The position numbers and the translations under genes are program-made. From Larsenimonas suaedae (lineage in GTDB: Bacteria; Pseudomonadota; Gammaproteobacteria; Pseudomonadales; Halomonadaceae): a stretch of 64,000 bases of DNA. The stretch covers positions 1,116,001-1,180,000 of the forward strand of contig NZ_JAMLJI010000001.1 of the NCBI RefSeq assembly GCF_023712105.1. The letters run 5' to 3'. Below are positions 1-64,000 of the stretch, piece after piece. Position 1 is the first letter of the stretch. Each line of letters opens with the position of its first letter. The notes beneath the pieces are model-generated. The model was not told the origin of the DNA and searched no databases. It saw only the letters and a program-made list of their open reading frames with translations.

Positions 1-24
1 ATCGGCGCCCTTCAACGCTGGCTT

Positions 25-1461
25 TTGAAAGGCTCGCCGGGCCTGATGCCGTTTCTGGCCATGGCGGGGCTCATGGCGATCCCGGAACACGCGTTCGTGA
101 AGCGCGACGCCAGTCTCGAGCCGATCAAGAAACGCGAGTTTCTGCAGGTCTACAGTCGCAACACGCCAACCTCGTTCTATGAGGGGCGCCAGGGCTCGAC
201 CGGCTTTGAATACGAACTTTTTCGCCGCTTCGGTGACCGGCTTGGCGTTCGCCTGGCGGTCGACCGCGAACACAATATCGCGGGCGTGCTGAGCGCCGTA
301 CGTCACCACGACGCGGATCTGGGGGCGGCGGGCCTGCCGCTCGCGCCGGGCACGCCCGGCGTCCATTACAGCAAGCCCCTGATGAACGCACAGCCGCTGG
401 TGATCTATCACCGCGGCGACCGACGCCCGACAACGCTTGAGGATCTGGCTGATCTCGACGTGGTCGTCCTGGCGAACTCAGGGCCAGACAAGGCGCTTCG
501 AAAGGCTCAAGACCAGCTGCCGACACTGAGCTGGAAAGAAACCTCGACGCTTGAGGTCACCGACCTCATGCAACTGATCAACGACGGCCGACTGGACGCC
601 GCCGTGATCTTCGACCATCAGTTCCGGCTAAACAGACTGTTTTACCCTCAGGTCGAAAACGGCTTCCCGCTTGGTCCGCCTCAATCGCTGGTGTGGGCCT
701 TTCCGGCGAAGGGAAGCCTCGGCCTGGTCGAGGCGGCCAACCGATTCATCGACCAACAGCGAAGCTCAGGCCGCCTTCTTGCGTTGATTCATCAATACTT
801 CGGCGAGGACAATTACCTCGAATACGTCGGTGCCCGCCGGTTCAATCACCAGATCAAGACCACCCTGCCCCGCTACGAGGCCCTGTTCAAAGAGGCCAGT
901 GACGACACCGGGCTCGACTGGAAGCTTTTGGCGGCGCTTGGGTATCAGGAATCGCACTGGAATCCGAACGCCGTCTCGCCGACCGGCGTTCGCGGGCTTA
1001 TGATGCTGACCCGACCAACGGCTCGCCGAATGGGTATTGCAAACCGGCGAGACGCCGCTCAAAGTATCGACGGCGGCGCGCGCTACCTGAAAAGCATCAA
1101 GGCGCGGCTGCCGGATGGCCTTGAAGAGCCTGACCGTACCTGGGCGGCACTTGCCTCCTACAACATCGGGCTTGGCCACATCCTCGACGCACGAAAACTG
1201 GTTCGGCTTCAAGGAAAGAACCCGGACACCTGGGAGAACATCAAGGCCGCACTGCCGCTTCTTCAGAAACGCCATTGGTACCAACAGGTATCCCACGGCT
1301 ACGCACCTGGACATATCGCGGTGTATTACGTTCGAAATATCCAGCGCTATTACGCCATGCTCGATTACGTGACCCGTAATCAGCGACGGTTTTCACCACC
1401 CAATCGCATCAAGGACGATGACAAGCTCCCTGATTTCAATACTGTCCCGCCGATGGACTGA
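25..1461 (+). CDS. mltF: Membrane-bound lytic murein transglycosylase F (5' end uncertain)
   Basis: Cleaves the glycan strand of peptidoglycan at the outer membrane, forming 1,6-anhydromuramic ends. The N-terminal half (about residues 35-260) is a periplasmic solute-binding-type domain, as in MltF. The C-terminal half is an SLT goose-lysozyme-like domain with the family motif YQESHWNP followed by SPTGVRG; the Glu of YQES is the expected catalytic acid. A short hydrophobic N-terminus would be the signal peptide. The frame stays open to the first base of the window, so the true start could be this TTG, an ATG at 46, or lie upstream. The diguanylate cyclase gene overlaps its 3' end by 44 bases, suggesting co-transcription. 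In Enterobacteria mltF also sits beside tadA. Assignment is firm; only the start is in doubt. Confidence 0.9.
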   Translation: MKGSPGLMPFLAMAGLMAIPEHAFVKRDASLEPIKKREFLQVYSRNTPTSFYEGRQGSTGFEYELFRRFGDRLGVRLAVDREHNIAGVLSAVRHHDADLGAAGLPLAPGTPGVHYSKPLMNAQPLVIYHRGDRRPTTLEDLADLDVVVLANSGPDKALRKAQDQLPTLSWKETSTLEVTDLMQLINDGRLDAAVIFDHQFRLNRLFYPQVENGFPLGPPQSLVWAFPAKGSLGLVEAANRFIDQQRSSGRLLALIHQYFGEDNYLEYVGARRFNHQIKTTLPRYEALFKEASDDTGLDWKLLAALGYQESHWNPNAVSPTGVRGLMMLTRPTARRMGIANRRDAAQSIDGGARYLKSIKARLPDGLEEPDRTWAALASYNIGLGHILDARKLVRLQGKNPDTWENIKAALPLLQKRHWYQQVSHGYAPGHIAVYYVRNIQRYYAMLDYVTRNQRRFSPPNRIKDDDKLPDFNTVPPMD

Positions 1462-3376
1462 GTTCTCGCAGCTTGTTGCTGCGTTGCTCATTGTCGGCGC
1501 ATTCGGACTGGAACCGACTCTGTCCAATGGGCTGCTCTGTTTCGGCGGTCTGCTGTATCCAGCACTTGGACGGCCCTTGTTCCGCGCACGCCCCCGGCTT
1601 TCGCGCGCGCTCAACGTCGGTTATCTGGCGTTGATCGTTCCGATACTTGCCTGCTACGTGATGCCAACCAGCTGGGTCAATCAAGAGCAGTGGCACACCC
1701 TTTTCGACCGCGTAAGCCTAGGCCACCTGACGTATTACGACCAACCGGCCCTGATCGGGCTGCTGGCGATCATTTTGTTGGCGTTTTACCGGAACGGCGG
1801 ACGTTTTGCGCGGCTCTGCGCGCCGATGATCATCGTCATGGCGATCACGCTGCTCACGCTTCAGTTCTATCTGCAGGCAAACGACACGCTGCACGAGGTT
1901 CGGCCATTGCCGCTGCCGCTGCTGGCCGGCCTTCTTTTGATCGCGCTGTCGAAAATCGACCCACGCCTTCTGAGACGGCGCTATCACCCCTACCGCCCGA
2001 CGTTTACTGCGCTGATTCTTGGGGCGTTTGTCATGAGCACCTCGCTTGTGTACTGGCATTATCAGAACGTTCAAATGCAGTACCGCTTGAACAGTGACTC
2101 TCGAACCATCAGTAACGATGTCCTCGAGCAGCTCGATCAGGCGCTGGAAAGCCACGATCAGTCGATGGAGCACCTCAACCGCATCTGGAACATGCTGGAT
2201 CAGGCGCCGACGCAGGCTCAATGGCAGGCGATCGTATCGATCTACTTCGATACGTTCACGTTTGAAAAGGCGCTGGCCTTCGTTTCGCCTTCCGGCGTGA
2301 TCGAGCGCTACCAGAGCCGCGGAGCGGCACGCGATGACGTCATCGGTAAACCGCTCAGCGCGGTGGCCCCGCCCCTTGATGCCCATGAGCCGGACTTTTC
2401 ACCCACCGCCTCAAGCGATACCCAGATCGTGCTGCTGGATGGTCAGGTGCCAAGCCTCATGTATTACTTTTCAAGCCATTCCCAAAACGGCCATGTGATC
2501 GGTGCCACCGTCAGCATTCTAAGCATCCCGGCGCTGCTGGATTCATTGAACGGTTATCTTGCCGAACACCGGGTCGCACTGAGCGTCATCCTCAAGGGCG
2601 ACACGCTCTATAGCCGAGCCCCGAGCGAAAAGGTCAGCGATCTTCGCTACTGCAACATGCTTGCCATCGGCGACGCCGGACTGACGCTTTGCACCGCACC
2701 GACCCAGAGATGGCTTGCAGACGAGCATGGCAACCTGGCCGATATCGTACTGGTCACCGGTCTGGTCTTCGCACTGATGACCTTCGCGCTTGTGCGCCTC
2801 AACCGGCAGATCAACGATCAGCGTCACAAGGCGCAAAAGGCCAAGGCCCGGCTCGAGCAGGAAATCGAGCAGAGAAAAACCCTTCAGTATCAGGTGGAGT
2901 GGTTGGCCCATCACGACGAACTGACCGGCCTTGCCAACCGGCGTCACTTCATCCATCAGGTTCAAAATCACCCGTCACGCGCCATCGCGGTCGTCATGAT
3001 CGACATCGATCACTTCAAGGCCATCAACGACCGCCTCGGCCACCATCAGGGCGACCGTTTCCTGAAAGGAATCGCCTCGGCGCTTTCAAGCTCGGTGTCA
3101 CGCTACCAGGGCTCGCTTGCCCGCTACGGCGGGGAAGAGTTCATCGCGCTGTTCGCCCAGCACGAGCTCTGCCCAGGCGCACTCGAAAAGACCGTTCGCG
3201 CGGCCGTGGACGCCACAGGGCTGATTCATCCGCTGACACAACGCCCGGTGACGGTCAGTCTCGGCGTGGCCCTGGGATTTCAGGAAGACATCGAGCAGTT
3301 GATCATTCGTGCCGATGAAGCGCTTTACCTTGCCAAGCAACAGGGACGAGATCGGTTGGTTATTGCCGAGGCCTGA
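1418..3376 (+). CDS. Membrane diguanylate cyclase (GGDEF domain)
   Basis: Predicted to make cyclic di-GMP from two GTP. The first roughly 190 residues hold several hydrophobic membrane segments, followed by an extracytoplasmic sensing region (about 195-445), another membrane segment near 445-462, a short coiled linker and a C-terminal GGDEF domain (about 490-650). The active-site motif is GGEEF (near residue 572), a catalytically competent variant. The usual inhibitory RxxD I-site just upstream reads RYQG, so product feedback inhibition is probably absent. It starts inside the end of mltF (44-base overlap), implying translational coupling. The ligand of the sensory part cannot be told from sequence. 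Confidence 0.88.
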   Translation: MTSSLISILSRRWTEFSQLVAALLIVGAFGLEPTLSNGLLCFGGLLYPALGRPLFRARPRLSRALNVGYLALIVPILACYVMPTSWVNQEQWHTLFDRVSLGHLTYYDQPALIGLLAIILLAFYRNGGRFARLCAPMIIVMAITLLTLQFYLQANDTLHEVRPLPLPLLAGLLLIALSKIDPRLLRRRYHPYRPTFTALILGAFVMSTSLVYWHYQNVQMQYRLNSDSRTISNDVLEQLDQALESHDQSMEHLNRIWNMLDQAPTQAQWQAIVSIYFDTFTFEKALAFVSPSGVIERYQSRGAARDDVIGKPLSAVAPPLDAHEPDFSPTASSDTQIVLLDGQVPSLMYYFSSHSQNGHVIGATVSILSIPALLDSLNGYLAEHRVALSVILKGDTLYSRAPSEKVSDLRYCNMLAIGDAGLTLCTAPTQRWLADEHGNLADIVLVTGLVFALMTFALVRLNRQINDQRHKAQKAKARLEQEIEQRKTLQYQVEWLAHHDELTGLANRRHFIHQVQNHPSRAIAVVMIDIDHFKAINDRLGHHQGDRFLKGIASALSSSVSRYQGSLARYGGEEFIALFAQHELCPGALEKTVRAAVDATGLIHPLTQRPVTVSLGVALGFQEDIEQLIIRADEALYLAKQQGRDRLVIAEA

Positions 3377-3382
3377 CCCGGT

Positions 3383-3841
3383 TCACTCTCCGCGACGCGT
3401 CTTGAAGAACTCGGTCAGAAGTCGCTTGCAGGGCGTGGCCAACACCCCGCCCTGATGGTTGACCCGATGGTTGAACCAGGGTTGATCGGCGAGATTCGCC
3501 ACCGAGGCCAGCATGCCGGTACGCGGTTCGCGGGCGCCATAGACCACGCGCTCAATGCGGGCATGGATCATCGCCCCCAGGCACATCATGCACGGCTCGA
3601 GCGTGACATAGACCGTGCATCCCTGAAGCCGGTAGTTACCGCATTCGGCCGATGCCGCTCTCAGCGCCTGGATTTCGGCATGGGCGGTCGGGTCGTGATC
3701 ACGGCGCGGCGCGTTGTACCCCGCCCCGATGATCACGCCTTCGGCGTTGACGATCACCGCCCCGATCGGCACTTCTCCTTCGGCCAGAGCCAGACGCGCC
3801 TGATCCAGCGCACGGTGCATAAAGAATTCATCACGAGCCAT
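3383..3841 (-). CDS. tadA: tRNA-specific adenosine deaminase
   Basis: Deaminates A34 of tRNA-Arg(ACG) to inosine, needed for wobble decoding. At 152 residues it has normal length. The zinc-deaminase signature is complete: HAEIQAL (zinc His and proton-shuttle Glu) and EPCMMC (two zinc Cys). It is convergent with the diguanylate cyclase and divergent from tesB. In many gammaproteobacteria tadA lies near mltF or guaA; here guaA is about 46 kb away. Confidence 0.95.
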   Translation of the reverse strand: MARDEFFMHRALDQARLALAEGEVPIGAVIVNAEGVIIGAGYNAPRRDHDPTAHAEIQALRAASAECGNYRLQGCTVYVTLEPCMMCLGAMIHARIERVVYGAREPRTGMLASVANLADQPWFNHRVNHQGGVLATPCKRLLTEFFKTRRGE

Positions 3842-3944
3842 CTACGCTACACTTTCGCTAATTCATGAGCCCCCAGTGTACTCGACCCGGTGGGGCGTCA
3901 TCATGACCGTTCCTGTTCTTACATCGATGTTTTCGGAGTTGATC

Positions 3945-4754
3945 ATGTCAGACCCGCTCGACACCCTGACCCGGCTCATGAGCCCGGCGCCGCTTTCTTC
4001 CGACCGCTTTCAAGGCCAAAGCCAGGATCTGGGGCTGCCTCAACTGTTTGGCGGTCAGGTACTGGGGCAAGCCCTCTACGCCGCCCAGGACAGCGTCAAC
4101 GACGACCGGATCGCCCACTCGCTTCACAGCTACTTTATCTCAGCCGGTGATCCGCACCTGCCGGTCGATTACGCCGTCGAATCCCTGCGCGATGGCGGCA
4201 GCTTTTCGACACGCCGCGTCGTCGCCACCCAGAGCGATACCACACTCTTTATCTGTAGCGCATCGTTTCAGCGCACAGAATCCGGCCTTAGCCATCAGAA
4301 TGATCACGAGGCACTGACCATGCCGGAGGATCTGATCGATGCAGGCGCAGAAGTGACCCGCTATCCGGGCCAGCACCCCATCGAGTTTCTAAACGTTCCC
4401 ACGACCGAGCCCACGCGCCATCAGCACTGGTTTCGACTCAACGGGCACACCCGGCTGACGCCGGTACTCTCTCAGGTGCTTCTGGCCTACTGCTCGGATT
4501 TCTACCTGCTCGCCACCAGCCTGAAGCCCCACGACCGCGATTTTCGCGACCGCGACCTTCAGATCGCAAGCCTTGACCACGCCCTCTGGTTCCACGAGCA
4601 CGCCGACCCGACCGACTGGCTCCTGTTCGATATGACAACGTCCTGGACTGGTGGCGGGCGTGGCCTGTGCCAGGGCGTAATCTATAACCGCGACGGTTCG
4701 CGCGTGGCCACCGTCATGCAGGAAGGCCTTATCCGGGTGAAAAGCGCGTCCTGA
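3945..4754 (+). CDS. tesB: Acyl-CoA thioesterase II
   Basis: Hydrolyses medium- and long-chain acyl-CoA to free fatty acid and CoA in the cytosol. The double hot-dog protein matches TesB throughout, with FGGQVLGQALYAA, SLHSYFI, SLRDGGSF and, near the C-terminus, the D/T/S segment of a TesB lid (TTSWTGGGRGLCQG). The frame is open from 3876, but a GGAG at 3935-3938 and the family N-terminus (MSDPLDTL) place the start at the ATG at 3945, giving 269 residues, close to the family's usual 286. Confidence 0.9.
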   Translation: MSDPLDTLTRLMSPAPLSSDRFQGQSQDLGLPQLFGGQVLGQALYAAQDSVNDDRIAHSLHSYFISAGDPHLPVDYAVESLRDGGSFSTRRVVATQSDTTLFICSASFQRTESGLSHQNDHEALTMPEDLIDAGAEVTRYPGQHPIEFLNVPTTEPTRHQHWFRLNGHTRLTPVLSQVLLAYCSDFYLLATSLKPHDRDFRDRDLQIASLDHALWFHEHADPTDWLLFDMTTSWTGGGRGLCQGVIYNRDGSRVATVMQEGLIRVKSAS

Positions 4755-4757
4755 GAC

Positions 4758-5198
4758 TTACTTTGACTGGCGCTTCTTGTGCGCCTCCTTGAGCGCCTGA
4801 TAGTGCGGGTCATCCTTGGCCTTTTTCAGATAACTCATGAATATTTCGGCAGAACGGGCTTTTTCGGGATCGTGATAAGGCGTGTCATCTATAAGCTCAT
4901 TTGTTTTCGCGTTCTTGCGTCCGCCCTTGTTGCGGGCGTAGCGCTGTGAGCGGGTATAGCCCATCTGAAGGTACTTGCGGGCCATGTCCATACCGACGAA
5001 CTCATCGCGCTCACCGTAGTCCAGAAACTTTCCGTAGATCGTCTTCGCGGACTGCTCGGCAACATCCGGGGTCTTGAACTGCCAGTGCGGCAACAGCTCC
5101 CCCTTGTAGGGTTGAACCTTGAAGACGCCCTGCTCTCCGCGGCCAATGCGGTACTCTTGCGGATGGGCGCGATAATCGATCGGGTCCTCGACACTCAT
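4758..5198 (-). CDS. DUF4385 family protein
   Basis: A small, charged cytosolic protein of about 146 residues, matching DUF4385 by its overall pattern: an N-terminal DYRxHPxxYRIGRGEQGVF segment, a central GMDMARKYLQMGYTRSQRYA block and an Arg/Lys-rich GGRK segment. No function is known for the family. A GTG at 5204 is in frame, but AGGGAG sits only five bases before the ATG at 5198, so that ATG is preferred. It converges on tesB with three bases between the stops. Confidence 0.7.
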   Translation of the reverse strand: MSVEDPIDYRAHPQEYRIGRGEQGVFKVQPYKGELLPHWQFKTPDVAEQSAKTIYGKFLDYGERDEFVGMDMARKYLQMGYTRSQRYARNKGGRKNAKTNELIDDTPYHDPEKARSAEIFMSYLKKAKDDPHYQALKEAHKKRQSK

Positions 5199-5416
5199 GG
5201 GCACTCCCTTGCCATGATGAACGTTTTAAGGCCCCAGGCCGCGAAGGCTTTTGGGCACAGGCAGTACAGGCACTAACGCCTTTCGGTTAAAGGTAGACCC
5301 ACTCGCCCGGAACGCACGACCTCGTTGCCTCACCAAGGCTTTTGCGTGCACAGGGCTGCCAAGCCTGGGTAACTTAAGTAGAATCCCTTTTTTCACTCAC
5401 GTGATGGACACACGAC

Positions 5417-6145
5417 ATGGGCAGAGCCTTTCAAAACCGCAAAGAGTCCATGGCCAAGACGGCTGCGGCCAAGACCAAGGTTTACAGCAAGTATGGCCGG
5501 GAAATTTACGTTTGTGCCAAATCCGGCGGCGTCGACCCAAGCAGCAACCTCTCGCTTCGCAACATGATCGATCGCGCCAAGAAGGATCAGGTGCCCACGC
5601 ATGTCATCGACAAGGCGATCGACAAGGCCAAGGGCGGCGGCGGCGAAGACTATTCGCCAGCGCGCTACGAAGGCTTCGGTCCGGGCAATTGCATGGTGAT
5701 CGTCGAATGTCTGACCGATAATCCCAACCGCAGTTACGGCGATGTTCGGGGCGTGTTCACCAAGAACAAGAGCAAGATCGGTACTCAGGGTACTGTCAGC
5801 CACATGTTCGATCACTGCGCGATCTTCTCGTTCGCAGGCGAGGATGAAGAAGCGGTGCTCGAGGCACTGATGGACGCCGACGTCGACGTCACCGACATCG
5901 AATCCGAAGACGGACATATCACGGTTTTCGCCCCGCATACCGATTACGCAAAAACCCGACAGGCGCTGCAGGACACGTTCGAGGGCGTCGATTTCGACAC
6001 CGATGAAATCCAGTTTTTGCCGCAGACCACAACCGCCATCGCAGGCGATGACGTCGCGCAGTTCGAGAAGTTCATCGACATGCTCAATGACCTCGAAGAC
6101 GTGCAAAACGTCTACCACAACGCCGAGTTGCCCGAGGAACACTGA
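5417..6145 (+). CDS. YebC/PmpR family regulator (YeeN-type)
   Basis: Member of the YebC family, whose members act as DNA-binding regulators and, in more recent work, as factors easing ribosome stalling at proline stretches. The 242-residue protein starts MGRAFQNRK and contains the family's conserved GGGGEDY, YEGFGPG and [11 protein letters not shown] segments. The N-terminus and [12 protein letters not shown] segment resemble the YeeN subgroup more than classical YebC, and it is not beside ruvC, which fits the paralogue. The upstream 210 bases carry no clear operator. Confidence 0.85.
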
Positions 6146-6259
6146 GCCGCTCGGGGCCCGTGCACGGCGCGGGCTCCTCGCTTGCCAAAGATTGACGCAC
6201 GCCGTTTTCGGCCGTGGCCCTTGTTTGATACGGACAGCACCTGCCGCCACGCAGCTCGC

Positions 6260-6286
6260 TCAAGTTTCGCCTGAAGTTGCCGCTAG
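6260..6286 (+). promoter_or_regulatory. Sigma-28 (FliA) promoter of the flagellin gene
   Basis: TCAAGTTT at 6260-6267, an 11-base spacer and GCCGCTAG at 6279-6286 match the sigma-28 consensus TAAAGTTT-N11-GCCGATAA at 13 of 16 positions. The spacer length is exact. Transcription would begin near 6293, leaving a leader of about 30 bases before the flagellin ATG. Confidence 0.8.
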
Positions 6287-6322
6287 TTGGGGAAGACACC
6301 CATTAGCGTGATAATAACTACT

Positions 6323-7771
6323 ATGGCGACGATCTCAACGAATCTGCTTTCGCTGTCCACCCAACAGCATCAGATGCGTGCACAGAACCAGTTGTCGAAG
6401 GCCATCGAACGACTGTCCACCGGGCAACGCATCAACGCCGCATCCGACGACGCGGCCGGTCAGGCCAAGGCGAATCGCATGACGGCCAACATCAACGCCG
6501 ACCGTCAGATCGGCCGCGGCATCAACGATGGCATCAGCCTTGCACAGACCGCCGAAGGCGGGCTCGACGGCATCAACGGGCTTTTGCAGCGCGCCCGTGA
6601 ACTGGCCGTGCAATCGGCCAACGGCACGCTGTCGGACGATGACCGCGCCGCCATCAACCGGGAGTTTTTCACCCTGCGCGATGAGATCGACCGCATCGCC
6701 GCAGGCACCGAGATATTCGGCAAGACCCCGCTTGCCGGCGAGCCGGAGCTGACCGGCACGCCGCTTGGCAATACGCCTCATGTGGTCGATGTCTTCGACG
6801 ACGGCAGCCAAAGCTATTCATCAGGCGTCAAGGCCATCGCCTACGTGCCGGCCGGGACAACCAATTTCCAGCTGACCATCAACTCCTACAATCAGGATGA
6901 TGACCTGCAGGTGTTCACCGCCGACGGCAAGCACCTGGTGGGTACACCCCTTGAGGGCGCAACGGCTGACTATACCTGGTCTCACAACGGCGTCACCGAT
7001 CGCGCGACCGCCACCAGCCAACTGCTGACCGAGGCCGATGGTTTCGACAGTGGCGCCACCTACGACGACAGTAATTTCGTCGACGCCACCGGCAGCTACA
7101 ACAGCGGCGGCGCGGTGACCAACACCTACAACGGCATGACCATCACCTACACCGGCGATGGCGATCGAACCGCGGCGACCACGGATGGCGAATTCAATAA
7201 CGGCCGCCTCAACGGCTCCGAGGCCTCTCAAACCGTCGAACGGATCAGGGTGGATACCGTCAGCGAAAACCTTCTGCTGTTCGTGTCCGGCGAAGGGTCT
7301 TTCACCGCCAATGCCACCTGGGACACGCTCCCGGAAACCCAGTACGCCAACGGTGAAACACCGTTCAACACCGATACCGAGATCGTCATGAACGCCGATT
7401 ACGGTCAGGCGCTCGACACGCTGACCATCGAATCGACCCCGGCCGACAGCGAGGCCCTCGGCATCGCCGGCACCGCCCTCGACCCGATCGAGAAAGCCCG
7501 CGAGGCCCTTGCCGAGCTGGATTCCGCCATGCTTACCGTCGATGGCTACCGAAGCCAGTACGGCGCGATTCAGAACCGGCTTGAGGGCGCGATGGATGCG
7601 GCCGCGAACCGGGCAACGATTACCGAAGCGGCGCGCTCACGCATCATGGACGCGGACTATGCGGTCGAGACCTCGAACATGACCCGGGCACAGATCGTGA
7701 GCCAGGCGAGTAACGCCATGCTCGCCCAGGCCAATCAGACGCCGGAAGCCATGTTGAGCCTGCTCCGGTAG
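6323..7771 (+). CDS. fliC: Flagellin with unusual central domain
   Basis: Filament protein exported by the flagellar type III apparatus. Both conserved ends are present: N-terminal D0/D1 helices (MATISTNLLSL, LSTGQRINAASDDAAG, residues about 1-140) and C-terminal D1/D0 helices (ADYAVETSNMTRAQIV, ending MLSLLR). The central 250 residues are a Gly/Thr/Asp-rich beta region with a segment near residues 165-215 (VPAGTTNFQLTI, DDDLQVFTADGK) resembling PPC-type beta sandwiches. The ATG at 6323 is chosen over an upstream TTG because flagellins begin MA(T/V)I. No strong Shine-Dalgarno is visible. A sigma-28 promoter precedes it and a hairpin terminator follows. No other flagellar structural gene is adjacent. 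Confidence 0.9.
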   Translation: MATISTNLLSLSTQQHQMRAQNQLSKAIERLSTGQRINAASDDAAGQAKANRMTANINADRQIGRGINDGISLAQTAEGGLDGINGLLQRARELAVQSANGTLSDDDRAAINREFFTLRDEIDRIAAGTEIFGKTPLAGEPELTGTPLGNTPHVVDVFDDGSQSYSSGVKAIAYVPAGTTNFQLTINSYNQDDDLQVFTADGKHLVGTPLEGATADYTWSHNGVTDRATATSQLLTEADGFDSGATYDDSNFVDATGSYNSGGAVTNTYNGMTITYTGDGDRTAATTDGEFNNGRLNGSEASQTVERIRVDTVSENLLLFVSGEGSFTANATWDTLPETQYANGETPFNTDTEIVMNADYGQALDTLTIESTPADSEALGIAGTALDPIEKAREALAELDSAMLTVDGYRSQYGAIQNRLEGAMDAAANRATITEAARSRIMDADYAVETSNMTRAQIVSQASNAMLAQANQTPEAMLSLLR

Positions 7772-7777
7772 CACACG

Positions 7778-7810
7778 CCCGTCCCGGCCTCCCCGGCCGG
7801 GCGGCTTTTT
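7778..7810 (+). terminator. Rho-independent terminator of flagellin gene
   Basis: CCCGGCC (7783-7789) pairs with GGCCGGG (7795-7801) around a TCCCC loop, followed by GCGGC and five T. It begins a few bases after the flagellin stop. Confidence 0.8.
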
Positions 7811-7912
7811 GGCTTTCAAAGCCCGGGGACATGATCGGACACCGCTGTACACCGGCCTCGACGTGACTGCTATCATCGCGCCCCGACCATACGCCATACG
7901 GACGCTGCCACC

Positions 7913-8899
7913 ATGCCGATTCTCAACAGTTCGATGCATCGCCTTGTCGATGCCGACGATACCCTTACTCTGGAACCGGCCTCCGACGAGCAGCCGCTGG
8001 ATAGCCGACTCGACACCCTGCTCAATACGGTTCTGCACGCCTTCAATGGCAAAAGCCGCGGCTTTGGCCACGCCGATACGCCGCCGGCCGACGGTACGCT
8101 TTTGGGCCAGCTTTCACACTACCGCGCCGAGCGCATCGACTTCATGACGCTTTCCACTGAGGTGGGCCGTTCGCTGGTCGCCGCACTCGGCGAACAGCTT
8201 CGAGGCGACGGTTATCTCTGGGTCGTACACTACCGCCATGGCGACACCGAGTACGTGGCCATCATGCAACTGCTTCGTCGTGAGGGGCTTTCGCTTGATG
8301 ACTCGGGCAACCTCACGACGCAAAGCTTGATCAACACCAGCCAGTTGCCGCTTGCCGTACGTGTGGATCTGACCCAATGGGCCCGCGAGGGCAGCCGCAA
8401 TTACGTGGCGTATCTGAAGGCCAGCAAGAAACTCGTCGAGGCTCTGACGCCCTGGATCGGGTGTGAGGAAGGCGCCGATGCCGGTAATGAGACGCGCACG
8501 CTGCTCAAGGCGTTCAGTGATTTTGTCGAGCAGGAATCGTTCGATGACACCCAAAGCCGCGAATCCACCGACGCGGTGGTCAACTACGCAAGCGATCAGG
8601 CCGCTGCGGGCGAGCCGATGGCTCTTGACGATGTTTCCCGGCTGGTCGATGAAACGCGCCCCGAGGCCTTTTTCGACTACATTCGAAACAGCGATTACGG
8701 CCTGTCTCCCGATGTGCCCGCCGACAAGAAGACCATCAATCAGTTCAAGCGCTTTACCGGGCGCGCCTCCGGCGTCTCGATCAGTTTCGACTCGCACCTG
8801 CTCGGCGACAGCATCGAGTTCAACGAGGCCCAGGATCGGCTCATCATCAAGAAAATTCCGGAATCACTAAAAACCCAGTTACTGGACCGCAAACGCTAA
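7913..8899 (+). CDS. yejK: Nucleoid-associated protein NdpA/YejK
   Basis: A 328-residue member of the NA37/YejK family of nucleoid-associated proteins. The N-terminal part has the IHRL-like opening and the family's block around LWVVHYRHGDTEYVAIMQL; the C-terminal part carries FKRFTGRASGVSISFDSHL and the end (IIKKIPESLKTQL) that matches YejK. It has its own start just after a short gap from the flagellin terminator and precedes an unrelated transporter. Role is inferred by family only. Confidence 0.85.
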   Translation: MPILNSSMHRLVDADDTLTLEPASDEQPLDSRLDTLLNTVLHAFNGKSRGFGHADTPPADGTLLGQLSHYRAERIDFMTLSTEVGRSLVAALGEQLRGDGYLWVVHYRHGDTEYVAIMQLLRREGLSLDDSGNLTTQSLINTSQLPLAVRVDLTQWAREGSRNYVAYLKASKKLVEALTPWIGCEEGADAGNETRTLLKAFSDFVEQESFDDTQSRESTDAVVNYASDQAAAGEPMALDDVSRLVDETRPEAFFDYIRNSDYGLSPDVPADKKTINQFKRFTGRASGVSISFDSHLLGDSIEFNEAQDRLIIKKIPESLKTQLLDRKR

Positions 8900-8946
8900 G
8901 CGCCCGCTACGCTGTGTGAATGACCTTTTCACACAGGGAGTACGCC

Positions 8947-10131
8947 ATGCACCGCTCGAACGCCATTGCCCTCGGTGGGGCACTGGCCACCGCGATTTCA
9001 TTTGGCCCGGCGCGCATGGGGTTCGGTCTGTTTCTGCCGCAGTTTCGCGAAGAATTCACGATCTCGACCCAGCAGGCGAGCTTTATTGCCAGCGCCGGCT
9101 TCGCCGGTTTTTTTGTGGCGCTGCTTCTCGCCTCACTTCTGGTCGCGCGCTGGGGCCCGAAGTGCGCGGTAGTGGCCGGCGCCGCGTCGGCTACCCTTGG
9201 CATGGCAATGATCAGCGTGTCGCAGAGCCCGCTGTTTTTAGCCGCAGGCGTGGTCGTCGCCTCGGCAAGTGCCGGCTTTTGCTGGTCACCGTTTAACAAC
9301 GTCGCCCGCCGGGGCGTCGCATCAACCTACCGGAACCGAGCGCTTGCAATCATCAGCACAGGCACCACCGGCGGGATCGCGCTGGCGGGCCTGACTGCGC
9401 TCTGGGTTGCCAGTGCCGATCAGGGCTGGCGCACGGCCTGGGTCTTGTTCTCGCTGGCCGCGCTGGTGGCTGCCCTTGCCAACCTTCGCATCCTGAAGCA
9501 CCTGCCCGACCCGCCCGTGGATGACCCACGCGATGAAGACACCTCGCTCAAGCAGCTGCTCCATAAACGCGGCATGCCGCTCTACATCATCGCGCTGTCG
9601 TTCGGCATGACCAATGGCATTTATCTTTCATTCGCGGTGACCGAGGTCGGTGAGGCTGGCGGCCTACCGGGGCTCAAGGAGGCGCTGTCAGGGCCGGTGC
9701 TCTACATGAGTTTCGGTGTGGCCGGGCTCCTTGGGCTATTTACGGCCGAGCTCAATCAGCGCCTAGGGATTGCCGCTCTGGTCGCGGGCATCTTTCTTGC
9801 CTCTACTGTCTCGCTGGCGCTTATTGGCGTCGCGCCGGCCACGTGGGCGGGGCTTATCGTCTCGGCAGCACTTCAGGGCATGTGCGTGATGATGTTGAGT
9901 GCGATCTATTCCTTCTGGAGCACCAATCTGTTTCCCGCACTGGCAACGCTTGGTTTCACCGCCGTTCTGACCGTGTTCGCGTTCGGAAACATTGTGGGGC
10001 CAATGCTTGCCGGGGCGCTTGAACCGCTGACCGGCATGAGTGGCGTATTTCTGTTGTCGGCGGCCGTCTCGCTGGCTACGGCGCTCGCATTCGTGCTCCG
10101 CCACATTCGCTCGGGCAACGCCGCTGCATAA
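8947..10131 (+). CDS. Major facilitator superfamily transporter
   Basis: A 394-residue integral membrane protein with about twelve hydrophobic segments and MFS loop features (LVARWGPK in loop 2-3, FxPFNN region, a long central loop near residues 185-215). The start at 8947 has GGGAG seven bases upstream; the earlier ATG at 8920 lacks this. The fold resembles the YbfB/CynX type of sugar-phosphate or organic anion permeases, but the substrate cannot be assigned. Confidence 0.8.
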   Translation: MHRSNAIALGGALATAISFGPARMGFGLFLPQFREEFTISTQQASFIASAGFAGFFVALLLASLLVARWGPKCAVVAGAASATLGMAMISVSQSPLFLAAGVVVASASAGFCWSPFNNVARRGVASTYRNRALAIISTGTTGGIALAGLTALWVASADQGWRTAWVLFSLAALVAALANLRILKHLPDPPVDDPRDEDTSLKQLLHKRGMPLYIIALSFGMTNGIYLSFAVTEVGEAGGLPGLKEALSGPVLYMSFGVAGLLGLFTAELNQRLGIAALVAGIFLASTVSLALIGVAPATWAGLIVSAALQGMCVMMLSAIYSFWSTNLFPALATLGFTAVLTVFAFGNIVGPMLAGALEPLTGMSGVFLLSAAVSLATALAFVLRHIRSGNAAA

Positions 10132-10205
10132 GGCGCACGTCCCTTAAACGCCCTGAATCGCAAGAGGATTGGGCTGAGTCAACGCATGATCGTGAGCGCA
10201 CTCGG

Positions 10206-11678
10206 TTATGAAAGCTCGTCACTCACTAGAGTGCAGTTGACGTCTTCAGCCTCATCAGCCATCAGCTTGGCCAGTGCCTGAAGGCACAGTACCGACAGTA
10301 CTTTCTGATGACTTCCACGCCCGATCGAGACCAGTCGCTTGCAGCGCTCGATCGGCGGCGCGCCGGTCTTGTTATCACCCCGCCATTGAATGATGAGGCT
10401 GTCCGAGGGCGCGTCGATGTATTCGATGCGCCGCGTCGTATCGATCATGAACCCGATCAAGAAACGCTCGCAGCGAACCACCAGCACGTGTGAGGCGGGT
10501 TCAGGGGTCACGATGCCCAGCAGCCGACGCAGGTCCACCAAATTGACCGACTGCCCTCGCAGCGACATGCTGCCGACCCAGCCACGCTCGACATCAGCCG
10601 CCGGCAGATACGTCTCCGGCATGGCAATGACCTCCTCGAGCTGATAAAGCGGGGTCACGAACTGCCCCTGCGCCTTGAAATGCATGAACGGAAACCGCCG
10701 CCAGGGCGTATGGCCTATTCCGGAGGGCTGTTCGACACGGGCATACATGCCAGCGATGCCAGTGAGATCGTTTATCTGGGCAAGCCCCGTTTCCGAAACC
10801 AGCAGGGACTCCCCAAGCGACGCGTGAGGCAGCAGTCCCGTAAATAGATCTTGGTCCTGTGAGGAATCGGCCAGAGGCAGAACGGCCGCCTCCTCGAACT
10901 CCACCATACGAATCACCCGGTCGACAAAAATCGCGAAGCGATAGCCATTGACCGCCAATACCACCATCGACTTCCCCTGCTGGCCAGCAGGCGCCCGATA
11001 CCCCAGAAGACGAAGCGGGCTGAACAGCGCAAGCGACGTTCCGCGAAGCTCGACCGTTCCCACAAAGCCCGGAACGTCGATTACCGGCGGATGCACTGTG
11101 GGCCGCGCTTGAATTTCACGCACCATGTGCGATGGCAGGGCAAGCTGCATATCGTGACAGCCGACCAAAAGCGCCTGTGACCGTGTGCTCGCGCCAACAT
11201 GGGCGGACACATCGACGGTGTCCTGCTCGATGGAGGTGACCTGAATGCCCTCGAGCGCCAGCAGCGCATCGACGTCCAGTAGATATACGGGTTCGCCGCT
11301 GTCGGGGTCAGTCAGTGCGGCCGGGGTCAGCGCTGCCGCGGCGGTATCGTCCTGCCCAAGTGGCTCCGGCACCGCATCGACCACGTCCATCACTCGATCG
11401 ACCCGAAGGGCCACCAGCTGACGTTGGTGCTGGAGCACGATCAGCACGGCAGGCCCAGTGGTTGCCGGCAGCGCCAACAGCGCACACAGATCGATCACCG
11501 GCAGTCGAAGTTCACGCAGGCGCACCATGCCAAGCACAAATGGCTGTGCCCGCGGCGCCCGTGTCAATTGGTCGGGCAAGGGCACGATCTCCTGCACGGA
11601 CGCGATCCTGAGCGCCAGGCGACTGCCGCCAACCTCGAACAGACAGAACCGGTCAGGTACCGCCTCTGCACGGCGCAT
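10206..11678 (-). CDS. Triple CheW-domain chemotaxis coupling protein
   Basis: A 490-residue protein consisting of three CheW-like SH3-type modules in tandem (roughly residues 8-145, 165-310 and 330-470). Each contains recognisable CheW features: FEVGGSRLALRIASVQEIVPLP and VLGMVRLRELRLPVIDL in the first, VGTVELRGTSLALFSPLRLLG in the second, GSMSLRGQSVNLVDLRRLLG in the third. It starts one base after the stop of the PAS receptor gene, so the two form one transcription unit and probably one signalling complex linking receptors to a CheA kinase encoded elsewhere. Most CheW proteins have only one such domain. Confidence 0.85.
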   Translation of the reverse strand: MRRAEAVPDRFCLFEVGGSRLALRIASVQEIVPLPDQLTRAPRAQPFVLGMVRLRELRLPVIDLCALLALPATTGPAVLIVLQHQRQLVALRVDRVMDVVDAVPEPLGQDDTAAAALTPAALTDPDSGEPVYLLDVDALLALEGIQVTSIEQDTVDVSAHVGASTRSQALLVGCHDMQLALPSHMVREIQARPTVHPPVIDVPGFVGTVELRGTSLALFSPLRLLGYRAPAGQQGKSMVVLAVNGYRFAIFVDRVIRMVEFEEAAVLPLADSSQDQDLFTGLLPHASLGESLLVSETGLAQINDLTGIAGMYARVEQPSGIGHTPWRRFPFMHFKAQGQFVTPLYQLEEVIAMPETYLPAADVERGWVGSMSLRGQSVNLVDLRRLLGIVTPEPASHVLVVRCERFLIGFMIDTTRRIEYIDAPSDSLIIQWRGDNKTGAPPIERCKRLVSIGRGSHQKVLSVLCLQALAKLMADEAEDVNCTLVSDELS

Positions 11679-11679
11679 G

Positions 11680-13791
11680 TTATTGACGCTCCGTCACAGT
11701 GCGTTCGCTTGCCTCGGCAGTGGCTTCGGTCAACTGATGAATCGAGCGCTCGACCAGTGCGGCGTTTTCGAGCTGCGCCTGGGTGGCCTGGGTAATTTCA
11801 TCGATGGAATGGCTGGTGGATTCGATGCCCTTGACGATGCGCTCGAACGAGGAAAGCGCCTCGCGAGTAACCCGGTGCCCTTCTTCGACGCGGCGATTGG
11901 ATTCGCTCAGAAGACGATCAATGCTGCGGGTGGCCTCCGAGGATTTCTCGGCAAGTTTTCGCACCTCATCGGCAACGACCGAGAAGCCCAGCCCATGCTC
12001 GCCGGCACGGGCCGCCTCAATTGCCGCGTTGAACGCCAGCAGATTGGTCTGGTTGGCAATGTCACCGATCACCTGCACGATCGCGTCAACGTCTTCAGAG
12101 GACTTGCGGATCGCCTCCATGACCTCGGCCGAGCGCTCGAGCGTCTTGGCCCCCTGGTGGGCCTCATCCTGATTGGTCGAGGCAAGCTTCTGGGTAAGAC
12201 CTGCGTTTTCGGCGATTCCGTTGATCGACGTATTCAGGCTAACCACACTTTCATTCATCGACAGCGCCTGATCACGAATTCGCTCCTCGAGGCGCACCTG
12301 TTTCGAGATGTCGGTCGCGAACTTGATGATCTTGTAGGGCTTGCCGTTGGCGTCAAGAATCGGGTTATAGGTGCCCTGAATCCAGACAGTGCGCCCGAAC
12401 TTGCCAAGACGCTGAAAGCGGCCGCTGAAAAATTCGCCCTTGCCCAGTTTTTTCCAGAAATCCCGGTAACTTTCGCTTTGAACGTACTCGTTCGAACAGA
12501 AGATACGGTGGTTCTGGCCTCGCACCTCCTCGAGGCTATACCCCATGGTGTGCAGGAAATTTTCATTGGCCGTGAGAATATTGCCGGAAAGATCGAATTC
12601 GATTACCGCTTGCGCCCGATCAATGGCGCTTAAACGCCCCTCAAGCTCCGCGTTCTGATGCTTTCGCTCGGTCACGTCGGTGGCGAACTTTATGACCTTG
12701 AACGGCCGGCCGGACATATCGAAAATCGGGTTATACGTTGCCTGAAGCCACAGCTCGCTCCCATCGCGCTTGCACCGCCTGAACTCGCCACTTTTAAACA
12801 CGCCCCGGCCCAGTTCATCCCAGAAGCGGGCGTATTCACTGCTTTCGGCGTAGCGCGTGTCGCAGAACATACTGTGGTGCTGGCCCCGGATCTCATCGAG
12901 CCGATAGCCGGTGGCCCCTAGAAAGAGGTCGTTGGCGTCCAGAATATAGCCGGCCATGTCGAACTCGATTACGGCCTGAGAGCGCTTGATGGCATTGACC
13001 TTACCTTCGAATTCGGCGTTTTGAAGCTTGCGCTGGGTAATGTCCTGGGCAAACTTGACCACCTTGTAGGGGTGGCCGCTGGCGTTCAGGATCGGGCTGT
13101 AGTTGGCGTGTAGCCACACCTCCTCGCCGTTTTTACGAAGCCGTTTGTAAACGCCCTGTACGTGTTCGCCCCGGCCGAGCCGGGTCCAGAAATCGCCGTA
13201 GTCGGCACTTTGCCAGAACGATTCCTCACAGAACATGCGGTGATGCTCGCCGAGCACCTCATTGGCCCGATAGCCCATGGTTTTCAGAAAATTATCGTTG
13301 GCAGCAAGCACAATGCCGTCGAGGTCGAACTCGATCATGGCCTGAGCACGGCTAATGGCCGCGACCTTACCCTCGAACTCGACATCGTGGTTTTTCTGCG
13401 CGGTGGTGTCCGAGGCGAACTTGACCACACGAATCGCGTTGCCCTGTTCATCGAGCACCGGGTTGTAGGTCGCCTGCAGCCAGATCTCCCGACCGCCCTT
13501 GCCAATGCGGCGATATTCGCCGGAATCGAACTCGCCCCGTCCGAGCTTTTGCCAAAATGCCCGGTACTCAGGCCGACCGATCTCATCGGAATCGCAGAAC
13601 ATTCGATGGTGCTTGCCCTTGATCTCAGCAAGCTCATAGCCGACGCAATCGAGGAAATTCTGATTGGCATCGACAATGATGCCCTCCGGCGTGAACTCGA
13701 CGACCGCCTGTGACCGATCGATCGCCGCTCGAAGGTAGTCCTGTTCCCGACACGGATTTGGGTGTTGCTCGCAGTTGGAGGCGCTTGTCAT
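11680..13791 (-). CDS. Soluble methyl-accepting chemotaxis protein with four PAS domains
   Basis: A 703-residue receptor without membrane segments or HAMP domain, so cytoplasmic. Four PAS domains of about 122 residues are arranged head to tail (about 20-140, 142-262, 264-384, 386-506), each with the core AxVEF(D/T)xxGxIxxANxNF and ending VVKFAxDxT or similar. A single MCP signalling domain follows, containing [18 protein letters not shown] and [13 protein letters not shown]. The architecture is that of BdlA/Aer2-type energy or redox sensors. Its C-terminus ends soon after the signalling tip-distal helix ([16 protein letters not shown]), shorter than many MCPs. AAGGA lies 11 bases before the ATG. 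It is followed directly by the triple-CheW gene and preceded by a sigma-28-like promoter. Confidence 0.9.
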
Positions 13792-13894
13792 GGCTATTGC
13801 TGTCCTTTTCTGATGACACGATGACGTCAGCCGTCTGCTGCCGAGCGACTCAACGGGTGCGCGGCGCCACTTGGACGGTTGCGAATTGACAGCT

Positions 13895-13921
13895 ATATCG
13901 ACGCAATGAACCAGGCCTTTA
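13895..13921 (-). promoter_or_regulatory. Sigma-28-like promoter of the PAS chemoreceptor operon
   Basis: Read on the minus strand, TAAAGGCC (13921-13914), an 11-base spacer and GTCGATAT (13902-13895) match TAAAGTTT-N11-GCCGATAA at 11 of 16 positions, including the whole TAAAG and CGATA cores. The receptor ATG lies about 95 bases downstream of the expected start point. The rest of the 340-base gap up to the symporter gene shows nothing else clear. Confidence 0.6.
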
Positions 13922-14131
13922 CCGATTAAAGCAGTACTTATGTCGCATCAGCGCACACTCGAGTACGCCATGGGGGAGTTTCATATTTGCTTTATCAGAA
14001 AAGATTTGATTTTACCCAGGGGACGTCGTTCATACTGCGCCCGACGCCGCACTGAGAATGCCTGGAGCGGTCAGGCTTTCTATCATCGACGGTCGCATCA
14101 AGACTCGCACTAACAACAAACGAGCATTTTC

Positions 14132-15856
14132 ATGATCTACACGGTTTCCATCCTGCTTAGCCTGGTGGGCTATTTCATCATCGGCAATCTGGCCGGCCGG
14201 CGCGTTCAACATCTGGACGACTACCTCGTGGCCGGTCGCAACGCGCCGACCTTTCTTATTCTTGGCACGCTGGTTGCAAGTTATTTGAGCACCAGTGCGT
14301 TTCTGGGCGAAACCGGCTTTGCCTATCAGGGCTACCCGTTCGTCATGCTGATCTTTGCCGCATTGAGCACCTCGGGCTGCCTGCTCGGCGCGCTGGTATT
14401 CGGCCGCTACCTTCGCCGCAGCAAGGCGTTGACGGTGCCTGAGTATTTCGGCAAGCGCTTCAATTCCCGCCAGGTGCAGCGCATCGCCGGCCTGACCACT
14501 GTCATCGGGCTTGGCGCCTACCTGCTTGGCGTCATGCAGGGCGCGGGCATCATGTTCCAGGAACTGACGGGCCTGCCCTATTGGGTCGGGCTGGTGCTTG
14601 TGTGGCTGACCTACACCGGCTTCATTTTGTACTCGGGCTCCCCGGGCGTGATGCTCACTGACACGATCATGTTCGTGATCTTCTCGCTCGCCGCGCTTGG
14701 CGGGTCGCTCTACATCATTCATGACCTGGGCGGCTGGCCCGGCGCCGTCAGCGGCCTGCTCGATCAGACCGACAAGCCCGGCATCGCGCTCTGGCACGGC
14801 GTGCTCGAGGGCGAAGGCAGCACCTTTTCCTCCCCCGGCGAGGCGCTGATTTGGGGCGTGACACTCGGCCTTGTGTGGGCGGCAGTGCTGGCCGCGAGCC
14901 CGTGGCAATCAAGCCGCTACCTGATGGCGCGCAACGAGCACGTTGTCATGCGCTCGGCGATGCTGACCGCGGTGGCGCTTGCGGTGTTCTACGCGCTGAT
15001 GATGATGACCGGCGCGGCGCTCAACCTCTATAACCCGGATCTCGAGGGGGAACGCGCGATGATCTGGGCGGCGATGAACGTTTTGCCGCCGTGGCTTGGC
15101 ATCGTGATCATTACCGGCGTATTCGCCGCCGGGCTGTCGTCCTGCTCGACCTTCCTGTCGATCATCGGTTTCAGCATTTCAAACGACATCCTGCCGGCTT
15201 CGAGCAGCGACGCCGCCGCCATGCGGGCAAGCCGTCTCGCGATTCTGGGCGCGGGTCTGATCGCGCTGATTCTGGCGCTGTTTCAGCCGCCGGCGGTGAT
15301 GGCGGTGGTCTGGTTCGCGGCAACGCTTTTTGCCTCGTCCTGGGGGCCGGTGGCGCTGATGAGTGTGTGGAGCAAAACGATTACCGCCGCCGCCGCCGGC
15401 TGGGGATTGATCGTCGGCTTTGTCGGCAACCTGATTCTCTCGCTGATGATTCAGGCCGAATGGCTCGAGCTTCCGGTCTATCTGCACCCGGTGCTTATAA
15501 GCACGATCGCGGCGCTCATTGCCATCGTGATCGTGTCCCGCCTGACCAGGGTAAGCGAGGAGGAGCGGCGCTACCGCGAGTTCCTGCACCACGACGATAC
15601 CCACGGCCTTCCAAGCTGGGCCAACGGCTCACGGCTGGTGGCGCTGTGTACCATGCTGTCGGGCATTGGCGTGGGCGTGTTCCTGTGGCGTCAATACGCC
15701 GACACACTTGCATCGCTTGCCTCGCGTTACGACATCGCCTCTGTCGATGTGACCGGGGCCTACGTGCTCGCGGTCGGCTGTGGCGGCATGCTCTTCATGG
15801 CCGGTGCCGTCGGCTTCTGGGTCGTTCGTCGGCATAAATCCGATCAGCCGGGCTAA
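14132..15856 (+). CDS. Sodium:solute symporter (SSS family)
   Basis: A 574-residue polytopic membrane protein with about thirteen hydrophobic segments. The SSS core is clear: GRNAPTFLILGTLVASYLSTSAFLG near residue 45, TVPEYFGKRF near 110, and the conserved ITGVFAAGLSSCSTFLS in a later helix, whose Ser residues line the sodium site in this family. Such proteins couple uptake of solutes such as proline, pantothenate or carboxylates to sodium entry, apt for a halophile. The substrate cannot be named. It stands alone, followed by a strong terminator shared with the convergent catalase gene. Confidence 0.85.
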   Translation: MIYTVSILLSLVGYFIIGNLAGRRVQHLDDYLVAGRNAPTFLILGTLVASYLSTSAFLGETGFAYQGYPFVMLIFAALSTSGCLLGALVFGRYLRRSKALTVPEYFGKRFNSRQVQRIAGLTTVIGLGAYLLGVMQGAGIMFQELTGLPYWVGLVLVWLTYTGFILYSGSPGVMLTDTIMFVIFSLAALGGSLYIIHDLGGWPGAVSGLLDQTDKPGIALWHGVLEGEGSTFSSPGEALIWGVTLGLVWAAVLAASPWQSSRYLMARNEHVVMRSAMLTAVALAVFYALMMMTGAALNLYNPDLEGERAMIWAAMNVLPPWLGIVIITGVFAAGLSSCSTFLSIIGFSISNDILPASSSDAAAMRASRLAILGAGLIALILALFQPPAVMAVVWFAATLFASSWGPVALMSVWSKTITAAAAGWGLIVGFVGNLILSLMIQAEWLELPVYLHPVLISTIAALIAIVIVSRLTRVSEEERRYREFLHHDDTHGLPSWANGSRLVALCTMLSGIGVGVFLWRQYADTLASLASRYDIASVDVTGAYVLAVGCGGMLFMAGAVGFWVVRRHKSDQPG

Positions 15857-15891
15857 AGCCTCGGCATTCAACGCGCCTTGTCATGCATAAA

Positions 15892-15925
15892 AAAACCCGC
15901 GCTTTCGCGCGGGTTTTCTTTTTTC
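15892..15925. terminator. Bidirectional terminator between symporter and catalase genes
   Basis: AAAACCCGCGC (15892-15902) pairs with GCGCGGGTTTT (15907-15917) around TTTC. T-rich flanks on both strands let it serve both convergent genes. Confidence 0.85.
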
Positions 15926-15950
15926 GATCACTTACCGGTACATGCCGGGA

Positions 15951-17414
15951 TCAGCCGTTGCGGTTGGCCGTTACGCCGTCACGCACACGCTTGCCGATGG
16001 TGGCATCGACGTTGTCCCAGTATTCGAACACGCGTGAAAGCACCGGCTCTTCGACATCGGCGCTGACGTGGCCGACGATGTTGCTGACCAGACGGTCACG
16101 AGCGGCATCATCCATGACCTTGTTGACCAGATCGTTGGCCTGACTGAAGTCGTCGTCGTCCTGGCGCTTGGTGTAGGCCGCCCGCACGAACTCGCCATCG
16201 GCTTCCCAGGTGGCGTCTTCCGGATAGCGTTCCGGTTGCGCCGCCGCGCCGCCCTTGCTGTTCGGGGCGTAGACGGGGTCGCTTGCCAAACGAATGCGCA
16301 TTGCACCGCCCTTGGCGTAGCTATTGACCTCGTTGATCGGCGTATTGACCGGAATGTGCTTGTAGTTGACCCCAAGACGCGCCCGGTGGGCGTCGGCGTA
16401 GGAAATGACACGCGCCAACAGCATCTTGTCGGGTGAGAAGCCCGTGCCCGGGACCGAGTTGTTCGGCTCGAACGCGGCCTGTTCGATCTGGCTGTGGAAA
16501 TCGGTCGGGTTGCGATCAAGCGTCAGCTTACCGACCTTGATCAGCGGATAATCCTCGTGCGGCCAGATCTTGGTCAAATCGAACGGGTTGATGCGATAGG
16601 TCTTGGCATCTTCGAACGGCATGATCTGCATGTGCAGCGTCCAGGACGGGCAGTCGCCATTTTTGATCGAGTTGAAGAGATCACGGCGGTGATAGTCCGG
16701 ATCGGTGCCGTCCATCTTGACCGCTTCTTCCTGGGTCATGCACTCGATGCCCTGGTCGGTCTTGAAGTGGTACTTGACCCAAAACCGCTCACCGCCTTCG
16801 TTGACCCACATGTAGGTGTGGCTCGAATAGCCGTTCATGTGGCGCCAGGTGCGCGGAATACCGCGATCGCCCATCAGCCAGGTCACTTGATGCGCCGATT
16901 CCGGCGAGAGCGACCAGAAGTCCCACTGCATGTCGTGGTCACGAAGACCATTGTCGGCGCGGCGCTTCTGAGAGTGGATGAAGTGCTGGAACTTCAGCGG
17001 GTCACGCACGAAAAAGACCGGCGTGTTGTTGCCGACCATGTCGAAGTTGCCCTCTTCGGTGTAGAACTTCAGTGCGAAGCCGCGTGGGTCACGCCAGGTA
17101 TCCGGGCTGCCACTTTCGCCGGCAACGGTCGAAAACCGGGCGACCACCTCGGTCTTGGCCCCTTTTTGCAGGAACTTGGCCTTGGTGTATTTACTGACGT
17201 CTTCGGTTACCTCGAAATGGCCGAATGCGCCGCTGCCCTTGGCATGCGGCTGGCGGTCGGGAATCATTTCACGGTTGAACGCCGCCATTTGCTCCATGAG
17301 ATAATGGTCATGAAGGACAATGGGGCCATCAGGGCCGACCGAGAGGGAATATTCGTCACTGGATACCGGAATACCGGCATCTGTAGTCGTAGGCTTTCGA
17401 TCATCGTTAGACAC
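15951..17414 (-). CDS. katA: Monofunctional haem catalase (small-subunit clade)
   Basis: Breaks hydrogen peroxide into water and oxygen. The protein of about 487 residues has the length of clade 3 small-subunit catalases. Key sites are visible: the distal His in [14 protein letters not shown], the Asn in [11 protein letters not shown], and the proximal haem-ligand Tyr in [14 protein letters not shown]. The frame allows a TTG at 17420, but GGAGAG lies six bases before the GTG at 17414, so that start is preferred. A palindrome with OxyR half-site spacing lies about 290 bases upstream. No signal peptide is seen. Confidence 0.95.
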
Positions 17415-17701
17415 GGTCAACTCTCCATAAAGCTAATCAAGGCATCCTGCCTTTGGGTCGACAGACATTCGTGTTATCCAATGCCTGCTCAGGGCACCCT
17501 TGTTGCATTCTGATCCGCTGGCATCAGCGTAGTCGCTTTAACGCCTCGATGCCTTGTCGGCCATAGCACCGAACGCCGGATAACCACACAGCCGCCCTCG
17601 TGCGGGCCTTATGGGGTCAAACCCCACGTGCTCGCCCCACCTCTGTCCGCGAGCCCCCGTCACGCCTTGCTTTTCACCAAAAATAAAATTGAAAAAATAT
17701 T

Positions 17702-17724
17702 TTTGATAGCCCAAGGCTATCAAA
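17702..17724. promoter_or_regulatory. Perfect palindrome with OxyR-like ATAG-N7-CTAT core
   Basis: A 10-base inverted repeat with a three-base spacer: TTTGATAGCC (17702-17711), CAA, GGCTATCAAA (17715-17724). Inside it, ATAG (17706-17709) and CTAT (17717-17720) stand seven bases apart, the OxyR half-site geometry. It lies between divergent katA and cyoA, about 290 bases from katA and 120 from cyoA. A second half-site at the proper distance is weak. The remainder of the 425-base gap shows nothing else firm. Confidence 0.5.
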
Positions 17725-17839
17725 GCCATCTGAAAGCCTCATGTTCGCAATCGGCTTTGAAAGATGACGCAACCTCTTCAATACTAAGGCTCACCTAAGG
17801 GAGTGGCAGGATCCTCCACCCCCGACGAATCAAACATGG

Positions 17840-18841
17840 ATGTCGGAGCCGTCAGTGAATTCCCCACCCTCCTTATACCGGCGAGCGGCCTTTCGCTGGC
17901 TGCTTTCGCTCGTCGCTGTATCTGCTTTCACGCTTTTAAGCGGCTGTGATCGTCTTCCCGGTTTTCTGAATCCGGGCGGTCCGATCGCACACGCTCAACG
18001 CGAGCACCTGGGCTTCGTGATATTGATGGTCATGATCGTGGTGCTTCCGGTGCTTGTGCTGACGCCCTGGCTGGTCTGGCGCTACCGCTACTCGGGCCAG
18101 GCGAGTTATCGCCCGCGCTGGAGCTTTTCCAAGCTGATCGACGTGTTGATCTGGGGCGTACCAGTGATCGTTGTCGGCGTACTGTCGGTGGTGCTGTGGC
18201 AAAAGACGATCGCCCTCGATCCTTATAAACCCATCGAAAGTGACAAGACGCCGCTCGAGGTGCAGGTAATCGGCTTTGATTGGAAGTGGCTGTTCATCTA
18301 CCCGGACCAGGGCGTTGCCACGCTTGGCCGGCTTATTCTTCCGACCGACCGGCCGGTGTCGTTCACGCTGACCTCGGCCACCGTGATGCAGACGTTTTTC
18401 ATTCCGGCGCTGGGCAGCCAGATCGACGTCATGAATCGGATGGTGACGCGCCTTCACCTCATCGCCGAGCGCGAGGGCGATTTCATGGGCCGCAACATTC
18501 AGTACAACGGCGAGGGCTTTTACAAGCAGCAATTCACGACCCAGACCGTCAGCCAGAACCGGTTTGATACCTACATCGACCAGATCCGCACCCAGGGTCA
18601 CACGCTTGACCAGGGCGCCTACGCGCTTTTGAAAGCGCAAAACACCTGGAAGGACGTTGCCAACGCACTGAGCGATGACCCGCCCCCGCCGGCGCCGATG
18701 GTGGCCTTCAGCCAGGTTCCGGACGGCCTGTTTCACGCCATCGCCCGGCACCAGCCGGTCGATTGGGCAGGCCTTGCCGAGTCAAGCGACGCCGCATCGA
18801 ATACGTCAGAGCGCGCCATTCAAGAGAGGAACACCCAGTGA
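17840..18841 (+). CDS. cyoA: Cytochrome o ubiquinol oxidase subunit II
   Basis: Membrane-anchored cupredoxin-like subunit of the proton-pumping cytochrome bo3 quinol oxidase. It is a lipoprotein: a signal segment ends in the lipobox LLSGC (Cys about residue 36). Two transmembrane helices follow, then a periplasmic domain with FDWKWLFIYPDQG and TSATVMQTFFIPALG. The CuA ligands of cytochrome c oxidases are absent, as expected for a quinol oxidase. The gene opens a four-gene operon and overlaps cyoB by four bases. Length is normal for CyoA. Confidence 0.95.
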   Translation: MSEPSVNSPPSLYRRAAFRWLLSLVAVSAFTLLSGCDRLPGFLNPGGPIAHAQREHLGFVILMVMIVVLPVLVLTPWLVWRYRYSGQASYRPRWSFSKLIDVLIWGVPVIVVGVLSVVLWQKTIALDPYKPIESDKTPLEVQVIGFDWKWLFIYPDQGVATLGRLILPTDRPVSFTLTSATVMQTFFIPALGSQIDVMNRMVTRLHLIAEREGDFMGRNIQYNGEGFYKQQFTTQTVSQNRFDTYIDQIRTQGHTLDQGAYALLKAQNTWKDVANALSDDPPPPAPMVAFSQVPDGLFHAIARHQPVDWAGLAESSDAASNTSERAIQERNTQ

Positions 18842-20943
18842 CCGACGAGTCTTCATTTCTGCTCGGCCGACTCGGCTGGGACGCCCTGCCGTTTTGGGAC
18901 ATGATCCAAAACCCCACTCGGGAATCCATCATCAACGGCATTATTGCCTCGGGCGCCGCCGGCATGGTGGTGCTCGGCGCGCTTGCCGCCGCGGCGCTGA
19001 TCACCTGGTATGGCAAGTGGAAGGTGCTCTGGTGCGACTGGCTCACAAGCGTCGATCACAAGAAGATCGGCATCATGTTCATCGTGATCGCGCTACTCAT
19101 GCTCTTGCGCGCCGTGATCGAGGCCGCGTTCATGCGTGCCCAGCAAGCCTTCGGCCTCGGTGGCGGATTTCTATCGCCCGAACACTACGGACAGCTTTTC
19201 ACCACCCACGGCACCATCATGATCTTTTTCATGGCAATGCCGTTTCTGACCGGGCTGATCAACTTCGTGATGCCGCTTCAGATCGGCGCCCGGGATTTGT
19301 CGTTTCCGGTGCTCAATTCGGTAAGTTTCGGCCTGACCGCCGCCGGCGCCGCGCTGATGATGATCTCACTGGTTCTGGCGCCGTTTTCAACCGGCGGCTG
19401 GACCGGCTATCCGCCCTTCACCGAGCTTCAGGCCAACCCGGGGCCGGGGGTGGATTACTGGATCTGGGGGGTGACGCTCTCGACGCTCTCCTCGACCTTT
19501 TCAGGCATCAACTTCGCCGTGACCATTTATAAAAAGCGCGCCCCGGGCATGACCCTGATGCGCATGCCGCTGTTTTGCTGGACCGCGCTTTGCACCTCGA
19601 TTCTGATGATCTTCGGTATGCCGCCACTGACGGTGGCCACAGGCCTTCTGGCGCTGGATCGCTACCTGGACTTCCACATGTTTACCGCCGACCTCGGCGG
19701 CAACATGATGAACTACATCAACCTGTTCTGGGCCTTCGGCCATCCGGAAGTCTACATCCTGATCCTGCCGGCGTTCGGGGTGTTCTCGGAAGTGTTCTCG
19801 ACCTTCTCGGGCAAGCGCCTTTACGGCTACACGGCGCTGGTGATCGCGACCATGGCGATTGCGGTGCTGTCGTTTACCGTTTGGCTCCACCACTTCTTTA
19901 CCATGGGGCAAAGCGCCCACATCAACGCCGTGTTCGGCATCGCGACCATGCTGATCGGCATTCCGACCGGGGTGAAGATCTTCGACTGGATGCTGACCAT
20001 GTATCGGGGGCGCGTGCGTTTGACGGTGCCGATGGTCTACGCCGTGGGCTTTCTGATTCTGTTCTCCATCGGCGGGCTCTCCGGCATCATTCTTGCAACG
20101 CCCAGCATCGACTACCAGATTCACAACTCGCTGTTTCTGGTCGCCCACTTTCACAACATGCTCATTCCGGGCCTGCTGTTCGGGATGCTGGCCGGCTACA
20201 CCTACTGGTTCTCCAAGGCGTTCGGCTTCCAGCTCGATGCCCGCTGGGGCTATCGCGCAGCCTGGAGCTGGATTGTCGGTTTCATGCTGGCGTTCTTTCC
20301 GCTGTACGCCCTTGGCCTTCTTGGCATGCCGCGGCGAACCGTGGCGTTTTTCGACCCCGTCTATCTGCCCTGGACCATCGCTGCGGGCCTTGGCGCACTG
20401 ATCATCCTGTACGCGATCGTTTGTCTTATGGCGCAGCTCTGGGTCAGCATCAAGCGCCGCGACGCCCTCGCCACCCCCGGCGGCGACCCCTGGGACGGGC
20501 GAAGCCTTGAATGGGATACGCCCTCCCCGGTGCCTGAATACAATTTTCCGGTGCTGCCGCAGGTCAACAGCCACGACGCCTTCTACCGGCAAAAATGCGA
20601 CGGTGCCCCGCATGAGTCCCCTGCACGCTACGAGCCGATCACTATCCCTAAGAACACCGCCATGGGCGTGATCATTGGCGTAAGCGGCACCGCCGTCGGC
20701 TTTGGCTTGACCTGGCACATGTGGTGGCTGGCCCTGGCGTTCAGCGCAGTGGCGCTTGTTGCCATGATCGCGCGTGGTTTCGCGCGCAACACCACCTGGA
20801 CCCTTGACGCCGAGGCGATCGAGCGCCAGCAACGCGCGTGGGCACATCAGCTCGAGCAGTTCGAACCGATCACACGTCAATGGGAACAGAGCGAGGCCAA
20901 CCGCGGCGTACCCGTTCCGCCCAACGAAGGAGCGATTCAATGA
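18838..20943 (+). CDS. cyoB: Cytochrome o ubiquinol oxidase subunit I
   Basis: Catalytic subunit carrying haem b, haem o3 and CuB, where oxygen is reduced and protons are pumped. About fifteen membrane helices are present. Landmark motifs include TTHGTIMIFF (low-spin haem His), FWAFGHPEVYILILPAFG (CuB His and cross-linked Tyr), VWLHHFFTMG (two CuB His) and LVAHFHNMLIPG (haem ligands). The start is a GTG at 18838 inside the cyoA stop region (GTGA overlap); the longer open frame from 18763 lies within cyoA and is not used. Confidence 0.97.
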   Translation: MTDESSFLLGRLGWDALPFWDMIQNPTRESIINGIIASGAAGMVVLGALAAAALITWYGKWKVLWCDWLTSVDHKKIGIMFIVIALLMLLRAVIEAAFMRAQQAFGLGGGFLSPEHYGQLFTTHGTIMIFFMAMPFLTGLINFVMPLQIGARDLSFPVLNSVSFGLTAAGAALMMISLVLAPFSTGGWTGYPPFTELQANPGPGVDYWIWGVTLSTLSSTFSGINFAVTIYKKRAPGMTLMRMPLFCWTALCTSILMIFGMPPLTVATGLLALDRYLDFHMFTADLGGNMMNYINLFWAFGHPEVYILILPAFGVFSEVFSTFSGKRLYGYTALVIATMAIAVLSFTVWLHHFFTMGQSAHINAVFGIATMLIGIPTGVKIFDWMLTMYRGRVRLTVPMVYAVGFLILFSIGGLSGIILATPSIDYQIHNSLFLVAHFHNMLIPGLLFGMLAGYTYWFSKAFGFQLDARWGYRAAWSWIVGFMLAFFPLYALGLLGMPRRTVAFFDPVYLPWTIAAGLGALIILYAIVCLMAQLWVSIKRRDALATPGGDPWDGRSLEWDTPSPVPEYNFPVLPQVNSHDAFYRQKCDGAPHESPARYEPITIPKNTAMGVIIGVSGTAVGFGLTWHMWWLALAFSAVALVAMIARGFARNTTWTLDAEAIERQQRAWAHQLEQFEPITRQWEQSEANRGVPVPPNEGAIQ

Positions 20944-21575
20944 CCACGCACACCGCAGGCGCCTCGACGCGCCACCCGGGGCTCAATCTGGGCGAGCCGC
21001 ACGAGGAGGCTCACAGCGCCAACGAAGAGCTGGTGTTCGGGTTCTGGGTCTTCATGATGAGCGACTTCATCATCTTCGGGCTGCTGTTTGCCACCTACGT
21101 CACCATGCTCGGCGGCACTGCCGGTGGCCCGGGCCCGAGTGACCTGCTGGAAATGAAGGGTGCCTTCATCGAAACGATGCTGCTGCTCGCCAGCAGTTTT
21201 ACCTTCGGGATGGCGTCGCTGTCGCTTAAATACCATCAAGGCACGGCGAAACTGATCGGCTGGCTGGTGGTGACGCTTCTACTCGGACTCGGCTTCCTCG
21301 CCCACGAGCTCAAGGACTTTCACACCATGATCAGCGAAGGCGGCTACCCCAGCCGCAGCGGCTATCTTTCAGCGTTTTTCTCGCTGGTGCCACTTCACGG
21401 CCTGCACGTGGCCGGGGCGTGTCTCTGGATGCTGGCGATCTTCGGGCAGATGGCGGTTCATCGCATCGATACTCAGGTCAAGACCGGCCTCACCCGGCTT
21501 GCAATTCTTTGGCACTTTCTCGACATCGTCTGGATCGTGATCTTTTCGCTGGTGTATCTGGGAGGACTGACCTGA
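20940..21575 (+). CDS. cyoC: Cytochrome o ubiquinol oxidase subunit III
   Basis: A 211-residue, five-helix subunit that stabilises the bo3 oxidase. It has the family's FGFWVFMMSDFIIFGLLFATY opening region, LASSFTFGMASL and the terminal WHFLDIVWIVIF segment. The ATG overlaps the cyoB stop by four bases (ATGA), so translation is coupled. An earlier in-frame start at 20838 lies within cyoB and is rejected. Confidence 0.95.
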   Translation: MTTHTAGASTRHPGLNLGEPHEEAHSANEELVFGFWVFMMSDFIIFGLLFATYVTMLGGTAGGPGPSDLLEMKGAFIETMLLLASSFTFGMASLSLKYHQGTAKLIGWLVVTLLLGLGFLAHELKDFHTMISEGGYPSRSGYLSAFFSLVPLHGLHVAGACLWMLAIFGQMAVHRIDTQVKTGLTRLAILWHFLDIVWIVIFSLVYLGGLT

Positions 21576-21994
21576 TGCGCGCGCACGAGTCAAACGCTCA
21601 AGACACCCAGACCCTTGATCAGAATACCGACCAAAACACGCAGGCGCAGCAACGTGGCCACGATGACGAGGACCTGGCCCGAGAGCGCCAGCGCGATTTT
21701 CGAAGCTACGGCTGGGGGCTTTTTCTATCGCTTGTGCTGACGCTGATTCCCTTCGGCGTGGCCGCGTTCGTGCCGCTGCCATCGATTGCCCACTGGATCA
21801 TCATCGGCGAATGCGCAGTGGTTCAGATCATCGTGCACTTTCGATTTTTCCTGCACATCTCGTTTTCACGCAACACCCGCGAAGACCTGCAGCTGATCCT
21901 GTTCACCGTGCTGATCATCACCATTCTCGCAGGCGGTACGCTCTGGATTCTGTTCGATCTCTACTACCGGATGATGCCCGGTATGGCGCCCTAG
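21575..21994 (+). CDS. cyoD: Cytochrome o ubiquinol oxidase subunit IV
   Basis: Small three-helix subunit (139 residues), somewhat longer than usual because of a hydrophilic, Gln/Asp-rich N-terminal extension of about 45 residues. The body matches CyoD: SYGWGLFLSLVLTLIPFGVA, the VVQIIVHFRFFLHI segment and a final membrane helix. Its ATG shares one base with the cyoC stop. No cyoE (haem O synthase) follows; the next gene is convergent. Confidence 0.92.
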   Translation: MRAHESNAQDTQTLDQNTDQNTQAQQRGHDDEDLARERQRDFRSYGWGLFLSLVLTLIPFGVAAFVPLPSIAHWIIIGECAVVQIIVHFRFFLHISFSRNTREDLQLILFTVLIITILAGGTLWILFDLYYRMMPGMAP

Positions 21995-22001
21995 GCTTCA
22001 C

Positions 22002-22027
22002 AAAAAAGCGCCCATAGGGGCGCTTTC
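22002..22027. terminator. Terminator between cyoD and the phzF-like gene
   Basis: AAAGCGCCC (22005-22013) pairs with GGGCGCTTT (22018-22026). The six-A run on the plus side gives a good U-tract for the minus-strand gene; the plus-strand tail is shorter. Confidence 0.75.
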
Positions 22028-22044
22028 TACGTCAATGAAACGCT

Positions 22045-22836
22045 TTAGCGCGCGTCAGGAAGCGTGACCACGGCTTCAAAATAATCCACCGCCTGGCCGA
22101 CCAGTCCGACGCGCTCGCCCTCGACCACGCACGTAAGCTCACCCAGGCGCTCTGAAACCTGGTGGGCCGTAAGCGTGGTCTTGCCAAGCCGCTCGGCCCA
22201 GTAAGGCGCCAGCTCGCAGTGCGCCGAACCGGTGACCGGGTCTTCCGGCACATCGAGTTCGGGGAAGAACGCCCGGCTGACAAAATCCACATGATCACCC
22301 GGGGCGGTGACCACCACGCCCCGCTTGCCAAGCCCATGCCAATGGGAAAGCTCGGGCGCGAGCGTGCGCACCTGCTGCTCGTTTTCAAGCACCACCACGA
22401 TATCGAACGCCGCATGAACCTCGGTTGGCGTCACGCCAAGCCCTTCGAGCAACGCCGATGACGCCTCGAACGGCTCGGGCATCGCGGCCGGGAAATTCAT
22501 GCGGTAGCCCGAATCGAGCTTCGAGACAAAAAGCGGGCCGCTTCGGGTGTCAAAGCGAAGCGTGTGCTCGGTCGCGCCCAGATGGGTAAAGATCACGTGG
22601 GCGGTGGCAAGTGTCGCGTGCCCGCACAGATCGACTTCATCCCTGGGCGTGAACCAGCGAAGCCGATAGCCCTCGCCCTCCGGCACGAAAAACGCGGTCT
22701 CGGACAGATTATTTTCAGAAGCGATCGCCTGAAGCGTTGCCTCTGGCAACCACTCGGTCAGCGGGCACACCGCCGCCGGATTGCCCTTGAACAGCTCGCT
22801 CGTGAACGCGTCGACCTGGTACATCGAAATGCGCAT
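22045..22836 (-). CDS. PhzF family isomerase
   Basis: Member of the diaminopimelate-epimerase-fold PhzF family, named for phenazine biosynthesis but mostly acting as isomerases on unknown small metabolites. The family hallmarks are present: QVDAFTSELFKGNPAAVC at the start, NNLSETAFF (containing the catalytic Glu), RWFTPRDEVDLCGHATLA and DPVTGSAHC. Size (263 residues) is normal. AGGGAG lies five bases before the ATG. No other phenazine genes are nearby, so the metabolic role is open. Confidence 0.88.
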   Translation of the reverse strand: MRISMYQVDAFTSELFKGNPAAVCPLTEWLPEATLQAIASENNLSETAFFVPEGEGYRLRWFTPRDEVDLCGHATLATAHVIFTHLGATEHTLRFDTRSGPLFVSKLDSGYRMNFPAAMPEPFEASSALLEGLGVTPTEVHAAFDIVVVLENEQQVRTLAPELSHWHGLGKRGVVVTAPGDHVDFVSRAFFPELDVPEDPVTGSAHCELAPYWAERLGKTTLTAHQVSERLGELTCVVEGERVGLVGQAVDYFEAVVTLPDAR

Positions 22837-22905
22837 CTCATCTCCCTGACGTGTGTCAGCACCCGCTGGTGCTGTGTGATTGTTTCTGGCCTGGTCGTTT
22901 ACGTT

Positions 22906-24348
22906 TTAGCGCGCAGGCGCTAGCCGCTCACCCAACCGCCGCCCGTTTTCAAGACAATCGCCGACCGCGATGCCGTCGCGCCAGTTGCCAACAAGCGAAA
23001 GCCCTTCATGGTATGCCAGTGCGGCGTCCAGCGCTTCGATCCGCTCGAGGTGGCCGAACTCGTACTGCGGGATCGCCTTCGGCCAGCGCTGCACCCGGCT
23101 CCAGACCGGCTCGCCGCGAATGCCCAGCAGGTCGCGCAGGTCATAGAGCACCTGCGCCACCTGCGCGTTGTCGTCCCACTCGGCCACGCCCGGACGACGG
23201 CGCCCGCCCATGAACCCGGTCAGCAGCACATGGCCGTCGGGGGCGCGGTTCGGGAAAAGCGTCGAGGAAAAGAGCACCCCGAGCGTGGTGCGCTGCTCGC
23301 GGTTCGGGATCAAAAGGCCGAAGCCATCGAGCGGGTGCATGATGTCTTCCGCCCGAAAGCCAAGCGCAACGGCGTTGACCGAGGGGTAGACGATTTCCTC
23401 GAGCGGGCGGGCAAGCGCGGGGTCGATGGGCTCGAGCAGGCGCGCACTGACGTGCGCCGGCACCGCCAGCACCAGCTCGCTGGTCGTGAAGCGTTGATCA
23501 TTCGTCTCGACGCACCACCCCCCACTTGTACGCTGTATGGAGGCCACCTCACAGCCAAGATGAATGCTCGCCGCCGGCTGGGCCTCGATGCGCTCGGCAA
23601 GCCGGTCCGTCAGGCGGCGAAGCCCGTCTGGAAAGCTGACCAGCTGGCCGCGCCACTCGGGAGGCAAGGGAGACGGCGTGCGGCGTGCCTTGATGAGCCC
23701 GGTGAGCCCGCCGCGAATCAGCGAGCCGTATTTCTGCTCAAGGGCCACCAGCCGTTTCATGGCCGCCGGCGCCGATAGCCTGGAGGGGTCGCCGGCGTAC
23801 ACCCCGGACACGAACGGGTCGACCATGTAATCGAGCACGCGCCGGCCAAGTCGGCGCTCGACGAAGGCGGCCAGGCTCTCTTCCCGCTCCGGGGCGCTGC
23901 GCGCGAACGGCTCGCGAAGTACCTGGGACCAGCCTTTAGCACCCAGAAGCGGGTTGGTCACGGCATTCAATGGGTGGGTCGGAAGCGCGACCGGCGCCCC
24001 CTGATAGGCAACAAACCGCTTGCGGGCGGCGGTGTTGGCGGGCTGCGCCTCATCGAGCAATTCAAGCTCTTCAAGAAGCGCATAAAGCGGCGGCTTCATC
24101 ATCAGCGTGTTGGGGCCGATTTCGGTCTGCCAGCCGCTGTCGCGCCGAGTGCCGATGTTGCCGCCGACCGTATCGCCTCGCTCTAGAAGCGCCACCCGAA
24201 GCCCGCGTCGCGCGGCCGAATGCGCCGCAGCAAGCCCGGTGGCGCCGGCACCGACGATGACCACGTCCCAAGCGTTTTCGGTCGTGTCCTGTTTTTTGCC
24301 CTGCTCTCTAGTCATGCCCTGTTCTTCCATTGTCCGTTCGGTCTGCAT
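22906..24348 (-). CDS. hemG: Protoporphyrinogen/coproporphyrinogen oxidase (FAD, HemY type)
   Basis: FAD enzyme that oxidises protoporphyrinogen IX (or coproporphyrinogen III) late in haem synthesis. The dinucleotide-binding motif VVIVGAGATGLAAA opens the conserved region, followed by LLERGDTVGGNIGT, and the C-terminal FAD contact NWRDGIAVGDCLENG. The family fold runs the full length. Three in-frame ATGs (24348, 24330, 24315) precede the core, so the exact start is uncertain. In gammaproteobacteria this oxygen-dependent form is less common than HemG/HemJ. It is followed downstream by phzF and preceded by an amino-acid oxidase gene on the same strand. Confidence 0.85.
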   Translation of the reverse strand: MQTERTMEEQGMTREQGKKQDTTENAWDVVIVGAGATGLAAAHSAARRGLRVALLERGDTVGGNIGTRRDSGWQTEIGPNTLMMKPPLYALLEELELLDEAQPANTAARKRFVAYQGAPVALPTHPLNAVTNPLLGAKGWSQVLREPFARSAPEREESLAAFVERRLGRRVLDYMVDPFVSGVYAGDPSRLSAPAAMKRLVALEQKYGSLIRGGLTGLIKARRTPSPLPPEWRGQLVSFPDGLRRLTDRLAERIEAQPAASIHLGCEVASIQRTSGGWCVETNDQRFTTSELVLAVPAHVSARLLEPIDPALARPLEEIVYPSVNAVALGFRAEDIMHPLDGFGLLIPNREQRTTLGVLFSSTLFPNRAPDGHVLLTGFMGGRRRPGVAEWDDNAQVAQVLYDLRDLLGIRGEPVWSRVQRWPKAIPQYEFGHLERIEALDAALAYHEGLSLVGNWRDGIAVGDCLENGRRLGERLAPAR

Positions 24349-24368
24349 CCAGCCGCGTGCTCCAGGCG

Positions 24369-25550
24369 TTAGAGGGTAAAGCGCGATAGCCGAAACGCCG
24401 ACAGCGACGCCGCCGGCTGCGCGGTTAAAAGCCAGTGGGCGAGCGCCTCACCGAGGGCGCTGGCGAACTTGAATCCATGGCCTGAAAAACCACCGGCCAC
24501 CATTAGACCGGGCCGGGGCTCGTCGATAACGAAGTGCTCATCCGGGCTTCGAACGTAGTGACACACCACGCCGTGACGCACTTCCCCAACGCCCGGCAGG
24601 TAGCGCTCGATGACTCGGCGAAGCTCCGCCTCGTCATCACCGTGGGCCCCGAACGGCATTAACGGGTCGTCGGGAGCGACCGGCTGGCCGCCGTCGTGAC
24701 GGCCAATCTTGAACCCCGCGCCCTCAAGGTCGGGAAAGCCGTAGAACACGCCCTGCTCGGGGTCGGTCAGGCTAAACCCCGAAAAGCGCTCGGGAAGGTA
24801 GCGGTCATCGGCCTCGAACCAGGCAAATGTCTTTCGAATTCGAGTCAGCGGCAGCGTCACGTCAAGCGTGTCGGCAAGCGGCGCCGTATGCGCCCCGGCC
24901 GCCAGCAGCACCCGTTCGGCCGAGAATGTACGGCCATCGGCGCAGTGGGCGACAAAGCCGCCCTCATCTCGCGCGCTCAGTCGCACAACGCGCGCGCCGG
25001 TCACCAGCTCGGCATGCCGTGAGCGCTCGACGCGCCGGCGCCAGGCGGCGAGTATGCGCTCGATCCACAGCACGCCGGCCTCGGCCTCGAAGCAGCCCCG
25101 CATGGGCTCACTCAGCGCCCAGCCGGGAAAGCGCTCGGTTACTGCGGCCGCGTCCAGTGTGTCAAGCGAGAGCCCGTGCGTCGCCGCACTGTGCTGTACC
25201 TGACGCACGAATGGCGCCGAATCAGGACCAACGTTGATCACGCCCGTGGGCAAAAAAAGTGATTCGCCGGTCTCGCGTTCGAGCTCTCGCCAAAGCGCAA
25301 GAGCGCGCCGTGCAAGGGTGACGTAGCCGGCGCCTTCGCCGTAGGCCAGACGAATCAGGCGGGTCTGCCCGTGGTGCGCTCCGTGCGCGTGCGGTGGGCT
25401 GTGAGCGTCGAGGACACGCACTCGAGTCGCATCGTTGGTGTGCGATGCGGTATCAGAAAGCTCGGTGGCGGCAAGGGCATCGGCGGTGGCCAGCCCCATG
25501 CTGCCCCCGCCGATGATCAGATAGGGAGTGTGCGTAGATTGGATCGCCAT
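24369..25550 (-). CDS. Sarcosine oxidase / N-methyl-L-tryptophan oxidase family FAD enzyme
   Basis: A monomeric sarcosine-oxidase-like flavoprotein (393 residues) that oxidatively demethylates or deaminates secondary amino acids, releasing hydrogen peroxide. It begins with the FAD-binding GGGSMGLATADALAA; the HGAHHGQTRLIRLAYGEG segment and MVAGGFSGHGFKFASALGE near the C-terminus match SolA/MSOX. The conserved covalent-FAD Cys seen in monomeric sarcosine oxidases appears as VVCHYVRSPDEHFVID. The true substrate is not determinable. Only about 20 bases separate it from the hemG-type gene, suggesting co-transcription. Confidence 0.82.
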   Translation of the reverse strand: MAIQSTHTPYLIIGGGSMGLATADALAATELSDTASHTNDATRVRVLDAHSPPHAHGAHHGQTRLIRLAYGEGAGYVTLARRALALWRELERETGESLFLPTGVINVGPDSAPFVRQVQHSAATHGLSLDTLDAAAVTERFPGWALSEPMRGCFEAEAGVLWIERILAAWRRRVERSRHAELVTGARVVRLSARDEGGFVAHCADGRTFSAERVLLAAGAHTAPLADTLDVTLPLTRIRKTFAWFEADDRYLPERFSGFSLTDPEQGVFYGFPDLEGAGFKIGRHDGGQPVAPDDPLMPFGAHGDDEAELRRVIERYLPGVGEVRHGVVCHYVRSPDEHFVIDEPRPGLMVAGGFSGHGFKFASALGEALAHWLLTAQPAASLSAFRLSRFTL

Positions 25551-25649
25551 CGACGGCTCCGTGCCCGGTGTAAGGAGGGCGTTATTGTTGCCCGACGAGC
25601 GCGAAGGTCAAGCACCGCGCTCATCGGTCACACCGAAGGCCGGCGCTGG

Positions 25650-26525
25650 CTAGTCGTTGCCGCCGATCTTGTCTTGGGTCTTGGTGTCAAAATCACGGGC
25701 GTCGTGGCGTTCATGCAGCTGGGTTTCCGGCTCGCCGAAGGTGCGATTGACCATGCGGCCGCGCTGCACCGCCGGACGAGCATCGATGGCGTTCGCCCAG
25801 CGCAGTACGTGGGTGTACTCCTGCACCTGCAGGAATTCAGCGGCGTCGTACAGACGCCCGAGCACCAGCTGGCCGTACCAGGCCCAGGTCGCGATGTCGG
25901 CAATCGAGTAGGTGTCACCGGCCAGGTAGTCGTGGTCGGCCAGATGGCGGTCGAGCACATCGAGCTGGCGCTTGGTTTCCATGGTGAAGCGGTCAATGGC
26001 GTATTCGATCTTGACCGGCGCGTAGTTATAGAAGTGCCCGAAGCCACCGCCCAGATACGGCGCGCTGCCGATCTGCCAGAACAGCCAGTTCAGCGCCTCG
26101 GTGCGGCTTACGTGCTCGGTCGGCAGGAACTCACCGAATTTCTCCGCCAGATACAAAAGCATCGACCCGGATTCGAACACCCGCACCGGCTCGCTGCCGC
26201 TGTGATCGACCATCGCCGGGATCTTCGAATTGGGGTTGATGTCGACAAACCCACTGCCGAACTGATCGCCATCGCCGATGTTAATCAGCCAGGCATCGTA
26301 CTCCGCGCCCTGATACCCAAGCGCCAGCAGCTCTTCGAACATGATGCTGGCCTTGACCCCGTTGGGCGTGGCCAGCGAATAGAGCTGAAACGGATGCTCG
26401 CCCACCGGCAGTGCTTTTTCGTGGGTAGCGCCTGCGACCGGCCGGTTGGTGCCTGCGAACTTGCCGCCGCTCTCTTTCTGCCACTGCCATACGCGGGGCG
26501 GTGTGTAGTCGGACTGCGTTGTCAT
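25650..26525 (-). CDS. yghU: Glutathione S-transferase YghU-type (disulphide-bond oxidoreductase)
   Basis: A Nu-class glutathione transferase with disulphide reductase activity that binds two glutathiones. The 291-residue length and the extended N-terminus (PPRVWQWQKESGGKFAGTNRP) are typical of YghU. Further hallmarks are LYSLATPNGVKASIMFEELL, the FGSGFVDINPNSKIPA segment and ESGSMLLYLAEKFG. AGGGAG lies before the ATG. It stands apart from neighbours; upstream is the divergent DUF3237 gene. Confidence 0.92.
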   Translation of the reverse strand: MTTQSDYTPPRVWQWQKESGGKFAGTNRPVAGATHEKALPVGEHPFQLYSLATPNGVKASIMFEELLALGYQGAEYDAWLINIGDGDQFGSGFVDINPNSKIPAMVDHSGSEPVRVFESGSMLLYLAEKFGEFLPTEHVSRTEALNWLFWQIGSAPYLGGGFGHFYNYAPVKIEYAIDRFTMETKRQLDVLDRHLADHDYLAGDTYSIADIATWAWYGQLVLGRLYDAAEFLQVQEYTHVLRWANAIDARPAVQRGRMVNRTFGEPETQLHERHDARDFDTKTQDKIGGND

Positions 26526-26637
26526 GTCGGTCTCCCTCGATCCTTGAAGGCGCGAACGCGCTTGCTGAATATGAATCCGCCTGAAAAGATAGCGTGTTAA
26601 CGACCTCGACGCGACCCATGTCGGGTGCGACGTTGAC

Positions 26638-26665
26638 GCGAGGTCTATAGTGCGAGGTCTATAGT
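26638..26665 (+). repeat. Tandem duplication of 14 bases upstream of the DUF3237 gene
   Basis: GCGAGGTCTATAGT occurs twice without a gap (26638-26651 and 26652-26665), ending 40 bases before the DUF3237 start. Each copy contains CTATAGT, similar to a -10 box, so the duplication may alter promoter strength. Confidence 0.85.
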
Positions 26666-26704
26666 AATGCTCATGACCGTTTTCTTGTTTAGACCGGAGA
26701 GTTC

Positions 26705-27172
26705 ATGTCCCCGACGCTCGAGTTTTCCTTTCGTATCGCCATCACGGTCGACGCCCCCACCATTGTCAGCAGCGACCCCGCACGCGGCAAACGTCAGCTG
26801 ATCCCGATTCTTGGCGGTGAGGTCAGCGGCGCGCTCGAAGGTCACGTGCTGCCCGGCGGCGTCGATAGCCAGTTCATCCAGCCTGACGGCCTGTGCCGAC
26901 TGTCGGCGCGCTACGCCCTGGCAACCAAGGACGGCACCGTCTACATCGAAAACAACGGCATCCGCCGTCTGCCAAGTGCCTTCACGGCGAATCTCTTCGG
27001 TGATGACATGGGCTTTTTCAAACACGTGCCGGTCGAGGACATCTACTTCAAGGCCACCCCCACCTTCGAGGTCGACGACCCCCGACTGCACTGGCTGACC
27101 GAGTCCGTGTTCATCTGTGACGCCAAACGCACGCCGGACACGGTCAACCTCGATATGTACCGCGTCCTCTGA
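26705..27172 (+). CDS. DUF3237 family protein
   Basis: A 155-residue protein matching DUF3237: LEFSFRIAITVDAP near the start, then GxRQLIPILGGEVSG, LPGGVDSQFIQPDG, and the C-terminal TVFICDAKRTPDTVNLDMYR-like end. The fold is thought to be a beta barrel; no activity is established for the family. GGAG lies five bases before the second half of the leader (ATG at 26705). The ABC exporter gene follows after 22 bases and may share its transcript. Confidence 0.8.
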   Translation: MSPTLEFSFRIAITVDAPTIVSSDPARGKRQLIPILGGEVSGALEGHVLPGGVDSQFIQPDGLCRLSARYALATKDGTVYIENNGIRRLPSAFTANLFGDDMGFFKHVPVEDIYFKATPTFEVDDPRLHWLTESVFICDAKRTPDTVNLDMYRVL

Positions 27173-27194
27173 TCACCTCCTGGGAAAATACTTC

Positions 27195-29048
27195 ATGTTT
27201 CGCTGGTTCGAACGCCGCCTTGACCCCTTTCCCCCGGAAGAGCCTGAACGCCCGCCCGAGCGCTTGCTGGCGTTCTGCCTGCACTACACCAAGGGCGCCT
27301 GGCCGTATCTGGCGGTCGCCACGGTCCTGATGGTTCTGATTGCCTCGATCGAGGTGTGGATGTTCAGCTTTCTCGGCAACATCGTCGATTGGCTCAGCAC
27401 CCAGAACCGCGCAACGTTTCTGGCCGATCAGGGGTGGGCCCTGGCCGGCATGGCCGGGCTGATCCTGATTCTTCTACCAACGCTTGTGACCTTTCATTCG
27501 CTTCTTAACCATCAAACCCTGATGGGCAATTTCCCGATGCGCATCCGCTGGCTGGCCCACCGCTACCTGCTCAAGCAGTCGATGCCGTTCTATCAGGACG
27601 AATTCGCCGGCCGCATCGCCACCAAGGTAATGCAGACGGCGCTTGCGGTGCGCGAATGCGTGATCAAGCTGTTCGACGTGCTCAACTACGTAAGCGTCTA
27701 TTTTCTCGGCACCCTGATTCTGGTGGCCAGCGCCGACTGGCGTCTGGCGGTGCCGCTCGCGCTGTGGCTTCTGGGGTATCTCGGGCTTCTTCGCGTGTTC
27801 GTGCCGATCATGAGCCGCGTGTCGGAAGCCCAGGCCGATGCCCGCTCGCAGATGACCGGACGCATTGTCGACAGCTACAGCAATATTCAGACCCTGAAGC
27901 TCTTTTCACACGCCCGGCGGGAAGCCGAATTTGCACGCGAAGGCATGAGCGGATTCATGGACACCGTTCACCGGCAGATGCGGCTGGTCACCGGGCTTTA
28001 CGGCCTTTTGTATCTGTTGAACGCGGTGCTGTTGTTTTCAATCGGGGCGCTCGCCATTCGGCTATGGCTCGAAAGCGCTATCACGGTTGGCGCCATCGCG
28101 GTGGCGATCGGGCTCGTCATGCGGCTTTGGGGCATGTCGCAGTGGATCATGTGGGAAGTGTCGAGCCTGTTTGAGAACATCGGCACCGTACAGGATGGCA
28201 TGGCCACGCTTTCAAAGCCGCGTCAGGTCGAGGACAAAACGGATGCCCCGGCGCTTTCATTGACCGAAGGCGCGCTTCGCTTCGACCATGTGAATTTCCA
28301 CTACGGCAAGGGCAGCGGCGTGATCGATGCGCTGACGCTCGACATCGCCCCCGGCGAGAAAATCGGCCTGATCGGCCCCTCCGGCGCCGGCAAGTCGACA
28401 CTTGTGAACCTGCTGCTGCGGTTCTATGACGTCGAGGGCGGCGTGATCACCATCGACGGTCAGGACATCGCCACGGTGACGCAGGAAAGCCTTCGCGCCC
28501 AGATCGGCATGGTGACGCAGGACACCGCCCTTCTGCACCGCTCGATCCGCGACAATCTCGCCTACGGCCGGCCAGAGGCAACAGAGGCCGAACTGTGGCA
28601 GGCCGCGGCCGAGGCCCACGTGGCCGACTTCATCGGCGAGCTCAGAGACAGTGCCGGCCGACACGGCATGGATGCCCACGTCGGCGAGCGTGGAGTGAAG
28701 CTCTCAGGCGGCCAGCGCCAGCGCATCGCCATCGCGCGCGTCATGCTGAAGGACGCCCCGATCCTGATTCTGGACGAGGCGACCTCCGCGCTTGATTCCG
28801 ACGTCGAAGCCGCCATCCAGGACAACCTCGACCGATTGATGGAAGGCAAGACCGTCATTGCGATTGCGCATCGGCTCTCGACCATCGCCGCGATGGACCG
28901 GCTGATCGTGATGGATCAGGGCTGCATCGTCGAACAGGGCAGCCACCGGGAGCTGCTCGAGCGCGGCGGCCTCTATGCCCGGCTCTGGCGAAGACAATCC
29001 GGCGGCATGCTCGATCATGATATTGAAGCCAGCGCGGACGCCCCTTAA
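27195..29048 (+). CDS. ABC exporter, fused membrane and ATPase domains
   Basis: A 617-residue half transporter of the MsbA/multidrug type. Six hydrophobic segments fill residues about 25-310; the nucleotide-binding domain follows with Walker A GPSGAGKST, Q-loop TQDTALLH, signature LSGGQRQRIAIARV and Walker B ILILDEATSALD, then the His-loop IAHRLSTI. The ATG at 27195 is chosen because the upstream extension lies inside the DUF3237 gene. The presence of a CNxxI-less N-terminus and no accessory genes leaves the exported substrate unknown. Confidence 0.88.
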   Translation: MFRWFERRLDPFPPEEPERPPERLLAFCLHYTKGAWPYLAVATVLMVLIASIEVWMFSFLGNIVDWLSTQNRATFLADQGWALAGMAGLILILLPTLVTFHSLLNHQTLMGNFPMRIRWLAHRYLLKQSMPFYQDEFAGRIATKVMQTALAVRECVIKLFDVLNYVSVYFLGTLILVASADWRLAVPLALWLLGYLGLLRVFVPIMSRVSEAQADARSQMTGRIVDSYSNIQTLKLFSHARREAEFAREGMSGFMDTVHRQMRLVTGLYGLLYLLNAVLLFSIGALAIRLWLESAITVGAIAVAIGLVMRLWGMSQWIMWEVSSLFENIGTVQDGMATLSKPRQVEDKTDAPALSLTEGALRFDHVNFHYGKGSGVIDALTLDIAPGEKIGLIGPSGAGKSTLVNLLLRFYDVEGGVITIDGQDIATVTQESLRAQIGMVTQDTALLHRSIRDNLAYGRPEATEAELWQAAAEAHVADFIGELRDSAGRHGMDAHVGERGVKLSGGQRQRIAIARVMLKDAPILILDEATSALDSDVEAAIQDNLDRLMEGKTVIAIAHRLSTIAAMDRLIVMDQGCIVEQGSHRELLERGGLYARLWRRQSGGMLDHDIEASADAP

Positions 29049-29126
29049 GCGGGGGGCGGTCAACGTGTCGGCGGCAATCTTCTGGTATGCTGCCCGCCAT
29101 CGCTTCGCTTATAAACAGGATGCCCC

Positions 29127-30527
29127 GTGACCCACGCGACCGACTCCACCGACTTTGCCACTCTCGCCCTGCCCGAGGCGCTGGCACGCAACCTTGACTC
29201 GCTTGGCTATCACACCATGACCCCCGTCCAGGCCGCGAGCCTGCCGCCGGCGCTTTCGGGCCGCGATGTGCGCGGTCAGGGCAAGACCGGCTCGGGCAAG
29301 ACCGCGGCCTTTGGTCTTGCCCTGCTGGCTCGGCTCGACGTTGCCCGCTTTCGCGTCCAGACCCTGGTGCTCTGCCCCACGCGCGAGCTTGCCGATCAGG
29401 TCGCCGAAGAGATCCGGCGCCTGGCGCGGCAGATGCATAACGTCAAGGTGCTGACGCTGTGCGGCGGCGCGCCGATCGGCCCGCAGCTTCACTCGCTCGA
29501 GCACGGCGCGCACATCGTCGTCGGCACGCCGGGCCGGGTGGAGCAGCACCTGCGCAAGGGCTCGCTGTCGCTCGAGCATCTTACGATGTTCGTGCTGGAT
29601 GAGGCCGACCGGATGCTCGACATGGGCTTTGAAGACGCCCTCGACGCCATCATCGATGACATGCCGCGAACGCGTCAGACACTGCTGTTCAGTGCAACGT
29701 TTGACGCCGCGATCACGCCGCTTGCCGACCGTCTATTGACGAACCCGGCCATTATCGAGGTCGAGAGCACGCACAGCCGTGAGAGCATCGAGCAGCACAT
29801 CTACGCCCTCGATGGACTTTCCCGGTTCGAGGCACTGGTGCAGGTACTGCTGCACTACCGACCCTCGAACTGCGTGGTGTTTTGCAATACCCGCGCAGAA
29901 ACACAAAAGCTTGCCGAGGATCTGGCGCACGATGGCTTCAGTGCCAAGGCCCTGCACGGCGATCTCGATCAGCGCGAGCGCGACCAGACGCTGATTCAGT
30001 TTGCCAACGACAGCGTCTCGATTCTGGTGGCAACCGATGTTGCCGCCCGCGGGCTCGACATCGACGCGCTCGAGGCGGTGATCAACTACCAGCTGGCAAG
30101 TGATCTCGACGTGCATACGCACCGCATCGGCCGTACTGGCCGCGCCGGCGGCAAGGGCGTGGCCTGCACGTTGATCAGCGACCGGGAGCGCATGCGCCTG
30201 CTGGAACTGAGTGAGCGCCTGGGCCAGGAACTCGAACCCGAGCCGTTACCGCAGCCTGACGCCTTGAGCACGCCGTTTCCAGCGCCGATGGCCACGCTCG
30301 AGCTCGATGCCGGCAAAAAACAGAAGATTCGACCGGGGGATCTGGTCGGTGCGTTGACCAACGCCGAGTACGGCCATGCGCTGGACGCCGACCAGCTTGG
30401 CAAGATCAAGGTGACCGCACGGGCAAGTTTCATCGCGGTTCAGCGGCGGGCGCTGAAGCAGGCGCTCAAGCAACTGCAAAGTGCGCCGCTCAAGGGCCGC
30501 CGGGTACGTGCTCGCACCCTGTCCTGA
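29127..30527 (+). CDS. dbpA: ATP-dependent RNA helicase DbpA
   Basis: DEAD-box helicase acting in maturation of the large ribosomal subunit, directed to 23S rRNA hairpin 92 by its C-terminal RNA-recognition domain. Motifs in order: Q-motif region (MTPVQAASLP), motif I GKTGSGKTAA, PTRELADQ, TPGR, DEAD box (LDEADRML), SAT (FSATF) and HRIGRTGRAG. The last 75 residues (IRPGDLVGALT, ITA-like KVTARASFIAVQ) form the DbpA RNA-binding domain. The start codon is GTG. It stands between an exporter gene and a bidirectional terminator. Confidence 0.93.
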   Translation: MTHATDSTDFATLALPEALARNLDSLGYHTMTPVQAASLPPALSGRDVRGQGKTGSGKTAAFGLALLARLDVARFRVQTLVLCPTRELADQVAEEIRRLARQMHNVKVLTLCGGAPIGPQLHSLEHGAHIVVGTPGRVEQHLRKGSLSLEHLTMFVLDEADRMLDMGFEDALDAIIDDMPRTRQTLLFSATFDAAITPLADRLLTNPAIIEVESTHSRESIEQHIYALDGLSRFEALVQVLLHYRPSNCVVFCNTRAETQKLAEDLAHDGFSAKALHGDLDQRERDQTLIQFANDSVSILVATDVAARGLDIDALEAVINYQLASDLDVHTHRIGRTGRAGGKGVACTLISDRERMRLLELSERLGQELEPEPLPQPDALSTPFPAPMATLELDAGKKQKIRPGDLVGALTNAEYGHALDADQLGKIKVTARASFIAVQRRALKQALKQLQSAPLKGRRVRARTLS

Positions 30528-30584
30528 CCGAGGCGTTCGATAGTGACGTGCTCTGACATGAACTAGAAACGCGTGCTGACACGA

Positions 30585-30612
30585 AAAAGCCGACCCGAGG
30601 GTCGGCTTTTGA
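30585..30612. terminator. Terminator after dbpA
   Basis: AAAAGCCGACC (30585-30595), loop CGAG, GGTCGGCTTTT (30600-30610). Flanking T-runs on both strands allow use by dbpA and the convergent small gene. Confidence 0.8.
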
Positions 30613-30673
30613 AATACATGGGTCAGGCTCGGATGAGAAAGCGCCTCTGCTTCAGACGCAAGCCGCCCCGGCC

Positions 30674-30961
30674 TCAGGCGTATTGAAAGCGCTCGAAACG
30701 CTCGATTCGATCTCGGATCGCCGCTTCCGGGCCAATCAGGTCACGCAGCCGCTGTTCGGAGAGCCCAAGGCCGCTGTGGGTCTCGGCAATGGTTGAATAA
30801 CTTTCCCCGTCTCGCACGGCCATCTCGACCAGCATCGACAGTTCCTTGCGCTCCTCGAGTGAGGCTCGATCGAATTTACGCGTTGAGCGTTCGATTTCCT
30901 GTTGCTGCTCTTTCTCGCAGCGCTTGAGCAATGCTTCAGAGATAAATGGCTTGCGTTGCAT
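30674..30961 (-). CDS. Small hypothetical protein with helix-turn-helix-like segment
   Basis: I do not recognise this gene. It encodes about 95 charged, mostly helical residues with no membrane segment. The C-terminal part (GESYSTIAETHSGLGLSEQ, then LRDLIGP) has the spacing of a small helix-turn-helix. The ATG at 30961 is preferred over longer versions because AAGGGGGG lies seven bases upstream. It is isolated, convergent with dbpA and divergent from the CBS-domain transporter gene. Confidence 0.6.
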   Translation of the reverse strand: MQRKPFISEALLKRCEKEQQQEIERSTRKFDRASLEERKELSMLVEMAVRDGESYSTIAETHSGLGLSEQRLRDLIGPEAAIRDRIERFERFQYA

Positions 30962-31137
30962 GATTGGGCCCCCCTTGTGTATGGCACCTTTTGAACGTAG
31001 ACACTGGTACGCACCTCCGGCCATTGCGCTTTTGGCGTAGACGCTCGTTTAACCCATACTGAACACCGCCGTATCACTCGTTGACCTGATCCCAAAAGCG
31101 CTCTTAGATGCGTATTCGACGTCCCTTGTGAGGCTTT

Positions 31138-32148
31138 ATGTTCCTGCTTGTGCTCTACGCCGTGCTTTCCATCGGCGTTTCATTTCTGTGTTCTATTCTT
31201 GAAGCGGCCCTTCTGTCGCTGACCCCAAGCTACATTGCACACCTGAAAGATGAGCGCCCTCGCCTGCACGATAAGCTCTACCGACTCAAGAACAACATCG
31301 ACCAGCCGCTGTCGGCCATTCTCACCCTCAACACCATTGCCCACACTGCCGGTGCAACCGGTGTCGGTGCCCAGGTGGCGGTAGTGTTTGGCGAAACCTA
31401 TCTGGGCGTGGCCTCGGCGCTGATGACGCTGATGATCCTGATCGTTTCCGAAATCATCCCGAAAACGCTCGGCGCCACCTACTGGCGTCAGCTGTCACGC
31501 GTGCTGCCGGCGATTCTCAATACGCTGGTCCTGCTCCTGAAACCGTTCGTGTGGCTTTCAGAGCTTATTACCACCCGCATCAGCAAGGACGGCGATGAAA
31601 CCGACCTGCGAAGCGAAATCAAGGCGCTCACGCGCATCGCCCACGAGGAACAGGCGCTGGATGCCGGCGAGGCGCGCTCGATCACCAACATCCTGAACCT
31701 GCACACCATCCGGGTCCGCGACGTCATGACGCCGCGCACCGTCGCCGTCACCGTGCAGCCGGACACCACGGTCGAGGCCTTTGATGAAGCGCTCGGCAAG
31801 GCGCCCTTCACGCGGTTTCCGGTGATCGATGGCGGCGAAAACGCCATGGGGTATGTCCATAAATCGGACATCTATCAGGCCGACCGGCAGTCCAGGCTCA
31901 AGGATGTGATGCGCCCGGTTAATACCCTGACCGACACCGAAAACGTCGAGCATGCCTATGCGCTGATGCTTAAAGAGCGCCACCACATGTGCGCCGTCTA
32001 TGACGACCTTGGCATCTGGGTCGGCGTCATCACGTTCGAGGACATCATCGAGGCCATTGTCGGGCACGACATCATGGATGAGACCGACAACGTCATGAAC
32101 ATGCGCAAATACGCACGCCAGCGCTGGACGCGCCGCCAGGGGGTGTAG
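31138..32148 (+). CDS. CNNM/CorB-type membrane protein with CBS pair
   Basis: A 336-residue protein of the DUF21-CBS family, associated with magnesium/cobalt efflux or homeostasis. Four hydrophobic segments fill about residues 1-140 (DUF21/CNNM domain, with TLNTIAHTAGATGVGA and SEIIPKTLGATYW). Two CBS motifs follow (VRDVMTPRT with FTRFPVID, then LKDVMRPVN with VYDDLGIWVGVITFEDIIE). The C-terminal CorC_HlyC domain of longer members is missing, so it is the short form. It stands alone between two unrelated genes. Confidence 0.87.
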   Translation: MFLLVLYAVLSIGVSFLCSILEAALLSLTPSYIAHLKDERPRLHDKLYRLKNNIDQPLSAILTLNTIAHTAGATGVGAQVAVVFGETYLGVASALMTLMILIVSEIIPKTLGATYWRQLSRVLPAILNTLVLLLKPFVWLSELITTRISKDGDETDLRSEIKALTRIAHEEQALDAGEARSITNILNLHTIRVRDVMTPRTVAVTVQPDTTVEAFDEALGKAPFTRFPVIDGGENAMGYVHKSDIYQADRQSRLKDVMRPVNTLTDTENVEHAYALMLKERHHMCAVYDDLGIWVGVITFEDIIEAIVGHDIMDETDNVMNMRKYARQRWTRRQGV

Positions 32149-32212
32149 TTCACCCAGTGCTTGCCGATGTTAGTGGCTCACCTCAGTTCATTCACCGCCA
32201 AGGAATGCGTTC

Positions 32213-32677
32213 ATGAGCAAACCGCCGTTACCGCCCTTCGATCAGAAAAGCGCCGAACAGAAAGTCCGGCTGGCCGAGGACACCTGGAACACCCGCACTC
32301 CGGAGACGGTGGCGCAGGCCTATACCGAATCCAGCCTTTGGCGCAATCGGGATTTGTTCATTCATGGTCGGGCCGAAATCAAGGCGTTTCTGGAGCGCAA
32401 GTGGCGCCGTGAGCTTGACTACCGCTTGATCAAGGAGCTCTGGATCTTCGGCGGCCATCGTCTGGCGGTTCGCTTTGCCTATGAGTACCACGACGAAATC
32501 GGGCAGTGGTATCGCGCCTATGGCAATGAGAACTGGGAATTCAATGACGAGGGATTGATGCAGCGGCGCATCGCATCGATCAACGACATACCGATCGATG
32601 AACACGAACGGCTGTTTCACTGGCCGCTCGGCCGCCGCCCGGACAGCCACCCGGGGCTCAGTGAGCTGGGGCTTTAA
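32213..32677 (+). CDS. DUF1348 / NTF2-like protein
   Basis: A 154-residue protein of the DUF1348 family with an NTF2-like cone fold. The family pattern is clear: [15 protein letters not shown] at the start, [41 protein letters not shown], and [20 protein letters not shown]. No biochemical role is established. AAGGA lies eight bases before the ATG. Confidence 0.87.
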
Positions 32678-32711
32678 CGCAACCAATCGAGCGAGGGCAG
32701 ACACGTCCCTC

Positions 32712-32731
32712 GCTTGGCTTGGCTTGGCTTG
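32712..32731. repeat. Four tandem copies of a 5-base repeat
   Basis: GCTTG is repeated four times, followed by GCTGG. It lies between the DUF1348 stop and the SMP-30 gene stop. Such short arrays can vary in copy number by slippage, but it is outside coding sequence. Confidence 0.9.
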
Positions 32732-32737
32732 GCTGGA

Positions 32738-33763
32738 TCACGCCACGCCTCGGGCGCCTGTGTAGATCGAATACAGAGAGCGGCTTGCCGTCATGATGAG
32801 CTGGTTGCGATCCTCACCGCCAAAGCACAGATTGCCGCACACCTCCGGCAACAGAATGCGCCCTAAAAGGGTGCCGTCCGGTGCGAACGCCGAAGCGCCA
32901 TCCACCTTCCTACCGCCACTGGTCGCGGCCCAGACGTTGCCGTCCTGATCGGCGCTCAGCCCGTCGTAGAGTTCGCTGTTGCTTTGTGCGAGCGCATCGC
33001 CCCCCTCGAGCGCGTGCCCACCCGCCTTGATCGTCCAGCGGGTGATGGTGGCGGGCTTGTTCGAATGTGACGGCGCGGTATCGCTGATAAAGAGCGTCGT
33101 CCTGTCCTTCAAAAGCGCCACGCCATTGGGCTTGGTCAGCGCCTCGGTCAGCATCACCGGCTCATCCATTGCATCGTCGATGTAATAAACCGCCGGCGGC
33201 AATTCGAGCGGGCGCTTTCGCCCTTCGTAATCGGCGTGAGCGCCATAGCCCGGGTCGGTAAAGATCACGCCGCCCCCCGGCAGCGTCACCAGATCGTTCG
33301 GCCCATTGAGCGGCTTGCCCTGATAGCGCTCGGCCAGCACCGTGGTCGTGCCATCCCACTCATAACGCACCACACGTGCCGGGTAATGCTCGCAGGCAAG
33401 CAACCGGCCGCGGTCATCAAAGGCGTGTCCGTTGGAGTGGCCGACCTTTTCTCGAAGCACCGACACATTGCCGCTCGCCTCGTCCCAGCGCATTTGCTTC
33501 GCCCGCGGAATGTCACTGAACACCGCATAACGCCCGACCGCGTTCCAGGCCGGCCCTTCAAGCCATAGCCCCTTGCTCCAGTGGCGCTGAAGCGGCGCGT
33601 TGAACAGGTAGTAGTCCTTGAAACGACCGTCGATGGACTGCCAGGCACTGTCGGGGTAGCGGCTCGGCAGCGGCGTCTTTGTCTCGGCAAAGGCGGAAGG
33701 CGCCGATGCCGATGCCGCCGCCGTGAACGCCGCCGTTGCGGCCAGAAATCCTCGTCGATCCAT
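32738..33763 (-). CDS. Tat-exported SMP-30/gluconolactonase family hydrolase
   Basis: A six-bladed beta-propeller lactonase-like protein. The N-terminus is a twin-arginine signal (DRRGFLAA, hydrophobic stretch, cleavage likely after AFA), so the enzyme folds before export to the periplasm. SMP-30 features include LEGPAWNAVGRYAVFSDI (metal Glu), NGPNDLVTLP (metal Asn), FTDPGYG, and SDTAPSHS plus DGLSADQDGNVW (metal Asp). The substrate, probably a sugar lactone, is unknown. The ATG at 33763 is chosen to place the Tat motif at residue 2; the extended frame to 33835 overlaps the next gene. Confidence 0.85.
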   Translation of the reverse strand: MDRRGFLAATAAFTAAASASAPSAFAETKTPLPSRYPDSAWQSIDGRFKDYYLFNAPLQRHWSKGLWLEGPAWNAVGRYAVFSDIPRAKQMRWDEASGNVSVLREKVGHSNGHAFDDRGRLLACEHYPARVVRYEWDGTTTVLAERYQGKPLNGPNDLVTLPGGGVIFTDPGYGAHADYEGRKRPLELPPAVYYIDDAMDEPVMLTEALTKPNGVALLKDRTTLFISDTAPSHSNKPATITRWTIKAGGHALEGGDALAQSNSELYDGLSADQDGNVWAATSGGRKVDGASAFAPDGTLLGRILLPEVCGNLCFGGEDRNQLIMTASRSLYSIYTGARGVA

Positions 33764-33827
33764 GGGCGGGCGCCCTCCTGTCGTTTGAATGCCGGCCGCC
33801 AGAAGCGGCCAGCAAGTGCGGCAAACA

Positions 33828-34601
33828 TTAGCCAAACCAGATCCGAAGCGGCATCCAGAGCCCCATCGCCACCATCATGATGTTTTCAGTCAGCGACAGA
33901 AACCCGAGCGGCACATTGCTGCCGCCCCCGACACAGGCGCACTTCAGCTCGCGCTTGTCGATGTAGACCGCCTTGAACACTGAGGCCGCCCCGATCGCAC
34001 CGATAAACAGCGCCACCGGCGCCGCCAGCCAGATCAGCGAACCCGCGATCATCAATACGCCCGCAAGCGTCTCGGCAAACGGATAGACGTAGGCGTAGCG
34101 CACCTCGCGCTGGGCCAGCAGGTCGTAGTTCAGGAACATGGTGGAAAACTGCTCGACGTCCTGCAGCTTTTGAACGCCAAGCAGCGTCATGGAAATCGCG
34201 ATGAACCACTCGAGCATGCGCCCGGTAAACACGGTATCGAACACCGCCCAGCTGACGGCCAGCGCCATCACGAAGGCGGTTGCAAAAATCGCGATGATCG
34301 GTTGATAGCTGGTTTCATCGCTGTCCTTGACCCGCTTGCCCAGGTGCCGACGAAGCTCGGTGTAGCCGCCGATGCGCCGGCCCTCGATGAAGACCTGCGG
34401 GGTGGTCCTGACGTCGTGCTCCTGCTTGAACGCATCCACTTCATCCCGGCTTGTCAGCCAGTGGTCCTCGACCTCATAGCCATTGCGCTCCAGAAGCGCC
34501 TTGGTCTTGAGTCCGAAGGGGCATAGGTGCTTTTCCATCACCATTCGATAAAGTTGCGCGTGCTGCGTCGAAGACGTTCGTTCGGTCGCTTCGTTGCTCA
34601 T
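33828..34601 (-). CDS. Glutaredoxin-MauE/DoxX membrane fusion protein
   Basis: Two parts in one chain. Residues about 15-85 form a glutaredoxin-like domain with active site CPFG in place of CPYC, the cis-Pro loop TTPQVFIEG and GGYTELRRHL. The second part (about 100-257) has four membrane helices of the MauE/DoxX type and ends with a cytosolic or periplasmic CACVGGGSNVPLGFLSL segment also found in MauE-like proteins. It probably transfers reducing power across the membrane or acts in thiol metabolism; direct evidence is lacking. The start at 34601 is a best guess (ATGs at 34601 and 34613, no strong Shine-Dalgarno). Confidence 0.78.
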   Translation of the reverse strand: MSNEATERTSSTQHAQLYRMVMEKHLCPFGLKTKALLERNGYEVEDHWLTSRDEVDAFKQEHDVRTTPQVFIEGRRIGGYTELRRHLGKRVKDSDETSYQPIIAIFATAFVMALAVSWAVFDTVFTGRMLEWFIAISMTLLGVQKLQDVEQFSTMFLNYDLLAQREVRYAYVYPFAETLAGVLMIAGSLIWLAAPVALFIGAIGAASVFKAVYIDKRELKCACVGGGSNVPLGFLSLTENIMMVAMGLWMPLRIWFG

Positions 34602-34688
34602 GATCCCATCCATGTCGATCACTGTGTGAGATGACAAGTCTGGTTCAGGCTGGTCATCCCTTCCAGCACACACCCGACACCGCCTTGA

Positions 34689-35537
34689 TTACGGCTTGAT
34701 AAGCACCGTCACGCGAACATCAAGGGTCACCTCGAGCGAGGTCAGCGCGGCCGCGCGCGCCCGACCCTCGGCGGTGGCGCGGTAAAGGTGGGGCGTCATC
34801 GTCAGCAGGTCACTGATGGCCTCGCTGGTATCGAGCGTGCATGTATGGCGCACCCGCTCGCTGTCGCCGCGCTCGAAACCGTCCGGGACCCTGTCGTGCT
34901 CGGGTTTATCGGGGTTCAGGCTCGGATAGATGACTTCCCGAAGCTCTCGGAGATGGTCACTTCCCGCCTCGACCATGACCAGCCGGCCGCCGGGCTTCAG
35001 TACCCGGGCGAATTCATCGAACACCGGAAATCCGAACATGCACAGCACCGCATCGAGCGAGGTCGAGACCACCGGTAAATGTGCGTTGCTGCCGACAATC
35101 CAGCTCGCCGCCCTTGTAATGTCCTGGCGGGCGCCGGCCTGCACTGCCCATTTGGAGATATCCACGCCGACAAGCGACAGCGCCTGCCCGTCACCGGCCA
35201 CGCGCTCAAGCGCACGCAGGTAATAGCCCTCACCACAGCCGGCATCGAGACATGAAAGCGGCGACGCTTCAGGCGAGCCCGACAGCACATGCCGACTGAT
35301 GACCTCGGCGATCGGTGCGTAGTGCCCGGCGTCCAGAAACCGCCGCCGCGCCGCCACCATCGCCTTGCTGTCGCCGGGGTCGCTCGAGCGCTTGTGCTGC
35401 ACCGGCAGAAGGTTCACATACCCATGGCGCGCCACATCGAAGGTATGGCCCTGGTCGCACTGAAGACTCTGGGCCGAGAACGTCAGCGGATGCCCCTCGA
35501 GCGGGCAGATAAAGGATTGAAACGGCGTACTGGTCAT
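34689..35537 (-). CDS. rlmA: 23S rRNA (guanine745-N1)-methyltransferase
   Basis: Transfers a methyl group from SAM to G745 of 23S rRNA. The N-terminal zinc-ribbon region and the GYVNLLPVQHKRSSDPGDS segment identify RlmA; the Rossmann domain has SAM-binding LDAGCGEGYYLRAL. In the ribbon, the second Cys of the usual CPxC is replaced (CPLE followed by GH), so one zinc ligand is changed. The ATG at 35537 gives the family N-terminus; the longer frame to 35612 is not supported. Confidence 0.88.
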   Translation of the reverse strand: MTSTPFQSFICPLEGHPLTFSAQSLQCDQGHTFDVARHGYVNLLPVQHKRSSDPGDSKAMVAARRRFLDAGHYAPIAEVISRHVLSGSPEASPLSCLDAGCGEGYYLRALERVAGDGQALSLVGVDISKWAVQAGARQDITRAASWIVGSNAHLPVVSTSLDAVLCMFGFPVFDEFARVLKPGGRLVMVEAGSDHLRELREVIYPSLNPDKPEHDRVPDGFERGDSERVRHTCTLDTSEAISDLLTMTPHLYRATAEGRARAAALTSLEVTLDVRVTVLIKP

Positions 35538-35703
35538 CGGAGTCTCGTCGGCAGGCAGGGAGTATCGGAATCGACGCTGGCCGTGTTGGAGCACGACCAG
35601 GGTCGGCGCCATCGTGCCTTAGCGGCAACGAAATGCAAGTGCCCGGGCAAGGCGTTCGCTTCACCGCTAAAGTGACGGTTTTGTCATACGCTCGAGACCC
35701 GCC

Positions 35704-35919
35704 ATGAACCGCATCAACCCCGACAAGCTTAAGCACAGCAAATGGACCGCGGCCACGCCGCAGAACAAGGAAAAGCATTTCATGGTCACGGCGTTGATTC
35801 GCGATGACGACGATCACGTGATCGACGTCATCCTCGAGGCGGTAATGACCCACCGAGAAACCACGCTGCCCTGGCAGGCGCTCAAGGACGACACCACCTG
35901 GCTCATGGGCTGGCGTTAG
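35704..35919 (+). CDS. TIGR02450 family Trp-rich small protein
   Basis: A 71-residue protein matching TIGR02450: INPDKLKHSKWTA at the start, HFMVT in the middle, AVMTHRE and the ending WLMGWR, with tryptophans at conserved places. Function unknown; members are widespread in Proteobacteria and cyanobacteria. It is divergent from rlmA. Confidence 0.85.
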   Translation: MNRINPDKLKHSKWTAATPQNKEKHFMVTALIRDDDDHVIDVILEAVMTHRETTLPWQALKDDTTWLMGWR

Positions 35920-35940
35920 ACGGCAGCCTAGAATGTCGGG

Positions 35941-37632
35941 TTAGCGTGGCGCCTCACTGTCCGTCTGATCCGGTCGGGTGATGTCCTGCTGGCTTACCAC
36001 CATCACCTGACGCGGCCACCAGTCGGGATGCTCGTCTCGAATAAAGGCAAGCAGGCGTTCACGAATGCTTGCCTCGGCCGCCCAGCCCGAGACCGGGTCA
36101 GTGGTCATCAGAAAGCAGGTGACGGTCTGGGTTGCGCCGAGTTGCGCGGTCACGCTGCACATCAGCTTGTGGTGCTCGATGACGTTCTCTTCCTCCTTGG
36201 CGAACGCGAAAAACCGCTCCCGAAGGGGTGCGATGTCGGCGCTCAGATGCAGCGTCAGCTCGAGGCTTCGGTACTCCTTGGTGCTCTTGGCCGAGAGGTT
36301 TTCAAACGATTTCGAGGCGAAGTACGTCACCGGCACGATCAGCCGACGCTCGTTCCAGACCCGAAGGCGAATGTAGGTATAGAAGATGCCCTCGACGTAG
36401 CACCACTGCCCTTCGAACATCACCAGATCCCCGATGCGAAGCGGCTTGGCAAGCGAGAGCTGAAACGAGGACAGGATATTGCCAAGCACGGCCTGCCCCG
36501 CCACGCCCACCAGCACCGCCAGAACGCTTGCAGACGCCAGAATCGACATGCCGAGCGTCTCGAAGAGCTGCACCTGACTGAGCACATAGATGGTGAACGC
36601 CACCACCATGATCAGAATGATCACGCGGCGAAGGGCGTAGAGCGTGGTCAGAAGCTTGCGCTCATCCTTGGGCTTGGCGTCGTCGATCTGGCCGACCATG
36701 TGTCGGGTCATGTGAAGCATCAGGGTATCGATCAAGCGAAGCGCGATCGCCCCCACGCCCCAGGCCATCACCGCGATCAGCATCACGCGAAGCGTGGTGG
36801 CCACCACCGCCGAAAACGACACCACATACTCGATCATCATCTGCGTGATCAACGCGATCACGATCAGGGCCACCGGATTTTGAATCTGGGTGACGAAGAT
36901 GCTGGGTGAACCGGAAGGCAGCTTACGCGCCAGCGCCCCGATCAAAAGATGCACGAGCTTACCGACCAGCCAGAGCCCCACCACCCCGACTGGAATCGCG
37001 ATCCACTCCCACACTCTTAAAAGCCCGAACGAGCCCTTGAGCCGATCAGGAATGTAGCCCTCGAATCGGGAGGGGCCGAAACGTGCGTACAGCGGCTTGA
37101 TGGCGCTGACACTCTCAGGCGTGATCATCCAGACCGGCTCGAGTTCACCAATGCGGTAGCGGGCGAGTCGAATGTCGTAGGCGTCGCTACCGACATCCAG
37201 CGAGGCAAGCTCAATGTCCCGGCGCGCCTCGCCTGCGCGGGCGTCCTTGCCGGAGGCGTCCTCGATCACCGCGTCACGCCGGCCGGACAGGCTCGAAATG
37301 TTCAGCCACTTGCCACGGCGGAAGACCTCGGCCAGTTCGCGAGCCAGTTTCGGCCCCTGCACGCTCTGCTCGCCCGGGCTCAGATCGGAAAGGTTGAGCA
37401 TGTGCGCGGCGTCCTCGTAGTCGCCGGCGTTGGTCAGTTCGGTGAAGCTTCGCATCGCCTCCCGCGGTGTTCGAAGCCGGGCCACGTCCATCTTGCCGGA
37501 AAGCCCGGTATTCATCGTATCGACGCTGTACCAGAGCCCCTCTTCGCTTTCAGGCTCCGCGGCGAGGCCAAGCCCCGAGCACAGTACCAGCACGGCCGTC
37601 AGCATCCATTGCCACCACCAGTCCTTTTTCAT
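35941..37632 (-). CDS. MscS-family mechanosensitive channel
   Basis: A 563-residue channel protein of the larger MscS type that releases solutes on hypo-osmotic shock. It has a signal peptide (WMLTAVLVLCSGLGLAA), a periplasmic domain of about 190 residues, about five membrane helices between residues 205 and 400, and the MscS pore-beta region (GVAGQAVLGNILSSFQL, then LRIGDLVMFEGQWCYVEGIFYTYIRLR). A cytosolic C-terminal domain follows. In a halophile such channels help during dilution stress, but no gating data can be drawn from sequence. Confidence 0.87.
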   Translation of the reverse strand: MKKDWWWQWMLTAVLVLCSGLGLAAEPESEEGLWYSVDTMNTGLSGKMDVARLRTPREAMRSFTELTNAGDYEDAAHMLNLSDLSPGEQSVQGPKLARELAEVFRRGKWLNISSLSGRRDAVIEDASGKDARAGEARRDIELASLDVGSDAYDIRLARYRIGELEPVWMITPESVSAIKPLYARFGPSRFEGYIPDRLKGSFGLLRVWEWIAIPVGVVGLWLVGKLVHLLIGALARKLPSGSPSIFVTQIQNPVALIVIALITQMMIEYVVSFSAVVATTLRVMLIAVMAWGVGAIALRLIDTLMLHMTRHMVGQIDDAKPKDERKLLTTLYALRRVIILIMVVAFTIYVLSQVQLFETLGMSILASASVLAVLVGVAGQAVLGNILSSFQLSLAKPLRIGDLVMFEGQWCYVEGIFYTYIRLRVWNERRLIVPVTYFASKSFENLSAKSTKEYRSLELTLHLSADIAPLRERFFAFAKEEENVIEHHKLMCSVTAQLGATQTVTCFLMTTDPVSGWAAEASIRERLLAFIRDEHPDWWPRQVMVVSQQDITRPDQTDSEAPR

Positions 37633-37924
37633 CCTGCCTGCCCTTTTCGCTTGCTGACCGCGCTCGCCAAGCGTGTATCTGCGGTCATAGTGACTGTGTT
37701 CGAGCCAAGCTTACCCTGCAAGGCGTCGACGCGCCTTAATCGTCTCGCGCCCGCTAACCCCTGAATCCACTCTTCGCCTCTTGAAGCCCCCAAGTCCTTC
37801 ACACCCGCACTTCCAAAAGCACCATTGGCACGAGAAAAGCCATGCAGGGTCGACCATGCTCGGCCATGCTGGTTCAAGGTGCACGCGTGCGCACTCAAGC
37901 CCCTCGTCGATCACAGGAGCGTTC

Positions 37925-39433
37925 ATGACTCACCCAAGCGAACAGACACGACAAGCCCTTTACGAACAGGCCAGGCGTCAGGACATCAAGGGCCGCTCGA
38001 GCATGAGCAAGGCCGAACTCGCAGACGCGCTTGCCGCAGGCACTGGTGACAGCGCCGCCCCTATCGTTGCCACCCGTCTCGAAACCTTTCGGCGCCTTGC
38101 CGAGTCAGTGGCCGCCGGCGAATTCGTGCTGCGCCCCCGCGTGCTGCAGGGCCACGACCGCCGCCTGCATGTGCGCCAGACGCTTCGCGAGGACCACGCC
38201 ACCCGCATCGCCTCCGGCTCCGAGGAGGCCGCCGCCAAGTTCGACAAGCTCGCCAAGTCGCGCTTTTCATTCTTTCGCGGCACCGCCCTGCTGTTCTACC
38301 GGGACATGGCCGGCGACGACGGTTGGATGCCCACCGTGCTGGCGCTTGGTGACGTGCACCCGGAAAACTTCGGCGTGATGCCCAACGCCAACAACGTGCC
38401 GATCTTCTCGGTCAACGATTTCGACGAGGCCTATTACGCCCCCTTCACCTGGGATTTGAAGCGTGGCGCGACCGGCTTCATGATCGCCGCTGAAACCGAG
38501 GGCGAACTCGAGCACAAGCATCGGGTCAAGGTGGTGCGCCAGTTCATCAAGGGCTACATCGAGGCCATGACCCGGCTGGCTCGGGAAAGCACCGAGCAGG
38601 ACGAGGAAATGCGGTTCGATAACGCGCCGAAGCTTATTCGAAGCCTGTTCGAAAGCGCTCATGAAGCGCGGGCGGAATGGCTCGAGGACGACTACCTGGA
38701 TGCGTCCCGGCGCGGCTTTCGCGCCACCGAGGAACTGGTGCCGATCTCCTCGCGCCGCGATGAGTTCCAAGCGATCACCGATCAATTGGTGAAAGACAAC
38801 CAGATCGAGGTCCCGGCGCGCGCCAAGGGCCCCGAGGCGAGCGGCATGCACGTGAAGGACGTGGCGATTCGCCGGGGCCAGGGCACCGCCTCACTGGGGC
38901 TTGATCGCTATTACGCGTTGATCGAAGGGCCTGCGGGCGATGGCACCGACGATCTGATCATAGAATACAAGCAGGCGCGCCATTCAGCCCTTGCCGGGCT
39001 GGTGCCGCCGTCGGTTTATGAAATGGATTCCCGCGCCGAGCGGATCAGCCACGCCCAGGCCGTGCATCTGGTGCGCGGTGACGTGTTCTACGGCCACATC
39101 GAATTCGACGGACAAAGCTTCATGTCGCGCGAGCGCGCGCCGTTTCGTGATGACATCGACCTCGACGATCTATCAAAAAGCGAGTGGAAGAAATACGCCC
39201 GCATCTGTGGTCGGGTGCTTGCCCACGTACACGCCCTGTCGGACGAGTCCGGCAAGATCGACTACGACGTCGAACCTGCCATCGTCGAGGCCATCGGCCC
39301 GCCGGCGCTCTTCACCGCAGACATGGTGGAGTACGCCTTAGAGGCCGCCGAGCGCGTGCGAAGGGATCATGAGCTGTTCAAGGACGATCACGCACGAGGG
39401 GCGTTTACTCAACTCGATGTCATTCACCGATAG
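37925..39433 (+). CDS. DUF2252 protein (kinase-like fold candidate)
   Basis: A 502-residue member of DUF2252, a family with a protein-kinase-like core but no settled activity. The family blocks are visible: RVKSRFSFFRGTALLFYRDMA-like FFRGTALLFY, GDVHPENFG (resembling a kinase catalytic loop HxxN) and NDFDEAYYAPFTWDLKRGAT (metal-binding DFD). AGGAG lies five bases before the ATG at 37925; the open frame from 37781 has no signal. It stands alone, convergent with the NYN gene. Confidence 0.8.
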   Translation: MTHPSEQTRQALYEQARRQDIKGRSSMSKAELADALAAGTGDSAAPIVATRLETFRRLAESVAAGEFVLRPRVLQGHDRRLHVRQTLREDHATRIASGSEEAAAKFDKLAKSRFSFFRGTALLFYRDMAGDDGWMPTVLALGDVHPENFGVMPNANNVPIFSVNDFDEAYYAPFTWDLKRGATGFMIAAETEGELEHKHRVKVVRQFIKGYIEAMTRLARESTEQDEEMRFDNAPKLIRSLFESAHEARAEWLEDDYLDASRRGFRATEELVPISSRRDEFQAITDQLVKDNQIEVPARAKGPEASGMHVKDVAIRRGQGTASLGLDRYYALIEGPAGDGTDDLIIEYKQARHSALAGLVPPSVYEMDSRAERISHAQAVHLVRGDVFYGHIEFDGQSFMSRERAPFRDDIDLDDLSKSEWKKYARICGRVLAHVHALSDESGKIDYDVEPAIVEAIGPPALFTADMVEYALEAAERVRRDHELFKDDHARGAFTQLDVIHR

Positions 39434-39462
39434 GGCGCTTAAGGGCAAATGAGGGCGCCCCG

Positions 39463-39939
39463 CTATTTGATCAGCAAGCCGTGATCGATCGGGAAGAACC
39501 GGGTGGCGGCGTTCATCAAGGACGCCGCCGTGAGCTTGGGCACGCCATACACCTCGACGCACGCGCCGTGAACCTCGCGGATGCGCTGCGCGAGAAGGTC
39601 GAAATCGCCATCGCCTGAGACCAGCACGATGACGTCGGCCCGGGCCGCGTACTCGATGGCATCAAGCGTAATGCCGACGTCCCAGTCGCCCTTGGCCGAG
39701 CCATCGGCGCGCTGGATAAACGACTTGAGCTGCACATCAAACCCGATCGAGCGCAAAATCGCCTGAAACTCGCGCTGACGCGGGTCGCCCTTATCAATGG
39801 CGTAACATCGCGCCGTGAGCACCTCACGGCCAAACGTTGTCTGCGCGAAGAGCTTTCGGTAATCGACGTGCCGGCCGTAGGCCTCACGGGCGGTGTAATA
39901 GACGTTCTGGGTATCGACGAACACGGCAACGCGGGTCAT
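39463..39939 (-). CDS. NYN-domain (LabA/PIN-like) protein
   Basis: A 158-residue PIN-like ribonuclease-fold protein. It begins VAVFVDTQNVYY, with the first metal-site Asp and the NxxN pattern of NYN domains; KGDWDVGITLDAIEYA and VLVSGDGDFDLLAQRIRE provide the other acidic residues (DVGI, SGDGDF). Proteins like this process RNA or act in regulation; no partner gene is adjacent. Confidence 0.85.
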   Translation of the reverse strand: MTRVAVFVDTQNVYYTAREAYGRHVDYRKLFAQTTFGREVLTARCYAIDKGDPRQREFQAILRSIGFDVQLKSFIQRADGSAKGDWDVGITLDAIEYAARADVIVLVSGDGDFDLLAQRIREVHGACVEVYGVPKLTAASLMNAATRFFPIDHGLLIK

Positions 39940-40128
39940 GGCATCTCAACGTTTCAGCGGCCGGAAACACACCTGATCATCAGGTGCGGCGTGCGCCTCA
40001 TACTACCCCGATGCCCGAGCGGGCCAAAGCCTCTTACCCGGTCTTTCCCACTCTTTACCGCCCTTTCCCGGCTCTACGAAAAACGCCACGCAAAAAGGCC
40101 ACCCTGCGGTGGGCTTACGCACACCGGG

Positions 40129-40362
40129 CACTGGGTGAACGTCACGATCACGGACACCGGCCCCGGCATCGACAAGCACACGCTCGACCACCTCGCCACG
40201 CCCTTTGTTCAGGGCGAGACGGCCACAAGTGCCGGCGCGCTCGGCTATGGGCTGGGACTTAGCATCGCGCGCAGCATCGTGATGGCGCATCGGGGGCGGC
40301 TGTCGCTTGAAAATCGGCCCGGGGGTGGGCTTCAAGTGGTCATGGTGTTGCCGGCCTGCTGA
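40129..40362 (+). pseudogene. Histidine kinase ATPase-domain remnant
   Basis: Only the 3' end of a sensor kinase survives: the G1 box DTGPGI, an F-box-like PFVQGE and the G2 box GYGLGLSIARSI, ending VVMVLPAC before TGA. No N box, His box or sensor domain can be found upstream in any frame, where the reading frame instead overlaps the NYN gene region in a random-looking way. The element is therefore a deletion remnant. The whole 628-base gap between the NYN gene and the T1SS permease gene holds nothing else clear except a weak upstream region of the permease gene. Confidence 0.8.
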
Positions 40363-40567
40363 CCTGGCTCTATCTGACATCGTCAGCAACGGGAACGGCT
40401 CGGCACGCAGGCCGGGCTCTGGCCGCGGCCGTGCTTTATAAGTCATACTTCATTTAACTTAGGACGCGAGACGCCGACCCCAGGTCATCCCAGCGCCTCG
40501 CTCAACCTTTTCTCTCGTTACGGCTGAACGCACCGTTCAGTGGCCTCTGACACACGGAGCAGCGTTC

Positions 40568-42289
40568 ATGGCGGAAACACGCGCGCCCACCGAACTCACA
40601 CGGGCCTTGCGCTCCTGTCGAGGCAGTTTCCTCGCCGTTGGGTTGTTCAGCCTGTTCATCAATGTGCTGATGCTGGTGCCTGCGTTTTACATGCTGCAGG
40701 TCTATGACCGGGTCATTACCACACGAAGCCTCGACACGCTCTCGATGTTGACGCTGATCGTGGTGTTTTTCTTTCTGGTGATGGGTGGGCTCGAGCTTGT
40801 GCGCTCACGCATGATGGTGCGGGTGGGCAACCGGCTCGAGGCCCTGATCGGCGAGCGTCTGTTTGACGCCATGTTCCAGAAAAGCCTGTCGGCGCCCGGT
40901 GCCCAAAGCGCTCAGCCTCTGAGCGACATCACCACGCTTCGTCAGTTTCTGACCGGTAACGCCCTCTTCGCCTTTTTCGACGCCCCCTGGATTCCGATCT
41001 ACATCGCGGTGCTGTTTCTGTTCGATGTCTGGTTCGGCGTATTCGCCATTATCGCGGTGCTTGTGCTTCTGGGGCTGGCCCTTGCCAACGAGTATTCCAC
41101 CCGAACGCTTTTGAACAAGGCCGGAAGCGACCACATCGCGGCGCAGCAGCTCGCCAACGCCAACCTCGCCAACGCAGACGTCGTGCACGCCATGGGGATT
41201 CTGCCCGGGCTTCGAGCGCGCTGGGGTGAGCGTCACCGGGCGTATCTGATCAAGCAGTCCCGCGCCAGCGACCGCGCCGGTTTTTTGATCAACGCGTCCA
41301 AGGTCCTGCGGCTGATGTTCCAGTCGATGATTCTGGGGCTCGGTGCGCTTTTGGTGCTCGAGGGGGAACTGAGCCCGGGCATGATGATCGCCGGCTCGAT
41401 TCTGATGGGCCGGGCGCTGGCCCCGATCGATCAGATGCTTGGGGCATGGAAAGGCTTCATCGCTGCCCGCTCGTCTCATGAGCGACTGCAAACGTTGCTC
41501 GAGACCTCGCCAAACCCGCGCGAGCGCATGGCACTGCCGGCGCCAAAGGGCGCGCTGCGCCTCGAGGCGATTACGGCGGTGCCACCGGGCGCGGCCAAGG
41601 CAGCCCTTCGCGGTGTGACGTTTGCGCTCGAGCCGGGGGAGCATCTGGGTGTGCTCGGCCCCAGCGCCTCGGGCAAATCGACCCTTGCCCGCGTCGCGCT
41701 CGGTCTCTGGCCGAGCCAGGCCGGCAAGGTGCGCCTCGACGGTGCCGACATCACCCAGTGGGACCGCGACGCCCTCGGCCCACACATCGGCTATCTGCCG
41801 CAGGACATCGAACTCTTCGACGGCACCATCAGCGACAACATCGCCCGCTTCGGCGACATCGACCCGGCGGGTGTGGTGGAAGCCGCCAAGCGCGCCGGGG
41901 TACACGAGATGATTCTCGAACAACCGGAGGGGTATGACACCTGGATTTCCTCGAGCCGCGGGGCGCTGTCCGGTGGCCAGCGTCAGCGCCTCGGCCTTGC
42001 TCGCGCGCTTTATGGGCGGCCTGCACTGGTGGTGCTCGATGAACCCAACGCCAACCTCGATGAACGCGGCGAACAGGCGCTTGTCGAGGCGATTGGCTGG
42101 CTCAAGCGCGAGGGCGTCACGCTGTTAGTGATCTCCCACCGCCACAGCCTGGTTGCCCACGTCGATAAACTGCTGATGCTGAAAGACGGTCAGGTGGGGT
42201 TGTTCGGCCCCCGCGATGACGTTGTCAGACACATCAAACAAAAGCGTCAGGCGGCGTCCACACCGGCCCAGCCCGGAGACCGCGCATGA
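40568..42289 (+). CDS. Type I secretion system permease/ATPase
   Basis: ABC exporter of the PrtD/AprD class that moves unfolded proteins from cytosol to exterior with a HlyD adaptor and TolC. The 573-residue chain has an N-terminal membrane domain of six helices without a C39 peptidase domain, followed by the ATPase domain: GPSASGKST (Walker A), YLPQDIELFDGT (Q-loop), LSGGQRQRLGLARAL (signature), VVLDEPNANLD (Walker B). The next gene overlaps its stop by four bases. No TolC gene is present in the window. Confidence 0.92.
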   Translation: MAETRAPTELTRALRSCRGSFLAVGLFSLFINVLMLVPAFYMLQVYDRVITTRSLDTLSMLTLIVVFFFLVMGGLELVRSRMMVRVGNRLEALIGERLFDAMFQKSLSAPGAQSAQPLSDITTLRQFLTGNALFAFFDAPWIPIYIAVLFLFDVWFGVFAIIAVLVLLGLALANEYSTRTLLNKAGSDHIAAQQLANANLANADVVHAMGILPGLRARWGERHRAYLIKQSRASDRAGFLINASKVLRLMFQSMILGLGALLVLEGELSPGMMIAGSILMGRALAPIDQMLGAWKGFIAARSSHERLQTLLETSPNPRERMALPAPKGALRLEAITAVPPGAAKAALRGVTFALEPGEHLGVLGPSASGKSTLARVALGLWPSQAGKVRLDGADITQWDRDALGPHIGYLPQDIELFDGTISDNIARFGDIDPAGVVEAAKRAGVHEMILEQPEGYDTWISSSRGALSGGQRQRLGLARALYGRPALVVLDEPNANLDERGEQALVEAIGWLKREGVTLLVISHRHSLVAHVDKLLMLKDGQVGLFGPRDDVVRHIKQKRQAASTPAQPGDRA

Positions 42290-43635
42290 GCCTCGACCGC
42301 GAAGACCACACCATACCTACGTCATCATCCTCCGCCGAGACGCTGCCCACCGACGGCCGGCGCGCACGCCTTGTGGGGTTTCTGATTCTGGCGCTTGCCT
42401 TTGGCGGCTTCGGCGCGTGGGCCGGGCTTGCCAACCTGTCGGTGGCGGTGGTCGCAAGCGGCACCGTGTCGGTGGACTCGTTCAAGAAAACGATCCAGCA
42501 CCTCGAAGGCGGCATCGTCTCCCGGATTCTGGTTGACGACGGCGACCGCGTTGATGAAGGCGACCCTCTGATCGTGCTCGACGACACCCAGCCCCGAAGC
42601 CAATTCGACATAGAGCAAACACGCTTTTTCATCGCACGCGCGCAGGAAGCGCGGCTTCTGGCCGAGCAGCAGCAGGCCGAGCGGGTCGATTTTCCGCCCC
42701 CCCTTACTCGCCTTGCGGGCGAACGCCCTCACTTCGCTCAGATCCTCGAGGCTCAGCGGCACCTGTTCACATCACGGCGGCATTCGCTTGCCAGTGAACT
42801 TGGCGCGCTCGAGGAGCAAAGCCAGCAGTACCGAGAGCAGATCGCGGGGCTCGAGCAAGGTGTCGCCATCACATCACGGCGCAGCCGCTCGTTAAGCGCC
42901 GAAGCCGACGACTACCGGGCGCTGTTCAAGGAAGGACTTGGCAACAATCAGCGCGTGCGCGAGCTTGACCGAGAGATCCTCGCGCTTCAGGCCGAGCGCG
43001 CCAACGCCCGTGCCGAAATTGCCCGGCTTGGCTCGCGCATCAGTGAAAACCGCGCACGCATCGAAACCCGCCGACAGGACTATCAAAGTGAACTCGGCGA
43101 GCAGCTTCGTGGCGCTCAGGCCGACAGCGCCGATGCCCGTCAGCGCATGCTGGCACTCAAGGATCAGCTCGAGCGCACCGAGGTTCGCTCGCCGGTGGCG
43201 GGCACAGTGGTGGGCCTTGCGCTTCGAACCCGGGGCGCGGTGATCACACCCGGCCAGACGCTCATGAGCATCGTGCCGGACACCGATGGCTTTTTCATCG
43301 AGGCCCGCATTCCTGCCGGTGACATCGACAACATCTACCCGGGCCAGCCCGCCGACATTCGCTTCAGTGCCTTCAATCAGCATCGGGCGCCGGTCATCGA
43401 TGGCCGGGTGGCCCACGTCTCGGCGGACAGCTTCGAGGACGAAGCCACAGGCGCGCGCTACTACACCGCCCGAATCCAGGTATCACGCGAGGGCAAAACC
43501 CAGATGACCGAGTCGATGACGCTGCTTTCGGGCATGCCCGCAGAGGTCATGATCAAGACCGGCGAAAAGACGCTGTTTGAGTATTTGAGTCAGCCTGTCG
43601 TCGATATGCTGAGCCGCGCCGTGCGTCAGGACTGA
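42286..43635 (+). CDS. HlyD-family type I secretion adaptor
   Basis: Periplasmic membrane-fusion subunit linking the ABC permease to TolC. One membrane helix near residues 28-48, a lipoyl-type half motif near 60-100, a long coiled coil (about 100-285, rich in Glu/Arg/Gln) and a second beta-barrel half (RSPVAGTVVGLALRTRGAV and following). The C-terminal motif (LRSG-like MPAEVMIKTGEKT) is typical of HlyD/PrtE. ATGA overlap with the permease shows translational coupling. Confidence 0.92.
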   Translation: MSLDREDHTIPTSSSSAETLPTDGRRARLVGFLILALAFGGFGAWAGLANLSVAVVASGTVSVDSFKKTIQHLEGGIVSRILVDDGDRVDEGDPLIVLDDTQPRSQFDIEQTRFFIARAQEARLLAEQQQAERVDFPPPLTRLAGERPHFAQILEAQRHLFTSRRHSLASELGALEEQSQQYREQIAGLEQGVAITSRRSRSLSAEADDYRALFKEGLGNNQRVRELDREILALQAERANARAEIARLGSRISENRARIETRRQDYQSELGEQLRGAQADSADARQRMLALKDQLERTEVRSPVAGTVVGLALRTRGAVITPGQTLMSIVPDTDGFFIEARIPAGDIDNIYPGQPADIRFSAFNQHRAPVIDGRVAHVSADSFEDEATGARYYTARIQVSREGKTQMTESMTLLSGMPAEVMIKTGEKTLFEYLSQPVVDMLSRAVRQD

Positions 43636-43702
43636 CGCGCTCGAAGGGCTCAGAAAGTGCTGTCATGTCAGAAAGTGCTGCCCTATCAGATAGTTCCGCC
43701 AT

Positions 43703-43731
43703 AAAAAAAGGCCCATCGCAGGATGGGCCTT
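43703..43731 (-). terminator. Terminator of the putative T1SS substrate gene
   Basis: On the minus strand AAGGCCCATC and GATGGGCCTT pair around a four-base loop, followed by seven U from the A-run at 43703-43709. It lies 40 bases past the stop of the minus-strand gene. Confidence 0.85.
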
Positions 43732-43770
43732 ATCAACTGCATATCGGTTAACAACCGACCGGGCAATGGA

Positions 43771-44823
43771 TCACGCGAACAGGAACTCTTCCGGGCCCAT
43801 GGCGTAGCCGAAATCGCCGATTGCGAGGCCATCGTCGTACTTCGGCACGCCAACCAGCTCGACGAACTGAATCCCCTGATCGGTGTTGAGCATGATTTCG
43901 CCGGGCTGGGCGCTGATGTCGTCGTAATCGAGCGGCTGGCCGTCCGAGCCGTTGATTCCAGTCACGTCGATGCGATCAACGCCAAGCTCAAAGTTGGTGA
44001 TGGTGCCGCCCTGCCACGCACCGTCGCTTTCAAACACGAAGCTGTCGGCGGAGTCATCGGTACCGCTGACGCGCCCATCGACGACCACCTCGTCATACGG
44101 GCCGGTCGGGGCTGGCGGACGCTCGGAGATGTAATACTGACGGTCAGACAAGGAATTTACACCGCCGGACACATCCTCGAGCAGCAGAGTAAAGTCATTT
44201 TCATCAAGGCCAGCCGGGCCGGTGTCTCGGTAGAGATAGATATCATCACCCTGCATGACCGGCATCAGCGCATCGCCGCTGTCCTGTTCGCCGGCAAGCA
44301 TCAGCGCCTCTTCAGCGCTCTGGCCTTCCTCGGCGACGACCGCGTAATCGAAATCAAGGTTATCGAACGACTGCACGATCTCATCATCAACGAACAGCGT
44401 GTCTTTTGCGGCATCGAAACCGGAAATCGTGTCGATGGCATCGCCGCCATTGCCATAGCGCGAGGCATCGCCTGCGACGCGGATCACATCGACGCCGTTG
44501 TCATCACCGCCGAGCATCACGGTTTCCTGCACATCGTTTGATGCGGTGTACTCGAGCCCACCGGAAAGGCCAGTGGCATCGACGTGCGTCACGGCGGCGG
44601 TGTCGTCGGCGCTGTTATCCCAGTCAATGCGACCGTTGCCGGTAAGCTCGAGTGACTCGAGCGCTTCGCCATTCACGTTCGCATCGAGAGTCTCACCGGA
44701 TTTGGCCCGGTCATCGGCGAACTGCGCCGCAAGCGCAAGCGAGGTTACGTCATCGGGCAACGTGAACGTGACGTCTCCGCCTTCAGTGAACGTATAGGAT
44801 TGGGTTTTACTGGTGTACGGCAT
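43771..44823 (-). CDS. Putative type I secreted acidic protein
   Basis: I do not recognise a family with certainty. The 350-residue product is strongly acidic, has no N-terminal signal peptide, and contains repeat-like beta segments (LTGNGRIDWDNS, THVDATGLSGGLEYTA) followed by degenerate RTX-like stretches (LGGDDNGVDVIRV, NGGDAIDTISGFDAAKDTLFV). The C-terminus ends in an acidic then hydrophobic tail (GPEEFLFA), like secretion signals of PrtD-type systems. It converges on the T1SS pair with its own terminator, and AAGGGA lies eight bases before the ATG. All this suggests it is the cargo of the neighbouring exporter; the function after export is unknown. Confidence 0.65.
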   Translation of the reverse strand: MPYTSKTQSYTFTEGGDVTFTLPDDVTSLALAAQFADDRAKSGETLDANVNGEALESLELTGNGRIDWDNSADDTAAVTHVDATGLSGGLEYTASNDVQETVMLGGDDNGVDVIRVAGDASRYGNGGDAIDTISGFDAAKDTLFVDDEIVQSFDNLDFDYAVVAEEGQSAEEALMLAGEQDSGDALMPVMQGDDIYLYRDTGPAGLDENDFTLLLEDVSGGVNSLSDRQYYISERPPAPTGPYDEVVVDGRVSGTDDSADSFVFESDGAWQGGTITNFELGVDRIDVTGINGSDGQPLDYDDISAQPGEIMLNTDQGIQFVELVGVPKYDDGLAIGDFGYAMGPEEFLFA

Positions 44824-44929
44824 GGTGTCAGTCCCTTGAGTGGTCTTGTCCAACTGCAGCAAACGCTCGCCTTCTCCCGCCTCGCACTTGCCGCGTGCCC
44901 TGAGTGGGCGGGCTATAATCTACATTATC

Positions 44930-44952
44930 TTAACTATAATTAATATAGTTAA
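44930..44952. promoter_or_regulatory. AT-rich inverted repeat upstream of the T1SS substrate gene
   Basis: TTAACTATA (44930-44938), spacer ATTAA, TATAGTTAA (44944-44952): nine-base perfect arms. It sits in a very AT-rich stretch about 107 bases upstream of the minus-strand substrate start and 135 bases upstream of the plus-strand DUF6998 gene, and is a candidate operator for either. Confidence 0.5.
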
Positions 44953-45087
44953 ATCTGGTTAAGGATAGACGCATCCAAACTGCCTGACGCAGGGCTTTTC
45001 TCGAACGAACGCGCCCTTTCCCGGTATTTTCAGGCACGTGACCTCGCCTCGAGCGAACATCACCTCAAACAACAGCGGAAAACACTC

Positions 45088-45555
45088 ATGGACGACATTG
45101 ACTGGGCGCAGGTGGGCGCGCTCATTGACCAGCTCTACAGCGCATCGGATGAACTGGAAGCACTGTTTCCCGGGCGTAAATTCACCCTCGATGGCCACCT
45201 GGTCGGAAGCGTCGGTGAGGTGGTCGCGGCGTACATGTTTGCGTTGACGCTGAACCCCGCTTCTACCCTTGGCCATGACGCCATCGCCCCGGACGGGCGC
45301 CAGGTCGAGATCAAACTGACGCAGGGCAAGACGGTCGCGCTTCGTCACCCGCCCGAGCACCTGCTGGTGCTCGCCCGCCCCAAGGGCGGCGCGCTCTCCG
45401 TGATCTACAATGGCCCCGGCGAGATTGCCTGGGACGCGGCAGGAAAAAGACAAGCCAACGGCCAGCGCCCGATCGGGCTTGGGAAGTTGAAGGCGCTGGC
45501 GGCGGGATTAAAGGACGAGGAAAAGTTGGTGCTGGTGAGGGAGGCACCGGTTTGA
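45088..45555 (+). CDS. DUF6998 protein, PD-(D/E)XK nuclease-like
   Basis: A 155-residue protein resembling the DUF6998 family. The core has a nuclease-like order: SVGEVVAAYMF (Glu), GHDAIAPDGRQVEIKL (Asp then E-x-K), the E-D-(E/D)xK arrangement of the restriction-endonuclease fold. No partner methylase is adjacent. It may act on DNA or be a degenerate relative; the active-site reading is from pattern alone. Confidence 0.6.
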   Translation: MDDIDWAQVGALIDQLYSASDELEALFPGRKFTLDGHLVGSVGEVVAAYMFALTLNPASTLGHDAIAPDGRQVEIKLTQGKTVALRHPPEHLLVLARPKGGALSVIYNGPGEIAWDAAGKRQANGQRPIGLGKLKALAAGLKDEEKLVLVREAPV

Positions 45556-45587
45556 ATTCATCCCCAATGTATATGGATACGGCCTGC

Positions 45588-45887
45588 CTAATTTGTACCC
45601 TGCTCCGCACTCAATGCGGCCTGCACTGAAGGTCGCTCCGTGACGCTTACCATGTATGCCGATAACGCCGGCCATCCATCAAGCTGTATATCGAAGAACC
45701 GACACCAGCCAAGCACGGTAAAGAGATAAGCATCTGCGATACTGAAATACTCACCCATCAAATACTGGTTTTGAGTGCGTAGCTCACGCTCCAACACATC
45801 AAAACGCGTACTTGCCTTGTTGATAAAAAGCACCCGAGCTTGATCAGAAAGTGCCGTATTGAATAGCGTCGCCAACCCATTGCGATT
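45588..45887 (-). pseudogene. Truncated glutathione S-transferase (3' half)
   Basis: The frame matches the C-terminal half of GstA-type transferases (FSIADAYLFTVLGWCRFF, ERPSVQAALSAE) but the N-terminal thioredoxin-like half, with the glutathione site, is missing. The matching sequence begins around 45885, exactly where the 1263-residue gene's end region begins, so the loss and the arrival of the large gene appear linked. Any start here would be a TTG at 45875. No first half of the gene is found on the far side of the islet. Confidence 0.8.
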
Positions 45888-45901
45888 ATTTGTATTTAGA
45901 A

Positions 45902-48900
45902 TTAGGAACGCCAGCGTTCACCTACAGCGGCATGCTCATCCTCTCGACGAGCTTCCCGTTCATACTCCTTCGCAATGGATATAAGGCTTTGCGACAAGCG
46001 GGGATAGGAGCTGCCGTATCTAGCAGCCAATTCTCGATAATGCTCTGCAAGTCTGCGCTCTTGCTCTCCGCCATCGTAGGGGCTGCGCGTGGTTACACCT
46101 CGTGCATTTCGGACCCCCATACAGAACCGCTCCCTTAGTCCAGCGCATTCAGAGCGATCTAGATAATCCAAGATGACGTCAGGCAACCAGTCATCCCATG
46201 GCCGTCTCCTCGCCATTCGTGCCAGCAAAGCCCCAAAATGGATTTCAGCTACTTCCTTGCGGTCAGCATCCGCCGCAAGTCGAAGGGCGCTCTCTGCCCA
46301 TGCGGTGAATTCATCTGGAGACACTACGCCATCTTCATCGTAGCCGGGAACTCTTTTCCAACCTTCCAGAGAGTGATAAGCCAGCTCTGCAAAAAACTTG
46401 CGCCTCTCCGCCGATAGCTTTTCTCGCTCGGGTTCATCCGCTCCATCGCGCCGGTGATATTGCCAGCAGAGCAACTCAACAAAGAGATTTGGATCACGCG
46501 CAAGCTGTCGGTGCAAAGCCAGCGTTCGCTTGTGATCTCGATGACCGTATGAGCACAAGAGCGTGACGAAGGGCAGTTCTAGGTTGGCGATTTGGTCATC
46601 GGAGATCGCTTCGTCTTCATCGAGGAGCTGAAACACCTCATCTAGGTTGTACGAACGTGGAAAAGGCCCATCCACTTCCTCGCCGCGAGCAATAGCTTGT
46701 AGCATATCCAGCCAACAGTTGGCTCGCAGCTTGTTCCTCCACAGAGAAACGGCTGAGAACGCTGATCTCGGTCGCTGATATTCAAGAAGCTTTGTAACGG
46801 CGTACTCCACTTCGTCGGATGGCGTGTCATCCCAAATATGAATTGATGCCGAATTCCAAAACGCAGAAGCCACGTTTTCGCCCAAACTTTCTGCCACCTG
46901 CCAGCCAATTGAACGACCAGGAAGATGTTCGGCAAATCTCAGGCGCTCCACTTCACTGTTCAGAACTCCTTGGGCCTCCAGGCCAGCCACAACTGAGGCA
47001 AGGTCGATCCATCCTGCACTCCATAGAAGTTGCCGCAGAAAAGCATCGGATTGATCATTTGCATCGGTGCGCAGCGCAGCCGAGACCCAGTGGATCGCAG
47101 TTTCCACTGGCGCATCTTGCGGGACCAAGACTTGAGCCACCAGTTCGGGTTGCTTCACGCTAAGCGCAAACGGAAGAACCGCTTGATCTCCCAATTGCTC
47201 CCCGATTTCATCGATTGCGTTGCGGCGGCGCTCTTCGACGAGTGCGCTTCGCTCCTGCCATGATAAGCGCCCATTTCCTTCGTCTTCCACCAGCGCACGC
47301 CACTCGACGTGGGAATTTTCAAACAGCCAACGGTGGCGAGCAGTCGGAGACTGAGGGGACAAAGCCTCTTCCATACGCCGAAGCGCGTCTGCCAACTGTT
47401 CGTCCTCTTCACCTTCCTGATAAGCACGAAGAACATCGCGCCGACGCAGGTTGTGCCGAAGATCAGCTTTGTCCTCATCGGTTGCTGTCGCTGACCAGCT
47501 CTCGACTTCCATGACCAAGCGAGACAGGTCATCAGGATGAATACGTGTCGCAACTTCTAACAGGTGTTCAAGCTCCAACTTTTCAAATGGAGCCAAGTCG
47601 AGCAGTAGGCGGCTGGCTTCGACCGCGGCTGCGCGGACATCCGCATCTGTCGGTGACGGCACTTCTGCATTCAGTGCTCGCCATTGCGGCCTCGCGGTGC
47701 GTGAAGCGAAATTTGGGCCACCTCCTGGAAGAAGAGAGATGCAGACGTCCATCACAGCATGCCGAAACTGCGCGGACAAGCGCCGTAAGACAGTCATCCT
47801 TTCCGCAGCACTGAGAGCGGTGGCAGGCAGCCAAGCCCTGAACAGAGAACGGGCGGTAGATTTCGGCGAGTTTGACCAATTGTCTTCCACCTCCAGACGG
47901 CGAAGGCCAAAAACAATCTCTGCGACACGAGAAAAGTGGACCGGGTGCCAAGCCAAAAGCTCAAGCGCCCAAAGCAAATTGGTCCGCAAGCACTCGCCAC
48001 TCACCAAGCCTTCAGTGGTTCCCATGATGGCGCGTATGGCAGGTTCTGGCTCTCTAAGTTCAGCTTCAAGGCAGTCAAGGAACGCAGATGGAGATGCCTC
48101 CGCCAATGTTCGTAGGTGCCCCCGAATAGAAAGCCAACGTTCTTGGTCAGCACCTTGCATCAGGGACCGAACGACTTGCGCGGCACGGTATGAAAGGTCA
48201 ACTCCCAACCTATCACCGCAGATTTCTGCACCATGAACGGATAGAATGCACAATGCATCGCCGAGACCGGAAAGCAGGGCGCCCGAAAAACTTCGCGCAT
48301 GACCCAAAACATTGGCCATGTACCACTGATCTTGAGGTAGGTCTAAGGCGGGGTCTCTATCGCCCAGCAACTCCGGCAAGAGTTGAAAGAAACGGTCCAG
48401 ATCGTCTCGATCTATGTAAGGACCTACAGCAAAAAGCGCGTCGATTTGTGATACAACGACATTCACATGCCCATAGCGCGCAATTGGTGCGTCGTTCAGA
48501 GCGAGCAGTTCGTCTCGAACTGGTTCTACTTCACCATCGCGAAAATCACCTAATAGCTGGAGAATTGTGCTGTCATCCAGGTTCTCGCGCTCGACCCAAG
48601 AGCCTGCCAATGCAAACGGGAGAACACTTTTTGCTGCTGCACGATCTCTGACCCAACTTGGCCGCCGAACTTCAGGATCGCCTGAGAGCTGGCGCCGCAA
48701 TACGGGAACAGAATGGCCGACCTTGATAGCGAGGTTATCCGCGTCATCGCGCGACAGCCCCATGCTCTCAAGTTCAGCGCGAAAGGTTTCTGAGGGCACG
48801 TGGGAAAGCAGCAGCGCCTCCCGGACGTCTAGACGACCCTTGGGATAGGCACGGACAATAGTCAAATTCCGCCGATCACCAAAGTCCAACTCCTCCCCAT

Positions 48901-49693
48901 CTTCGACATCCGCAACGACAATAAGGTGGTTTGGGCTCGTAGGAATTCTGACATCGCGAGATGTGGCAATAACTGTCGTATCAAGAAGATCGAGGGCATC
49001 GGCCTCGATCATTGTCGCAACGACAAATGCGACGGCCTCCCCTCTATCGTCAGCTTGAACCGGGACTATTTGCTCTCGGTCGCGCAGTTTCTGCAACAAC
49101 ACGCCCTGCTCGTTATGCCGCCGGGAAGAAACAAGCTTGATAGATAATGGCGGCACCGAAGCTGTCGCCCAGCTATTCCACCATTCGAGAGGTGTTTTCA
49201 GACCAGGCGATGCAACACCTAGCTTTTCACTCAACCAGCGTGACGTAGCAGGTGCTTCTTCCAGCCAAGTTTCAAGATCTATAGCATCGTATGCTTTAAC
49301 GGTCGCCCAATCGTTTTCACCACGTCGTTCTTCAAGCCAAGCTTCTTTCCCGCTCCATCTCCTCGGCGTCACGAAAACGAATGCGCTATTCTCGCGCTGC
49401 TCTCGCGGCGTTTCTTCAGTTCTCTTTCGATAGTCGCCGTCGGCTTTACTCCGAGGATCTACGTTGCAACCCATTTCCCATACACTTCGGCCTTCCGGTA
49501 CCCAGGCAGTTCCGGCTTTACATTCCGTTTGCCCGTCAAGCCCAGGTAAATCGACCGCTTCGTTTCCGGGAAAGCGCATTGAGTTAAGGGATTCCGTGGT
49601 CTCCCTGATCAGTCGACGAACAAGTATTGGTAGGTTACTACGACATTCGTGGCGGTCTGCCCAATGGCGTATAACAGTTTCGTCAATCGACAT
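45902..49693 (-). CDS. 1263-residue protein with N-terminal nuclease-like domain; candidate defence protein
   Basis: I cannot name this family. Residues about 40-160 look like a restriction-endonuclease-type domain: DLPGLDGQTECKAG (Asp53, Glu57-x-Lys59), SVWEMG (Glu73), a lysine at 83 and the strand AFVFVTPRRW. Residues about 200-345 resemble the core of a STAND-type NTPase (strands IVPVQA, HLIVVADVED, LTIVRAY; a helical lid ending HSVPVLRRQL) but no P-loop is visible. The remaining 900 residues are helical, Leu/Ala/Glu-rich repeats without membrane segments. This order recalls Avs-like anti-phage sensors. The gene is alone, lower in GC than neighbours, and preceded by a very AT-rich leader. 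GAGG lies five bases before the ATG. Confidence 0.6.
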   Translation of the reverse strand: MSIDETVIRHWADRHECRSNLPILVRRLIRETTESLNSMRFPGNEAVDLPGLDGQTECKAGTAWVPEGRSVWEMGCNVDPRSKADGDYRKRTEETPREQRENSAFVFVTPRRWSGKEAWLEERRGENDWATVKAYDAIDLETWLEEAPATSRWLSEKLGVASPGLKTPLEWWNSWATASVPPLSIKLVSSRRHNEQGVLLQKLRDREQIVPVQADDRGEAVAFVVATMIEADALDLLDTTVIATSRDVRIPTSPNHLIVVADVEDGEELDFGDRRNLTIVRAYPKGRLDVREALLLSHVPSETFRAELESMGLSRDDADNLAIKVGHSVPVLRRQLSGDPEVRRPSWVRDRAAAKSVLPFALAGSWVERENLDDSTILQLLGDFRDGEVEPVRDELLALNDAPIARYGHVNVVVSQIDALFAVGPYIDRDDLDRFFQLLPELLGDRDPALDLPQDQWYMANVLGHARSFSGALLSGLGDALCILSVHGAEICGDRLGVDLSYRAAQVVRSLMQGADQERWLSIRGHLRTLAEASPSAFLDCLEAELREPEPAIRAIMGTTEGLVSGECLRTNLLWALELLAWHPVHFSRVAEIVFGLRRLEVEDNWSNSPKSTARSLFRAWLPATALSAAERMTVLRRLSAQFRHAVMDVCISLLPGGGPNFASRTARPQWRALNAEVPSPTDADVRAAAVEASRLLLDLAPFEKLELEHLLEVATRIHPDDLSRLVMEVESWSATATDEDKADLRHNLRRRDVLRAYQEGEEDEQLADALRRMEEALSPQSPTARHRWLFENSHVEWRALVEDEGNGRLSWQERSALVEERRRNAIDEIGEQLGDQAVLPFALSVKQPELVAQVLVPQDAPVETAIHWVSAALRTDANDQSDAFLRQLLWSAGWIDLASVVAGLEAQGVLNSEVERLRFAEHLPGRSIGWQVAESLGENVASAFWNSASIHIWDDTPSDEVEYAVTKLLEYQRPRSAFSAVSLWRNKLRANCWLDMLQAIARGEEVDGPFPRSYNLDEVFQLLDEDEAISDDQIANLELPFVTLLCSYGHRDHKRTLALHRQLARDPNLFVELLCWQYHRRDGADEPEREKLSAERRKFFAELAYHSLEGWKRVPGYDEDGVVSPDEFTAWAESALRLAADADRKEVAEIHFGALLARMARRRPWDDWLPDVILDYLDRSECAGLRERFCMGVRNARGVTTRSPYDGGEQERRLAEHYRELAARYGSSYPRLSQSLISIAKEYEREARREDEHAAVGERWRS

Positions 49694-49948
49694 ACTGACC
49701 TCTTAAACTCGAAGTTATCTTTCAATCCAGCATCAATATTTTATTAACCAAACGCAAATTTCACAGAAAGGCTAAATTTTCTTAATAGCCATTATTGAAA
49801 ATATTATCTATCATTTTTTGAATTTCTCGCTAAAAAAAACTACACAGGCATCATGTCGCATTACCTCCCCTTAACCAAATAAACATCAGCTTAGTTGTCA
49901 CTCCTTAGCAATTATTTTTAAATAATTTCTAAGTATTTTTAAAATTAT
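49694..49948. other. AT-rich leader region of the large islet gene
   Basis: About 255 bases with markedly low GC (long A and T runs) between the 1263-residue gene and the guaA terminator. On the minus strand it contains AAGGGGAGG (49872-49864) followed by a 16-codon frame (49861-49811). No tRNA, integrase or clear flanking direct repeat is visible. Its composition differs from the rest of the window, which supports foreign origin. Confidence 0.6.
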
Positions 49949-49976
49949 AAAAAACCCGCCTTTCGGCGGGTTTTTT
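49949..49976. terminator. Terminator of guaA
   Basis: AAACCCGCC and GGCGGGTTT pair around TTTC, with A and T runs on both sides (49949-49976). It lies 30 bases past the guaA stop on the minus strand. Confidence 0.88.
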
Positions 49977-50005
49977 ATCGAATCTATAAGCAGAAACCTG
50001 TCCCA

Positions 50006-51580
50006 TCACTCCCACTCAATCGTCGCGGGCGGCTTGCTGCTGACGTCATAGGTCACCCGCGAGACCCCGCTGATCTCGTTGATGATGCGGTTGGAGACCT
50101 TCTCCAGAAGCTCATACGGCAGGTGCGCCCAGCGGGCGGTCATGAAGTCGATGGTTTCGACCGCGCGAATGGCGATGACCCACTCGTAGCGGCGGCCGTC
50201 ACCGACCACGCCGACAGATTTCACCGGCAGGAACACCGCGAACGCCTGGCTGGTCTTGTGGTACCAGTCGAAGTTATGCAGTTCCTGAATGAAGATGGCG
50301 TCGGCTTCGCGGAGGATGTCGGCGTATTCCTTTTTGACTTCACCGAGGATGCGCACGCCAAGGCCCGGCCCGGGGAACGGGTGGCGATAGACCATGTCGT
50401 ACGGCAGGCCGAGCTCGAGGCCGAGCTTGCGCACTTCGTCCTTGAAGAGTTCCCTGAGCGGCTCGACCAGTTTGAGCTTCATGGTCTCCGGCAGGCCGCC
50501 GACGTTGTGGTGCGACTTGATCACGTGCGCCTTGCCGGTTTTCGAGGCGGCGGACTCGATCACGTCGGGGTAGATGGTGCCCTGGGCGAGGAACTCGACG
50601 CCGTCGATCTTGGCGGCTTCACGGTCGAACACGTCAATAAAGGTGTTGCCGATGATCTTGCGCTTGGCTTCGGGGTCGTTGACGCCTTCAAGCTTGGTCA
50701 GGAACTCGTCTTCGGCATCGACACGAATCACCCGCACGCCCATGTGGGAGGCGAAGGTGTCCATCACCTGGTTGCCTTCGTCCTTTCTGAGAAGACCATT
50801 ATCGACGAACACGCAGGTGAGCTGATCGCCAATGGCCTTGTGCAAAAGCGCCGCGACCACCGAGGAATCTACCCCGCCGGAGAGGCCGAGCAGAACATGA
50901 CGGTCACCGACCTGTTCGCGCACGCGCTCGGAGAGGTCTTCGATGATCTGCGCGGGCGTCCAGAGCTGCTCGGCCTGACAGATTTCGAGCACGAAGCGCT
51001 CGAGGATGCGCTGGCCTTGCAGGGTGTGGGTCACTTCGGGGTGGAACTGCACGCCGTAGAAGCGTTTTTCCGCCCACGTCATCGCCGCGATGGGGCAGGT
51101 CGGGGTGGAGGCCGTGACCGTGAAGGTCTCGGGGGCGCGGGCGACCTTGTCGCCGTGGCTCATCCACACATCCAGCATGGCGTTGCCGTCGTCGGCGATG
51201 TGGTCCTTGATGCCGTCGAGCAGTTCGTCACCGGCGATGACCTCGACCTGGGCGTAGCCGAATTCACGCTTTTCGGAGCCTTCGGTGGCGCCGCCGAGCT
51301 GCTCGGCCATGGTCTGCATGCCGTAGCAGATGCCGAACACCGGAAGGCCAAGTTCGAACACGCACTCGGGGGCGCGGGGGGAATCAAGCTCGGAGACCGA
51401 TTCCGGGCCGCCGGAGAGGATGATGCCGTTGGGGTTGTACTCGCGAATCTCGTCTTCGGTGATGTCGAAGGCGCGCACTTCGGAGTACACACCGAGTTCG
51501 CGCACGCGACGGGCGATCAGCTGGGTGTACTGGGAGCCGAAATCGAGGATCAGGATCTTGTGGGAGTGAATGTCTGTCAT
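50006..51580 (-). CDS. guaA: GMP synthase (glutamine-hydrolysing)
   Basis: Last step of GMP synthesis: XMP + ATP + glutamine to GMP. The 524-residue protein has the class I amidotransferase domain (residues about 9-205; nucleophile Cys in GICYGMQ, catalytic His/Glu in QFHPEVTH) and the ATP-pyrophosphatase domain with the P-loop SGGVDSS. The C-terminal dimerisation domain ends KPPATIEWE, as in all GuaA. It follows guaB on the same strand after 114 bases, the usual guaBA operon. Confidence 0.97.
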
Positions 51581-51694
51581 CAGTGAACCACTGTTTCAGG
51601 GGCTCGGCCGGAGCCCTGCTTTAAAAACAAAGAGGGAAGCGTGCGCTGGAATGAGTCCCCCGCAGCTTCCCTCTCCGGCTCGAAACGCTCGAAC

Positions 51695-53179
<1,485 letters not shown>

Positions 53180-53283
53180 TCAGGTTGTAGATGCGGCGGG
53201 AAAAGGTAATCGCGCATTGTAAACCCTTGCCCGCCCGCGCACAATCCGAACCACAAACCTTCTTTTATTTCAAACGGATAGAC

Positions 53284-54621
53284 ATGGCCGACTTACCTGA
53301 ATCGCCCAACGCGCTGTCGGTGCACGAGCTCAACCGCAGTGCGCGCCTGCTGCTGGACCGCCATTTTGACCTGGTGTGGGTCGAGGGAGAGGTCTCGACG
53401 GTCTCACGCCCGGCCTCGGGCCATGTCTACTTCACCTTGAAGGACGAGCGCGCTCAGGTGCGCTGCGCGCTCTTTCGAACGAAAGCGATGTTCGTGCGCA
53501 CCCCGCTCAATCAGGGTGATCAGGTCGCGGTGCAGGCGCGGGTGTCGCTGTTCGAGCCGCGGGGCGACTATCAGCTGATCGTCGAGGCCGCCAAGCCCGC
53601 AGGCGAAGGCGCGCTTTTGGCTGCGTTCGAGGCGCTCAAGGCGCGTCTTTTAGAGGAAGGCGTGTTCGCCAATCAGCGGCCCCTGCCCTACCCGCCCCGG
53701 CATCTGGGCATCGTGACCTCGGCCACCGGCGCCGCGCTTCAGGATGTGCTGGCCGTACTTCGAACACGCTGGCCGTTCATGACGGTAAGCGTGTTTCCGG
53801 TGCCGGTACAGGGCGGCGCGTCGGCACCGGCCATCGTTCAGGCGCTCGAGCGCGCCGCACGCGAGGATAGCGTCGATGCGCTGTTGGTCACCCGCGGCGG
53901 CGGCAGCCTCGAGGATTTATGGGCGTTCAACGATGAAAGGCTTGCTCGGGCGATCTTTCAAAGCCCGATTCCAGTGATGAGCGCCGTCGGCCATGAGGTC
54001 GACACCACCCTTGCCGATTTTGCCGCCGATGCCCGAGCGCCAACGCCGTCTGCCGCCGCCGAGCAACTGGTGCCGGATGCCCACGTCATCAAACAGCAGT
54101 TGGCCGCGTTGGCGCGGCGGCTGATGCGGGCCATGGATCACACCCTGATTCAGGCCAGTCAGCGGCTCGACCGCGCCCGGCTCTCGCTCAAGCACCCGGG
54201 CGAAAAGCTTGCCCAGCACCGCACCACGCTCGAGCAGCTCGAGCGGCGGTTGAACTACGCGATCATGCAGATGCTGCGCCAGAAACGGCGTGATGTGGCG
54301 CTTCTGGAGGCGCGCCTTGAACGGCAGCCGCCCAGAAAGAGCGTCGAGCAGGCAGCGGCCCGGCTTGAATCTCTGGACGCGCGCCTGAGCGAGGCAATGG
54401 CGAGACAGCAGGAGAGGCACGTTCGCACGCTCGAGGGTCTGGCGCATCGGCTTCATATCGTAAGCCCGCTGACGACGCTGTCGCGGGGCTACGCCATTGC
54501 CGAAAACGCCGATAAAGAAGTGATCCGGCGCGCGAAGGACACGGCGCCGGGGGAAAAAATCACGATTCGATTGGCGGAGGGCCGCGTCAGCGCCGAGATC
54601 AAACGGCGCTTTTCACGTTAG
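53284..54621 (+). CDS. xseA: Exodeoxyribonuclease VII large subunit
   Basis: Catalytic large subunit of the bidirectional single-strand nuclease ExoVII. The 445-residue protein has an N-terminal OB domain (VEGEVSTVSRPASGHVYFTLKD), the catalytic core (GIVTSATGAALQDVL, TRGGGSLEDLWAFN, SAVGHEVDTTLADFAADARAPTPSAAAE) and a long coiled coil. The ATG at 53284 is used as the family begins close to this point. xseB is not nearby. Neighbour pairing with guaB is common in gammaproteobacteria. Confidence 0.95.
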   Translation: MADLPESPNALSVHELNRSARLLLDRHFDLVWVEGEVSTVSRPASGHVYFTLKDERAQVRCALFRTKAMFVRTPLNQGDQVAVQARVSLFEPRGDYQLIVEAAKPAGEGALLAAFEALKARLLEEGVFANQRPLPYPPRHLGIVTSATGAALQDVLAVLRTRWPFMTVSVFPVPVQGGASAPAIVQALERAAREDSVDALLVTRGGGSLEDLWAFNDERLARAIFQSPIPVMSAVGHEVDTTLADFAADARAPTPSAAAEQLVPDAHVIKQQLAALARRLMRAMDHTLIQASQRLDRARLSLKHPGEKLAQHRTTLEQLERRLNYAIMQMLRQKRRDVALLEARLERQPPRKSVEQAAARLESLDARLSEAMARQQERHVRTLEGLAHRLHIVSPLTTLSRGYAIAENADKEVIRRAKDTAPGEKITIRLAEGRVSAEIKRRFSR

Positions 54622-54632
54622 CAAGCCGTGCT

Positions 54633-56009
54633 TTACGCGTTAGATTGCCGGGGCGGCTCGGCGTCGCTTGCGACCTTGAAGCGCGCGGCCTCGAGGTCGT
54701 GCTTGGCAAGCAGCTTGTAGAAATCGGTGCGGTTGCGACCGGCGATGCGCGCGGCCTGAGTCACGTTGCCGTCGGTCATCTTGAGCACCTTGATCAGATA
54801 GCTGCGCTCGAACCCCGCCCGCGCCTCATTGAATGACGGCAACACCGACTCATCGGAAGCCAGCGCCTGGGAGACCAACCCCTGACTGATGATCGGCGAG
54901 GTCGAAAGCGCCACACACTGCTCGACCACATTGACGAGCTGGCGCACATTGCCGGGCCACTCGTAGCCTGTCAGAAGCGACAGCGCCTCCGGTGAAAAAC
55001 CGTTGACGCTTGACTGGTGGCGCGTCGCGATCTGCTTGACCAGATGCTTGGCCAGAAGCGGGATGTCCTCGGCGCGTTCGGCAAGCGACGGCAGGCGCAG
55101 ATTGACCACGTTCAAGCGGTAATACAGGTCTTCGCGGAAATCGCCGTTTTGCATGCCCTGGGCCAGATCGCGGTGCGTGGCCGAAATGATCCGGACATCG
55201 ATCGGTACCGAGCGAGTGCTGCCCAGCGGGCGCACCTGGCGCTCCTGCAGTACGCGCAGCAGTTTGACCTGAAGCGCCAGCGGCATATCGCCGATTTCAT
55301 CGAGAAAGAGCGTGCCTCCGTTGGCGGCCTGAAAGAGGCCATCGTGGGCATGAGAGGCGCCGGTGAACGCGCCCTTGGCGTGGCCGAACAGCTCGCTTTC
55401 AAGCAGCTGTTCCGGCAGCGCGCCGCAGTTGATCGCAATGAAGGGCTGATGCGCTCGGCCACTCGCCCGGTGAATCGCGTTGGCCATCAGTTCCTTGCCG
55501 CTGCCGGAAGGGCCGGTGATCAATACGCTGACGTCACTGCCGGCAACCATCTTGGCCTGATCCAGAAGCTGCTCCATCTGGGCGCTTCGGGTCACGATCG
55601 CTTCCCGCCAGGTCAGGTCGTCCTGACCGACGTTGGGGGTCTGTTTGAGGGCCTCGGATACCGCCGTGAACAGCTCGTCCTTGTCGATCGGCTTGGTCAA
55701 AAAGCTGAATACGCCTTTCTGGGTCGCGCTGACGGCGTCCGGAATCGAGCCGTGCGCGGTCAGAATGATCACGGGGAGTCCCGGGTGACGGCGCTGAACC
55801 TCGTGAAACAGCGCCATGCCGTCCATCTCGTCCATGCGCAGGTCCGAAAGCACCAGGTCCGGCCGTTCGGTCTGAATGGCACTTAGTGCATCACGACCAC
55901 TACCGGCCGTGGTAACCCTGTACCCACGGCTTTCCAGTCGCATGCTCAAAAGGCGTAACAGGCTCGCATCATCATCGACGAGTAACAGATGGGCCGTAGC
56001 TGCAGTCAC
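54633..56009 (-). CDS. glrR: Sigma-54-dependent response regulator GlrR (QseF)
   Basis: Transcription activator of the GlrK/GlrR (QseE/QseF) system. N-terminal receiver domain (acidic pocket LVDDD, phospho-acceptor Asp in LVLSDLRMDEMDG, Lys in FLTKPI), AAA+ sigma-54 interaction domain with Walker A TGPSGSGKE, GAFTGA loop, and DEIGDMPL; short C-terminal Fis-type helix-turn-helix (NVTQAARIAGRNRTDFYKLLAKH). In E. coli it drives rpoE and glmY. Start codon GTG. It ends the glrK-qseG-glrR operon. Confidence 0.93.
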   Translation of the reverse strand: MTAATAHLLLVDDDASLLRLLSMRLESRGYRVTTAGSGRDALSAIQTERPDLVLSDLRMDEMDGMALFHEVQRRHPGLPVIILTAHGSIPDAVSATQKGVFSFLTKPIDKDELFTAVSEALKQTPNVGQDDLTWREAIVTRSAQMEQLLDQAKMVAGSDVSVLITGPSGSGKELMANAIHRASGRAHQPFIAINCGALPEQLLESELFGHAKGAFTGASHAHDGLFQAANGGTLFLDEIGDMPLALQVKLLRVLQERQVRPLGSTRSVPIDVRIISATHRDLAQGMQNGDFREDLYYRLNVVNLRLPSLAERAEDIPLLAKHLVKQIATRHQSSVNGFSPEALSLLTGYEWPGNVRQLVNVVEQCVALSTSPIISQGLVSQALASDESVLPSFNEARAGFERSYLIKVLKMTDGNVTQAARIAGRNRTDFYKLLAKHDLEAARFKVASDAEPPRQSNA

Positions 56010-56037
56010 CAGGGATCGCTCCTCTATCGGGCGTCGC

Positions 56038-56565
56038 TCAAGGCGTGCGGCGCCGCGCGTTCATACTCTCTTCTATGGCCGTCAGGGCATCGAGCTTCTT
56101 GGTAAGCTCGGCGTTTTCACGCCGCAAACGCTGAACCTGCTGGTCGTTGCTTGACACGTTGGTTACGAGACTGCGGCGGGCTTCGAGGTCATTGAGCCAG
56201 TAGCGCAACAGGGGCTGAAGCGCACTCGGCGCACCGGATATATCGCGCTTGTAGAGCTCGGCGGCCTGTTTCCATTGATCCTTTCCACTCCAGGACAATA
56301 CCACAGCGCGGGCCAGACGATCCTGTGCAGTATCGTCAGCGGTTTGTTTCAGCATGTCACGGCGCCAATCGCTGTCCTCGCGCTGCGCCTTGAGGCCAAA
56401 GGACACCCAATTGGGCAGCAGGCACTCGCCTTCCACCAGCACCGGTGGCCCGTAATAGAAGCAGTTCGCATTGCCGCTTGAAACCGGCGCGTCGGTGCTC
56501 ATCATCTGGCACCCGGAAAGCAGCGCGGCCAGCGCCATTCCTGCCAGTAGTTTCGTATGTTTCAT
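56038..56565 (-). CDS. qseG: QseG-like lipoprotein
   Basis: Outer-membrane lipoprotein encoded between the GlrK kinase and GlrR regulator. A signal peptide ends in lipobox LLSGC (Cys19); the mature part is hydrophilic with a C-terminal coiled coil (RRENAELTKKLDALTAIEES). In E. coli QseG modulates QseE activity. The 175-residue size and position match. Confidence 0.85.
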   Translation of the reverse strand: MKHTKLLAGMALAALLSGCQMMSTDAPVSSGNANCFYYGPPVLVEGECLLPNWVSFGLKAQREDSDWRRDMLKQTADDTAQDRLARAVVLSWSGKDQWKQAAELYKRDISGAPSALQPLLRYWLNDLEARRSLVTNVSSNDQQVQRLRRENAELTKKLDALTAIEESMNARRRTP

Positions 56566-56587
56566 GACCCTTCACTTCCTGGTTTTA

Positions 56588-58069
56588 TCAGGCGTTCTGT
56601 ACAGCCTGTTCATCGTTATCGTTTTCTTCGAGCCGCTCACCGAGCCAGGGCAGGATCAGACGGAAGCAGACCGCGGCCTCACCATCATCATCCTCGACAA
56701 GCTCGAGCGTGCCATCCTGGGCAGCAGCGCTGTCGGAAGCCACCGACAGGCCAATCCCGGACCCTTTCAGTGGGCCCTTGCGCTTGGACGCCCCCTGATA
56801 AAACGGCTCGAACAGGTGATCCCGATCCTTGTCGGCAATCGGCTCACCGGTATTGGCCACTTCGATGTAGAGCATATCGTCGTGCACGAACGTGCGTACC
56901 CAAAGCTTGCCGTTGTCCTCACCGTAGGCGACCGCGTTGGACACCAGGTTATCGACGATACGCAGGGTGCGGGTACGGTCGGCCTGCCACGGCAGGCGGT
57001 AGCGGGACCAGCTGACGTCCATCGCCTTGCTCTCGAGCGCCAGGTGATGCTTGTTGAGCACTTCCTGCACCATGTGCGAGACATCGAAGCGTTTGACCTG
57101 AAGCTTACGGTTGTGCTGAAGCAGATTGTAATCCAGCAGCTGCTCGATCAGGGTCTGAAGCTCCTGGCTGCTTTCATCAAGCAGCAGAACGATCTCGCGC
57201 TGACGCGGCGCCAGCTCGCCGACAATGCCATCGGCAAGAAGGCCGGTGCCCTCTCGAATGCTTGCAAGTGGCGTTTTGAGCTCATGGGACATATGGCGGA
57301 GAAACTGCTGCTTCTGCGCCTCGAGTTCTTCCAGCCGGGTGGAAAGCCACGTCAGCCGCTCACCGAGATTAACCAGTTCCGACGGCCCCTGAAGCCGGAC
57401 GGGTTCTGCCTGACGGTCGCCGCTGCCGATGCCGAGAATGCGGCTTTCGAGCTGCTTGATCGGCCGGATGATCAACCAGGTGAAAAACAGAATCAGCGCG
57501 AGACTGACCGGAATCAAAATCGCCGATTGCAACCAGAGCTGACGCTTGACCTCGCGGGCCCGCGCTCGAATGGTATCGATGCGGGCATCGACGATGTCGC
57601 GGGTCTTGTTAAGCAGCTCATCGGTATGCTGCGAAAAGCTCTGGAAATCGGAGAGCCCCTCCTGAATATCCTGGAGCGAGGCCGTGCTCAGCGCCTGAAG
57701 CCCGGTCAGCTCCTTCTCGAGCACGTCGATGATGGGGTCGTTGCCCAGAAGCGTCGCCTGCTGGTCCAGCAGCTCACGATAGCGCTCGGCCCGCTCGTTG
57801 TAGATGCTTAAAAGACCGGGGTCTTCCAGCACCGCGTATTGACGAGCGCTTCGCTCCATTTCGACCGACAGGTTCGTGAGTGTTCTGGCCCGGCGCGTCT
57901 GGTCGACGGCCTGACGAGCACTGACATCGGCAAGCTCGGAAAGCTCGGACAGGGTCTGGCCGGCCTGAAAGATAAGGACTGCCATCGGCAGCATCACCAT
58001 CACGAATGCCAGAAGTACCAGTTGAGGCAGGGAGCGAGGACGCCAGCGGCGGGAGACGTTGTTGGCCAT
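56588..58069 (-). CDS. glrK: Sensor histidine kinase GlrK (QseE)
   Basis: Membrane kinase that senses envelope cues and phosphorylates GlrR. Two membrane helices (about residues 14-40 and 175-200) flank a periplasmic coiled-coil region; a HAMP segment follows. The His box SHELKTPLASIREG, N-box DNLVSNAVAYG, and GSGIGLSVA in the ATPase domain are complete. The ATG at 58069 (MANNVSRRWRPRSLPQLV) is taken as start; the longer frame to 58243 crosses a terminator. Gene order kinase-lipoprotein-regulator as in E. coli. Confidence 0.92.
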   Translation of the reverse strand: MANNVSRRWRPRSLPQLVLLAFVMVMLPMAVLIFQAGQTLSELSELADVSARQAVDQTRRARTLTNLSVEMERSARQYAVLEDPGLLSIYNERAERYRELLDQQATLLGNDPIIDVLEKELTGLQALSTASLQDIQEGLSDFQSFSQHTDELLNKTRDIVDARIDTIRARAREVKRQLWLQSAILIPVSLALILFFTWLIIRPIKQLESRILGIGSGDRQAEPVRLQGPSELVNLGERLTWLSTRLEELEAQKQQFLRHMSHELKTPLASIREGTGLLADGIVGELAPRQREIVLLLDESSQELQTLIEQLLDYNLLQHNRKLQVKRFDVSHMVQEVLNKHHLALESKAMDVSWSRYRLPWQADRTRTLRIVDNLVSNAVAYGEDNGKLWVRTFVHDDMLYIEVANTGEPIADKDRDHLFEPFYQGASKRKGPLKGSGIGLSVASDSAAAQDGTLELVEDDDGEAAVCFRLILPWLGERLEENDNDEQAVQNA

Positions 58070-58173
58070 GGTCGTTAGGCTCACGCAGATAATCGGAAGT
58101 TCCTTTACATATCCTAACACGATACGTGCGCCCACCATCCACTCAAACACGGTGCGACGCGAGTGACATGAAT

Positions 58174-58198
58174 AAAAAAAGCCGACAAAAGTCGGCTT
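58174..58198 (-). terminator. Rho-independent terminator upstream of glrK
   Basis: On the minus strand AAGCCGAC pairs with GTCGGCTT around TTTT, followed by seven U. It ends transcripts arriving from the right (58.2-58.8 kb) before the glrK promoter, implying some minus-strand transcript there besides argA. Confidence 0.8.
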
Positions 58199-58250
58199 AA
58201 GGTACGCAGGGAACTGAAGGGTAATGCAGACGCAGCCGGGCACTGCCTGA

Positions 58251-58424
58251 CCAGTTTATCCCGTTTGCGCCGTGAGACCTTGTGGTCTCGTGAAGCCGAC
58301 GAACCTCCTTGAGATTGTCAGGAGAGGCTCTGTGCCAGGCACCGGCTTCAATTCGGTAGCACCAAGCCAGGAGGCTAGGCACTGAAATTGGTCTCTCCCA
58401 TCCATGGGAGAGGTGACGTCCATG
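58251..58424 (+). mobile_element. Possible right-end relic of an IS200/IS605-type element
   Basis: A 44-codon frame (58251-58385) ends SQEARH before TGA and is followed at once by a strong hairpin (58393-58412, arms CTCTCCCA/TGGGAGAG) and GGTGACGTCC. That order (tnpB stop, hairpin, GGATGTC-like end) is how right ends of IS605-type elements look, and the overlapping RNA would be the omega-RNA scaffold. Other stems (GAGACC/GGTCTC, GAAGCCG/CGGCTTC, AGCC-AGGA-GGCT) precede it. The zinc ribbon and DxNAA core of TnpB are not visible, so the assignment is tentative. Confidence 0.38.
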
Positions 58425-58448
58425 CCGTGAGCGAAAGCTCGCTCGAAT

Positions 58449-58476
58449 GCACCCATTCCGTAGGTGCTCTTTTTTT
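58449..58476 (+). terminator. Plus-strand terminator-like hairpin
   Basis: GCACC (58449-58453) and GGTGC (58463-58467) with a nine-base loop, followed by TCT and six T. It sits just downstream of the possible IS relic and could end a structured plus-strand RNA. The stem is short, so the call is moderate. Confidence 0.5.
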
Positions 58477-58480
58477 CATC

Positions 58481-58505
58481 GCACTTTTTGCACTTTTTGC
58501 ACTTT
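58481..58505. repeat. Tandem 9-base repeat
   Basis: GCACTTTTT is repeated twice and a third partial copy (GCACTTT) follows. The following 58506-58725 stretch is AT-rich without a recognisable gene. Confidence 0.85.
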
Positions 58506-58725
58506 CAAGAAACAAAACGAACAAGGGGGAGACGTTGGCCTCGATCACGCCCTGTGCATGTCTTCGTTTCACGCAATCATTATTGCCAAAAACGTGCCAC
58601 TTATTAAAAAAAACTTTAAAATCAATAAACTAAAAAAATACCATCGTGTAATCCTGCCCTTTGACTCAAAAAATCATCGCCCAGGCAGGCGCGCGCACCA
58701 AAATATGTTGCCATTTAGAGACATT

Positions 58726-58753
58726 AAAAAAGGGCTTTGAAAAAAGCCCTTTA
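58726..58753 (-). terminator. Terminator of argA
   Basis: AAAGGGCTTT and AAAGCCCTTT form a ten-base stem with a five-base loop; the A-run at 58726-58731 gives the U-tract on the minus strand. It lies about 95 bases past the argA stop. Confidence 0.82.
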
Positions 58754-58846
58754 AAATCAAATGTATGCGACGTCTCCATTTGAATACAGTGTTTTCTTTG
58801 ACTGTCGCCAAAGCCCAACACGGCAAGCACCTGAGCTGTCGGTCAA

Positions 58847-60160
58847 TTACAGGGTCTTGATCAAGACCTTCGAATTTCGGGTCGGGCTGTAGTTCTGCTG
58901 GCGCGAAGGCGGAAGGCGCTCGAGCGAGCCGGTCTCAAAGCCGTGCTCGAAAAACCAGTGAGCCGTGTGGGTCGTTAACGCAAACAGGGTGGTGACGCCG
59001 CGCTCTTGGGCACGTCGTTCAATGGCGCCAAGTAGAACGTCGCCTCGCTCACCGCCGCGGTAACTGTCGTGGACCACGACACAGGCAAGCTCGGCAAAGG
59101 TGCGCTCGGGCATCAGATGCAGCGCCGCGCAGCCGATGATCATGCCGTCACGCTCGATCACCAGATAGTCATGGATGTCATGTTCGAGGCGCTCGCGCGA
59201 GCGCGCAACCAGAATGCCCTTCTCCTCCAACGGTTGCAGCAACGCCAACAGTCCACCGATATCGTGCAATTCGGCGTCACGAAGCTGTTCGTAGCGGTCT
59301 CGCGTAATCATGGTGCCGACGCCATCGCGGGTAAACAGCTCACCCAAAAGCGCGTCGCGATCGCGCCAGGAAAGCAGGTGTGTGCGTGAGACGCCCTGGC
59401 GGGCGGCGTGGCAGGCCACCTCCATATGCCGGCGAAGCTCCTCGCCAAGCGAGGCGCTCTCTCCCAGAAAACGTCCGGCGTCCGCTGGACTCAGCTGACG
59501 CTGAAGCCCGAGCCGCGGGTCGCTGAACCCGGCCTGTTCTCCCATCAGAATTAGCTTGTCGGCCTTGAGCGCGGTGGCCGTGTGCAGCGCGACATCCACC
59601 GCACTGATGTCGAACACCTCGCCGGTACTCGAGTACCCGATCGGCGGCAGGATCACCAGATGGCGCTGATCGAGCATCGAATCGATGGCCTCCGAGCGCA
59701 CACGCCGAACCTCTCCCTCATGCATGTAATCGACGCCGCCTCGAATACCGAACGGCTTGGCCATGACCAGATTGCCACTGACGGCGGTAATGTCGGCGCC
59801 GTACATCGGCGTATTCGGCAGCCCCAGCGAGAACTGGGCCTCCAGCGCCAGACGAAGGCGCATCGCTTCATGCTCGATCAGTGCCATCGCAGCGGAGTCG
59901 ACCACTCGCGGGGTGCGACCCCGCTTGACAGGAAGACCGGCGTCAGTAAGTGCCGCCTCGACCTGAGGGCGAATCCCGAACACCAGCACCACCCGCACGC
60001 CAAGAATGTGCAATAGCGCAATGTCGTGCACGAGCGAATCCCGCCGGCCTTCCTGCAGGGCCTCCCCCTCGATCAGCAGAACGAACGTACGCCCGCGGTG
60101 GGCGTTGATGTAGGGCGAACTGCTTCGAAACCAGTCGGCAAAGGGGAAGGATGTGTTCAA
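58847..60160 (-). CDS. argA: Amino-acid N-acetyltransferase (N-acetylglutamate synthase)
   Basis: First step of arginine synthesis: acetyl-CoA + glutamate to N-acetylglutamate. The N-terminal amino-acid-kinase-like domain (SSPYINAHRGRTFVLL, VVLVFGIRPQVEAAL) binds arginine for feedback; the C-terminal GNAT domain has ELACVVVHDSYRGGERGDVLL. The end (NYSPTRNSKVLIKTL) fits ArgA. AGGAG (60171-60167) lies six bases before a TTG at 60160, which is preferred to the ATG at 60190 without a Shine-Dalgarno; this gives 437 residues against 443 in E. coli. Confidence 0.92.
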   Translation of the reverse strand: MNTSFPFADWFRSSSPYINAHRGRTFVLLIEGEALQEGRRDSLVHDIALLHILGVRVVLVFGIRPQVEAALTDAGLPVKRGRTPRVVDSAAMALIEHEAMRLRLALEAQFSLGLPNTPMYGADITAVSGNLVMAKPFGIRGGVDYMHEGEVRRVRSEAIDSMLDQRHLVILPPIGYSSTGEVFDISAVDVALHTATALKADKLILMGEQAGFSDPRLGLQRQLSPADAGRFLGESASLGEELRRHMEVACHAARQGVSRTHLLSWRDRDALLGELFTRDGVGTMITRDRYEQLRDAELHDIGGLLALLQPLEEKGILVARSRERLEHDIHDYLVIERDGMIIGCAALHLMPERTFAELACVVVHDSYRGGERGDVLLGAIERRAQERGVTTLFALTTHTAHWFFEHGFETGSLERLPPSRQQNYSPTRNSKVLIKTL

Positions 60161-60252
60161 CGAAAGCTCCTGAAAAACGGTGTAATGCATCGCGCACTAT
60201 AGCAAGGGGACCCCAGGCGTTCATCCAAGCGCTGGACATAAGTGCCGCGCAT

Positions 60253-60285
60253 AAAAAAAGCGCGACCCAAGAGTCGCGCTTTTTT
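60253..60285. terminator. Terminator after the phosphate transporter gene
   Basis: AGCGCGAC (60259-60266) pairs with GTCGCGCT (60273-60280); A-run before and T-run after. It serves the minus-strand pit gene, whose stop is just upstream. Confidence 0.85.
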
Positions 60286-60301
60286 GAGACGGTCGACCGG
60301 C

Positions 60302-61570
60302 TCAGCCAAACATGCCCTTGAACATGAAAAAGAAGATGATCGAGAGCAGTGCGCCGGCGGGCAGCGTGACCAGCCACGACACCACGATGGTGCCGAGTAC
60401 GCGCAGGTTAAGGGCGTGCATGCCGCGGGCAAGACCCACACCGAGGACCGCGCCGACCAGCGTATGCGTGGTCGAGATCGGAAGGCCGATGCCGGAGGCA
60501 AGCACGACAGTGGTGGCCGCCGCAAGCGTCGCGGCAAAGCCGCGGCTCGGCGTAAGTTCCGTGATGCCGGTACCGACCGTTGCAATGACCTTATGGCCGA
60601 ACGTTACCAGGCCCACGACAATGCCGGCGCCACCAAGCAGTAGAATCCAGCCGGGCATGCTCGAGGCGGCTCCCAGGTCGCCATGGGTATTGACGATGCT
60701 GACCACCGCCGCCAGCGGCCCGACCGCGTTGGCCACGTCGTTGGAGCCATGGGCAAAGGCCATCGCACACGCCGTAAACATCATCAAAAGGCCGAAGACA
60801 CGCTCGACGCTTGCGAAACTGAAGCTGTCGTTTTCCTTGGTCGGCTCACGCCCGATGCGGCGCTCGAGCAGGATGCCGATCAGCATGATGATCGCCCCCA
60901 CCCCTGCCGACAAGAGCGCGCTGTCGACAAACGACAGATGCAGGCCGATGTGCTTGAGCCCCTTGAGCAGCGTCACCATCGACACGATGAAGCCGACCAG
61001 GAACATATAGCCCGGAACGTAGCGCTTGGCCGCGGCGAACGGGTCGCTGTTTTCGAAAATGAGACGCTGAACCGAGCGAAACAGCAGATAGGCAATCAGC
61101 CCAGCAAGAAGCGGCGAGGTCAGCCAGCTGGACACGATCTGGCCGAGCGTGCTCCATTCGATGCTTTCAGGCCCGAGCCCTGCCAGGCCGAAACCGACAA
61201 TGGCGCCGACGATCGAGTGGGTGGTCGAGACCGGCCAGCCCTTGTTGGAGGCGATCATCAACCAGATGCCGGCCGACAACAGCGAGGCCAACATGCCGTA
61301 GGCAAGGTATTGAGGATCCTGGGCGAGCAGCTCCGGGTCAATGATGCCCTTGCGAATGGTCGAGGTGACCTCACCGCCGGCGAGCCAGGCCCCGAGAAAC
61401 TCGAACACGATGGCGATCAGGATCGCCTGCTTGATGGTGATGGCCTTGGACCCGACGGAGGTGCCCATGGCATTGGCGACATCGTTGGCGCCGACCCCCC
61501 AAGCCATAAAAAAACCGAACACACAGGCGAGAATGATGAATAGGTCGCCGTACTGGGCAATGATGGTCAT
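60302..61570 (-). CDS. pit: Low-affinity inorganic phosphate transporter (PiT family)
   Basis: Metal-phosphate:proton (or sodium) symporter of 422 residues. About ten membrane helices; the two PiT signature repeats are present: GANDVANAMGTSVGSKA near the start and GSNDVANAVGPLAAV in the second half, and PISTTHTLVGA/PVSTTHSIVGA pairs. It is downstream of the DUF47 gene by 63 bases on the same strand, the usual pit operon order. Confidence 0.93.
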   Translation of the reverse strand: MTIIAQYGDLFIILACVFGFFMAWGVGANDVANAMGTSVGSKAITIKQAILIAIVFEFLGAWLAGGEVTSTIRKGIIDPELLAQDPQYLAYGMLASLLSAGIWLMIASNKGWPVSTTHSIVGAIVGFGLAGLGPESIEWSTLGQIVSSWLTSPLLAGLIAYLLFRSVQRLIFENSDPFAAAKRYVPGYMFLVGFIVSMVTLLKGLKHIGLHLSFVDSALLSAGVGAIIMLIGILLERRIGREPTKENDSFSFASVERVFGLLMMFTACAMAFAHGSNDVANAVGPLAAVVSIVNTHGDLGAASSMPGWILLLGGAGIVVGLVTFGHKVIATVGTGITELTPSRGFAATLAAATTVVLASGIGLPISTTHTLVGAVLGVGLARGMHALNLRVLGTIVVSWLVTLPAGALLSIIFFFMFKGMFG

Positions 61571-61633
61571 AAGCGTTCAGATATCTTCACTTCAAAGCGT
61601 ACATAAAGGCCCGGAGGCGGCGGGGTCGCCACC

Positions 61634-62314
61634 TTAACGGGCCAGCAAAATCTGCAGGCGGGCACCGACACGTTCGGCGCAATCAGACACTTCGCCGACC
61701 CAGTCGATGATCTGGTACAGGAACACCACCTCGACCGGTGGCAGGTTCTGTTCGAGTTCGAACAACTGACGGCGGATCGCGACCTGCTGATCATCGGCCT
61801 GATGCTCGAGCTCATGCAATTCCTTGATGAAGCCCTGGAGCACCCCGTAGACGTTGCTGCCGAAGCCGGACTCGATCAGGTCATCGAGCTCGTGCAGCGC
61901 CTTGCGGGCCTGATACACGGTATCGACCGCGATTTTCAGATACAACCGCATCGGCTCTTCCAGGCTTTCAGGCACATGCATCTTGCGCCCAAGCATGATG
62001 CCGGCGATGTCCTTGATCTTGTTGGCTATCTTGTCCTGAACGCTGATCAGTTCCAGCAGGTCCGAACGGGAGACCGGCAGAAACAGCGTATTGGGCAGGT
62101 TTAGGCGAAGCTTGGTCTTGAGTTCGTCCGCCTCGTGCTCGCACTGACTGATCTGGTTGCGAAGCTCTCTCGCCTTGTCCCAGTCATCGCGCAGGGTGGC
62201 ATCATAGAAAGCCAGAAGAAGGTCGGCGCTTTCCGTGGTTTTAACTATGTGTTCAAGCAGCGGCTGAAACGGAGAACGCCCGAAAAGCGCTGAAAATGGA
62301 TTATGACTTACCAT
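61634..62314 (-). CDS. DUF47/TIGR00153 PhoU-like partner of the phosphate transporter
   Basis: A 226-residue all-helical protein of the TIGR00153 (DUF47) family that accompanies PiT transporters and is thought to regulate them. It begins with a family-typical NPFSALFGRSPFQPLLEHI and has repeated acidic helices (CEHEADELKTKLRLNL, LEHQADDQQVAIRRQLF) like PhoU metal-binding motifs. It is transcribed just before pit. Confidence 0.92.
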   Translation of the reverse strand: MVSHNPFSALFGRSPFQPLLEHIVKTTESADLLLAFYDATLRDDWDKARELRNQISQCEHEADELKTKLRLNLPNTLFLPVSRSDLLELISVQDKIANKIKDIAGIMLGRKMHVPESLEEPMRLYLKIAVDTVYQARKALHELDDLIESGFGSNVYGVLQGFIKELHELEHQADDQQVAIRRQLFELEQNLPPVEVVFLYQIIDWVGEVSDCAERVGARLQILLAR

Positions 62315-62417
62315 GAGAATTCAACGTACGTTGGGAATGGCGCCGCCAGTATATAAACTGCGCACTCCATCGTCATGAAAAATTAACATTCACCTTTAAA
62401 AAGAACGGATCGACACA

Positions 62418-63287
62418 GTGGCCATCGAGACCGAACTCAAGTTGCAAACGACGCCGGACGCACGTGACGCCCTGATGGCGCACCCACTGTTGAGCGGCCT
62501 GAACGCCAAGCACCAGTGGCTTCAAAACACCTACTACGATACGCCCGAGGCCCGGCTCAACGCCCTTAAAATGGCACTGCGGCTTCGCGTCACCGAGCAT
62601 GAAATCGTACAGACTTTAAAGACCGCCGGGCGTGAAACGGGCGGCATCAGTCAGCGGGGCGAGTGGGAATGGGTCCGCCCTGCCCCGGAGCTCGACACGA
62701 AGGTACTGAATGATCTCGAGGCGGTCGAGCTTGACCAAGCGATACTTGATGCGCTCGAGCCGGTGTTCACGACCGACTTCACGCGCACCAGCTGGGCGCT
62801 CGAGTACGAGGGGGTACCGATCGAGGTTGCCTTTGACCAAGGCCACATCGAGGCTCACGGGCGCCGCTGCAGCATTTGCGAGGTCGAGCTCGAGCTGAAA
62901 CGCGAAACAACAGATGCCATCGGCGTCTTGGCGCGCTTGGCCACCGCGCTTTCAGAGGCCACACCGCTGCGCCCGGCCAACGCCAGCAAAGCCGCACGCG
63001 CAGGCCGACTTGCCGCCAATCACTGGCCGCTGCCGCCACTCACCCCTACCGATGACTGCGGGCAGTTCGACACGCTGACCGCGGCGCTTGACGCCTTCAG
63101 TGACAGTGATGATCCCACGCATTTGAGCCGAGCGGTTAAAAGCGCCGACGTTCTGGCCACAAGCGACGAGCCGTCGGTGGCAGACGCTGGCAGGACGCTG
63201 TCTCGAGCGCTTCGGGATGGCTCACCGCTGACGCATGAGGCAAGCCTTGCAGGCCTTGCCCTGCTCACGCACTGCTACAGCACTTAA
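62418..63287 (+). CDS. CYTH-domain inorganic triphosphatase (short form)
   Basis: A 289-residue tunnel-fold phosphatase acting on inorganic triphosphate. The ExExK signature is at the start (IETELKL); further basic and acidic strands (RLRVTEHEIVQTLK, ICEVELELK) line the tunnel. In E. coli YgiF the CYTH domain is followed by a full CHAD domain; here only about 85 residues follow, so the CHAD part is short or degenerate. Start codon is GTG. Divergent from the DUF47-pit operon. Confidence 0.85.
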   Translation: MAIETELKLQTTPDARDALMAHPLLSGLNAKHQWLQNTYYDTPEARLNALKMALRLRVTEHEIVQTLKTAGRETGGISQRGEWEWVRPAPELDTKVLNDLEAVELDQAILDALEPVFTTDFTRTSWALEYEGVPIEVAFDQGHIEAHGRRCSICEVELELKRETTDAIGVLARLATALSEATPLRPANASKAARAGRLAANHWPLPPLTPTDDCGQFDTLTAALDAFSDSDDPTHLSRAVKSADVLATSDEPSVADAGRTLSRALRDGSPLTHEASLAGLALLTHCYST

Positions 63288-63338
63288 GTCGCACGGCCAA
63301 AGATGCGCACCCCCGAAAGTCGCGCACGACCACGAACA

Positions 63339-63998
63339 CTAGGCGCTTGAGGGGGTATAACGAGCTGGCACCGGAAAACGCCCCACCTGCGCTAACAGGT
63401 CCTCGGCCGTTCGGGGTTCGCAATAGACGAACCCCTGAATCGTGTCGACACCGAGCCCGCGAACGATGGCCAGTGTCTCCAGATCCTCGACCCCCTCTAC
63501 CACCACGTCATAGCCCAGTCGAAAGCACAGCTCGCTGACTGACGCCAGGACGTGGCGTTTTCGGGGCAGCGACTTGATATCCTGAATCAGACACTTGTCG
63601 AACTTGATGGTGTCCAGCGGCAATTCACTCAACTGCGACAGCGACGAATACCCACTGCCGAAGTCGTCGAGCGCCACCCGAATGCCCATATCCCGCAGGG
63701 CATTCAGCGTTGCCTGGGCGTGCGCAAGGCTTGCCAGAACAGTCGACTCAGTCACTTCGACCTGAAACCGTGAAGGTGCCACGCCGTAACGGTCCAGCCG
63801 GTCGCTCAGCCACGTCACCAGCGTATCGTCCTGCAACTGCTGGCGAGAGAGGTTCACGTTAAGGGTGAACTCGGTGCCGTAACGCGCCTCGAAAGCCTTT
63901 TCGGTCATTATCGAAAGTGCCCGGTCGATCATGCGCCGGCTCAGCTCATGAATCAGCGCACTCTGTTCGGCTACATCCATGAAGCAGGCGGGCGGCAC
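63339..63998 (-). CDS. EAL-domain phosphodiesterase, partial
   Basis: C-terminal 200-odd residues of an EAL domain that hydrolyses cyclic di-GMP; the gene continues past the window end, so its N-terminus, including the EAL motif, is not visible. Seen here are NVNLSRQQL, EVTESTVL, ALDDFGSGYSSL (DDFGTG-type motif), IKFDKCLI and VVEGVEDLE (with the key Glu). These catalytic residues are intact. Confidence 0.9.
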   Translation of the reverse strand: MPPACFMDVAEQSALIHELSRRMIDRALSIMTEKAFEARYGTEFTLNVNLSRQQLQDDTLVTWLSDRLDRYGVAPSRFQVEVTESTVLASLAHAQATLNALRDMGIRVALDDFGSGYSSLSQLSELPLDTIKFDKCLIQDIKSLPRKRHVLASVSELCFRLGYDVVVEGVEDLETLAIVRGLGVDTIQGFVYCEPRTAEDLLAQVGRFPVPARYTPSSA

Positions 63999-64000
63999 CA

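Follow-up and report, generated by a model that had tools for sequence, protein, structure and literature searches.

A predicted Avs-like anti-phage protein of Larsenimonas suaedae with a STAND-type module in which the Walker A motif is replaced

In this study we analysed a large solitary gene within a 64,000-nucleotide stretch of Larsenimonas suaedae DNA, here called the window. Our results suggest that its product is probably an Avs-like sensor-effector of anti-phage defence, encoded by one horizontally moving gene, with a PD-(D/E)XK head, a STAND module with a replaced P-loop and an alpha-solenoid of about 900 residues. We hold this reading, which is drawn from sequence comparison and structure prediction, with moderate confidence. 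The features on which it is built are listed in Table 1.

Table 1. Positions in the window of the gene, its predicted modules and the flanking features
Feature	Position	Strand	Basis or remark
Whole CDS, 1263 aa, from nuclease-like head through pseudo-STAND middle to alpha-solenoid tail	45902..49693	-	intact, ATG start
Shine-Dalgarno-like AAGAGG	49699..49704	-	sequence; final base 5 bases before ATG
PD-(D/E)XK-like core, residues 1-160	49214..49693	-	AF2, VIA, conservation, hhalign
Asp53 of nuclease-like core	49535-49537	-	
Glu73 of nuclease-like core	49475-49477	-	
Lys83 of nuclease-like core	49445-49447	-	
STAND-type module lacking Walker A (NBD, helical domain, winged helix), residues ~165-415	48449..49201	-	AF2, Foldseek, VIA
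P-loop-equivalent stretch, residues 214-221	49031..49054	-	hhalign; counts over 75 sequences
Alpha-solenoid, presumed sensor, residues 335-1263	45905..48691	-	AF2, Foldseek, hhalign
Glutathione S-transferase remnant, ~95/216 residues, cut at insertion edge	about 45588..45875	-	intact in same-genus L128:3753-4403
guaA 3' end	50006..50029	.	bears GAGTGGGA core at 50010-50017

The sequence-only reading of this DNA had described a very large single frame with its own Shine-Dalgarno sequence and a GC content below that of its neighbours, and both descriptions hold (54.5% GC and 50.8% GC3 in the gene, against 60.6% GC in the window). Compared with five close homologues, the whole gene has a dN/dS of 0.15-0.16, so the frame at 45902-49693 is a gene under selection rather than one open by chance; in two further homologue comparisons dS was saturated. 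Promoter and terminator scans gave no signals above those of shuffles. The protein has no Pfam or NCBIfam match at E <= 1, and is matched over its full length by phrog_18693 (E 7.9e-235), an entry of the same family that is listed as of unknown function, without a mechanism.

The conservation analysis covers 75 aligned sequences, the window protein and 74 relatives. The relatives were taken from 80 loci after removal of six that were short or ran into a contig end (L030, L058, L073, L087, L094 and L097). One relative, L028, was kept with its head unaligned before about residue 159. Among L018, L019 and L102-L114, the family HMM missed 7 of 15 loci at E <= 10 (L104, L106, L107, L108, L110, L111 and L112), its E-values referring to a few dozen ORFs.

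A PD-(D/E)XK fold had been proposed around residues 40-160, and structure prediction agrees. The AF2 model of residues 1-440 (pLDDT 92.8, pTM 0.91) shows a restriction-type core followed by a STAND-like NBD, a lid and a winged helix, and with VIA residues ~1-160 match R.BspD6I (Z 9.2), FokI (Z 9.0), MspJI (Z 8.7) and EcoT38I (Z 8.6). The Asp ... (Asp/Glu)-x-Lys motif is incomplete: Asp53 and Glu73 are present, but the canonical lysine position is taken by Gly75 in the window protein and is Gly or Ser in 74 of the 75 sequences, with one gap. Asp53 is found in 75/75, Glu73 in 74/75 and Lys83 in 74/75 sequences (74/74, 74/74 and 73/74 when the L028 row is excluded), and this near-invariance spans relatives of several phyla. 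The earlier list of possible nuclease residues therefore stands for Asp53, Glu73 and Lys83, but not for Glu57 (46/75) and Lys59 (4/75), which we ruled out as catalytic residues. Lys83 may substitute for the lost motif lysine. Given the glycine at the canonical position, the head could also be inactive or DNA-binding only.

The middle of the protein has the predicted fold of a STAND NTPase. For residues 1-440 the best solved Foldseek matches are Avs3 (E 4.6e-7), Avs4 (E 6.7e-6) and AVAST5 (E 1.6e-4), and VIA places residues ~165-440 with CED-4 (Z 11.8) and plant NLRs, in line with the core and lid proposed for residues 200-345. The Walker A motif, already missed in the sequence-only reading, is indeed absent. 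In hhalign comparisons with P-loop relatives of PD-Lambda-4_A, Ala220 aligns with the Walker A lysine; this position is Lys in 0/75 sequences, the adjacent Glu219 is found in 75/75, and the usual Gly-Lys is replaced by Glu followed by Ala, Val, Gly or Ser throughout. A Walker A regular expression applied to residues 161-345 matched in 3/75 sequences, all at position 307, off the P-loop site. These observations fit the earlier suggestion of a related sensor in which nucleotide binding was lost or replaced. Against four close homologues, residues 161-345 have a dN/dS of 0.07-0.09; of the seven segments compared they have the lowest value in two of the four comparisons, and residues 346-500 are lower in the other two. 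The mean top-residue frequency of residues 161-345 over the 75 sequences is 0.45, below that of residues 1-160, 346-700 and 1101-1262, so among distant relatives the pseudo-NTPase does not stand out by its conservation.

The long helical tail noticed before is predicted to be an alpha-solenoid (AF2 pLDDT 87.5, pTM 0.67), and aligns over 637 columns with the PD-Lambda-4_A C-terminus (hhalign Prob 94.4, E 8.8e-8). We attribute C-terminal Foldseek matches to CAND1, importins and SF3b to a generic solenoid likeness and do not regard these proteins as relatives. In terms of predicted structures, the protein thus combines a STAND fold with an N-terminal effector-type domain and C-terminal repeats.

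As judged by sequence comparison, PD-Lambda-4_A, a defence protein that is Avs-like and has a P-loop, comes nearest among known proteins. It is the PADLOC entry PDLC03991, of a system cited to Vassallo et al. 2022. PD-Lambda-4 is a two-gene system with a B partner; no partner gene was seen for the window protein, and the neighbour survey of 75 loci gave no family common to more than 9 of them. Both proteins have an N-terminal restriction-type motif, a STAND-type middle and a long C-terminal module, in about 1280 residues for PD-Lambda-4_A, and the homology extends to the N-terminal half (hhalign E 2.6e-9) as well as the C-terminal one. PD-Lambda-4_A has a nuclease motif of the form Q-x-K, where the window protein has E-x-G and the conserved Lys83. 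A P-loop NTPase is listed for PD-Lambda-4 (PMC10952713), and the P-loop reads GLSGVGKT in the true member L018; the window protein has its Walker A replaced. The PADLOC model of PD-Lambda-4_A gave weak matches in 8/14 aligned members, the window protein included, which scored 17.6 bits over residues 528-642 against 2226.8 for L018, with no cut-off shown alongside these bit scores.

Avs proteins have the order nuclease, STAND, repeat sensor. The window protein shares this order with Avs3 and Avs4 (8dgc, 8dgf), but Avs proteins use a Walker A motif. The STAND core of AVAST type 5 (Avs5; 9nc9, 9jap) is similar too, although in Avs5 the effector is a Sir2 and Walker A is required. The NBD-HD-WHD arrangement is also that of CED-4 and plant NLR NB-ARC modules, which bind ADP/ATP via a P-loop that the window protein does not have. 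In Avs5, Gly362 or Lys363 to Ala changes abolished immunity (PMC12931631). Searching PDB sequences with the single protein returned no chain at E <= 1, and a profile matched 23 sequences, HTH proteins and marginal matches, with no Avs chain among them. We found no paper in the open literature on a degenerate-Walker A anti-phage STAND or an Avs/PDDEXK/HTH single-gene system, nor one citing the family accessions; the papers listed around E. coli HS concern other systems.

Members of the family are found widely, spread by horizontal movement and have no conserved partner. Plasmid records with family members number 23. The gene moves on its own: copies in Brevirhabdus and Leisingera share 93.4-93.6% DNA identity with the window gene, and this similarity stops at the ORF. 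Plasmid sequences gave no megablast match to the window gene, and viral_contigs, scanned with the single protein, yielded no relative; one 'phage' record is a partial match on an unverified 6.6 kb faecal scaffold. At the window locus, 312 bp of AT-rich DNA separate the gene from guaA upstream, and a GST remnant lies downstream, so the described lack of operon partners holds. The truncated neighbour is truncated as stated, as the same-genus copy of 216 residues makes clear, but a GST is not strictly a housekeeping gene. Downstream of guaA lies a known hotspot of island integration, and the core at the guaA 3' end is reported for guaA-specific islands (PMC7775301). Islands flank guaA in G001, G007 and E. 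coli HS, the latter two with a family member, and we attribute this repeated neighbourhood to the hotspot and not to a conserved operon. Near the insertion in the window we found no second guaA 3' end or att core copy; the element has therefore eroded or arrived otherwise.

In a survey of genes up to 4 kb from 75 loci (L058 included, some flanks being shorter than 4 kb) no partner is conserved, and the most common neighbour family, integrases, occurs at no more than 9 loci. Adjacent defence-type genes include AriA, JetD, GajA, AbiEi, AbiLi, Old and methyltransferases, CD-NTase- and patatin-like genes (by eye) lie beside L025, and on one plasmid Abi and SIR2 are neighbours. The proposed survey for enrichment in defence islands thus found such genes next to the family, but PADLOC families are likewise present 6.5-10 kb away and we claim no enrichment: 131 adjacent ORFs and 131 distant ones, drawn at random from 254, both contained defence families, in 262 and 157 redundant models respectively, which are not per-gene counts. 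Both predicted folds are present and the homologues lie outside any conserved operon; neither of the outcomes named beforehand as contradicting a defence role was seen.

How might such a protein work? The solenoid would keep it inactive until an infection signal is bound, probably a phage protein. The STAND module, with its P-loop replaced, is predicted to be incapable of the usual Walker A type of nucleotide binding, and the pseudo-NTPase may pass on the change by assembly instead of ADP/ATP exchange. The nuclease would then use Asp53 and Glu73, with Lys83 in the role of the lost motif lysine, and cut DNA, so that the infection is stopped or the cell killed. An N-terminal HTH-like extension, found in 45/74 relatives, probably gives self-repression of the gene.

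The substitutions at the two lysine positions also invite other explanations. An Avs-like defence protein whose head only binds DNA, protecting by sequestration, assembly or transcriptional shut-off, fits the Gly or Ser at the nuclease position and the 924-residue member L015, whose C-terminal module stands almost without a head. DNA binding alone would not demand a near-invariant Asp53, Glu73 and Lys83 across several phyla, and we regard this explanation as unlikely, though worth keeping in mind. It is more doubtful whether the protein is a conventional nucleotide-switched STAND that binds ATP at an unrecognised site. The loss of Gly-Lys in all 75 sequences and the effect of the Avs5 substitutions argue against it, even though the STAND fold is kept at high model confidence and purifying selection acts on residues 161-345.

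The HTH extension raises the question whether these are self-regulating plasmid or island maintenance proteins, in which the HTH keeps the gene's own promoter repressed and gene loss is toxic, and not phage sensors. In 41 of the 45 cases the extension is HigA-like by eye, 'HigA family addiction module antitoxin' is the NCBI name of one member in E. coli and another in Shewanella, and the plasmid records would suit such a role. The HTH and the name would suit a regulator as well. However, the HTH is absent from the window protein and 29/74 relatives and makes up ~100 of some 1365 residues where it occurs, no HigB-like conserved partner is found among the neighbours of the 75 loci, and the fold is Avs-type. 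We consider addiction very improbable, and the Avs-like sensor-effector remains our preferred reading.

STAND and NLR sensors are commonly viewed as switches that a nucleotide operates, and the replaced ATP-binding motif raises the question how a sensor-like protein is switched on. Tentatively, the family may represent an NLR-like lineage without an ATP switch, in which a P-loop STAND became a scaffold with an invariant Glu joined to a relocated-lysine nuclease, activation is by ligand only, and the sensor was re-used behind other N-termini. A selected family of several phyla, with a predicted STAND fold and no Walker A lysine in any of 75 sequences, is a natural test of the nucleotide's role. 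The commensal strain E. coli HS has a full-length member, labelled an addiction antitoxin, which makes the question directly testable.

The focal frame is a maintained gene. A Shine-Dalgarno-like AAGAGG lies directly upstream of its start codon, and dN/dS is 0.15-0.16 against five close homologues, with dS saturated in comparisons with two further homologues. The sequence-only reading had described a real frame with its own Shine-Dalgarno and a GC content below its surroundings, and both descriptions hold (54.5% GC for the gene, 60.6% for the window). The protein has no Pfam or NCBIfam match at E <= 1 and a single weak PADLOC match, of 17.6 bits, to the middle of PD-Lambda-4_A, an Avs-like defence protein with a P-loop. 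The PHROGs family phrog_18693, whose function is not assigned, matches it end to end (E 7.9e-235). To sample relatives, a single conserved pattern was run against genome_contigs, a collection covering 84,980 species. Of the 330 stretches that it matched, 326 belong to relatives. The best 80 loci among these form the family set, and the window protein with the 74 full-length frames among those 80 forms the aligned set of 75 sequences, in which one relative, L028, was kept though its head does not align.

Structure prediction supports the three parts that had been read from the sequence, a nuclease-like head, a STAND-like middle and a long helical tail. Residues 1-440 were modelled with AF2 using the 74 relatives (mean pLDDT 92.8, pTM 0.91). 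In the model, the strands and helices of residues 1-160 are ordered as in a restriction-type core; after them come a predicted sheet like that of a nucleotide-binding domain, a lid of helices and a winged helix. Among solved structures, the model best matches Avs3 (E 4.6e-7), Avs4 and an AVAST5 filament. A second aligner matches residues of about 165-440 to CED-4 (Z 11.8), plant NLRs and Avs5, and residues of about 1-160 to R.BspD6I, FokI, MspJI and EcoT38I (Z 8.6-9.2). Residues 335-1263 are predicted to form an alpha-solenoid (pLDDT 87.5, pTM 0.67), with only generic HEAT-type structures among its top-row matches.

Profile alignment to 14 PD-Lambda-4_A/P-loop relatives is collinear over residues of about 16-416 (E 2.6e-9, Prob 96.2). 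It places Ala214-Val221 on GLSGVGKT, the Walker A motif of PD-Lambda-4_A-type proteins, and Glu73-x-Gly75 on their Q-x-K nuclease motif, so that the window protein differs from PD-Lambda-4_A at both sites. At position 220, equivalent to the catalytic lysine, the 75 sequences (from the best 80 of 326 loci) have Ala in 66, Val in 4, Gly in 4, Ser in 1 and Lys in none, in line with the absence of Walker A noticed earlier; Glu219 is invariant (75/75). A P-loop-like string occurs inside residues 161-345 in three of the 75, always at position 307, off the P-loop site. In this same sample position 75 is occupied by Gly in 70 sequences and by Ser in 4, and one sequence has a gap there. Three of the proposed nuclease residues are kept: Asp53 in 75/75, Glu73 in 74/75 and Lys83 in 74/75, or 74/74, 74/74 and 73/74 without L028, the sole exception then being a Gln at position 83 in L095. 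Lys83, on the next helix, may substitute for the lost nuclease lysine.

The pseudo-NTPase region (residues 161-345) has a dN/dS of 0.07-0.09 against four close homologues. In two of the four comparisons none of the seven segments has a lower value; in the remaining two, residues 346-500 fall below it, at 0.04. Across the whole family (n=75) its mean top-residue frequency is 0.45, against 0.58 for residues 1-160, 0.52 for both 346-700 and 1101-1262, and 0.40-0.42 for 701-1100. The region is therefore under selection, without special long-range conservation.

PD-Lambda-4 is a two-gene system. Kinship with it extends to the C-terminal half, where hhalign of 11 family members against one PD-Lambda-4_A protein gives Prob 94.4 and E 8.8e-8 over 637 columns. 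The PD-Lambda-4_A model has matches in 4 of 97 near genomes, namely two true P-loop members (L018, L019) and weak matches to two focal-family members including the window protein. Across the class, 13 of 369 genomes have a match, and these include the window's host. Five distant PD-Lambda-4_A relatives among these 13 (L107-L110 and L112) combine, by eye, an HTH, a restriction-type motif (QIKTG or QVKAG) and a P-loop in a single protein, and Pfam confirms the HTH for L109. Thus the HTH is not peculiar to the P-loop-less family. From the alignments, the focal family and the PD-Lambda-4_A-like proteins are best regarded as sister lineages, with the P-loop replaced in the focal one. Since the P-loop is general in STAND proteins, the change would be a loss. 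For PD-Lambda-4, a table in PMC10952713 lists a P-loop, and passages of PMC9519451 give nothing specific.

The N-terminus varies within the family. An HTH-like extension of at least 75 residues is present in 45 of the 74 relatives (from the best 80 of 326), and judged by eye 41 of these are HigA-like and 4 belong to another XRE type; among the 14 members aligned first, Pfam detects HTH_3 in 7. Neither the window protein nor its closest kin has the extension, whose presence or absence changes three times on a quick tree of the 75 rows. The C-terminal module also occurs behind a different N-terminus in a Shewanella plasmid protein (L014), and nearly free-standing in Buttiauxella (L015) as a sensor module directly after a 106-residue HetE-N protein; neither protein has a P-loop string. 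The L014 N-terminus has no Pfam match and looks Cap4-like by eye, and Abi and superinfection-exclusion genes lie upstream.

Two of 58 near genomes, one being the host itself, carry the gene. Among 398 genomes of the phylum, 111 have a match, of which 10, both near-genome carriers included, are full-length. By match ranges, the 101 partial ones are one two-piece copy, one fragment and, for the rest, matches confined to roughly the first 120 profile positions, which are the HTH part. The closest full-length copies are in Rhodobacterales, for example Leisingera and Brevirhabdus (at most 93.6% DNA identity), and a partial Roseovarius copy has 94.4% over 2.3 kb. Similarity between the window and these copies stops at the ORF (45910-49702). 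Four relatives' loci (L023, L024, L026, L027) share about 4.0 kb, the ORF plus about 150 bp and 50-80 bp, in otherwise different surroundings. As the lack of operon partners had suggested, no neighbour family within 4 kb is common to more than 9 of the 75 loci, the most widespread (9 loci) being tyrosine integrases. Many defence-type genes adjoin the family loci, but they are likewise numerous among more distant genes.

In the window the gene stands alone between guaA and a glutathione S-transferase (GST) remnant, so the truncated neighbour reported earlier is partly borne out. The gene order guaA-guaB-xseA is as in E. coli, which suggests that the window's host is not a rhodobacterium. The guaA 3' end is described as an integration hotspot in PMC7775301. 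In a genome of the same genus (G001), an integrase gene and 18 kb of further sequence follow guaA, and beyond them lie a partial copy of the guaA 3' end, a dCTPase-type defence gene and an intact GST gene. A second genome of that genus (G002) has a dCTP-deaminase-like and a TIR-like gene downstream of guaA. G007 has a family member flanked by guaA on one side and a guaA fragment on the other. Of 5426 E. coli genomes, 10 carry a close relative of the Enterobacter member, and four of the 10 are HS or strains derived from it; in HS the gene occupies an island with an integrase, located between guaA and yfgI, and adjoins a PIN-domain gene and traJ/trbJ/trbL genes. Several other genes at these sites are listed below. 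The guaA-flank genes of G002 are possibly an undescribed defence cluster. The DUF6998 protein, whose position beside GST is conserved in a same-genus genome, might be a restriction-type nuclease, and the acidic protein might be a secreted product of the nearby ABC transporter and HlyD-like pair.

Coordinates of the focal gene, its relatives and other genes at the compared sites
Feature	Location	Strand	Description
Focal CDS	45902-49693	minus	ATG start, 1263 codons
DUF6998 protein	45088-45555	plus	E 5.2e-47; VEIKLT string; weak PADLOC mREase_II match
Acidic protein	43771-44862	minus	363 residues; sub-threshold Peptidase_M10_C match
ABC transporter and HlyD-like pair	40568-43635		by eye
E. coli HS member (L139)	NC_009800.1:2653015-2657112		1365 residues; annotated 'HigA family addiction module antitoxin'
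Cytidine deaminase-type protein (G001)	L128:956-2665		569 residues; PADLOC dCTPase model, 447 bits; edge of guaA island
guaA-flank genes (G002)	L123:123-2236		four genes after guaA, including dCTP-deaminase-like (DCD) and TIR-like (ThsB model)
Shewanella plasmid protein	L014:7125-10688		shared C-terminal module
Buttiauxella sensor module	L015:7549-10643		with HetE-N protein

The predicted folds, missing lysines, kinship and mobility are results of computation. Taken together, fold, homology, conservation and mobility make a single-gene Avs-like defence protein with a putative pseudo-NTPase switch the likeliest reading. Such a protein would sense phage, act as a nuclease and work independently of nucleotide, and the HTH-bearing relatives may regulate their own expression. 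In Avs5, according to PMC12931631, changing the Gly or the Lys of Walker A to alanine removes immunity, whereas the focal family has no Lys at this site in any of the 75 aligned sequences, which makes its natural replacement of Walker A notable.
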